Shown here: piece after piece, positions 1 to 32,938 of the stretch
How positions within the stretch are numbered: position 1 is the stretch's first letter
How the letters are laid out: every line of letters begins with the position of its first letter
Source: Scytonema sp. RU_4_4
GTDB lineage: Bacteria > Cyanobacteriota > Cyanobacteriia > Cyanobacteriales > Nostocaceae
Length of the DNA stretch: 32,938 nucleotides
Direction: 5' to 3'
NCBI GenBank assembly: GCA_012031965.1
Contig: JAAUSC010000062.1
Span: 1-32,938 of the forward strand
Program-made: the position numbers and the translations under genes
Notes under the pieces: generated by a model
Seen by the model: the letters and a program-made list of their open reading frames with translations, nothing else
What the model was told of the DNA's origin: nothing
Databases searched by the model: none

Positions 1-593
1 AACAAAGAAGTCTCCAATGTGGCAAAGAACATATGGAGCACACTGTTCTTCATGAACGGGTTGGCGATCGCCGCAAAATAATCATGAACAATAAACTTGC
101 CATTGACAAGTTCCCCACCTGCTGGGGTTTGCATCCAAGAATTTGCAGTTAAAATCCACAGAGTTGATAGGTTTGCGCCAATGGCAACAAAGATGGTGGA
201 AATAAAGTGAATGATGGGATTGACACGCTCCCAACCAAATAGCATGATACCTAGAAAAGCGGCTTCTAGCATAAATGCCCAAGAAGCTTCAAACCCGATG
301 ACACTGCCAAAAAAGTTACCGACAGCTTCCGAAAAGCGTGACCAATTGGTGCCAAACTGAAACTCCATTGGGATACCAGTTGCGACACCAATACCAAAAT
401 TTAGGACGTAGAATTTAGCCCAAAAGCGGGCATGGTAGTAGTAGTCAGGATTACGAGTCTTCAGCCACACTCCCTCAACAATAACCAGGTAAATTCCCAT
501 ACCTGTCGTTAAGACAGGCCAGAGCATATGGAATAATGCAGTTAGGGCAAACTGCATCCGTGATAACACAACTGAATCTGACAAAAATTCCAC
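1..593 (-). CDS. cydA: Cytochrome bd-type quinol oxidase subunit I, 5' part only
   Basis: This is the first 197 codons of CydA; the gene runs off the left edge of the window. The protein is the haem-bearing subunit of the membrane bd-type terminal oxidase, which oxidises quinol and reduces oxygen. The start is a GTG at 591-593, with an AAGGGG ribosome site about 7 bases upstream, and the product begins MEFLSDSVVLSRMQFALT. His22 in the LFHMLWP segment fits the conserved N-terminal haem-ligand histidine of the family. The EASWAFMLEAAF segment carries the two conserved acidic residues of the third helix. Several hydrophobic helices are present. Subunit II (cydB) would be expected beyond the left edge. 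Identity is based on these family motifs; the C-terminal two thirds cannot be judged. Confidence 0.9.
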   Translation of the reverse strand, partial: MEFLSDSVVLSRMQFALTALFHMLWPVLTTGMGIYLVIVEGVWLKTRNPDYYYHARFWAKFYVLNFGIGVATGIPMEFQFGTNWSRFSEAVGNFFGSVIGFEASWAFMLEAAFLGIMLFGWERVNPIIHFISTIFVAIGANLSTLWILTANSWMQTPAGGELVNGKFIVHDYFAAIANPFMKNSVLHMFFATLETSL

Positions 594-752
594 AAGGCAC
601 CCCTTATAATCAGCTAAAATCTACGGGTAGATTCCCTTGTATGGTATTGCAACAATCCTTTACACTGCGTTTTTTGAGAAAGTTTTAATGTTTGACAAGG
701 CGTAGTAGATTTCTGCATCAGTTTGATATTTTCGATAAGGCTGGCGATTACC

Positions 753-3700
753 TTACTTGCCGGGATTTGCGGCGGTTGGTGGTACATTGTCACAGAGATG
801 GCGATCTGCGCTCCGCGCAGCAGCGAAGCTATCGCTTTCACTGACATTGGGGTTATTTTGCAAATAATCACGCAGGCGATCGCAACCTTTGGCAAGCAGT
901 TCATCTAATTTACCGATTTCCCACAACTTAGCAGTGCCGTCTTCGCCAATGGTAGCTAGCATACTACTGTCGGGACTCAAAATGACGTTTTTGATTTTGC
1001 GGTCAGGGTCTTTAAATTCTCCCATCTTGGTTCCATCCAAATACCATAAGCTGACAGTACCGTCTTCTTTGACAAAGGCGGCTAAGCTACCATCATTGTT
1101 AGAACTGATACCGGAAAATTCACCTGCTCCAAGATTTTCGGTAATAGTCTGTAGTTGTTTTCCCGATTTTACATCCAACAATACGATACTTTTGTAGGCT
1201 CTACTTAGTTGCTGTACGCCAGCTAACAGGATTTGGTCGTCTGATTTCCAAATCACATTGGTAATGAAAATAGTTTCTTCATAAGGAAACGACTTACCAT
1301 TTGGCTTGCCTGATGATACATCCAACAAAAAAATTGTTTTGTTGTTATTGTCATTTCCAGTAACTGCTATTTGCTTACTATTAGGACTAAAATTTAGGTT
1401 ACTGTCAGAGTCATATTTTCCAGTAAATTCTCTATATTTCTGACTCGACAAATCCAATATGCCTACAGTTCCTTCGTTGTTTAGGGTTGCTAATTGTTTC
1501 CCATCAGGGCTAAAACGCAGGCTATTGAAGACAGGAAACTGACTGTTAAATTGCTTCACTGACTTGCCGGATAAATCTAACAAGCGGATAGTTCCATCTA
1601 CTGCTTGAGTTGCTATCAGCTTACCATCTTGGCTAAACGTGAGACTGTTAACTTTGTTTGGTAGTTCTTGCAGTTGATTTAGCTGTTGTTGTTCTAAAGT
1701 CCAAAGACGGAGAGTACCATCAGCACTGGCAGTAGCAAGGACTTTACCATCCGAGCGAAAATTAAAACTAGCTATTTGACCTCTATGTCCTTTGAGTTCA
1801 ATTGTGTTGGCATCTGAGTCCCACAAGCGGATTGTACCGTCATTGAATCCTGTAGCAGCATGCTGGTTACCATCTCGGCTAAAATTAATATCGATGTTTT
1901 GACCAGGCAATTCTGTCAAGATGTTTTGCTGCCAATACCACAAAGAACTTTCAGCACCTGGACCAGTTCTACCGCCTCCGTAGATAATTGCTATTTTATC
2001 CCCATTGGAACTCAGGATGACATTATCAACCCCGCCTGGAAATGGACCATCGGTTTTACCTAACTCTTGAAAAGAGGAGTTAAACACGCCAACGGTTTTA
2101 TCATCTGGAGTCTTTGTCACTAATAATAACTGACCATTGCTGTCGAAACCAGCAGTGATAATTTTGTTTTGAGGGACTTGGAATTCCTGGTATTGGTTGC
2201 TAGAAAAACTCCACAAACGGGCAATACCATCATCTGCTACGCTAACAAGTTGAGTACCATCTTGGTTAAAAATGAGGCTTGTAATCGCACATGAATCGGA
2301 ACTCGGGATGTCGTTTGTATCTTGGCATTGATGTCTTTGTAAGACTGTTGCCTGCTGTTGATTTTGCCAATTCCACAACAGAAGACTACCCTTGTTTGTC
2401 CCAATAGCAAGTTGACTACCATCCGGACTAAAAATGACTTGTGTAACTGAGTATTGATTTCCTGGTAACTCGGCTAACTTTTTGGCTTGTTTGTCCCATA
2501 CTCGGACAGTGCCATCATTTTCAGTACTAACTATCAGTAGCTTACCATTATCGTTCCAAAAAATACTTTGAACCCCACTGGGAAATCCTTCTTGCCTGTC
2601 ATATTCTCTAACTGTATAAACTGCCTTTCGCAAGGTTCTGATGACTTGAATTTGTTCCTCTTCTTTTGGTGGAGGTACTTTCAACAGCCACCGATTCTTA
2701 AGGGATTCTCCAGCCGATAAACTATTGCTCAAAGCATCTAAAATCAGTTGATTTGAACGCAAGTTGCCATCTGCAGATTCGGTATTAGCCAGCATTGCGT
2801 TTATGGTTGATAGCCTAAGATTGTTTAATGCCCAAAGAGTTAACCCCAACAAACCCAGTATGACTACTGTCACAATCACCCTGAATCTATAAGTATTTTT
2901 ACTTCTTTGTAGGACGCTTCGCCGAACAAAGGTATCCTCAATCCAGTTCAGCCAGCTATTCTTAGAATCAAGAACTTGATTTAATTGCTCAATCCGAGGG
3001 TCATCATCCCATAAGTAAGCTATTGATTTTATATTTGAAGCCGTAGAAATATTTATTTGTTCTCGTTTTTTGCGCTGCAAATTGCGTCGCCAATTTTGTA
3101 TTTTTCCAATTGCAAAATATTCTACTTGTCCCCATGTCTCCACTAAAGAATGAGGTTGCTTTTCCTGAGCTTTTATATTGTTCCACTCTTGTGCCGCAGG
3201 TGTTAGCCGCCGTTGTAAAATTAGATTTTCCTCATCTTCTTTTTTCCACTTCAGCATCTTATCCCAACCCTGTACCAAAGCATCATGGGCTGGTTCCACA
3301 TAAGGTTCACCTTGGGAATTAGAACCTTCAACAATTAAACGAGCTTCAGAAAAACGTTTGATGACTGTTTGTACGCGATCGCTTTCTTGTTGATCGGGAT
3401 ATACCAGTTCCGATTTCGGCACTTGTCGCCGTGCTAACTCCCCACCTTGCAATGAAATCATTCGCAGCATCACCCGACGTACTGTATCTTTATAAGCAAC
3501 ATCTTCTGCAACTAACCGCTCGTATTCTTGGTTAGCACGCTTGGTCAAAGAACCAACAACTCTTCCCAATTCTTCATAATCTTTCTTTGTGAGAGCGCGG
3601 TTGTTTCTTTGTCGGTCTTCTATATACTTTAAATACAACTCACTGAGAGTGAAAGAAAGCAAAGGTAAAGCACCCGGCATTTGTACGACTTCGTTAATTA

Positions 3701-5303
3701 GTTCGTCTACCAAGCTGGGAGGCTCGAAGTACACAACTTTCTCTGATGCGGGTTTCTCAATCGCCTCCCGCAATTCATCTTGAGTCATTGGTGGCACAAC
3801 AAACCGAGCATCATTCCAAAAGTCTTTGAGTACAGAATTTTGAAACTGCGCTTCAAAGTCGAGTCGCAGGGTAATAACTACATCGATATGTTTGGAAAAT
3901 TTGGCAATTGCATTTTTAATTAATTTCTGAAACTGTTCTCGTTCCTCGTCACTCTTACACAAAGTTATCAATTCTTCAAACTGGTCAATTGGCAGTAATA
4001 GTTGAGTTTTGGGATAAGCTTTACACCTATTTTCAATAATACTTGCTAAAGCATATTCATCTTTTGCCAGTTCTTCAGCAGTGATTGCAGTTGCAATTGG
4101 TGAACACACTTGTGCTAGTGCTTGCAAGGGACTTTCTCCTGGTCGCATTGGTTGTAAAATCTGAAACTGATGCTCCTGGGAATGACGCAAGTCCGGTAAC
4201 AAACCAGCTTTCATTAAACTAGATTTTCCTGTTCCAGAAGCACCCAATACCACTGTCAAAGCTTGTTGTTCAGAAACAACATGCTGATAAAGCTGTTTGA
4301 TGAGATTTTCTCTGCCAAAAAACAAGTTGCTATCTTTTTCGTCGTAAGATTGCAATCCTCGGTAGGGATTATTTTCTGGAATGAGTGGAGGAGCATCTTC
4401 TAATTTGTCTCGATCAAACTCAGGTAATAAGAAGATGAATTCCCCTTTATCATGTTTTCTGAGCGGACACAAACCTGGAGTTTGTCGCTTATAGTGATTT
4501 TCTGTGAGAATTTCCACGCGATCGCGCAGATATGAGTAAAGCTCGGTTGCGGTGATGATACCATCTTTATTCAAGTCCGCACCTTCATCAGCTCCCCCGC
4601 GTAAGGCATCAAAAAGAGCTTTGGCAAAGGGAGAGTGAATTTCGTTCCCGTCGATGACTTTCCCTCGTTGTCCTAAAGCATCCAAAGCTTTCTGGTCGTC
4701 AGCCGCCGAAGTAATGACTTGCCAAGCTGCATCAGTAATGAAGCGGTCGTAGCGTTCTTTATAGACTGTGACTTTGGGCACAATGTCTCGCTTGAGGCTT
4801 GCCCAACGGAAAGCTCCTGCAAAGCAGCAATCTAGAATTGCTAACATATGCCGACACGGAAGTGCGTTCAAAGCATCATGTAACTCTTGCATCGGCAAGT
4901 AGGTGCTTTTATCATCAGTGGCATCTTGAGGGATGAGGTAACCTACTGGTCCATCTTCATTATCCATAGCATTGTCAGCTATTCCATGTCCAGCAAAGTA
5001 AAAGAGAAGGCGATCATCGTTGTTCACCGTCACTGTTTCTTTGTCCAGAAATATTTGTCCTTTTTTAAAGTCTTCAATTAATTGCTTAAGCTTTTTGAGG
5101 GTAACGCGTTGATTCAATAGCAACTGGACTTCATACTTATTTTGCGCTTGATATTGCGGTTTGAGCTTTTGATGTTGCTCTTGAATAATTTGAGCGAGTT
5201 TGAGAGCATCTGGAACTGCTGTTTCTAGCGCTGGAATGCCATTTTCATAATTATTAATACCGAGAATAATAGCGAAACTACGGTTAAAATTATGTTTGGA
5301 CAT
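753..5303 (-). CDS. Caspase-like / STAND NTPase / WD40 repeat protein
   Basis: This is a 1516-residue multidomain protein. Residues 5-290 form a C14 caspase-like domain with the dyad His106 (YFAGHG) and Cys160 (LDCCFAG). Inside its C-terminal part, residues 243-254 (DLNKDGIITATE) are a textbook EF-hand loop. Residues 310-690 form a STAND-type NTPase: NPYRGLQSY entry motif, Walker A GASGTGKSS at 354-362, Walker B-like LLLPIDQFEE near 435-444, and EPAHDALVQGW at the end. A membrane segment lies at about 808-826. Roughly residues 900-1485 are WD40 repeats with many FSPDGxxLA and DGTxRLW units. This architecture is common in filamentous cyanobacteria and resembles regulated-death or signalling proteases. 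Substrate and trigger are unknown. Near the C-terminus, SESD and RHLCD are separated by nine extra residues that come from an inserted repeat (see findings). The start ATG follows an AT-rich leader without a clear ribosome site. Confidence 0.92.
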   Translation of the reverse strand: MSKHNFNRSFAIILGINNYENGIPALETAVPDALKLAQIIQEQHQKLKPQYQAQNKYEVQLLLNQRVTLKKLKQLIEDFKKGQIFLDKETVTVNNDDRLLFYFAGHGIADNAMDNEDGPVGYLIPQDATDDKSTYLPMQELHDALNALPCRHMLAILDCCFAGAFRWASLKRDIVPKVTVYKERYDRFITDAAWQVITSAADDQKALDALGQRGKVIDGNEIHSPFAKALFDALRGGADEGADLNKDGIITATELYSYLRDRVEILTENHYKRQTPGLCPLRKHDKGEFIFLLPEFDRDKLEDAPPLIPENNPYRGLQSYDEKDSNLFFGRENLIKQLYQHVVSEQQALTVVLGASGTGKSSLMKAGLLPDLRHSQEHQFQILQPMRPGESPLQALAQVCSPIATAITAEELAKDEYALASIIENRCKAYPKTQLLLPIDQFEELITLCKSDEEREQFQKLIKNAIAKFSKHIDVVITLRLDFEAQFQNSVLKDFWNDARFVVPPMTQDELREAIEKPASEKVVYFEPPSLVDELINEVVQMPGALPLLSFTLSELYLKYIEDRQRNNRALTKKDYEELGRVVGSLTKRANQEYERLVAEDVAYKDTVRRVMLRMISLQGGELARRQVPKSELVYPDQQESDRVQTVIKRFSEARLIVEGSNSQGEPYVEPAHDALVQGWDKMLKWKKEDEENLILQRRLTPAAQEWNNIKAQEKQPHSLVETWGQVEYFAIGKIQNWRRNLQRKKREQINISTASNIKSIAYLWDDDPRIEQLNQVLDSKNSWLNWIEDTFVRRSVLQRSKNTYRFRVIVTVVILGLLGLTLWALNNLRLSTINAMLANTESADGNLRSNQLILDALSNSLSAGESLKNRWLLKVPPPKEEEQIQVIRTLRKAVYTVREYDRQEGFPSGVQSIFWNDNGKLLIVSTENDGTVRVWDKQAKKLAELPGNQYSVTQVIFSPDGSQLAIGTNKGSLLLWNWQNQQQATVLQRHQCQDTNDIPSSDSCAITSLIFNQDGTQLVSVADDGIARLWSFSSNQYQEFQVPQNKIITAGFDSNGQLLLVTKTPDDKTVGVFNSSFQELGKTDGPFPGGVDNVILSSNGDKIAIIYGGGRTGPGAESSLWYWQQNILTELPGQNIDINFSRDGNQHAATGFNDGTIRLWDSDANTIELKGHRGQIASFNFRSDGKVLATASADGTLRLWTLEQQQLNQLQELPNKVNSLTFSQDGKLIATQAVDGTIRLLDLSGKSVKQFNSQFPVFNSLRFSPDGKQLATLNNEGTVGILDLSSQKYREFTGKYDSDSNLNFSPNSKQIAVTGNDNNNKTIFLLDVSSGKPNGKSFPYEETIFITNVIWKSDDQILLAGVQQLSRAYKSIVLLDVKSGKQLQTITENLGAGEFSGISSNNDGSLAAFVKEDGTVSLWYLDGTKMGEFKDPDRKIKNVILSPDSSMLATIGEDGTAKLWEIGKLDELLAKGCDRLRDYLQNNPNVSESDSFAAARSADRHLCDNVPPTAANPGK
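801..835. repeat. Small dispersed palindromic repeat inside a HIP1 site
   Basis: The sequence reads GCG-ATC, then 24 bases (807-830) containing the hairpin TGCGC-TCC-GCGCA, then ATC-GC. Removing the 24 bases and one copy of ATC restores the HIP1 octamer GCGATCGC. It looks like one of the very small mobile repeats described in Nostoc-type genomes, inserted with a 3-base duplication. It lies in frame within the WD40-caspase gene and adds nine codons. Confidence 0.7.
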
Positions 5304-5417
5304 AAATGTATTTCCAAAGCGTATAAATGCAAAGGTTAAACAAGAGAATGCCTACTTTAAACTAACTCACGCACGAAAATTCTTACTCTTTGTGCTTTAT
5401 TTTCAATAGTTGTAAGC

Positions 5418-5440
5418 TGGTAGGACTTATGCACTGTACA
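5418..5440. repeat. Dispersed repeat fragment of the TAGGACTTA-GCACTGTAC type
   Basis: The stretch GTAGGACTTATGCACTGTAC resembles a repeat often seen between genes in filamentous cyanobacteria. It lies in the 236-base gap between the divergent caspase gene and the unknown gene at 5540. The gap must also hold the promoters for both. The family assignment is from memory, not from a comparison. Confidence 0.35.
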
Positions 5441-5539
5441 ATCGGATAGAATCTAAGTCGCTGATGGGTGACGCCCACCATACAGCAACTAACCTACTCA
5501 AGGTAAACTCAACTGCGGATACTACTTTGGAGTTTGCGT

Positions 5540-6319
5540 ATGTTTACTCTCAATGCTCCTCAAGTTCAAGTCATCGTTGGAGAAAATGCGGTTCATATTT
5601 CTCAATTGCCAAAGGTATGGCAAGATATTGCTGTAGGAAAGGCTAGTGTTGGACTGGCAAATCCACAGAGTTATGTTGAGATGGCGCAGTTGTTTCAATA
5701 CAAATTGGAACAGGGAGATCTTGACTTATTCAACGAACGCTCGGAACTAGCTCACCTCAAACCATCATTTAATGAGTTGTTCGGATTGTTGGCGCGGGAG
5801 ACACTTGAGTTCTACGGGCAAGATTTTCAGGTTGAGAGATATCCAGATTTTGAAGCGATTCTACGTGAATTTGAGTCAAAGGGAGCAGAATTTTCTAACG
5901 AAGTCAAGGTCGTTCGTATTTGTCTAGAACTGTTTAATGAGTTCGATTATGAACTTCCCGCAAGCTTTTACCAAGTACATCTTGCTCCGATTTACCGAGA
6001 TAGCGTTTTTGAAGAACGAGCTTTACGGTTTGACCCGCGTGATAAAGAACACAAACGCCCTTGGGATGCAGTCCTTCATGCAGGAAAAGTGTTCGCTGTG
6101 CAGATGAAGATACAAAGTATTGCTTCCAAATATGGTTTGACATACCAGCACGGTTGCGGTTGTGAATCCCACTTATCTTCTATTGGTGTATCACAGGGAG
6201 CGTTTGATTATGAATTCAATACTCAAAAGCGTCAGCGATGGATTCGCAGTTTTATTTGGACAGCATGGTATGAGTATGCGTTTTTCCCCATTGTGCCGAA
6301 TACGAGATACTTGGTGTGA
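5540..6319 (+). CDS. Unrecognised 259-residue protein
   Basis: I do not recognise this protein. The ATG at 5540 is preferred over an in-frame TTG at 5534 because GGAG at 5529-5532 sits seven bases before the ATG. The product begins MFTLNAPQVQVIVGENAVHI and has mixed charged and aromatic content throughout, with no signal peptide or clear membrane segment. Notable features are an acidic helical middle part and a C-terminal HGCGCE cluster at about residues 203-208, which could bind metal. A tryptophan- and tyrosine-rich tail (RSFIWTAWYEYAFF) follows. It is transcribed away from the caspase gene. Coding is credible because the ATG has a good ribosome site, the reading frame is long, and composition matches neighbouring genes. 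No function can be assigned. Confidence 0.75.
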   Translation: MFTLNAPQVQVIVGENAVHISQLPKVWQDIAVGKASVGLANPQSYVEMAQLFQYKLEQGDLDLFNERSELAHLKPSFNELFGLLARETLEFYGQDFQVERYPDFEAILREFESKGAEFSNEVKVVRICLELFNEFDYELPASFYQVHLAPIYRDSVFEERALRFDPRDKEHKRPWDAVLHAGKVFAVQMKIQSIASKYGLTYQHGCGCESHLSSIGVSQGAFDYEFNTQKRQRWIRSFIWTAWYEYAFFPIVPNTRYLV

Positions 6320-6350
6320 GATGCAGTTGGAGTTGAAGATATCTGTTTAG

Positions 6351-6446
6351 TTGACATCTTCCCCACCCTAACCTCTCATGAGTCGGCTTGAGGATGAGGA
6401 TAGGAACTGAAACTAAATTGTTGGACATACCTTGACATCTTTTTCC
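6351..6446. repeat. Direct repeat TTGACATCTT…CCCCAC
   Basis: TTGACATCTT occurs at 6351-6360 and again at 6432-6441, each followed by a CCCCAC stretch. The gap is between two gene 3' ends (the unknown gene and the small membrane gene), so a recombination scar or a relic of an insertion-sequence end is possible. No transposase sequence is present. Confidence 0.4.
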
Positions 6447-6453
6447 CCACTCC

Positions 6454-6708
6454 CTATTTCCGAGTTGGTCGTGTCACTAAACCCCCAACAAACGCACCCA
6501 AGACAGTTCCTGTCCACAGTCCTGTTGTGCTACCTTGCCAAACTGCTGATGGTGTTACCAAAGCGTTACACATCTGTTTCAAGCCCCAAGTTTGGTTTTG
6601 ACACTTCTGAGTGTGGAAACTTAAGGTGATTTGTCCTCCGATATAACCTCCAGAAAATCCTGACAGGAGGGCTAAAAAGGTGCAAATGAGAGTTCGATTT
6701 TTAGTCAT
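6454..6708 (-). CDS. Small two-helix membrane protein at the end of the amino-acid ABC operon
   Basis: This is an 84-residue predicted membrane protein. A first hydrophobic segment covers about residues 8-28 and includes a glycine-rich GFSGGYIGGQ stretch; a second covers about residues 58-80. The part between contains two cysteines. It starts nine bases after the stop codon of the ABC ATPase on the same strand, so it is likely the last gene of that operon. The start codon lies inside an ATGACTA heptamer repeat and has no convincing ribosome site, so it may be translated by coupling. It is not a known importer subunit, and I do not recognise a family. A small regulatory or accessory membrane peptide is possible. 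Confidence is moderate because the ORF is short. Confidence 0.55.
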   Translation of the reverse strand: MTKNRTLICTFLALLSGFSGGYIGGQITLSFHTQKCQNQTWGLKQMCNALVTPSAVWQGSTTGLWTGTVLGAFVGGLVTRPTRK

Positions 6709-6717
6709 TAGTCATTA

Positions 6718-7458
6718 TTAAAGAATCTGAGATAAGAATTTACGAGTGCGATCGTGCTTTGGATTTTGAAAGAAAGCAGTTGGTGTGGCTTCCTCTACAA
6801 TCGTACCGCTATCCATTAAAATCACGCGGTCAGCAGCTTCGCGAGCAAATCCAACTTCATGGGTGACGACAACCATTGTCATACCATCAGCAGCGAGGGT
6901 TTTGATAACATCCAAAACCTCTCGCACCATCTCTGGATCTAAAGCCGAAGTGGGTTCATCAAAAAGCATAACTTTAGGCTGCATAGCTAGTGCTCTTGCA
7001 ATAGCCACTCGTTGCTGCTGTCCACCTGACAACTGTCCTGGATATTTCTGTGCTTGTTCCAAAATTCCGACTCGTTCTAGCAACTGCATCGCTGTTTCTT
7101 CTGCTTTGACTTTCGTCCACTTGCGTACCCAAGTTGGTGCCAAAGTGATATTTTGCAATACACTCAAGTGAGGAAACAAGTTGAACTGTTGAAACACCAT
7201 CCCGACTTCTCGCCGAATTGCCTCAATATTTCGCAGGTCATTTGTGAGGTCAATACCATCAATTTCAATTTGTCCCTTTTGATATTCTTCTAAAGCATTA
7301 AAGGTGCGAATAAAAGTCGATTTTCCTGAACCCGAAGGTCCCATCAGTACCACGACTTCTCCTCGATTTACTGTCAAGCTAACGCCTTGGAGAACGTGAA
7401 ATTTTCCATACCACTTGTGGATATCTTGGGCAATAATAATAGGCTTTTGTAAATTCAT
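6718..7458 (-). CDS. aapP: Polar amino-acid ABC transporter ATP-binding protein
   Basis: This is the 246-residue cytoplasmic ATPase that powers an amino-acid importer. All motifs are intact: Walker [10 protein letters not shown] at 40-48, Q-loop Gln in VFQQFNLF near 90, signature LSGGQQQR at 143-150, Walker B VMLFDEPT at 163-170, D-loop SALD, and H-loop His200 in VVTHE. It belongs to the GlnQ/AapP/BztD group (polar amino-acid uptake). It is the fourth gene of the leftward operon, 83 bases after the second permease; that spacer is full of short tandem repeats. In Anabaena, the comparable NatFGH importer shares an ATPase (BgtA) encoded elsewhere. Here the ATPase is linked to its permeases, as in the AapJQMP operons of proteobacteria. 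Confidence 0.93.
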
Positions 7459-7495
7459 AATTGGTTAGTTATTAGTTATTTACCATTAGTCATTA

Positions 7496-7530
7496 TCCCC
7501 TAGTCCCCTAGTCCCCTAGTCCCCTTGTCC
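7496..7530. repeat. Tandem octamer TCCCCTAG, about four copies
   Basis: Three exact copies of TCCCCTAG (7496-7519) are followed by one variant copy, TCCCCTTG (7520-7527). The array lies in the 83-base spacer between aapM and aapP, next to degenerate TTAGTTA and ATTAGTC heptamers (7464-7494). Short tandem arrays of this kind are common between genes in filamentous cyanobacteria. This one lies inside an operon, so it is transcribed. Confidence 0.85.
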
Positions 7531-7541
7531 TCTTTTCTCCA

Positions 7542-8576
7542 TTACCGTTGACCGACACCTAATTCCTTTTCTAGGCGTCGAGAAGCCAGGGACATGGAAT
7601 AGCAAAAGATCCAATAAATAAATGCAATGAATAAATAGACTTCTGCATAACGAGCAAGAAATTGAGGCTGAGCCAGGATAGCACGAGAAATTCCTGTTAA
7701 TTCCAATAATCCAACAATGGATAACAAGGAAGTATCTTTAAACAAACCGATAAATTGACCAACAAGGGCTGGGATAACAGCACGTAGTGCTTGGGGAAGA
7801 ACAATGAGTAGCATTGTTAAAGGAGCATTCAATCCCAGTACTTTAGCCGCTTCAATTTGTCCGCGTGGAACTGATTGAAGACCACCACGTACATTTTCTG
7901 CTAAATAAGCAGCACTAAATAAAATTAAACCAGCAATTCCTCTTAGAACTCTGTCTAAGCGATATTCTACTGGTAGGAACAAGGCTAACATCACTTGAGC
8001 GAAGAATAAAACTCCAATCAGTGGCAGTCCTCGGATAATTTCAATGTAGAGGATACTAAACCAACGCACAATAGGTAGCTGACTTTGACGACCTAAAGCC
8101 AATAAAACACCCAAAGGAAAAGAGAGAACAATACTAATGACCGCCATGACCAAAGTCAGTAGCAAACCATTCCATAAACCGCTTTCTACTGGTTGTAGTC
8201 CAAAGCCTCCCCCAATAAGCCATAGGATAATTGGAAAGGAAAGCGCCCACCCAAAGGGTAACCAACTGTTCATCTTATGGGGTAAGCGTTTCGTAAAAGT
8301 TCCCCATGACACGCCAGCCAGAGCGAGGATGATAAAGAGGGCTAGCCACAATCGCCAGTAAAGTTCTTGCGGAAAACGACCAACAAAAAATAAAGATAAG
8401 TTGGCTGTGACGACTTGCCATTTTGCTTGAGTCAATACCCAAGTCAGGATACCTTTGGTGCCAAAAAAGAGTAGCCAGAGACAGACAACAGTGAGAAGAC
8501 TGTTGTACCAGTTATTAAACAGATTTTTATGTAGCCATTGTATGATACTAGGCTTTTGACTTTTAAAAAGACTCAT
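7542..8576 (-). CDS. aapM: Polar amino-acid ABC transporter permease (AapM/BztC type)
   Basis: This is a 344-residue inner-membrane permease. It has a long N-terminal extension with two or three hydrophobic segments, then the core permease domain from about residue 130. The ATPase-coupling (EAA) loop is seen in the EAAKVLGLNAPLTMLLIVLP region at about 240-260. The N-terminal extension is usual for the AapM/BztC subunit and separates it from the shorter GlnP type. It forms the channel with the product of the adjacent gene aapQ, which ends ten bases upstream. The product resembles NatH of Anabaena. Specificity for acidic and neutral polar amino acids is inferred from family membership only. Confidence 0.9.
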   Translation of the reverse strand: MSLFKSQKPSIIQWLHKNLFNNWYNSLLTVVCLWLLFFGTKGILTWVLTQAKWQVVTANLSLFFVGRFPQELYWRLWLALFIILALAGVSWGTFTKRLPHKMNSWLPFGWALSFPIILWLIGGGFGLQPVESGLWNGLLLTLVMAVISIVLSFPLGVLLALGRQSQLPIVRWFSILYIEIIRGLPLIGVLFFAQVMLALFLPVEYRLDRVLRGIAGLILFSAAYLAENVRGGLQSVPRGQIEAAKVLGLNAPLTMLLIVLPQALRAVIPALVGQFIGLFKDTSLLSIVGLLELTGISRAILAQPQFLARYAEVYLFIAFIYWIFCYSMSLASRRLEKELGVGQR

Positions 8577-8586
8577 TTCAAAAAAC

Positions 8587-9504
8587 TCATCTTTCCTTGA
8601 GTTGCACGCTACGGTTTAACAAATTCATGAATAGGGAGACGCTCAGGCTAATGGTCAGATAAGTAACCATGATTAACAGCATAGCTTCCACTGCTCGACC
8701 TGTTTGATTAAAAGTTGTGGAGGCAACAAAATAAATATCAGGATAGCCGACCGCAATTGCTAAGCTGGAATTCTTAGCTATGTTGAGATACTGACTGGTC
8801 AATGGTGGAATAATCAGCCGCAAAGCTTGGGGAAAAATCACGAGCCGTAATATGGAATGCGGCTTAAAACCTAATGCTCGTGCTGCTTCCCATTGTCCTT
8901 TAGGGACTGATAAAATCCCAGCTCTAACAATTTCGGCGATAAAGGAACCGCTGTACAGCGTTAGTCCTAGGATGAGTGTTGATAATTCAGAAGAGAGTTC
9001 TATTCCAAAAGGAAGGGTAACTCCTCGATTGTTAAGATTTATAAATCCAAGTAAGGAAATTTGATTTTCTGTTTTTGGCAAACTCAGAAAAAGGGCAAAG
9101 TACCAAAAGAACAACTGCAGAAGTAAAGGTGTGTTGCGTAAGGTTTCGACATACACCAGAGCTAACTGACGCACTAACCAATTATCAGATAACCGCGCCA
9201 CTCCTACAGTAATGCCAACAATTGTTGCCAGAATGATGCCAAAAACTATGACTCGCAAGGAGTTCACAAGTCCAACTAATAAAGCACGACTGTAGGGGTC
9301 AGAAGGCTTATAAGGAATGGGGGTTTCGCCAATATCAAAAGATGCTTGGAATTGTAGAAAATCAAATCCTAGTTGGAGACCCAGCCGCTGGAGATTGTAT
9401 GTCAGGTTGTGCCATAGTATCATCACGACGATGGCAACTATAAATGCAGCTATTACCTGACCGAGAATAGGAAAAAACTTTCGGTTACGCCAAATTGGAG
9501 TCAT
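8587..9504 (-). CDS. aapQ: Polar amino-acid ABC transporter permease (AapQ/BztB type)
   Basis: This 305-residue permease partners with the product of aapM. An N-terminal membrane segment at about residues 13-31 is followed by a periplasmic stretch and then the permease core starting near residue 75 (RALLVGLVNSLRV). The EAA loop is clear: WEAARALGFKPHSILRLVIF at about 205-224. It matches the AapQ/BztB/NatG group. The gene lies 65 bases after the binding-protein gene, with a heptamer array in the spacer, and ten bases before aapM, which points to one transcript. No unusual residue was noticed. Confidence 0.9.
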   Translation of the reverse strand: MTPIWRNRKFFPILGQVIAAFIVAIVVMILWHNLTYNLQRLGLQLGFDFLQFQASFDIGETPIPYKPSDPYSRALLVGLVNSLRVIVFGIILATIVGITVGVARLSDNWLVRQLALVYVETLRNTPLLLQLFFWYFALFLSLPKTENQISLLGFINLNNRGVTLPFGIELSSELSTLILGLTLYSGSFIAEIVRAGILSVPKGQWEAARALGFKPHSILRLVIFPQALRLIIPPLTSQYLNIAKNSSLAIAVGYPDIYFVASTTFNQTGRAVEAMLLIMVTYLTISLSVSLFMNLLNRSVQLKER

Positions 9505-9509
9505 AGTAA

Positions 9510-9542
9510 ATTAGTCATTAGTCATTAGTCATTGGTCATTAG
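9510..9542. repeat. Tandem heptamer ATTAGTC, four copies
   Basis: ATTAGTC occurs three times in exact register (9510-9530), followed by ATTGGTC (9531-9537) and a fading fifth unit. The array fills half of the 65-base spacer between the binding-protein and permease genes of the importer operon. Strand slippage is the probable origin. Confidence 0.88.
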
Positions 9543-9569
9543 ATAAAATACTTTTGACTTTTGATTTGT

Positions 9570-10613
9570 TTATCGGAAGGGGGGAGCATAAAGAATACCA
9601 CCTTGATTCCAAAGTTTGTTTGGACCGCGTTCCAGTTTCAATTCAGAGTTTTTCCCTAAATTACGCTCGTAAATTTCACCATAATTGCCGACATTTTTGA
9701 TAATCCGAACTACGAAGTCGTTTGTTAAACCCATAGCTTTACCAAGGTTACCTTCTGTACCTAGCAAGCGCTTAACTTCTGGATTATTACTGTTAGTTAA
9801 CTGACCAACATTTTGGGAGTTGACTCCCAGTTCTTCAGCATTAACAAGAGCAAAAATTGTCCATCTCACCATCGAGAACCACTTAGAATCTCCATTGACA
9901 ACAGCAGGTGCTAGAGGTTCTTTTGACAGCACAACATCTAGAACAACATGGTCATCCGGTTTAGATAGAGTGGTGCGACGGGAAACGAGTTGAGAACGAT
10001 CTGATGTGATGCCTTCGCAGCGACCTTGCTCATAGGTGGCAAAAACCGTGTTAGCATCTTCAAAGACCAAAGGCTTGTAGTTAATACCGCGTTGCCGCAT
10101 TTGGTCTGTCAGATTTTGCTCGTTGGTGGTTCCTGTCCCGATACAGATAGATTTGCCTTTGAAATCTTCCAGCTTGCGAATATTGCTATTCTTTTTGACC
10201 ATTATGCCTTGACCGTCGTAAAATACTACGGCAGCAAACTTGACACCTATAGAAGTATCTCGGCTCATACTCCAAGTGGTATTTCGGCTAACGATGTCTA
10301 CTTCGCCCGTTTGCAAAGCTGTAAAACGTTCTTTGGCGTTTAAGTTGCGGAACTCTACTTTGTTGGGGTCATTAAAAAGTGCTGCGGCGATCGCCCGACA
10401 AACATCCACATCTAGCCCCGCGTATTCACCGTTAGACTTAACATAGCTAAATCCTGGCAGTTGTCCACTTATACCGCAGATGAGCTTACCACGGCTTTTG
10501 ATTGTATCTAATAAACTTTTACGACTTCCTCCTGTCTGTCCAGCACAAGCACTCAATGAAAAGACTAGGGGTAAGGTAGCTAGCAGTAATAACCCTCGTT
10601 TGAGCTTCAACAT
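9570..10613 (-). CDS. aapJ: Amino-acid ABC transporter substrate-binding lipoprotein
   Basis: This is a 347-residue periplasmic solute-binding protein, first gene of the importer operon. The N-terminus is a lipoprotein signal: KLKR, a hydrophobic core, and the lipobox LSAC with Cys23 as the lipidation site. The mature protein starts with the family entry RGKLICGISGQLPGFSY. The motifs GLDVDVCRAIAAALF and KFAAVVFYDGQGIMVKK are typical of the family-3 (SBP_bac_3) binding proteins of the AapJ/BztA/NatF group. A likely ribosome site, AGAGGAAA, lies about ten bases upstream of the ATG. I looked for an NtcA site (GTA-N8-TAC) in the 260-base upstream gap and found none. The nearest promoter-like element is TATAAA near 10690 on the minus strand. 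Confidence 0.93.
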   Translation of the reverse strand: MLKLKRGLLLLATLPLVFSLSACAGQTGGSRKSLLDTIKSRGKLICGISGQLPGFSYVKSNGEYAGLDVDVCRAIAAALFNDPNKVEFRNLNAKERFTALQTGEVDIVSRNTTWSMSRDTSIGVKFAAVVFYDGQGIMVKKNSNIRKLEDFKGKSICIGTGTTNEQNLTDQMRQRGINYKPLVFEDANTVFATYEQGRCEGITSDRSQLVSRRTTLSKPDDHVVLDVVLSKEPLAPAVVNGDSKWFSMVRWTIFALVNAEELGVNSQNVGQLTNSNNPEVKRLLGTEGNLGKAMGLTNDFVVRIIKNVGNYGEIYERNLGKNSELKLERGPNKLWNQGGILYAPPFR

Positions 10614-10699
10614 GAATCAATTTTTTCCTCTGCTCAATAAAGACTAAGATACTTTATTGTTTCCTAAATGGTTGCAGAGGTGAGCAGTTTATACTAAAA

Positions 10700-10837
10700 A
10701 TGTTAGAGCAAGCTACGTACAATACAGAATATGGTATCGCCAACGAACTCGTCAACGCCGGAATTCCCAAAGGTCAAATTGTTCTGGCTTTTCAACCAGC
10801 CGATGTGAGAAAGCATACGGAATTTGCGGTTATTTAA
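10700..10837 (+). pseudogene. xisI: 3' remnant of xisI
   Basis: A 45-codon open frame runs from ATG 10700 to TAA 10835. Most of it matches the C-terminal end of XisI, the fdxN-element excision controlling factor: TEYGIANELVNAGIPKGQ, then IVLAF, DVRK, and the terminal TEFAV. Intact XisI proteins are about 110 residues, so the first 60 percent is missing. The MLEQATYN start bears no likeness to the family and is probably chance. There is no neighbouring xisH or xisF. It lies divergent from the importer operon. This is a gene fossil; expression of the short peptide is possible but not supported by a ribosome site. Confidence 0.75.
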
Positions 10838-10873
10838 CTCCTAAATTTAGGAAAGATAAGCAATGCTAATTTT

Positions 10874-11617
10874 CTACAAGGACGAGTCTGGTTTACGTGC
10901 AATGAACACCGCATGAGCTTTTGGCAGATAATACTGACCATAACTACGCATTGTTTGAACCTGAAAACCAACTTGACTTAGTTCTGTGGCAATATCTGAC
11001 GATTTATATAATCGTAGACGATGTAATTCGTCAGCCCGTCTGTAGTATTCTCCTACCTTACGAAAGGTCATGATTCGACGAGTTAACATTTGTTGTTCTC
11101 TATCTTCCTCTTTTTCGACGAGGACTACCCAATCCTTTCCTTCAGAGAATCCTTTAGTTATGTTTTCCGGTGTAACTTGTCCTGGCTCTGCAATGTCGAA
11201 GATAAAGACACCTCCAGGAGTTAAAGCACTGTATATGCGATGGAAAAGCTGAAGGAGCATTTTACTGTCGTTGTCTGAATCAAACAGATAGTTGAAACAT
11301 TCACCAATCGACGTGACAGCGTTACACGGCGGGATATCCACCTTGAACAGTGATCCAATCTGAAACTCAGCATCTGGTACTCTTTTTCGTGCAATAGCAA
11401 TCAACGGCTCAGAAATATCAACTCCAAGAACATGGTAATGAGCTTTTGTGAACTCTTGTGCGGATAATCCGCTTCCACAACCCAAGTCCACCACTAAACC
11501 TTCTTGTACTTTGTTTTGCTTCAAGATTTCCAATATCCCAGGAGCAGATTTGAGAGCGTAGTCACTGAAACCGACATCATGAATATACGCAAGGTCTTCT
11601 TTGTAGTAGTCTGTCAT
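10874..11617 (-). CDS. Class I SAM-dependent methyltransferase
   Basis: This 247-residue cytoplasmic protein has the class I methyltransferase fold. Motif I is VVDLGCGSGLSAQEF at about residues 43-57, followed by the acidic end of strand 2 in VLGVDIS. The motif IV region reads NAVTSIGECFNYLF, and GGVFIFDIAEPG follows. The substrate cannot be told. It starts 18 bases after the stop of the HAD gene on the same strand, so the two are probably co-transcribed. There is no strong ribosome site before the ATG at 11617, again suggesting coupling. It is of the small-molecule methyltransferase type and not an rRNA or protein methylase that I can name. Confidence 0.85.
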   Translation of the reverse strand: MTDYYKEDLAYIHDVGFSDYALKSAPGILEILKQNKVQEGLVVDLGCGSGLSAQEFTKAHYHVLGVDISEPLIAIARKRVPDAEFQIGSLFKVDIPPCNAVTSIGECFNYLFDSDNDSKMLLQLFHRIYSALTPGGVFIFDIAEPGQVTPENITKGFSEGKDWVVLVEKEEDREQQMLTRRIMTFRKVGEYYRRADELHRLRLYKSSDIATELSQVGFQVQTMRSYGQYYLPKAHAVFIARKPDSSL

Positions 11618-11635
11618 GTTGCGTTTAATGACATT

Positions 11636-12340
11636 TCAGAAATTGATTGTTGCAACCAAACTTTTCAAATCTGGTACTTCCAAATCTGGTTTTCCTTGAG
11701 CAGGTAAAGCAGCTCCTGAACCTTCTTGACCTAATCTGCGATTCACCCAAACTGTGGATAACCCTAAGGAATTTGCTGGAACAATGTCATGGTAGATACT
11801 ACCAGCAACATGCAGGATTTTATCAGAGGGTATGCCAATTTTTGCAATACGGGCGATCGCCACTTGAAAATTTTGCACAGAAGGCTTGTAACTTTTCACC
11901 TGCTGTGCAGTCACAACCTCATCAAATTCAACTTGCAGATGTTTTGCACTGAAGGCAAACAGATTATCATCAACATTAGAAATAATTGCCAGTTTGAATC
12001 GCTGTTTTAGCATCTTGAGAGCTTCAACAGTATCAGAAAAAGGTTGCCAGTGCTTGATAGAATCAGCAAGTGCATTTAATTCTGTAGAAGAAGGCGTAAA
12101 TCCAAATTGTTCTCCAAACTTTTGCACAACCCCCCTAAGAACATCTTGGTACTTGAGGTACTCTCCCTGCTCAAGACTGGATTCAAAGCGAGCGAACCAC
12201 TCAAGAATTTCCTTCTCACTCAGTTGAATCTGATGGGACTGCAAAACTGCTTGCAACGCCTCCAGCACACCTTTTTCCCAATCTATCAGGGTTCCATAGC
12301 AGTCAAAAGTCAAGACTTCATATTGGCTTAGGTCAATCAT
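11636..12340 (-). CDS. Haloacid dehalogenase type II (HAD superfamily hydrolase)
   Basis: The ATG at 12340 is chosen over an in-frame TTG at 12355. AAGAGG lies five bases before the ATG and would fall inside the gene if TTG were used. The 234-residue product has HAD motif I FDCYGTLIDW with the nucleophile Asp13, motif II in IISNVDD, the motif III lysine in KSYKPS, and a motif IV region HVAGSIYHDIVPAN. This pattern is that of the type II 2-haloacid dehalogenase group. Most members act on phosphate esters or unknown substrates, so dehalogenation is not proven. It is the first gene of a probable two-gene unit with the methyltransferase. The upstream gap holds a long imperfect palindrome. Confidence 0.87.
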   Translation of the reverse strand: MIDLSQYEVLTFDCYGTLIDWEKGVLEALQAVLQSHQIQLSEKEILEWFARFESSLEQGEYLKYQDVLRGVVQKFGEQFGFTPSSTELNALADSIKHWQPFSDTVEALKMLKQRFKLAIISNVDDNLFAFSAKHLQVEFDEVVTAQQVKSYKPSVQNFQVAIARIAKIGIPSDKILHVAGSIYHDIVPANSLGLSTVWVNRRLGQEGSGAALPAQGKPDLEVPDLKSLVATINF

Positions 12341-12377
12341 AAAAACCTCTTGCAAATGTCAACTGCTATGACCATGA

Positions 12378-12443
12378 AACCACAGATGCACACAGATGAA
12401 CACAGAGAAATTATCTGCGTACATCTCTTGTGTATCTGCGGTT
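12378..12443. repeat. Imperfect palindrome of CACAGATGCACACAGATG type
   Basis: The left arm reads AACCACAGATGCACACAGATG and continues with ACACAGAGA. The right arm, read on the other strand, is AACCGCAGATACACAAGAGATG. The two arms match imperfectly over about 30 bases. This resembles a dispersed intergenic repeat frequent in filamentous cyanobacteria. It lies in the gap upstream of the HAD gene and downstream of the rhomboid-like gene, so it may act in the 3' end of the rhomboid-like transcript. Confidence 0.6.
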
Positions 12444-12491
12444 CCAATTATTAAATATAAGTTTTTGCAAAAAGTTTATGGTTTATGTTCC

Positions 12492-13199
12492 CTAAAATCT
12501 CTGTAGTAGCTTAATCAACGCAGCGCCAATAAACAAGCCCGCAAATTGTGCCAAATAGCCATTACTTGCTGGATTAACGCCACCAGGAATATTCAAACTC
12601 CCAATCCCGTAAGAAATCTGTTGCACAAACCACCAAAAGAGATAGAAATAAGCTGGTAGTTGTACGGGAATAAATACAATCAAAATGGGCAAAATAGTGT
12701 CAATTTTTGCTTTAGGAAACTTAAAGACATAAGCTCCTAAAATAGCTGTTATCGTCCCGTTAGCCCCAATCAATGGAACTGTCAAACTCGGCTCAGCTAG
12801 AATTTGTACGAATCCAGTCAAGATGCCGGAAACTAAATAAAATACTAGAAATTTCCCGTATCCAAGAACACTTTCAATAGTTTTGCCAAAAACCCACAAA
12901 AATATTAAATTTCCTAAAATTTGACTAAAACTCCCATGAAGGAACATTCCTACAATCAGTGAAGTCAAACGCATCAGCACAACTATCCAAGCAGCTGAGT
13001 TTCCCGTCAGTGCATTTGCAAAAGCTGTATTGATTTGTCCTGGAACCACACCCCAGCTATTTATAAAATTACCGAGTGTACCATCAAGCTCAAGTTTCAG
13101 TTCCCATAAAAAGAGAGCAATGTTGATGCCAATGAGACAGTAAATAATGATGGGATTTCTTCGTGTGAAAAAGAAAATGTTATCGCTAATAGGAATCAT
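12492..13199 (-). CDS. Rhomboid-family membrane protein lacking catalytic residues
   Basis: This is a 235-residue integral membrane protein of the rhomboid fold. It keeps the N-terminal MIPISDN-like start, the MFLHGSFSQILGNLIFLW helix with His88 and Asn97 (oxyanion-side residues), and the GKFLVFYLVSGI helix. The normal GASG serine motif reads GANG (Asn147, codon AAC). The catalytic histidine of the later helix (AH in the usual WWAHIGG) reads AQ (Gln218, codon CAA). Both members of the catalytic dyad are therefore missing. By analogy with iRhom and derlin proteins, it may bind membrane proteins without cutting them. The frame is intact, so this does not look like simple decay. It is divergent from the kinase gene at 13329. 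Confidence 0.85.
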   Translation of the reverse strand: MIPISDNIFFFTRRNPIIIYCLIGINIALFLWELKLELDGTLGNFINSWGVVPGQINTAFANALTGNSAAWIVVLMRLTSLIVGMFLHGSFSQILGNLIFLWVFGKTIESVLGYGKFLVFYLVSGILTGFVQILAEPSLTVPLIGANGTITAILGAYVFKFPKAKIDTILPILIVFIPVQLPAYFYLFWWFVQQISYGIGSLNIPGGVNPASNGYLAQFAGLFIGAALIKLLQRF

Positions 13200-13328
13200 A
13201 TCAATAAGTCATTAGTGACTGAGTTATTCTCTTTATTTCCTTTATCTCTCCATTCTTGTATCGACCCTTAAGGAGAAGCTGTGGCAAGATTGAAATCAGA
13301 CCGTACCATATTAAACTAGGCTAGTCAA

Positions 13329-15437
13329 ATGTTGGGAAAGATACTTGTTGGACGATACCAAATTATTAGCTACTTGGGAGGAGGGGGATTTGGTGAAACT
13401 TTTGTTGCTTGTGATACTCAATTACCTGGCTCACCTCAATGTGTCGTCAAAAAACTCAAGCCTCAGGCGAATGACCCCGATACTTTGCAAACAGCCAGAC
13501 GCTTATTTGATACAGAAGCCCAAGTTCTTTATAAATTAGGTATTCATGACCGCATTCCTCAACTTCTAGCTTACTTTGAAGAGAACCAAGAATTCTATCT
13601 CGTACAGGAATTCATAGAAGGTCATGACCTCAGGCAAGAAATCATATCAGAAAAACCCCTAAATCAAGACCAAGTTATTTGCCTTTTAGAAGAAATTTTA
13701 AATATTTTAGAGTTTGTCCATCAGCAGCAGGTTATTCACCGTGATATCAATCCACGAAATATCATTAGGCGCAAGCCGGATGACAAGTTAGTATTGATTG
13801 ACTTTGGTGCGGTAAAACAAATCACGACCCAGGTCATTACTCCTAGTGGAAAAACAAAATTTACCGTTGCTATCGGAACTCCAGGGTATATTCCAAGCGA
13901 ACAAGCACAGGGAAATCCAAAATTCAGTAGTGATATTTATACTTTAGGAATACTTGGTATAGAAGCACTCACTGGAGTATCTCCTGAACAACTAGAAAAA
14001 GATGCAGAAACTGGTGAAATTATATGGCAAAATCATACCTCAGTCAGTGAAAATTTTGCCAAAGTTTTAAATAAAATGGTGTGTTATGATTTCCGAGAAC
14101 GTTACTCTTCTGCAAGAGTTGCTCTACAAGCGCTAAATGATTTAAAAAACTCTCAATCTCACATAACGACATTGAGTGTTCCTAGATCAAAAAATAATCT
14201 AAATAAGAATTTACAAAAAATAAATCAACCTAGAAAAAAGAAATTGATAAAGTTTTTAGCGATAATAAGTTTAATAGGGATAGGTGTAGGAGCATCTATA
14301 TATATTGCTCATGCAATCAATTCTGTCAACGCCACTGAATTGTATAAGCGAGCCAACACGCTATACGAGTTGCACCGTTATCAAGATGCTTTATCAACAT
14401 ATGAAAAAGCAGTTAACATCAGACCAGATTACGCTCAAGCATTGAATGGGCAAGGTAAAACTCTGTATGCACTAAAAAAGTATAAGGAAGCACTTGCAGC
14501 TTATGATAAAGCAATTCAAATAGAACCAGATTATCTAGAACCTTGGAGTGGACGTGGATTTGCATTGAATAAGTTGCAAAGATATCAAGAAGCAATTGCT
14601 TCTTTTAAGAAAACATTAAAATTTCAAAATAACTATCCAGAAGTCTGGAATGCCAAGGGAGAAGCCTTAACTAAATTAAACGAATATGACCAAGCATTAA
14701 AATCTTATGACAAAGCTATTGAGTTGAATCCAGGATATTATGAAGCTTGGTATGATAAAGCATTGTTGTTACAAAATTTAAAACGTTATGATGAAGCAAT
14801 TACGGCATATGATAAAGTTCTTAAATTGAAGCAAAACCATGAAAAAGCTTGGTATAACAGAGGTAATATTTTAGCAAATTTGCAACGCTATCAAGATGCT
14901 GTTGCAGCATATGAAAAAGCAGTTCAATACAAGCAAAATTTTTACCAAGCTTGGTTATCTAGAGGTCATTTACTTATTAATTTGCAACGTTATCCAGAAG
15001 CAATGGAATCTTTTGAGCAAGTCATTAAATACAATCCTAAAAACTATCAAGCGTGGTATGGTCGTGGATGGTCATTACATCAAATAAAACGTTATGAAGA
15101 AGCAGTGTTCTCCTATAACAAGGCAATTGAATTAGAGCGTAGTCATTATCAAGTCTGGTATAGTCGAGGAAATTCACTCTACAATTTGAATAAATACCAA
15201 GAGGCAATTTCATCTTATAATAAAGCAGTCAATTACGAACCGAAACATTACGAAAGTTGGTATAGTAGAGGCAATGCTCTATTTAATCTAAAACGTTATC
15301 AAGAAGCTATTGCCTCATACGATAAAGTCATTAAAATAAAACCGGATTATCAACCAGCAATAAATGCCCGTAAGCAAGCACAACAAGCACAACAAGAGAT
15401 AGCTCCTACTCCTGAGTCTATATTTCAAAGTCCATAG
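13329..15437 (+). CDS. Serine/threonine protein kinase with ten TPR repeats
   Basis: This 702-residue protein is a membrane-anchored kinase. Residues 1-270 form the kinase domain: glycine loop LGGGGFGETF at 16-25, ATP lysine Lys41 in CVVKKLKP, helix-C glutamate Glu63, HRD at 137-139, and DFG at 158-160. The catalytic-loop lysine is replaced: HRDINPRN has Asn141 where most kinases have Lys. A single membrane segment follows at about 306-328. Residues 335-674 are ten consecutive 34-residue TPR units (pattern WYxRGxxLxxLxRYxEAIxSYDKAI), a platform for protein binding outside or across the membrane. The start ATG has no strong ribosome site. The gene converges on a second kinase-type gene with one base between stops. 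This class is abundant in filamentous cyanobacteria; the substrate is unknown. Confidence 0.93.
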   Translation: MLGKILVGRYQIISYLGGGGFGETFVACDTQLPGSPQCVVKKLKPQANDPDTLQTARRLFDTEAQVLYKLGIHDRIPQLLAYFEENQEFYLVQEFIEGHDLRQEIISEKPLNQDQVICLLEEILNILEFVHQQQVIHRDINPRNIIRRKPDDKLVLIDFGAVKQITTQVITPSGKTKFTVAIGTPGYIPSEQAQGNPKFSSDIYTLGILGIEALTGVSPEQLEKDAETGEIIWQNHTSVSENFAKVLNKMVCYDFRERYSSARVALQALNDLKNSQSHITTLSVPRSKNNLNKNLQKINQPRKKKLIKFLAIISLIGIGVGASIYIAHAINSVNATELYKRANTLYELHRYQDALSTYEKAVNIRPDYAQALNGQGKTLYALKKYKEALAAYDKAIQIEPDYLEPWSGRGFALNKLQRYQEAIASFKKTLKFQNNYPEVWNAKGEALTKLNEYDQALKSYDKAIELNPGYYEAWYDKALLLQNLKRYDEAITAYDKVLKLKQNHEKAWYNRGNILANLQRYQDAVAAYEKAVQYKQNFYQAWLSRGHLLINLQRYPEAMESFEQVIKYNPKNYQAWYGRGWSLHQIKRYEEAVFSYNKAIELERSHYQVWYSRGNSLYNLNKYQEAISSYNKAVNYEPKHYESWYSRGNALFNLKRYQEAIASYDKVIKIKPDYQPAINARKQAQQAQQEIAPTPESIFQSP

Positions 15438-15438
15438 C

Positions 15439-17289
15439 TCAAAGTTTCTTAATTCTTGACTCTTGAGTCTTGACTATACTTATGTTTACTTCTTGCAGTT
15501 GGTTACTTGGGTCAAAGGATTTTAGATTTGTAGCAGAACTGTTAGTGATAAATGGTTTTTTCATGTTTGTAGAAGCAGGTACTTTTGATGAAGCTATTTC
15601 TTGACCTTCAACTTTCGCAACCCCTTGCTTTTGAACATATTCAACAAGTTTAACTTGAGCCGTGGCATATACAGGAGTATCTTTAGGAACTTGTTGGAGA
15701 AATTGAACAGCACCCCCAAAGTCTTGCTCTGCTGCTTTGTTGTAAGCTTTTTGTAGTAAGTATGCTGCTCTGACACTTTTTTTGTGATTATACTCAGCCA
15801 ATTTTTGTTGAACTATTGCTCCTGCAGAGCTTTCTTCAGGAATTTGACTAAGATAATCTAAAGCGCCGCTGAAATCTTTGGATGATGCTTTTTCATAAGC
15901 CTTAGCTAATAAATCTTTCGCCTGTACTTCAATATTGATTTGTGCTTGTTCAACTAATTTATCTGTTTTTGATTGCCAATGTAAAATATCAGGAACTTGA
16001 GAGGCTGCACGCAGTACATCTGACCAACGACTTTCTTGAAAAGCTTTTTCTGTAGCTTCGTATTGTTCAGCAGCATTCTGCCATTGCTTTTGCCATTCTT
16101 CAATACTAGCTTGTGCGTCAGGATAGATATTACTATTTGAGGGAATTGATTTAGCCAGAGCAATTGCTCCATCCAAATCTCCTGCTTGATATTCTTCAGT
16201 TGCTTTATATAATGTTTCTGTTTCTGAAGGACCTGGAGTGTTCTGTATGACAGAATAGACTCCAAATCCCATGACCAAAGAATTAGCTACCAAACCAACC
16301 TTCATCCCTGTCAATAATGAAGAGGAGTTTGGAGATGTCCGATGTGTAAGGTCAGTCTTTAACTTATCCTCTGGCTGATTTTTTTCATATTGCTCTGAAA
16401 AAAGGGTATAGTTGGCGTTTATGATATATGATTGCTTAGTTTCTAAAAACATTTGCTCAAGAGCACGCAATACTTCACCGACTGATTTGAAGCGGTCTTC
16501 GTAGTTGTAGCGAATCATTTGGCTGATAACAGCAGCTAAATAATCGCTGACTGGTGTGTTTTGAGAACGCCAGAGAATTTCATTAGTCTGGGGATCTACT
16601 TTTACTTGCAGTGGTGTCAGTCCTGTAAAGGCTTGAATAGCAATCATTCCTAAAGCATAAATATCACTATTAGGTTGTGTTTGACCAACAAATTGCTCTG
16701 GTGGTATGTAACCTAGCGAAGTGACAGGAATTCTATCTAAAGACAATACCTCATCAACGATTTCAAAACCAATTGGTTGAATTGAACCAAAATCAATAAG
16801 AACTAACTTACCATCACAAGCGCGCCTTATTAAATTTTCTGGCTTAATGTCACAGTGAATAACACCTTGAGAGTGAACGAAGTCTAATATTGACAGAACA
16901 TCTTGTAAAAAGTTAGTAACTTCACTTTCACTCCAGGGATAACCTAAATTGAGATTGATGGGGAGTTCTGCTGTTAGTGCATGTCCTTCTACAAACTCTT
17001 GCACTAGGTAGAACCGTTCATGTTCTTCAAAGCAGGATATCAGTTGAGGAATTTGCCTATGGTGTCCCAATTGCTTCAGTGTTTCGGTTTCTGTAAGAAA
17101 TCTTAACCTCAGAGTTTGTAAGTAGCTTGGTTGGGAACTGATAACCTTGAGCTGTTTAATAACGCATTTGGGATTCTCTGGATTCTCAATGTCTACAGCG
17201 ACGTATGTTTCGCCAAATACCCCTGCAGCCAAGGTTTGGACGACTTGGTAACGTCCCTGTAATACTTTACCGATCATGTAGTTAGTCAT
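15439..17289 (-). CDS. Serine/threonine protein kinase with helical-repeat C-terminus
   Basis: This is a 616-residue membrane-anchored kinase. The kinase domain is at about 6-285, with ATP lysine Lys45, VIHCDIKPENLI (His145-Cys146-Asp147, Lys149, Asn152) and DFG at 167-169. The HRD arginine is Cys, making it a non-RD kinase. The glycine loop is weak (LAAGVFGETY, first glycine missing). A membrane segment lies at about 326-348. The C-terminal half has TPR-like helical units with the motif GDLDGAI / DFSGALDYL / DFGGAVQFL, about three recognisable copies. The called start gives MTNYM; the usual family start is the Met at residue 5 (MIGKVLQGRYQV), which may be correct because the upstream ATG sits in an ATGACTA heptamer. 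The gene converges with the preceding kinase gene. Confidence 0.9.
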   Translation of the reverse strand: MTNYMIGKVLQGRYQVVQTLAAGVFGETYVAVDIENPENPKCVIKQLKVISSQPSYLQTLRLRFLTETETLKQLGHHRQIPQLISCFEEHERFYLVQEFVEGHALTAELPINLNLGYPWSESEVTNFLQDVLSILDFVHSQGVIHCDIKPENLIRRACDGKLVLIDFGSIQPIGFEIVDEVLSLDRIPVTSLGYIPPEQFVGQTQPNSDIYALGMIAIQAFTGLTPLQVKVDPQTNEILWRSQNTPVSDYLAAVISQMIRYNYEDRFKSVGEVLRALEQMFLETKQSYIINANYTLFSEQYEKNQPEDKLKTDLTHRTSPNSSSLLTGMKVGLVANSLVMGFGVYSVIQNTPGPSETETLYKATEEYQAGDLDGAIALAKSIPSNSNIYPDAQASIEEWQKQWQNAAEQYEATEKAFQESRWSDVLRAASQVPDILHWQSKTDKLVEQAQINIEVQAKDLLAKAYEKASSKDFSGALDYLSQIPEESSAGAIVQQKLAEYNHKKSVRAAYLLQKAYNKAAEQDFGGAVQFLQQVPKDTPVYATAQVKLVEYVQKQGVAKVEGQEIASSKVPASTNMKKPFITNSSATNLKSFDPSNQLQEVNISIVKTQESRIKKL

Positions 17290-17725
17290 TCGCTAGTTAC
17301 CTAGTCACTGCTTATAAGGTTTTCTAACATTGCTTCCTATTTCCGGAATTCATTATTAAATTAAATGAAAGGAGCGCTGAATAAAGCGCTGAGTTGTTAA
17401 ATAGAAGTTCACTGTTTATAAGTATTATTATGGTCAAAATGTTGAATAATTGTATTTATAATAACATAATTATCAGGAGTCAACTGAAAACATGGAATAT
17501 TACCACTGCCCTCAAGCACTGACAATATTACTAGCCTACTCTGTGTGCCAGTTAATGTATCTGGTATAAACAGTATTTTTACTGTAAAGATTTCTCGTCA
17601 GGTTTTTCTTGCTCTAACGCAGAAGTGCTACTGCTGTGGTGCATCCGGTTCAACCGCCAACCAAAGCAAAGTGCTATCAAGCAATTGCAGATGAATTGAG
17701 TTTTAGGGTACGGCTAGCTTTTTGG
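17290..17725. other. 436-base gap between two leftward genes
   Basis: The gap lies between the kinase start (17289) and the GTPase stop (17726). It holds two copies of AGCGCTGA, at 17373-17380 and 17385-17392, each containing the palindrome AGCGCT. They could be an operator of the kinase gene about 90 bases upstream of its start. An open frame of 25 codons near 17492 has no ribosome site and is not called. No RNA gene is recognised. Confidence 0.45.
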
Positions 17726-19279
17726 TCAATTCTTTTCCTCTTGATCGTACTCAACGACCTTTGCTTGATCAGTTAACGGCTGCACCACCCGTTGTATAGC
17801 CTGCTGAATAAAAATCTTAATAAACTCATCGCGGCGATTGAGTTGAAACTGTCGCTGCACAACTTCAGTCATTCCCCCGTCACCCCAATCTTGATCATGA
17901 CGAAAATACTCAATAAAACTCTTGCCTGCAATCCGCGTCAAGTAAGCGGCTGTCACACCTTGAATTGCTCTACCAACAATAAAAGTAGCGACATTCAGCT
18001 GCAAAGCAGTCGTCAGTAACTGTAGCGCTCCTTTCACTATACCTAAACTAGCAAGAGTCTTTGCCAAAGACAGGGCTAATTCTCTGGCGTTGTCCATATT
18101 CAACTCACAGCCGTAGACTCTGCCAATTTCCACAACCATTTGAGCATTGACAGCCGCTGTTGCTAGCAAATCAACGACTGGTAGAGGCGTTACCGAAACC
18201 ACGCCAGCACCAATCCATTGAAACCGATCTACGATTTTGTCAGCTTGACGGCGACGCTGAGTATCGATGAGTTTCCGTGCTTGCTCTCCCAGTCGTACGG
18301 ATTGCAAGAGAATATTATCTGCTACCAAATCTTCACCCTCCGCCCGTAAAATTGCTGCCATTCGTCGGAGTAAGGGTAAGATATCAGCCTCAGGCTGGAA
18401 AATTCCCGCATTTTCTAGTTCTACAGATTGGGGGTTTGCGGCGATCGCCACCACATCACTTGGTGCAATAAATCCCCGAATTCGCTGACGCAACCTCGCC
18501 AAAATGGCTTCTTTGTCTTCATCTGTATACAGATCGGTTTTATTAAGGACAAGCAGTGAGCGCTTTCCAATTTCAGCCAATGCTCGTAACGGCTCATATT
18601 CTGACTGTCGGATATCATTATCCACCACAAACAACAGTAAATTTGCTTCCGTCGCCAGTTCTCGTGCGAGTTGTTCCCTCTCGGTTCCCGCCACTCCTGC
18701 TTCTAAAATACCTGGTGTATCCGTCATTAAAATCTGGCGCTCTAATCCCTTCAACCTCAAACAATAAGTTTCTCCAACCCGAGTCGTTCCCATTGGTGCA
18801 TCAACCTTACCCACCACGCGTCCCATCACCGCATTTATCAGAGAAGTTTTACCAGCACTTCCAGTACCAAACACAACGACTTGAATCTCGCCGTGAGTCA
18901 AATGAGTCTCAATCTCCCGCGACTTGCTTAGTAAAGCTTGGCGTGTAACTTCATCTTGAATTTGCGCAACTTGTTGTTTGACAGCTTCTAGAGTAGAAGA
19001 CGCAGCCTCAGATTTAGCAGCTGGGATTTGTACACTTGGGCGTTGTTTGCGCTGGCGCTGACGATTTTCACCAGCTTGAATCACGAATACATAATAGACA
19101 AACGCAGCAATTAAAGCTCCTACAAGGACAATCAGCAAAAACAACAGCAGATTACCCAGCAGAGGCGCAGAATAGGAGAATTGCCAGTAAAGGCGACTGA
19201 AAGAGTCAATCAGCCACAGAGTCAGTCCTAAAATGACGATAAGACCAACAATCAGCGTGATAATACGTGACAGAGGCAT
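17726..19279 (-). CDS. Membrane-anchored dynamin/Era-like GTPase with DUF697
   Basis: This is a 517-residue membrane GTPase. Two N-terminal membrane helices lie at about 7-27 and 42-66, followed by a basic, glutamine-rich linker. The G domain starts near 130, with G1 GTGSAGKT at 138-145, G3 DTPG at 187-190 and G4 NKTD at 246-249; PMGTTR at 162-167 is the likely G2 region. From about residue 340 comes a YcjF/DUF697-type helical domain with small hydrophobic stretches (VVSVTPLPVVDLLATAAVN). Such proteins are widespread in cyanobacteria and are thought to act in membrane or stress functions, with no proven role. The gene stands alone on its strand. A HIP1 site (19294-19301) lies 15 bases upstream of the start. 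Confidence 0.88.
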   Translation of the reverse strand: MPLSRIITLIVGLIVILGLTLWLIDSFSRLYWQFSYSAPLLGNLLLFLLIVLVGALIAAFVYYVFVIQAGENRQRQRKQRPSVQIPAAKSEAASSTLEAVKQQVAQIQDEVTRQALLSKSREIETHLTHGEIQVVVFGTGSAGKTSLINAVMGRVVGKVDAPMGTTRVGETYCLRLKGLERQILMTDTPGILEAGVAGTEREQLARELATEANLLLFVVDNDIRQSEYEPLRALAEIGKRSLLVLNKTDLYTDEDKEAILARLRQRIRGFIAPSDVVAIAANPQSVELENAGIFQPEADILPLLRRMAAILRAEGEDLVADNILLQSVRLGEQARKLIDTQRRRQADKIVDRFQWIGAGVVSVTPLPVVDLLATAAVNAQMVVEIGRVYGCELNMDNARELALSLAKTLASLGIVKGALQLLTTALQLNVATFIVGRAIQGVTAAYLTRIAGKSFIEYFRHDQDWGDGGMTEVVQRQFQLNRRDEFIKIFIQQAIQRVVQPLTDQAKVVEYDQEEKN

Positions 19280-19649
19280 GGTTGATAAAACAAGCGATCG
19301 CTACTTCCAATATGCCAGACGCCAGATGATAGTGGCAGATGAGGAAGGCAGTTGATCAGTCTTTGTGAAAACTTACTCCTCAAATTCTGACTTCTGTTGA
19401 GGGTTCCTGTTAATCTGCTATACAGAACTTGACTAAACTTACTTTAAGCTAGCCATTCAACTAAAGTTTCCTCAATTTTTACATAAAGATGACAATATCA
19501 TCCATTGCTGATTGCAGCCATATTATTAAACTAAAGAAGCGCTCTTGAGATAGAAAAACCTTATTTTTTGCTAAATACTTAAAAACAAGTTGTCACTGAT
19601 GTGTCAAAATTTGGTTTTGTTAGCATAAGTAAACAGGGAGAACAAGCTC
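19280..19649. other. 370-base divergent gap with promoters
   Basis: The gap separates the leftward GTPase gene from the rightward DUF937 gene and must carry both promoters. A HIP1 octamer is at 19294-19301. The half next to 19650 is AT-rich, as expected for a promoter. AGGGAG at about 19636-19641 is the ribosome site of the DUF937 gene. No inverted repeat of note and no RNA gene were seen. Confidence 0.4.
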
Positions 19650-20174
19650 ATGGGACTTTTTGACCAAATTATCGGTGCAATTAACAATCCTAGTCAGCAA
19701 GGCAATGCAGGTCAGATTGGCAATATCCTTAACACTGTGCAGATGTTAAGTAATAATGCTGGTGCAGATCCCTCCACAATGCAGTCCGCTTTGGGGGTTG
19801 TTGGTAACTATGTGCGTTCTGCTTTACAAGAAAAACGAGACACAGAAGGTCCTGAAGCGGCGCAAGAGGTGGTGAATCAATTTGGCGATACGAACCCTAA
19901 TCCTCAAGCTGTTAACTCTCTTTTTGCTCCTTTTGTGCAGCAGCAGTTGGCTGACACTGTAGCCCAGCGTACAGGTTTAGATGCAGGAATGATTCAACAA
20001 TTACTACCAACTTTGGTTCCTTTGGTTCTGAATTTGTTGAAATCAGGTGCAAATGCCCAAAATCCTCAAGCAGGGGGAAATCCAATACTGAATTCTTTTC
20101 TTGATGCAGACGGCGATGGCGATGTTGACATTTCTGATGCAATGCAAATGGCTAGTCGGTATATGGGTGGGTAA
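19650..20174 (+). CDS. DUF937 family protein with an EF-hand-like loop
   Basis: This 174-residue protein starts MGLFDQIIGAINNP, the usual beginning of DUF937 proteins, and is rich in Asn, Gln and Ala. The first 130 residues are helical with a hydrophobic stretch MIQQLLPTLVPLVLNLL near 114-130. The C-terminal end carries DADGDGDVDISD at 152-163, which satisfies the 12-residue EF-hand loop (Asp at 1, 3, 5, 9 and 12, Gly at 6), so calcium binding is likely. A good ribosome site (GGGAG) precedes the ATG. DUF937 has no established function. Its only companion is the divergent GTPase; no operon is evident. Confidence 0.85.
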   Translation: MGLFDQIIGAINNPSQQGNAGQIGNILNTVQMLSNNAGADPSTMQSALGVVGNYVRSALQEKRDTEGPEAAQEVVNQFGDTNPNPQAVNSLFAPFVQQQLADTVAQRTGLDAGMIQQLLPTLVPLVLNLLKSGANAQNPQAGGNPILNSFLDADGDGDVDISDAMQMASRYMGG

Positions 20175-20202
20175 TAGAGTGTCAAATACCGTTCGTTAAA
20201 AT

Positions 20203-20306
20203 CTCGTTTCCAGGTTCTACCTGGAAATGCAGTTTTAGCGGCTCCGCCGCGAGTAAAAGAGCCAGAGCCTCCCTGTGAGCATTCCCAGTCTCTGACTGGG
20301 AACGAG
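20203..20306. repeat. Composite palindromic repeat, two hairpins
   Basis: The left hairpin is TTTCCAGG-TTCTA-CCTGGAAA (20207-20227) and the right hairpin is TTCCCAGTC-TCT-GACTGGGAA (20282-20302). The outer ends, CTCGTTTCCAG and CTGGGAACGAG, are also inverted copies of one another. A GGCTCCGCC-like segment lies between. A second element of the same plan is at 32066-32167. It sits between the convergent DUF937 and phoD genes and could act as a two-way terminator. Confidence 0.8.
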
Positions 20307-20323
20307 GTACGACGAGGCGTTTC

Positions 20324-21919
20324 TTACCTTTTTTCCGGTGGTAAATCTACACTGTAGAGAGTTTTGCCTTCCAAGTTAAGCAATGCAACAGTCATCACCT
20401 CTGTATAACTGTCAATTTTGACAGTACCAAAGAATTGAAAACCTTGACTCGGAGGTCGATTTGCTTTCAAATCTTCAGGTATGCTTAAAAACTTCACCTC
20501 TGGACCAAAAGTATTGTCGAGTTTGTTTGGTCCAAATGTGCCAGAGTTGAGAGGACCTGCAACAAACTCCCAAAATGGTTTGAACTCCTGAAACTGTGCT
20601 TTGTTGGGGTCGTAATAATGTGCTGCTGCATAATGTACGTCTGCAGTTAACCAGACAACATTGCTAATATTTTTTTGTTTGATAAAACGTAGTAAATCAG
20701 CAAGTTCTAGCTCCCTTCCTAAGGCTGGACCATCTCCGTTAGCTAAGTTTTCAAAGTTGGTGGTACCATCTGCAACGATTAATCCAATGGGCATATCACT
20801 TGCAATAACTTTCCATGTTGCTGTTGATTTGCGCAATTGTTTTTTCAACCAACGCACTTGTGAACTACCTAAAAATGCTGTTTCTGCACTTTGTTCTGTC
20901 TGGCGATTCTCTGTATTTGGTCCTCGATAACTGCGTTTATCAATCATGAAAATTTCTAAGTTAGGACCATGCTTGAAAGAGCGATAAATTCTGGTTGGGT
21001 CATCAGCATCAATCCGAATAGGAAAATATTCTAAAAATGCTTGATTTCCTCGTTGTGCTAACAAGGATACGTCCTTGACTGTGTAGCGACTATCGTCGAG
21101 TATCTCGCTTGGATACCAGTTGTTTGTGACTTCATGGTCGTCCCATTGTGCTAGTATGGGAACTTCGGCATTGAAGCGACGAACGTTTTCATCCAATAAG
21201 TTGTATATATAGTTACCACGAAATTCTGCTAAGGTTTCGGCAACTTTTGATTTTTCTTCCGTAGTCAGGTTTTTCCAGATACTACCGTCATCTAGCTTGA
21301 CTTCCGATTGGATAGGACCATCCGCATAAACGGTGTCACCGGAATGGATAAAAAAGTCTGGCTTGAGATTCCGGATAGTTTCGTAAATCTTCATACCACC
21401 AAAGTCCGGATTAATACCCCATCCTTGACCAGCCGTGTCCCCTGACCAAGCAAAGAATACATTTTGTCGATATGCAGAGGAAGTCCGGAAAGTACCCTCA
21501 ACGGCGGTGCTGTAAATTTTTGTATCAGACAAATCCTGAAAAGTCACCCGGTAGAAGATCTGCTGAGCTGATGGTAAATTTTTGAGATAAACCCGTGCTG
21601 TATAGTCGCTGGTTTCTAGAGCAGTCGGTCCAAGAACACGCTGTGCACCACGAAAAGATTCATCAGTCGCATATTCTACAATCATTCGAGTCGGGCGATC
21701 GCTGCGACTCCAAATAACCGCTCTATTACCATTGATATCACCACTAGCCACTCCATAAGGTATGGAGGGACGTGCTTTTTCAGATGTAATGATAGCAGGT
21801 GCTTGAGCAAAACCTGTTGATTTTGATAAAAGGTTTGTAGCAATAATCCCACCACTGGTGAGGGCTGAACCTAACAAGAACTGGCGACGGTTTAGCTTGA
21901 GCGGAAAATTAGATTTCAT
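20324..21919 (-). CDS. phoD: PhoD-like alkaline phosphatase, Tat-exported
   Basis: This 531-residue enzyme hydrolyses phosphate esters outside the cytoplasm. The N-terminus has a twin-arginine signal NRRQFLLG (Arg11, Arg12), a hydrophobic core and a cleavage-like GFAQA near residue 40. PhoD-domain motifs follow in order: PYGVASGD, FAWSGDT, FIHSGDTVYADGP, QWDDHEVTNNW and WLTADVHYAAAHYY, which supply the metal-binding Asp and His residues. It acts in phosphate scavenging. The 776-base gap upstream contains repeats like the cyanobacterial PHO box (see separate entry), which suits control by the phosphate two-component system. The gene is monocistronic, converging with DUF937 across a palindromic repeat. 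Confidence 0.92.
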   Translation of the reverse strand: MKSNFPLKLNRRQFLLGSALTSGGIIATNLLSKSTGFAQAPAIITSEKARPSIPYGVASGDINGNRAVIWSRSDRPTRMIVEYATDESFRGAQRVLGPTALETSDYTARVYLKNLPSAQQIFYRVTFQDLSDTKIYSTAVEGTFRTSSAYRQNVFFAWSGDTAGQGWGINPDFGGMKIYETIRNLKPDFFIHSGDTVYADGPIQSEVKLDDGSIWKNLTTEEKSKVAETLAEFRGNYIYNLLDENVRRFNAEVPILAQWDDHEVTNNWYPSEILDDSRYTVKDVSLLAQRGNQAFLEYFPIRIDADDPTRIYRSFKHGPNLEIFMIDKRSYRGPNTENRQTEQSAETAFLGSSQVRWLKKQLRKSTATWKVIASDMPIGLIVADGTTNFENLANGDGPALGRELELADLLRFIKQKNISNVVWLTADVHYAAAHYYDPNKAQFQEFKPFWEFVAGPLNSGTFGPNKLDNTFGPEVKFLSIPEDLKANRPPSQGFQFFGTVKIDSYTEVMTVALLNLEGKTLYSVDLPPEKR

Positions 21920-22431
21920 ACAATTAAGAATCGGTTAAATTTGCTATGTGAAATTGAATGAACACCAAGCAACGAACTACAGCAAAGACAAACAGGTCAC
22001 GAAGAGATTTTCGTAATTTTTTTGGGGTAATATTTTGGGGTAATATCTAATAACAAGCTGCTATATGTCTACACGCTTTGCCCCCCAATTCTACAAAGTT
22101 CATTTAGTACGACTTCAAAATATAACTGAAAGTGAAAGAATAGAAACAAGCATCCATCTCAAGAAAAAACTATCATCTCTGGTAACACTTTGAACTAGAT
22201 TAATAACTCGTTAAGTTTTTATTAATGAGTTTCCATTCATATTGAATGAGATTGCTTGATACTCACAATAATTCGATTAACTGCAATTCGTCAATGCCAA
22301 AATGATTAAGTATTTCTTACCTTCTCTAGCTTGTTGAACTCCTGTAAATCATGAAGCGTGCAGTCAAAAAGGCTTGAGAAAGCTTTGGCTCATTTCAGAC
22401 AATGAAGTGAACAGTTTCATACTTTTGAAAA

Positions 22432-22472
22432 AATAACCTTTCGTTAACCTTAATCACCTATAAATTTAACCT
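22432..22472 (+). promoter_or_regulatory. PHO-box-like cluster of TTAACCT repeats
   Basis: The cyanobacterial PHO box is tandem 8-mers of the form YTTAAYYW spaced by 3 bases. Here AATAACCT (22432), GTTAACCT (22443) and TTTAACCT (22465) are in an 11-base register (one slot between them is degenerate), with 6, 7 and 8 of 8 matches. CTTAATCA (22449) is a further full match out of register. The cluster is about 515-550 bases upstream of phoD and reads toward the right, opposite to phoD, so its target is uncertain. Confidence 0.35.
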
Positions 22473-22507
22473 TACATATTGATATATTTAAACTGACTTG
22501 AAAATAG

Positions 22508-22535
22508 AACTCAGAACACAGAACTCAGAACTCAG
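22508..22535. repeat. Tandem heptamer AACTCAG, four copies
   Basis: The units are AACTCAG, AACACAG, AACTCAG and AACTCAG. It is one of several short tandem heptamer arrays between genes in this window. Confidence 0.8.
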
Positions 22536-22622
22536 AAGAAAAGATAAATTTTCACTCGTTCTGGTGTACGCAGTTCATGACGGCTACTTAGGCTCTTCAT
22601 TCTTATGCTTAAGTTAACGGTA

Positions 22623-22685
22623 TTCTGACTCCTTGGCGGAGCGTAGGCGTGGCTCCGCTCAGGAATTGCTGGCTTCTGACTCCTT
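22623..22685. repeat. Small palindromic repeat between direct repeats
   Basis: TTCTGACTCCTT occurs at 22623-22634 and 22674-22685. Between them is a GC-rich element (22635-22662) with the 7-base arms GCGGAGC (22636) and GCTCCGC (22652). It resembles the GGCTCCGCC-type repeats at 20203 and 32099, and looks like a small mobile repeat inside an older heptamer array. Confidence 0.6.
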
Positions 22686-22695
22686 CTCATTACTT

Positions 22696-23466
22696 TTACC
22701 AGGGTAAGCGGCTACCATCCCAAGAAAAAAACTGCCCGCTATCGCCATCCTTGAGCTGTTCGATGACAGCGAATAATTGATGAACTGTGCGTTCCACTGA
22801 AAATAATTTTTCAGCAGGTACATTTGCCTGAAATGGACGAGAAAGGCGTGTATCAGTTGTACCGGGATGTAACATAACTATCACAGTCTTGGGGCTAGTT
22901 CTTCTATACTCAATGGCTGCTGTTCGCATTAGCATATTGAGTGCAGCTTTGGAAGCTCGATACCCATACCATCCTCCTAGTTGGTTATCACCAATACTAC
23001 CTATCTTTGCAGAAATACTGGCAAAAACATTGCGTTCATTATGACGAAACAGAGGTAGTAAGTTTTTGGCAAGCAAGATAGACCCAATACTGTTGACTTG
23101 GAAGTAGCGTATCAAATACTCTGAATTGATACGTCTTAAACTTTTTTCTGGTTGCAAATCACCTTCATGCAGCAATCCTACACAGTTAACAACTAAATGA
23201 AGCTTGTTAACTGCTGCACTGAGTTGTTGAACAACATCAACAATCTGCGACTCATCAGTAATATCCATTGACAGACAAGTTAATTTGTCAGGATGTTCGC
23301 CCTGAAGAGTTAATAAATCAGAAGCAGATTCTGGCTGACGATAAGTCGCATAAACTTTGGCGAACCTGTCATCTTGCAGTAATTTTTGCACAAAACCTAA
23401 ACCAATGCCTTGGCTTGCTCCTACAATAAATGCATTGGCGTTGTTAATCCCTTCAAGAAAAGACAT
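22696..23466 (-). CDS. Short-chain dehydrogenase/reductase (C-factor-like)
   Basis: The start is set at ATG 23466 (MSFLEGINNANAF), because the upstream TTG at 23502 adds 12 residues not typical of the family. The product has 256 residues. It has the Rossmann dinucleotide motif IVGASQGIGLGF near residues 14-25, the VNCVG strand motif (usual NNAG), Ser in SISAKIGSIG, and the catalytic YGYRASK (Tyr and Lys). It is a cytoplasmic NAD(P)-dependent oxidoreductase of the CsgA/C-factor-like group, with unknown substrate. It is the last of three leftward genes with the VOC and small unknown proteins; gaps of 82 and 58 bases suit an operon. Confidence 0.88.
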   Translation of the reverse strand: MSFLEGINNANAFIVGASQGIGLGFVQKLLQDDRFAKVYATYRQPESASDLLTLQGEHPDKLTCLSMDITDESQIVDVVQQLSAAVNKLHLVVNCVGLLHEGDLQPEKSLRRINSEYLIRYFQVNSIGSILLAKNLLPLFRHNERNVFASISAKIGSIGDNQLGGWYGYRASKAALNMLMRTAAIEYRRTSPKTVIVMLHPGTTDTRLSRPFQANVPAEKLFSVERTVHQLFAVIEQLKDGDSGQFFSWDGSRLPW

Positions 23467-23548
23467 TTGTTTCCATTCATAAACTTTGTAAATACATTTC
23501 AATCATTTCAAGGTGAGAATTTTCACATCACTGCAAAAGACGCAAAGA

Positions 23549-23839
23549 CTAAAATTGAGGTGGAGTGAGGCTAGCATTTTTTGTCGCACTATCCCAAACT
23601 ATCCAGCCGAATTGATTATCTAAATCACTTACATCATTTGCAACTTTAAAATAAATTTTTTCACCGTTTCTTGTTTCAACGGCGAAGTCGGCATTTTGAG
23701 CATATATTACCTTAAAACCTCTGTCTCGTAGGCAATACATTGCCCAGGCTTTTAATGACTGCTTTTGTGGCTCGTGTGGGATTGGAGGTTTTTGGATCGT
23801 CTCTTCGATAACTTGAAATGTCTTTTCTAAATTAGTCAT
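23549..23839 (-). CDS. Small unrecognised protein, 96 residues
   Basis: I do not recognise this protein. It begins MTNLEKTFQVIEETIQKPP, has a helical first half, and then strands around FKVIYAQNADFAVETRNG and KIYFKVANDVSDLDNQFGW. The charged strand-rich pattern would fit a small nuclease-like or binding fold, but no catalytic motif is certain. The start ATG lies in the sequence ATGACTCATGACTA, another heptamer-like repeat. It sits between the VOC gene and the short-chain dehydrogenase gene on the same strand, and its length and composition look like a real gene. Confidence 0.6.
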   Translation of the reverse strand: MTNLEKTFQVIEETIQKPPIPHEPQKQSLKAWAMYCLRDRGFKVIYAQNADFAVETRNGEKIYFKVANDVSDLDNQFGWIVWDSATKNASLTPPQF

Positions 23840-23897
23840 GAGTCATAGTTTATTGGTTAAGACTTAAGATTTAAGAGTTTTCCCCTTGTCTGTGCGG

Positions 23898-24359
23898 CTA
23901 TTGTGGATCACAACGAATCTCTATCATAAAGCCATCGGGGTCGTAGAAGTACACACCTCTACCAGTGGGACGGGTGACTGGTCCGTGAGCAATTTGTATT
24001 TGATTTTGTCTTATAACTTCGACTGCTTGCTCAAACAACTCAGGAGCAATGTCAAATGCTAAGTGGTATGCTCTAGTAAAAGTACGTTCTGGGTTTGGGT
24101 CTGGTGGTAATAAGTCTGGTTCCCAAAATAAATCGATAATAGTCCCATCAGGGGTAACAAAGTTAGCAACTTTCCCTTGTGCTACTAAGTCCACAAGGGT
24201 TGCTGGAACCTCCTCACCAGTCAATTCGTGCAAACCTAAAATATGACTGTAGAAGTGTCGAGAGGCTTGCATATCATGAACGTTAAGGGCTATGTGATGC
24301 ACTCGTCGCAAATCACCCGAAGCAAGGACATTTTTCAGAGATTGAGGACTTGGTAACAT
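23898..24359 (-). CDS. VOC-superfamily (glyoxalase/dioxygenase-like) protein
   Basis: The start is set at ATG 24359; a TTG at 24371 would add four residues. The 153-residue product is one vicinal-oxygen-chelate unit: LRRVHHIALNVHDMQASRHF with the first metal-ligand histidine at 21 or 22, YHLAFDIAPELFEQAVEVI with the next histidine, and the terminal YFYDPDGFMIEIRCD with the metal-ligand glutamate. Proteins of this kind are glyoxalases, extradiol dioxygenases or antibiotic-binding proteins; the exact activity cannot be told. It is first in a probable three-gene leftward operon. Confidence 0.85.
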   Translation of the reverse strand: MLPSPQSLKNVLASGDLRRVHHIALNVHDMQASRHFYSHILGLHELTGEEVPATLVDLVAQGKVANFVTPDGTIIDLFWEPDLLPPDPNPERTFTRAYHLAFDIAPELFEQAVEVIRQNQIQIAHGPVTRPTGRGVYFYDPDGFMIEIRCDPQ

Positions 24360-24508
24360 GGCAGAACTCAATTAACTGACTAAGGTAGAAGCTACACTTA
24401 ATGATATAAAAAGCTGGCTAAATTAACTAGTGAGGACTATGATTTTTTCCTCTATCAAATGCTTCACTATAGCAATCCGCGCATCATTTGTGAAAAATTG
24501 TGAAAATT

Positions 24509-24541
24509 AGAAACCCGGTTTCTAGCAGAAACCGGGTTTCT
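24509..24541. repeat. Perfect 15-base inverted repeat
   Basis: AGAAACCCGGTTTCT (24509-24523) is followed by AGC and then AGAAACCGGGTTTCT (24527-24541), a perfect stem with a 3-base loop. It is of a type dispersed in many cyanobacterial genomes. It lies between divergent genes (VOC leftward, Uma2 rightward), so a terminator role is unlikely. Each arm is itself nearly palindromic. Confidence 0.85.
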
Positions 24542-24592
24542 GGACTACAGCAATTTTTACAACTCATATAGGACTGCTATATTAACGAGTAG

Positions 24593-24664
24593 CACAATCT
24601 TATCAAACTAGGATTTTTTAACGAAGATGATCATATTGAATTCATTCAAGGAGAAATCATCGAA
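24593..24664 (+). pseudogene. Decayed duplicate of the Uma2 N-terminal coding region
   Basis: Read in the frame of the following gene, 24605-24664 encodes KLGFFNEDDHIEFIQGEIIE. This closely matches residues LGFFTEDDRLELINGEIIQ of the intact Uma2 protein downstream. A TAG at 24590-24592 ends the frame upstream, and no start codon precedes the match. It is the remains of an earlier copy whose methionine codon (usually in EIIQM) now serves as the start of the present gene. AAGGAG within it (24648-24653) may supply the ribosome site. Confidence 0.75.
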
Positions 24665-25243
24665 ATGGCAACCCTAAAAAGCTTTTCTATTGAAGAATAT
24701 CACCGATTAGCAGACTTGGGATTTTTCACTGAAGATGACCGATTAGAACTTATTAATGGAGAAATTATCCAAATGTCGCCGAAAGGGACACGTCACACAA
24801 CTTGTTGCAGTAATTTATTGGAGGAACTTGCAGTACTGGTAGCAGGTAGAGCAAAGGTACGATGCCAAGACCCAATTAGCTTACCATCCAAGAGTGAACC
24901 AGAGCCAGATTTTACTATTGTTAAAAAACAAGCAGATAATTACCTATCTAGTCATCCTAGACCATCAGATATTTTGCTTATCATTGAAATTGCTGACTCT
25001 AGTCTTCAGTATGACCAAGAAGAGAAATTACCTCTCTATGCAGCAGCAGGAATTTCTGATTATTGGATATTTAATTTAGTTGATAATCATTTAGAAGCTT
25101 ATAGTGAACCATTACAAGAAGTACAAAGCAAATTTGCTTATAGAGTCAAACGTATTATGTTGGCAAATGAAACAGTGACTTTACCTTGTTTTCCTGATGT
25201 ATCACTCGATTTATCTAAGATTTTTCCTAATTTTATTCAGTGA
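24665..25243 (+). CDS. Uma2 family endonuclease-like protein
   Basis: This 192-residue protein belongs to the Uma2 (DUF820) group, a PD-(D/E)XK nuclease-like family present in dozens of copies in filamentous cyanobacteria. Motifs are IEEYHRLADLGFFTEDDRLELINGE at the N-terminus (in two parts), GTRHTTCCSNLLEEL, EPDFTIV with Asp82, DILLIIEIADSS with Glu108, and the basic EEKLPLYAAAGISDYWI with Lys121. All core nuclease residues are present. The cellular role of Uma2 proteins is unresolved. Its start region overlaps a duplicated gene remnant. It stands alone, with no partner gene. Confidence 0.9.
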   Translation: MATLKSFSIEEYHRLADLGFFTEDDRLELINGEIIQMSPKGTRHTTCCSNLLEELAVLVAGRAKVRCQDPISLPSKSEPEPDFTIVKKQADNYLSSHPRPSDILLIIEIADSSLQYDQEEKLPLYAAAGISDYWIFNLVDNHLEAYSEPLQEVQSKFAYRVKRIMLANETVTLPCFPDVSLDLSKIFPNFIQ

Positions 25244-25564
25244 ATGAAACATTGACAGCAACACTCTATTCTAGAGCATGCCAGTAAAAAGTACAAAAGC
25301 GATTTATAAAAAGAAACCTTGACAAAAGCTTAGATTAAAGTCAGAAAGTAAGATAAGGTCAAAAAAAGTATACACAGTAAATATATATATTTATCTACAG
25401 AAAAGTATTATAACTTCAGAGAGACCATACCATTAAGTATTTCTGTCTTTAGAGCGGTTAACTTATTATTTGTAATCGTTAAATTTGCGTATGAAGACAA
25501 TCTACACCAAAAGAGCGTTAAACCTTTTTGATTAAGGAACTTTTTGATTAAGGAAGTGATTGAT
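25244..25564. other. 321-base gap upstream of the repeat-protein genes
   Basis: It is AT-rich, with a stretch of alternating TA near 25380-25395. The last 40 bases hold a direct duplication TTTTTGATTAAGGAA (25525-25539 and 25541-25555), whose second copy supplies the AAGGAAG ribosome site for the gene at 25565. No RNA gene was seen. A promoter is expected here but no clear -35/-10 pair was found. Confidence 0.5.
25525..25555. repeat. Tandem duplication containing the ribosome site
   Basis: TTTTTGATTAAGGAA occurs twice, separated by one base. The second copy lies nine bases before the ATG at 25565 and contains the likely ribosome site; the first gives a spare copy 16 bases further upstream. 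Confidence 0.85.
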
Positions 25565-26590
25565 ATGGTTGAGAGCAGGCAGGCTTTGGATAGGCAGGGT
25601 GTAAATACTACTAACAGCATAACTACAAGTCAACCTTATGCTGGTACAGTAGACACAAACATAGGTGCAGGGGTATCTAGAACCGATGATGCTAACCGCA
25701 TAAGCATCAATCAACCCAGCACGGGTTCAGTAGGCACAAACATAAGTACTGGGGTATCTACAGACGCTAATGCTTCTTCAGTTAGGAATGGAGCTCAATC
25801 CGGTGCTCAAGCAGCAAACGGAGGCTCCAATCCTATGTTAACTAGAGCACTGATAGGCGGACTCATTGGTGGTACGTTAGGTTCAGTAGCTGCCGCTTTT
25901 GCAGGTAAAAGAATAGCTCAGGGCTTTCAGGTAGCTGCAAAAGGTTTAGGAGAAGCTGGAAAGACTATAGGTCAAGGTCTTAGCCAAACAGGAAAAGGTG
26001 TTGGGGAAGCGGTAAAGAGTATCGCTGAAGGCACTACCCAAGCTGTTGTAGGTGGTGCAGTGGACACGGCAAAGGGTGTTGCTGAGGGAACTAGGCAAGC
26101 TGTAGCAGGTACAGTGGACGCAGTACAGAATACAGCACAGGGTGTTAACCAAGCTGTACAAGCTGCGGCGAACACAGTTAAGGACACAGCAAACAGTGTC
26201 GCTGAGGGAACTAAGCAAGTTGCACATAGTGCAGCAGATACAGTCAAGGATACAGCACAGGGTGTCAACCAAACTGTACAAGGTGCAGCAGATACAGTCA
26301 AAGATACAGCACAGGGTGTCAACCAAACTGTACAAGGTGCAGCACAGAATGTTAAGCCCTCTGAAAATCAGGGCTATCAATATCAAGAGCGGACGGTTAC
26401 AGACAATCAACAAGTCAACAAGGATGAAGTTGAGATGGATCGTACATCGATGGTCTACATTTCAACTCCAGGGGAGACAGAGCCGCTTGTTGTTGATCCA
26501 ATTGTGCCTGTAGATGCTGGAATGTCAGTAGATTCTGGTGAAACAGATCCGCTTGAGGAAGAAATTACTCGGATGAACGATTACAAATAG
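25565..26590 (+). CDS. Glycine-zipper protein with amphipathic 18-residue repeats (paralogue 1)
   Basis: The ATG at 25565 is preferred to a TTG at 25544, as AAGGAAG lies eight bases before it. The 341-residue product has four parts. Residues 1-90 are polar with two near-copies of a 16-residue unit (QPYAGTVDTNIGAGVS, QPSTGSVGTNISTGVS). Residues 95-116 are a glycine-zipper membrane segment (ALIGGLIGGTLGSVAAAFAG). Residues 117-264 are an uninterrupted, proline-free amphipathic helix rich in Ala, Gly, Thr, Val and Gln, with the period-18 unit TVKDTAQGVNQTVQGAAD. Residues 265-341 are acidic. The helix resembles group 3 LEA proteins or perilipin-4. A role in membrane or desiccation protection is inference. 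Two paralogues follow directly. Confidence 0.82.
   Translation: MVESRQALDRQGVNTTNSITTSQPYAGTVDTNIGAGVSRTDDANRISINQPSTGSVGTNISTGVSTDANASSVRNGAQSGAQAANGGSNPMLTRALIGGLIGGTLGSVAAAFAGKRIAQGFQVAAKGLGEAGKTIGQGLSQTGKGVGEAVKSIAEGTTQAVVGGAVDTAKGVAEGTRQAVAGTVDAVQNTAQGVNQAVQAAANTVKDTANSVAEGTKQVAHSAADTVKDTAQGVNQTVQGAADTVKDTAQGVNQTVQGAAQNVKPSENQGYQYQERTVTDNQQVNKDEVEMDRTSMVYISTPGETEPLVVDPIVPVDAGMSVDSGETDPLEEEITRMNDYK
26229..26348 (+). repeat. 54-base tandem repeat in coding sequence
   Basis: Units start at 26229, 26283 and 26337 (the third partial). Units 1 and 2 differ at a single base (GGATAC versus AGATAC). Each unit codes for 18 residues. More diverged copies lie upstream between about 26100 and 26228. 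The near identity points to recent unit duplication inside the gene. Confidence 0.9.
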
Positions 26591-26656
26591 GCATTTAACA
26601 TTTTGAGGGTCGGCAGTAAAACTTAGACACTGTAACAACGGTGCCCTTTTCAATAA

Positions 26657-26678
26657 AGGTAGTCCAATAGGACTACCT
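26657..26678. terminator. Hairpin AGGTAGTCC–AATA–GGACTACCT
   Basis: A perfect 9-base stem with a 4-base loop lies 66 bases after the stop of paralogue 1. No T-run follows, so it may be an RNA stabiliser or processing site rather than a strict terminator. Confidence 0.5.
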
Positions 26679-26692
26679 GCAAACATAAAAAG

Positions 26693-26717
26693 CTCGTAGT
26701 TATACGAGATAGTTTTT
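26693..26717 (+). terminator. Short stem CTCGTA–GTTA–TACGAG with T-run
   Basis: A 6-base stem is followed, after ATAG, by TTTTT at 26713-26717. It could end the paralogue 1 transcript, but the stem is weak. Confidence 0.4.
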
Positions 26718-26821
26718 CCGACTTAGACCCTGTTAAATCAAGAAAAAAGGTTTAAGTGTGGATTTTTTGTCGTGTAACCAAATTGCAATTAACCAATTTT
26801 GGCACAAAGGAAACGATTGTT

Positions 26822-27418
26822 ATGAATGGGAACCAACAGCTTTTGGATCAGCCTAATGGCAATATTAATGTAGCTACAGAGCAACCTGACGCTCATGAAG
26901 TCAGTCAAGATACGAATAATGGATTATCTAAAATAGCGCTTGGAGCACTTATTGGTGCTACCTTGGGCGCAATAGCTGGGGCTTTAACTATTAAAGGTAC
27001 AGCCGAAAGGGTTAACCAAACTGTAAAAAGTGTAGGGGACAAGGTAAAGGATGCAACCCAAAATTTTAACCAAACTGTACAAGGTGTAGGGGGCGCAATA
27101 AATACAATAGCTGAGGGTGTTAACGACACTGTAAAAGATGTAGGGGAGAGCGTTAAGAGTACAGCTTTGGGCATTAACGACAATGTAAACAATACAGTGA
27201 GTGCTGTTAAGACGACAGCGGTGGGCATTAACGACACGGTAAACAATACAATGGACATCGTCAAGGGTGCTACGCAAGGAGTTACCCATTCTGTCACAAA
27301 TACAATGGACGTAGCCAAAAGTACACTTGAAGATCCCAAGCCGTCTGGTGGTCAGAGCGTCAACATACCTAATGACCAGACAACCTACATTTTAGTCCCA
27401 GTAGAAAACAAAAAGTGA
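26822..27418 (+). CDS. Glycine-zipper protein with amphipathic repeats (paralogue 2)
   Basis: The ATG at 26822 is preferred over an earlier in-frame start at 26756, because AAAGGAAA lies about nine bases before it and the upstream part has no family likeness. The 198-residue product has a polar head (1-35), a glycine-zipper segment at 38-57 (IALGALIGATLGAIAGALTI), and a long amphipathic stretch at about 58-170. That stretch has units such as GVNDTVKDVGESVKSTALGI and GINDTVNNTMDIVKGATQGV. A short tail ends ILVPVENKK. KGTAERVNQTV after the zipper is nearly the same as KGTAQRVNRTV in paralogue 3, which proves relationship. The repeat is of the same style as in paralogue 1 but with less regular period. 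Likely a membrane-anchored, repeat-helix stress protein; function unknown. Confidence 0.78.
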   Translation: MNGNQQLLDQPNGNINVATEQPDAHEVSQDTNNGLSKIALGALIGATLGAIAGALTIKGTAERVNQTVKSVGDKVKDATQNFNQTVQGVGGAINTIAEGVNDTVKDVGESVKSTALGINDNVNNTVSAVKTTAVGINDTVNNTMDIVKGATQGVTHSVTNTMDVAKSTLEDPKPSGGQSVNIPNDQTTYILVPVENKK

Positions 27419-27425
27419 AGCGTAG

Positions 27426-27442
27426 GGTGGGCAATCCCCACC
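27426..27442. terminator. Hairpin GGTGGG–CAATC–CCCACC
   Basis: A 6-base GC-rich stem with a 5-base loop lies seven bases after the stop of paralogue 2, and is followed by TTATTGATTTC. It is both terminator-like and similar to the GGTGGGCAATGCCCACC-type dispersed repeat of cyanobacteria. Confidence 0.55.
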
Positions 27443-27546
27443 TTATTGATTTCAAGTCTTACCTAGGATTGTGTGGTTAGTCATAGATAACGAGCTGCTT
27501 GAGCTAGCGGTTATGCCACTTTGGTGTATTTAAGGAGACAGTTAGT

Positions 27547-29010
27547 ATGAGTAATAACAAGCAGCCTTTTGATCAGCATGACGAAAATACTGACCGCATG
27601 ATGGAGCAACGCAAGGCTCCTGAAGCAGGTGTAGGTATAGGTGGTGGGTTAGTTGGAGCAGCCATTGGTGGTTTACTCGGTCGTAGAGTTGGAGGAGTTT
27701 CTGGTGCTGTAATCGGCGCAGTAGCTGGCGCTTTGGCTGGAAAAGGTACAGCGCAGCGTGTTAACCGTACGGTAGATAGTTTAGTGGACGCAGCCAAGAG
27801 CGTAGCTGAGACTGTAAACCATAGTGTAAATGGTGTAGGAAATGCCGTCAAAGATACGGTTGAGGAAGCCAAGACATCCGTAGTCGGTGCGGTACACGCG
27901 GTCAAAGATACAGTTGAAGAGGTCAAGCCATCGGTAGTTGGTACAGCCAAGAATTTTGCTGAGACTGTTAATCACAGTATAAATGATGTTGGGATAGCAT
28001 TAAAAAATAGAGTTAATGAGGTCAAGGAATCTGTAATAGGCATAGAAGAAATCGCCAAAGATACAAATAAGGAAGTTAAGCCATCTGGTACTTACAACAA
28101 TGAGATAGACCAAGAGCCTCTGGTGACGGAGCAACTGTCGAAGTCAAGCAAGGAGCATCCTCTTAATGATAATGTGATACCAGATCTGTCTAATTCCCCA
28201 CAATACGAAAACCTCACCTCGCCTGCGGTACCCCTTCCCGCACCACCACCTCCTATTTCCTTAGCGCCGCCAGAGAGAAGAGATTTTTTGATGCAGGAGT
28301 TGTGGGTAAAGTCTCAAGAGAATAGCAAGTTGTCAGATGAACCTGATATTAGGGAAAAGGCTGCTCAAGGATTAAATTATTCACAACAGCCTAAGAGTTT
28401 TCAAGAAATAAACAGAAAAGACATTGAGTCTAACAATATTCAACAGAAAGAAAAAAAATTTCAGCACCGTAAACAAGAAATTACTCAACAACTTAACCAA
28501 GCAAGCATTGAACTACAGACCAGAAAAATCCAAAACATTATTGGAATTCTTGTCGGAGTATCTATCATAACTTTGATGAGTGTAACCTTGGGATTGAGTC
28601 CAAAACAAAATCAATTAGTCATAAAATCCTCAGCCTCTGATCAAAATCTTTCTCCAGTACCGGAAACAATGACTGATGGTTGGATTTTTATAGGTAATGT
28701 CAACCATAAAGCTTCAGATTCAGCATTGATAGGAAAGTCTCTAACCAAAAGTTCACAGTCTACGGATTCACCTATTGTTCCATCTGTAGGGTCGATAGTA
28801 GCTGTCACTGTTGAACCAGGAGTAACGTTGAGGGACAATAGACCACAAGCATTAAACTTTAGTCATCAAGAACAAAAAGTTGTAGCGATTCTTAAGCCTC
28901 AAGAGAAGCTAAAAATTCTTAAATTAGAGTTTCTAAAATCTTCGAGTACCACTAAATCACCAATAAAAGTTTGGGCAAAAGTCCGTAGATGTGGTAACGC
29001 TTGCTTGTAA
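27547..29010 (+). CDS. Glycine-zipper/amphipathic-repeat protein with SH3-like C-terminal domain (paralogue 3)
   Basis: AAGGAGA nine bases before the ATG supports this start. The 487-residue product has residues 28-66 as two glycine-zipper runs (GIGGGLVGAAIGGLLG, GAVIGAVAGALAGKG), and residues 67-180 as an amphipathic repeat. The unit VNHSVNGVGNAVKDTVEEAK recurs 51 residues later as VNHSINDVGIALKNRVNEVK. Proline-rich PAVPLPAPPPPISLAPP is at 226-242, a charged, Gln-rich coiled part at 245-330, and a second membrane helix at 331-350. Residues 378-482 are an SH3-like strand-rich domain (GWIFIGNV, VGSIVAVTVEPGVTLRD, EKLKILKLEF, VWAKVRRC). It may tether the others to an envelope partner. Two membrane segments place the coil and the repeat on the same side. 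Confidence 0.8.
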   Translation: MSNNKQPFDQHDENTDRMMEQRKAPEAGVGIGGGLVGAAIGGLLGRRVGGVSGAVIGAVAGALAGKGTAQRVNRTVDSLVDAAKSVAETVNHSVNGVGNAVKDTVEEAKTSVVGAVHAVKDTVEEVKPSVVGTAKNFAETVNHSINDVGIALKNRVNEVKESVIGIEEIAKDTNKEVKPSGTYNNEIDQEPLVTEQLSKSSKEHPLNDNVIPDLSNSPQYENLTSPAVPLPAPPPPISLAPPERRDFLMQELWVKSQENSKLSDEPDIREKAAQGLNYSQQPKSFQEINRKDIESNNIQQKEKKFQHRKQEITQQLNQASIELQTRKIQNIIGILVGVSIITLMSVTLGLSPKQNQLVIKSSASDQNLSPVPETMTDGWIFIGNVNHKASDSALIGKSLTKSSQSTDSPIVPSVGSIVAVTVEPGVTLRDNRPQALNFSHQEQKVVAILKPQEKLKILKLEFLKSSSTTKSPIKVWAKVRRCGNACL

Positions 29011-29193
29011 TATGATGTATGTTTGATTATTCTTTAGATTTTCAGAATATAAACTTTAGACAACATCCTGAACTTTATCAGTCTCAAAAAACGATTTATA
29101 GACAAACTTAAATTCTCTTTTGATGAAATTTACTTATAATATCTATAAAAATTTATTATATAAGAGATAAACTAAAAGCAGTTCTCCATCTGT

Positions 29194-29222
29194 GAATTAT
29201 CCCAGGGACATTGTGATAATTC
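29194..29222. repeat. Inverted repeat GAATTATC…GATAATTC
   Basis: Perfect 8-base arms with a 13-base spacer lie in the 268-base gap between the convergent paralogue 3 gene and the 111-residue membrane-protein gene. A terminator is possible but there is no T-run next to it. Confidence 0.4.
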
Positions 29223-29278
29223 CGTGACGCTTTATCTACTAAATCTATCTTCAAAACTTCATCACTGAAATTTGAAGC

Positions 29279-29614
29279 TTAGTAGATGGTACCTCGATAC
29301 TTACGTATCATTTCGACCTCGGAATCTTGAGGTTTAGAAAGAACTTGTTCACGGTTCTGACTGGAATTAAGATTTCCTTGTTCTTCATCAATGTGATTCA
29401 TTTTATACTCGTTTTGCTGTAAAAGTTTTTTCGTGGTCATGAGAGTAAAAATGAGTAGCAAAAGCAGTATCTGCCAAGGTGCTAAGACCAAACTTAGAAC
29501 TATGCAGACAACGGCAAATATCCCCACGAAGTATCCGATTTCATCGGTACATTTTTTGAAGATATAGCCACCAATTAAACCAGTAAAAAGTGGAATTAAA
29601 AAAAACAGAGCCAT
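29279..29614 (-). CDS. Small membrane protein, 111 residues
   Basis: This protein has three closely spaced hydrophobic stretches: about 2-18, 24-44 (YFVGIFAVVCIVLSLVLAPW) and 47-60. A charged tail follows from about 61. The tail ends MIRKYRGTIY, which is like the YRG motif of the short DUF4278 peptides of cyanobacteria; this likeness is weak. GAGGTGAG before the ATG is a good ribosome site. The gene converges with paralogue 3, the last of the repeat-protein genes. It may belong with that cluster, but nothing in the sequence proves it. No function is assigned. Confidence 0.7.
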   Translation of the reverse strand: MALFFLIPLFTGLIGGYIFKKCTDEIGYFVGIFAVVCIVLSLVLAPWQILLLLLIFTLMTTKKLLQQNEYKMNHIDEEQGNLNSSQNREQVLSKPQDSEVEMIRKYRGTIY

Positions 29615-29858
29615 TGTTTCTCACCTCTGAACAAAAAGCAGAAGCGTTTATATGTGCATATTAGAGCTGCTATTGGTAACAAATGTATTTAATTTTACAA
29701 TCTATGTCGCTTTAGCCATAACACGCTATCTATAACAACAGCGTATAGAGACAAGATTCCGAAATCTTCTGTTAAACTAGCTTAACACTTTCTGGTTGCG
29801 CTATTTAATCTATCTAGCGTATTACCTTAAAAAGTAGCGTTTTCAACTGAGACACCCG

Positions 29859-32018
29859 ATGCTGAACATTCCTCAATTACTGGCTACAGAACTCAACCTT
29901 AAACTCTATCAGGTGCAAAACGCGCTAGAACTTTTGGCGGAGGGTGCAACGATTCCCTTTATTGCACGATATCGCAAAGAGCGCACGGGTGAGATGAATG
30001 AGGTCCAGTTGCGCGAAGTTGCTGATAGATACAATTACTTAACGGAATTGGAAGAAAGGAAATCGGTGATTTTGAATAGTGTAGCCGAACAAGGGAAACT
30101 CACTGATGAACTGAAAGCGAAAATCGAATCCTGTTTACAAAAAACTGAACTTGAGGATTTATATCTTCCCTACCGTCCCAAACGCCGTACTCGCGCTACT
30201 GTCGCCAGAGAAAAAGGACTGGAACCGCTTGCGGAGTTCATCAAATCGCTGAATGTTAAAAATGGTGCTTCAGCCTCGCTGGATACGGAAGCAGCGAAAT
30301 ATATTTCTGAGGAAAAGCAAGTTAAGACAGCAGAAGAAGCGCTCAAAGGTGCTTCAGACATCCTAGCGGAAGAAGTCGCGGAAAAAGCAGAGTTGCGAGC
30401 ATATCTGCGCGATTACCTGCTGGAGGAAGGAGTATTTGTCTCTCGAATCAAAAATGATCATCCGGAAGGAACAACCAAGTTCGAGATGTACCGCAATTAT
30501 CAAATGAGGGTGAAAAACATTGCACCTCACAATATGCTGGCGTTGTGTCGCGGTGAAGCTGAGGGAATATTGTCTTTTGAAATCTCCTTTGATGAAGATG
30601 TCGTGCTTTCTTATTTGGAGTCAAAGGAAATTAAGACGAAAGTCCGCGCCATTCGTGACTATTACCAGGCGATGCTCAAAGACGCATTCAACCGCTTGAT
30701 GAAAGTTTCCTTGATGAGTGAAGTCATTGCTGAGAAGAAAACCTACGCCGATATTGAGTCCATCAAAACTTTTGAAGCGAATTTGCGGGAGTTGCTGCTG
30801 TCTGCGCCAGCAGGGATGAAACCGACACTGGCGATTGATCCTGGTTTTCGCACTGGATGCAAAGTGGCTACACTCGACCAAACAGGAAAATTTTTGGAAT
30901 ATCAGGCGATATTTCCCCATCAAGCAGCCGAACAACGTCAAAAAGCTGCACAAACTCTCAAAAATTTGATTGAGAAGTACAAAGTTGAGTTAATCGCCAT
31001 TGGTAATGGTACAGCTTCCCGCGAGACAGATGAATTTGTCTTGGAAGTGCTGCAAACGATGGAACGCCAACCCACTAAAGTGATGGTGAATGAGTCGGGT
31101 GCATCTATATATTCTGCCAGTAAAGTTGCCCTGGAAGAGTTTCCCAATTTAGATGTTACCGTTCGCGGTGCTATTAGTATAGGTCGCCGTTTACAAGATC
31201 CACTCGCGGAACTTGTGAAAATTGATCCTAAATCCATTGGCGTGGGACAATACCAGCATGATGTAGATCAGAAGTTGTTGAAAAAGAAGCTGGATGAAAC
31301 TGTAGAAAGCTGTGTCAACTACGTTGGTGTGGACTTGAATACTGCTTCCAAAGAACTTCTGACTTTTGTTTCTGGCATAACCTCAAGCGTTGCCAATAAT
31401 ATTGTCGCCTATCGCAATCAGCATGGTGTATTTAAAAATCGCCGACAGTTGCTGAAAGTCGCGAAGTTAGGACCAAAAGCTTTTGAACAAGCGGCTGGTT
31501 TCTTGCGCATTCGCGGTAGTGAAAACCCATTGGATAATACTGCTGTTCACCCAGAGAGTTACTCGGTGGTGGAGGCGATCGCCTCAGACCTCAGCGTACC
31601 ATTAACTCAAATCACCCAAATTGCCGAAAAGCTGAAAAAAGCCAATCTTAAGAAATACGTTACCGACACCGTAGGCGAACCAACACTACGCGACATCCTC
31701 AGCGAATTGGAAAAGCCAGGAAGAGATCCACGCGCTGAGTTTAAGTATGCCACCTTCAAAGAAGGAATTAAGGAAATCTCTGACCTGAAAGAGGGAATGG
31801 AACTAGAAGGTATCGTCACCAATGTTGCTAACTTCGGCGCTTTCGTTGATATTGGTGTGCATCAAGACGGTTTGGTGCATATCTCCCAATTGGCTGATAG
31901 ATTTGTTGATGATCCAAAGAAAATTGTGAAGGTGGGACAAGTTGTGAAAGTGCGAGTGCTGGAAGTTAATGAGAAATTGAAGCGGATTAGTTTATCGATG
32001 AAGTCAGTCAAGCAATAA
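29859..32018 (+). CDS. tex: Tex-family transcription accessory protein, S1 RNA-binding
   Basis: This 719-residue nucleic-acid-binding protein starts MLNIPQLLATELNL and continues with the Tex N-terminal helical signature AEGATIPFIARYRKERTGEMN. In order follow the helical core, a YqgF-like RNase H fold (LAIDPGFRTGCKVATL at about 326-341), a helix-hairpin-helix region (LLTFVSGITSSVANNIVAYR at about 499-518), and an S1 domain at about 640-717 (LEGIVTNVANFGAFVDIGVH, DGLVHISQLADRF, KRISLSMK). Length is usual for Tex. It acts in transcription elongation or RNA turnover; the precise role in cyanobacteria is not settled. The gene is alone on its strand. The sequence after its stop leads into a palindromic repeat that may terminate transcription. 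Confidence 0.96.
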   Translation: MLNIPQLLATELNLKLYQVQNALELLAEGATIPFIARYRKERTGEMNEVQLREVADRYNYLTELEERKSVILNSVAEQGKLTDELKAKIESCLQKTELEDLYLPYRPKRRTRATVAREKGLEPLAEFIKSLNVKNGASASLDTEAAKYISEEKQVKTAEEALKGASDILAEEVAEKAELRAYLRDYLLEEGVFVSRIKNDHPEGTTKFEMYRNYQMRVKNIAPHNMLALCRGEAEGILSFEISFDEDVVLSYLESKEIKTKVRAIRDYYQAMLKDAFNRLMKVSLMSEVIAEKKTYADIESIKTFEANLRELLLSAPAGMKPTLAIDPGFRTGCKVATLDQTGKFLEYQAIFPHQAAEQRQKAAQTLKNLIEKYKVELIAIGNGTASRETDEFVLEVLQTMERQPTKVMVNESGASIYSASKVALEEFPNLDVTVRGAISIGRRLQDPLAELVKIDPKSIGVGQYQHDVDQKLLKKKLDETVESCVNYVGVDLNTASKELLTFVSGITSSVANNIVAYRNQHGVFKNRRQLLKVAKLGPKAFEQAAGFLRIRGSENPLDNTAVHPESYSVVEAIASDLSVPLTQITQIAEKLKKANLKKYVTDTVGEPTLRDILSELEKPGRDPRAEFKYATFKEGIKEISDLKEGMELEGIVTNVANFGAFVDIGVHQDGLVHISQLADRFVDDPKKIVKVGQVVKVRVLEVNEKLKRISLSMKSVKQ

Positions 32019-32065
32019 ACTATTGCACAATTTTGTGATGATTTTCTCGTTTTCTCGTGTTTTTT

Positions 32066-32167
32066 CGTTCCCATGCGGAGCATAGAAACGCCCGAAGGAG
32101 GCTCCGCCTCCAGTAACAAGAGGCGGAGCCTCTCTTAACACATTCCCAGGCTAGAGCCTGGGAACGA
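32066..32167. repeat. Composite palindromic repeat, second copy
   Basis: A CGTTCCCATGCGGAGCATAG-like left end is followed by a 12-base perfect stem AGGCTCCGCCTC (32099-32110) and GAGGCGGAGCCT (32120-32131). A 10-base stem TTCCCAGGCT (32143-32152) and AGCCTGGGAA (32155-32164) closes it, ending in CGAG. It follows the plan of the element at 20203. It lies 48 bases after the tex stop and could terminate tex. Confidence 0.82.
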
Positions 32168-32199
32168 GTAAGTAGAACGACGTAAATAATTCATACTAT

Positions 32200-32271
32200 G
32201 TCATTGCGAGTGGAACGGAGTGGAACGTAGACCCCGGAGGGGGCTTCCCGCTTTCTTAGCAATCACAGGGG
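32200..32271. repeat. Dispersed repeat GTCATTGCGAG…AGCAATCACAGGGG
   Basis: The ends resemble the inverted ends of a widely scattered bacterial repeat (GTCATTGCGAG…AGCAATC). A CCCCGGAGGGG hairpin lies in the middle near 32232. It is close to the tex palindromic element, so this gap is a hotspot of repeats. Confidence 0.6.
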
Positions 32272-32355
32272 TTTGAAGAACTTTACTTTCTGTTACATAG
32301 TTAGGTTTTTTTTCACCGACTTACTTAAAAAGCAAATTTTATATAAAAATAACAA

Positions 32356-32703
32356 ATGGCAGTTTATCACGTTCGACTCATTAATTCCGAAATCGGATTA
32401 GATCGCACCATTGAAGTCCCAGATGACCAATATATTCTAGATATCGCGGAAGAAGTTGGTATCCGTCTACCATCGGGATGCAAACAAGGGGAATGTTCCG
32501 CCTGTGTTGCCAAAATAGTTAGTGGGGAAGTTGACCAAAGTGAGCAGAAGTTTTTACGTTCACATGAAGTGGAAGCTGGTTACACCATCACCTGTGTCGC
32601 TTATCCTTTGTCAGATTGCACTTTAGAAACTCATCAAGAACAAGTCTTATATAAATCATCGCTTTACTTCAAGTCCAACGCAGCAACATCAGAGGAGTTA
32701 TAG
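32356..32703 (+). CDS. Plant-type [2Fe-2S] ferredoxin
   Basis: This 115-residue electron carrier has the [2Fe-2S] signature with Cys42, Cys47 and Cys50 (GCKQGECSAC) and the fourth ligand Cys80 (TCVAYP), spaced as in plant-type ferredoxins. It is longer at the C-terminus than photosynthetic PetF (about 98 residues), with an extra tail ending in TSEEL, so it may be a non-photosynthetic or heterocyst/stress-type ferredoxin rather than PetF. No strong ribosome site is seen before the ATG at 32356. An 8-base inverted repeat (GGTGCGTT at 32740, AACGCACC at 32758) lies downstream. Confidence 0.93.
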   Translation: MAVYHVRLINSEIGLDRTIEVPDDQYILDIAEEVGIRLPSGCKQGECSACVAKIVSGEVDQSEQKFLRSHEVEAGYTITCVAYPLSDCTLETHQEQVLYKSSLYFKSNAATSEEL

Positions 32704-32739
32704 AGGACGTTTATCAGACTAAGTATAAAATGACTGCAG

Positions 32740-32765
32740 GGTGCGTTAACAAACAGAAACGCACC
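32740..32765. repeat. Inverted repeat GGTGCGTT…AACGCACC
   Basis: 8-base perfect arms with a 10-base loop lie 37 bases after the ferredoxin stop. No T-run follows, so it is a stem-loop of uncertain role, possibly a dispersed repeat or an RNA 3' end. The final 170 bases of the window show no gene. Confidence 0.55.
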
Positions 32766-32938
32766 TAAAAACTTAAGATTTTCTTTATAATTACCGAAGA
32801 ATAAACCCCTGACCTTATTTATGACACTTCACTCTTAACTATTTTAAAAAAACTAGCCAAATGGCGTAAGAAGATATCTGCCTTACTAGAGAGGTTGACG
32901 CGTATCACATCATATAAAGATAGAGGAAAGACGTTAAA

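Follow-up and report, generated by a model that had tools for sequence, protein, structure and literature searches.

The window, a stretch of 32,938 nucleotides from Scytonema sp. RU_4_4, carries three adjacent genes, g1, g2 and g3, each encoding a glycine zipper followed by 113-153 residues of almost proline-free amphipathic repeat (Table 1). This arrangement, proposed in a first-pass annotation of the DNA, was confirmed, proline amounting to 0.7-0.9% (one residue) of each measured helix region. The glycine-rich hydrophobic segments were defined by the 19-residue Kyte-Doolittle mean, with peak windows at residues 95-113 of g1, 39-57 of g2, and 27-45 and 48-66 of g3. Overlooked in the earlier annotation were the transmembrane helix and separate C-terminal domain of g3, and the conserved C-terminal tails of g1 (YISTP ... 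EEEI) and g2 (QTxYILVPVE).

Table 1. Genes and features of the g1-g3 locus (positions in the window; KD, Kyte-Doolittle mean; angles in degrees per residue)
Feature	Position	Strand	Description
Conserved non-coding leader, just 5' of g1	25414..25501	+	long invariant blocks in 6 aligned same-group loci
g1	25565..26590	+	341 aa, ATG 25565; low-complexity N-terminus, one glycine-zipper segment, 11/3-pitch amphipathic repeat, tail
g1 glycine-zipper membrane segment	25835..25906	+	aa 91-114; KD 1.73; invariant Gly columns in alignment
g1 amphipathic repeat region	25931..26389	+	aa 123-275; 54-/120-nt repeats; best angle 98.5
Conserved hairpin in g1-g2 spacer	26658..26677	+	GGTAGTCC-AATA-GGACTACC; 6/6 aligned loci
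g2	26822..27418	+	198 aa, ATG 26822; glycine zipper, 18/5-pitch amphipathic repeat, tail
g2 glycine-zipper segment	26936..26992	+	aa 39-57; KD 1.92; G45, A46, G49, A52 invariant in 19 rows
g2 amphipathic repeat	26990..27337	+	aa 57-172; best angle 100.0; moment 0.40 vs shuffle maximum 0.23
g3	27547..29010	+	487 aa, ATG 27547; two-part glycine zipper, amphipathic repeat, Pro/Gln-rich linker, transmembrane helix, C-terminal beta-domain
g3 glycine zipper, two segments	27625..27744	+	aa 27-66; KD 1.61 and 1.42
g3 amphipathic repeat	27742..28080	+	aa 66-178; best angle 99.5
g3 transmembrane helix	28537..28593	+	aa 331-349; KD 2.33
g3 C-terminal beta-domain	28678..29007	+	aa 378-487; ends in CxxxC pair

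The repeats are visible in the DNA as tandem units of 54 and 120 nt in g1, a 54-nt tandem unit in g2, and 54-nt copies in g3 that are looser than those in the other two genes. At the protein level, the top identity lags were 18, 40, 58, 11 and 7 for g1, 18, 36 and 54 for g2, and 51, 18 and 33 for g3. From these lags, the previously suggested units of 7 and 11 residues are clear in g1 only. The motif said to follow the zipper reads KGTAERVNQTV in g2 and KGTAQRVNRTV in g3, and the two proteins are 36% identical (E 3.3e-16), in agreement with the proposed duplication. Length differs greatly among the homologues of g1 and among those of g3, and far less among those of g2.

Among the aligned loci, UFV-L1 has a single A-C mismatch in the spacer hairpin, and S. 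tolypothrichoides has an insertion just 3' of the hairpin. A search of the leader and the spacer against Rfam gave no match at E <= 0.1, and a promoter and terminator scan gave promoter-like sites not above those in shuffled sequence.

The g1-g2 arrangement is a conserved gene pair, also in distant cyanobacteria. In all 20 class-wide loci fetched, g2 is preceded on its own strand by a g1-like gene, with a gap of at most 51 nt or an overlap in 16 of them, and the two are probably expressed from one operon. The pairing of zipper and repeat is likewise retained in relatives. In 13 of 18 loci outside the window's order, the pair is followed by a gene for a coiled-coil protein. In the g2 tree, a branch with support of 98/94 sets all 21 rows from the window's order on one side. 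The genes are under purifying selection, dN/dS being 0.22-0.51 in 10/10 comparisons. Of seven same-genus genomes that were searched, among them that of the window, two do not have the block at its place, and inspection of the fetched loci by eye recognised no shared neighbours pointing to lipid metabolism.

The amphipathic helices keep a narrow range of pitch. The best value lay between 98.0 and 100.5 degrees per residue, with z > 3, in each of 92 homologues (39 of g1, 33 of g2 and 20 of g3). The families of the pair hold distinct values, 98.0-98.75 (11/3) in 38/39 g1 homologues and 99.75-100.0 (18/5) in 29/33 g2 homologues. Coiled coils are expected at 102.9 degrees per residue; the neighbouring coiled-coil protein, analysed by the same code, gave a median of 104 (range 101.5-108) with z > 3 in 7 of 13. 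Over the whole region, the hydrophobic moment was 0.29 in g1, 0.40 in g2 and 0.36 in g3, against 0.18, 0.23 and 0.25, respectively, in the best of 500 shuffles. The apolar face spans about 180 degrees and is built from Val, Thr, Ala and Gly, whereas Leu, Ile and aromatic residues are scarce. Lysine and Asp/Glu occupy opposing flanks, clearly in g2 and g3 and weakly across the g1 family: this charge asymmetry had z of 2.4-2.7 in the three window proteins and exceeded 2 in 25/33 g2, 19/20 g3 and 7/39 g1 homologues, being negative in 6/39 of the last. The repeats contain 16-28% charged residues, with GRAVY of -0.29 to -0.39, and the window helices carry a slightly negative net charge of -2 to -3.

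The C-terminal domain of g3 has homologues at the C-terminal ends of TIR proteins and of one ARC6-like-IMS protein, and in four TIR proteins it follows a hydrophobic helix. Its structural model contains six strands at medium confidence (pLDDT about 60). Searches against the PDB gave no match at E <= 0.001 for the model and none for the sequence. The bacterial SH3 domain (PF08239) matched three TIR homologues weakly (E 0.018, 0.046 and 0.13), with no match for g3 itself. The predicted structure of g2 has a mean pLDDT of 33 and is therefore silent on its fold.

No family model of Pfam or NCBIfam scored above its cut-off for any of the three proteins. Pfam matches were considered at E <= 1, as the best 25 of 28 for g2, 25 of 32 for the g2 repeat, and 25 of 26 for the g3 repeat. 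Models in which a glycine zipper is followed by a helix (YtxH and the Gly-zipper families; PF12732, PF13488, PF05433) matched below cut-off only, YtxH with 23.3 bits for g2 (cut-off 37.5), and the Gly-zipper_Omp model gave 22.5 bits for g3 (cut-off 25). The g1 repeat alone reached 22.8 bits with the chlorosome envelope protein CsmC (PF11098; cut-off 26.3), and all three repeats gave sub-threshold scores with apolipophorin-III (ApoLp-III, PF07464); for both, a common helical pattern seems as likely an explanation as kinship. Searches of PDB sequences returned weak matches only, among them talin and designed helical proteins. As in the earlier annotation, the set was matched to no characterised system: no described operon or gene set corresponding to g1-g3 was found among the literature titles and abstract openings listed, within a limited coverage of subscription journals. 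The available text of a study of Anabaena cyanoglobules (PMC12923008) nowhere uses the words amphipathic, phasin, glycine zipper or apolipo, and that of a study of an alkane-related Nostoc strain (PMC7660261) yielded nothing on the gene set.

Group 3 LEA proteins have strongly hydrophilic, charge-rich 11-mers. In composition, g1-g3 resemble perilipin-4 rather than these proteins. The hydrophobic, aromatic and charged fractions were 0.375/0.018/0.175 in the g1 family, 0.346/0.008/0.229 in g2 and 0.395/0.004/0.271 in g3, with mean moments, taken from 33-residue windows, of 0.32, 0.41 and 0.36. The corresponding published fractions are 0.35/0.002/0.15 for Plin4 and 0.37/0.01/0.23 for Plin3, with moments, averaged somewhat differently, of 0.257 and 0.35 (PMC5889406 Table 1). 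The comparable values bear out the previously noted likeness to perilipin-4-type helices, and g1 shows the perilipin trait of a long, weakly hydrophobic helix of 11-mer pitch (98.5 degrees; near-Plin4 composition). According to the available text of PMC5889406 and PMC8064757, perilipin 4 and alpha-synuclein share with g1-g3 a very long repeat helix of low hydrophobicity, with a Val/Thr-rich, nearly aromatic-free face and polar residues ordered around the helix. Unlike them, g1-g3 are bacterial, have an additional glycine-zipper segment and are slightly negative in net charge; unlike perilipin 4, g2 has an 18/5 pitch, no four-helix bundle was recognised, and the likeness comes without a shown sequence relation. 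The perilipin model (PF03036) is absent among the Pfam matches listed for the window proteins, and one g2 homologue (locus L114) scored 19.2 bits with it (cut-off 33). A bacterial likeness is offered by MLDS, a Rhodococcus lipid-droplet protein reported to have an apolipoprotein motif, which differs, as described in the available text, in its DNA-binding C-terminus with PAKKA motifs and its actinobacterial putative homologues (PMC5504291).

The same anatomy could serve other structures. The tail of ZorA is a membrane-anchored stalk of bundled helices, and the repeats might likewise assemble into a multi-helix bundle, either right-handed (hendecad) or untwisted, that would be a stalk and no lipid coat. 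Periods of 11/3 and 18/5 fit right-handed or straight bundles, and PADLOC ZorA models match g2 over 112 residues with a best E of 7.7e-8 and g1 with a best E of 1.7e-5, joined by NCBIfam ZorA matches under cut-off. However, the MotA/ExbB/TolQ domain is absent among the Pfam matches listed, regions of g1-g3 also match many unrelated helical families weakly, and we judge so wide a Val/Thr/Ala/Gly face with few Leu or Ile unusual for a packed core. The g2 matches span model positions 230-501 only, the likeness to the long helical region of the Zorya protein is one of residue pattern only, and we found no paper on the ZorA tail. We consider such a stalk unlikely. For left-handed, filament-forming coiled coils, long proline-poor helices and a weak g2 match to SF-assemblin would speak, but the pitch of every homologue stands against the median of the neighbouring coiled-coil protein; this very improbable assignment was rejected by the pitch test.

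Group 3 LEA-like drying protectants, disordered, membrane-tethered and folding upon water loss, would agree with the 11-residue element of g1, which group 3 LEA repeats share, with the weak hydrophobicity of the helices, and with several named carriers belonging to Scytonema, Brasilonema and Tolypothrix, which we take to be subaerial genera. Against them, LEA_4 (PF02987) is absent among the Pfam matches listed at E <= 1 for whole proteins and repeats, the charged fraction and GRAVY are those given above, and the whole block is missing from its place in two of the seven same-genus genomes. A genome-wide search with PF02987 was empty, its control silent as well. The proteins are less hydrophilic than group 3 LEA proteins and have a membrane segment; membership of group 3 LEA was rejected on the absence of LEA_4 among the matches listed and the lack of strong hydrophilicity, and drying protection of this kind seems quite improbable. 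Granule proteins, either PHA-granule phasins or GvpT-like gas-vesicle accessory proteins, find some echo in sub-threshold scores with the phasin model PF05597 (19.4 bits for the g3 repeat and 15.1 for whole g3; cut-off 28.8) and with GvpT/GvpP (17.5 bits for g1; cut-off 80). Yet the window's own genome (96.6% complete) has no PHA synthase by PF07167, with a Caulobacter control above cut-off, or by TIGR01836, with the Caulobacter control detected below cut-off. PF09712 and the gas-vesicle model PF00741 likewise matched nothing there, which proves nothing because their controls gave no match either. Phasins were rejected on the two synthase models and gas-vesicle accessory proteins on scores that were sub-threshold only; a granule role has very little probability.

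Membrane coating, the activity suggested in the first-pass annotation, is in our judgement the likeliest. The chance is slightly better than even that g1 and g2, as subunits, and g3, as accessory, form a perilipin-4-like coat of membrane-anchored helices that covers a membrane or a lipid inclusion. The hydrophobic stripe runs unbroken, well above shuffles, and its pitch is conserved across homologues, both supporting a coat. Also in its favour are the composition near that of the perilipins, the charge asymmetry of the window proteins and of the g2 and g3 families, the retention of the g1-g2 pair, the low dN/dS, the sub-threshold scores with CsmC and ApoLp-III, and the recurrence of the g3 end domain after a hydrophobic helix. 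The glycine-zipper segment would anchor each protein in the membrane, or lie against it as a hairpin. The long helix, probably unfolded or mobile in water, would settle on the lipid surface through its full-length, weakly hydrophobic Val/Thr/Ala stripe, and the lysine and Asp/Glu flanks could let neighbouring helices pack laterally into a stabilising layer. Probably made from one operon, g1 with its variable length and g2 with its near-constant length probably act jointly. The g3 transmembrane helix may link the layer to a domain across the membrane in Scytonema/Brasilonema-type strains, and the coiled-coil protein would replace g3 as third member in many of the carriers that belong to other orders.

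Against the coat, the charge asymmetry of the g1 family is weak and the net charge slightly negative; negatively charged Plin4 left droplets unless its hydrophobicity was raised, in the available text of PMC5889406. The 11/3 pitch also suits right-handed helical bundles, and the weak ZorA-model matches count against the coat as well. We put forward more tentatively, as a rather doubtful possibility, a coat of two pitches, in which zipper-anchored 11/3 helices of tunable length and 18/5 helices of near-constant length, from one operon, would co-assemble laterally on lipid.

What is new at this locus is the conserved g1-g2 pair, the distinct pitches that its members keep, the perilipin-4-like composition, the transmembrane helix and TIR-associated end domain of g3, and the contrast in length variation between g2 and the other two, and boundaries are now given to a family with no Pfam or NCBIfam model above cut-off. 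To our knowledge, giant weakly hydrophobic lipid-coating helices have been described mainly from animals. If true, the two-pitch coat would correspond in bacteria to the coats made by perilipins and apolipoproteins, with an optional tie across the membrane through g3 or to a coiled-coil scaffold. A bacterial pair that holds two slightly different pitches over deep divergence, while mainly one member changes length, would offer a small, naturally occurring model in which to test how the coating of lipid depends on pitch, length and the charge of the flanks.

Each of g1, g2 and g3, the three adjacent genes, encodes a glycine-rich hydrophobic segment followed by a repeat of 113-153 residues with one proline, as the first-pass annotation had described. 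The protein repeats are based on 54- and 120-nt repeats in the DNA. The proposed duplication of g2 and g3 is supported: at 36% identity (E 3.3e-16), the two are clearly paralogous. The relationship of g1 is more remote (E 5.7e-5 against g3). Searches with g3 and with a g2 profile found no further family member in the genome. All ten comparisons of these genes gave dN/dS (NG86) values of 0.22-0.51, a purifying signal, and therefore the genes are not free-running low-complexity sequence.

Positions of g1-g3, of relatives of the g3 end domain, and of other features in the window and in fetched loci (L-numbers)
Feature	Position	Strand	Remark
g1	25565-26590	same as g2, g3	341 aa
g2	26822-27418	same as g1, g3	198 aa
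g3	27547-29010	same as g1, g2	487 aa
g3 transmembrane helix	aa 331-349		further domain behind
TIR protein with g3 end domain	L062:3900-4991
TIR protein with g3 end domain	L063:4290-5360
TIR protein with g3 end domain	L028:874-1941
TIR protein with g3 end domain	L033:859-1926
g1-like zipper protein	L061:4517-6031		genome G035; different acidic repeat in place of amphipathic repeat
divergent zipper protein	L048:3827-4939	opposite to adjoining g1-g2 pair	GVQPTIEDA-type repeats
70 nt from g3 stop codon	29010-29079		looks like a remnant, judged by eye
hydrophobic protein	29279-29614	-	111 aa; kept close to tex in eight loci (cluster 9)
large protein	753-5303	-	presumably resembles a caspase-like, NTPase and WD40 fusion

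Helix pitch was determined by scanning for the angle per residue that gives the maximal hydrophobic moment across the whole repeat, the ideal angles being 98.18 for 11/3, 100 for 18/5 and 102.86 for a heptad coiled coil. The window proteins gave 98.5 (g1), 100.0 (g2) and 99.5 (g3), and each moment exceeded the highest obtained in 500 shuffles. Medians among homologues were 98.5 for g1 (38 of 39 at 98.0-98.75, one at 100.25), 99.75 for g2 (29 of 33 at 99.75-100.0, four at 99.0-99.5) and 99.5 for g3 (all 20 at 99.25-100.5). The z value exceeded 3 in 92/92 of these homologues, which are related and so are not independent trials. The g1 proteins span 245-636 aa, yet the pitch difference between g1 and g2 is kept; g2 ORFs range from 169 to 273 aa (181-223 in 34/39). 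With the same code, a coiled-coil protein encoded beside the pair (described below) gave a median of 104 (range 101.5-108; z > 3 in 7/13).

On the helical wheel of g2, Val makes up 72% of the sector adjoining the centre of the apolar face, with Thr on one side and Ala/Gly/Val on the other; Lys/Asn (Lys 37%) occupy one flank and Gly/Asn/Asp the opposite one. Charge was asymmetric in the three window proteins (one-sided p 0.002-0.006, 500 shuffles of signs among charged sites), and z exceeded 2 in 25/33 g2 and 19/20 g3 homologues but in 7/39 g1 homologues, six of the 39 being negative. The perilipin likeness noted earlier held, as the composition printed for Plin4 and Plin3 in the sections consulted of PMC5889406 is close to that of the g1-g3 repeats; the accompanying likeness to LEA proteins does not stand. 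The slightly negative net charge of g1-g3 counts against a simple Plin4 copy. According to the same sections, Plin4 reversed to negative charge left droplets and was rescued by raised hydrophobicity, and the hydrophobic moments of g1-g3 are higher than that reported there for Plin4 (PMC5889406). Lateral packing of Plin4 helices via polar residues was argued in part of a later study (PMC8064757).

Behind its repeat, g3 carries a transmembrane helix and a further domain, both absent from the first-pass annotation. The C-terminal domain of g3 (aa 378-487) also forms the C-terminus of four proteins that carry a TIR_2 domain above the Pfam cut-off, and in all four a hydrophobic helix (KD 2.1-2.5) lies ahead of it. 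These four possibly represent a membrane-spanning TIR architecture. Of the four TIR relatives, the L063 protein was run against PADLOC and matches Thoeris ThsB (E 4.3e-38). The domain is also found in an L031 protein with an ARC6-like IMS domain, a protein in which no hydrophobic helix exceeds KD 1.5. Assuming that TIR is cytoplasmic, the g3 end domain is probably outside, and the CxxxC at its end would suit an oxidising compartment. Its predicted model has six strands (mean pLDDT 60) and gave no match to the PDB at E <= 0.001; three relatives showed weak SH3_3 matches.

The g1-g2 pair was present in all nine named loci with g2, namely Scytonema tolypothrichoides, Nostocales cyanobacterium HT-58-2, Brasilonema bromeliae (where g1 is split into two overlapping frames), Brasilonema UFV-L1, Scytonema NIES-4073, Tolypothrix campylonemoides, Scytonema hyalinum, Iningainema tapete and Scytonematopsis contorta. 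A g3-like gene lies directly downstream in seven; that of HT-58-2 is short (265 aa). Iningainema has one nearby on the opposite strand, and none was seen within the stretch examined in Scytonematopsis. The g1-g2 spacer contains an insertion of ~800 nt at the g1 3' end in HT-58-2 and one of ~127 nt directly after a conserved hairpin in S. tolypothrichoides.

In a set of 79 genomes, the window's own included, a g2 profile built partly from these genomes matched 25 at E <= 1e-8, 16 strongly (E < 1e-40). An upstream g1 ORF was found in 15 of the 16; in the other (G035) the evidence for g1 is profile matches at the right place alone. Class-wide, 28/388 genomes matched (own included), 21 with E < 1e-30, and the 20 non-own genomes among these supplied the class-wide loci. 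In all 20, g2 is preceded on its own strand by a g1-like gene, which overlaps it or lies no more than 51 nt away in 16 and is 190-534 nt away in the rest; this arrangement implies one operon in most loci.

In 13 of these 20 loci (13/18 outside the window's order), a coiled-coil protein of 214-324 aa with a conserved VVEETIMAVAKWL-like stretch and LENRL-type heptads is encoded 43-557 nt 3' of g2 on the same strand. A profile of the 13 copies (cut-off E <= 1e-6) matched 15/388 genomes: the 13 it was built from, plus two with weaker scores (2.6e-13, 5.5e-8) and no g2 match in the class-wide search. The profile did not find this protein in the window's genome, and near genomes gave weak matches in 4/79 (3.6e-5 or worse). 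Strong copies therefore accompany the g1-g2 pair, which often occurs without them.

In the g2 tree (39 rows), a branch (98/94) separates the 21 rows from the window's order from all others, and another (99/95) does so for family f45; f56 and f48 were not recovered as single groups. These groupings suggest mainly vertical inheritance and numerous losses. No g2 match was obtained in two of the seven same-genus genomes (the window's own counts among the seven). Their fetched stretches align with the window on both flanks but lack a counterpart of window 24399-29009. The block was more probably lost than gained here, because it sits at the same place beside tex in other genera.

Just behind the block, the 70 nt from the g3 stop codon align to two same-genus genomes without g1-g3; in seven related loci an ORF of ~178 aa (cluster 15) occupies the place after g3.

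Among the matches listed (for g2 in Pfam, the best 25 of 28), no Pfam or NCBIfam model exceeded its cut-off for g1-g3. Sub-threshold matches were to ApoLp-III, Apolipoprotein, CsmC, phasin, YtxH and ZorA (a Zorya protein with a long helical tail), with Perilipin in one homologue; what they have in common is an amphipathic or long helix, and no match among them suffices to assign membership. Most likely, g1-g3 form a membrane-anchored helix coat, a perilipin-4-like layer of g1 and g2 helices with g3 as accessory; that this coat would act under stress, as initially proposed, is a guess.
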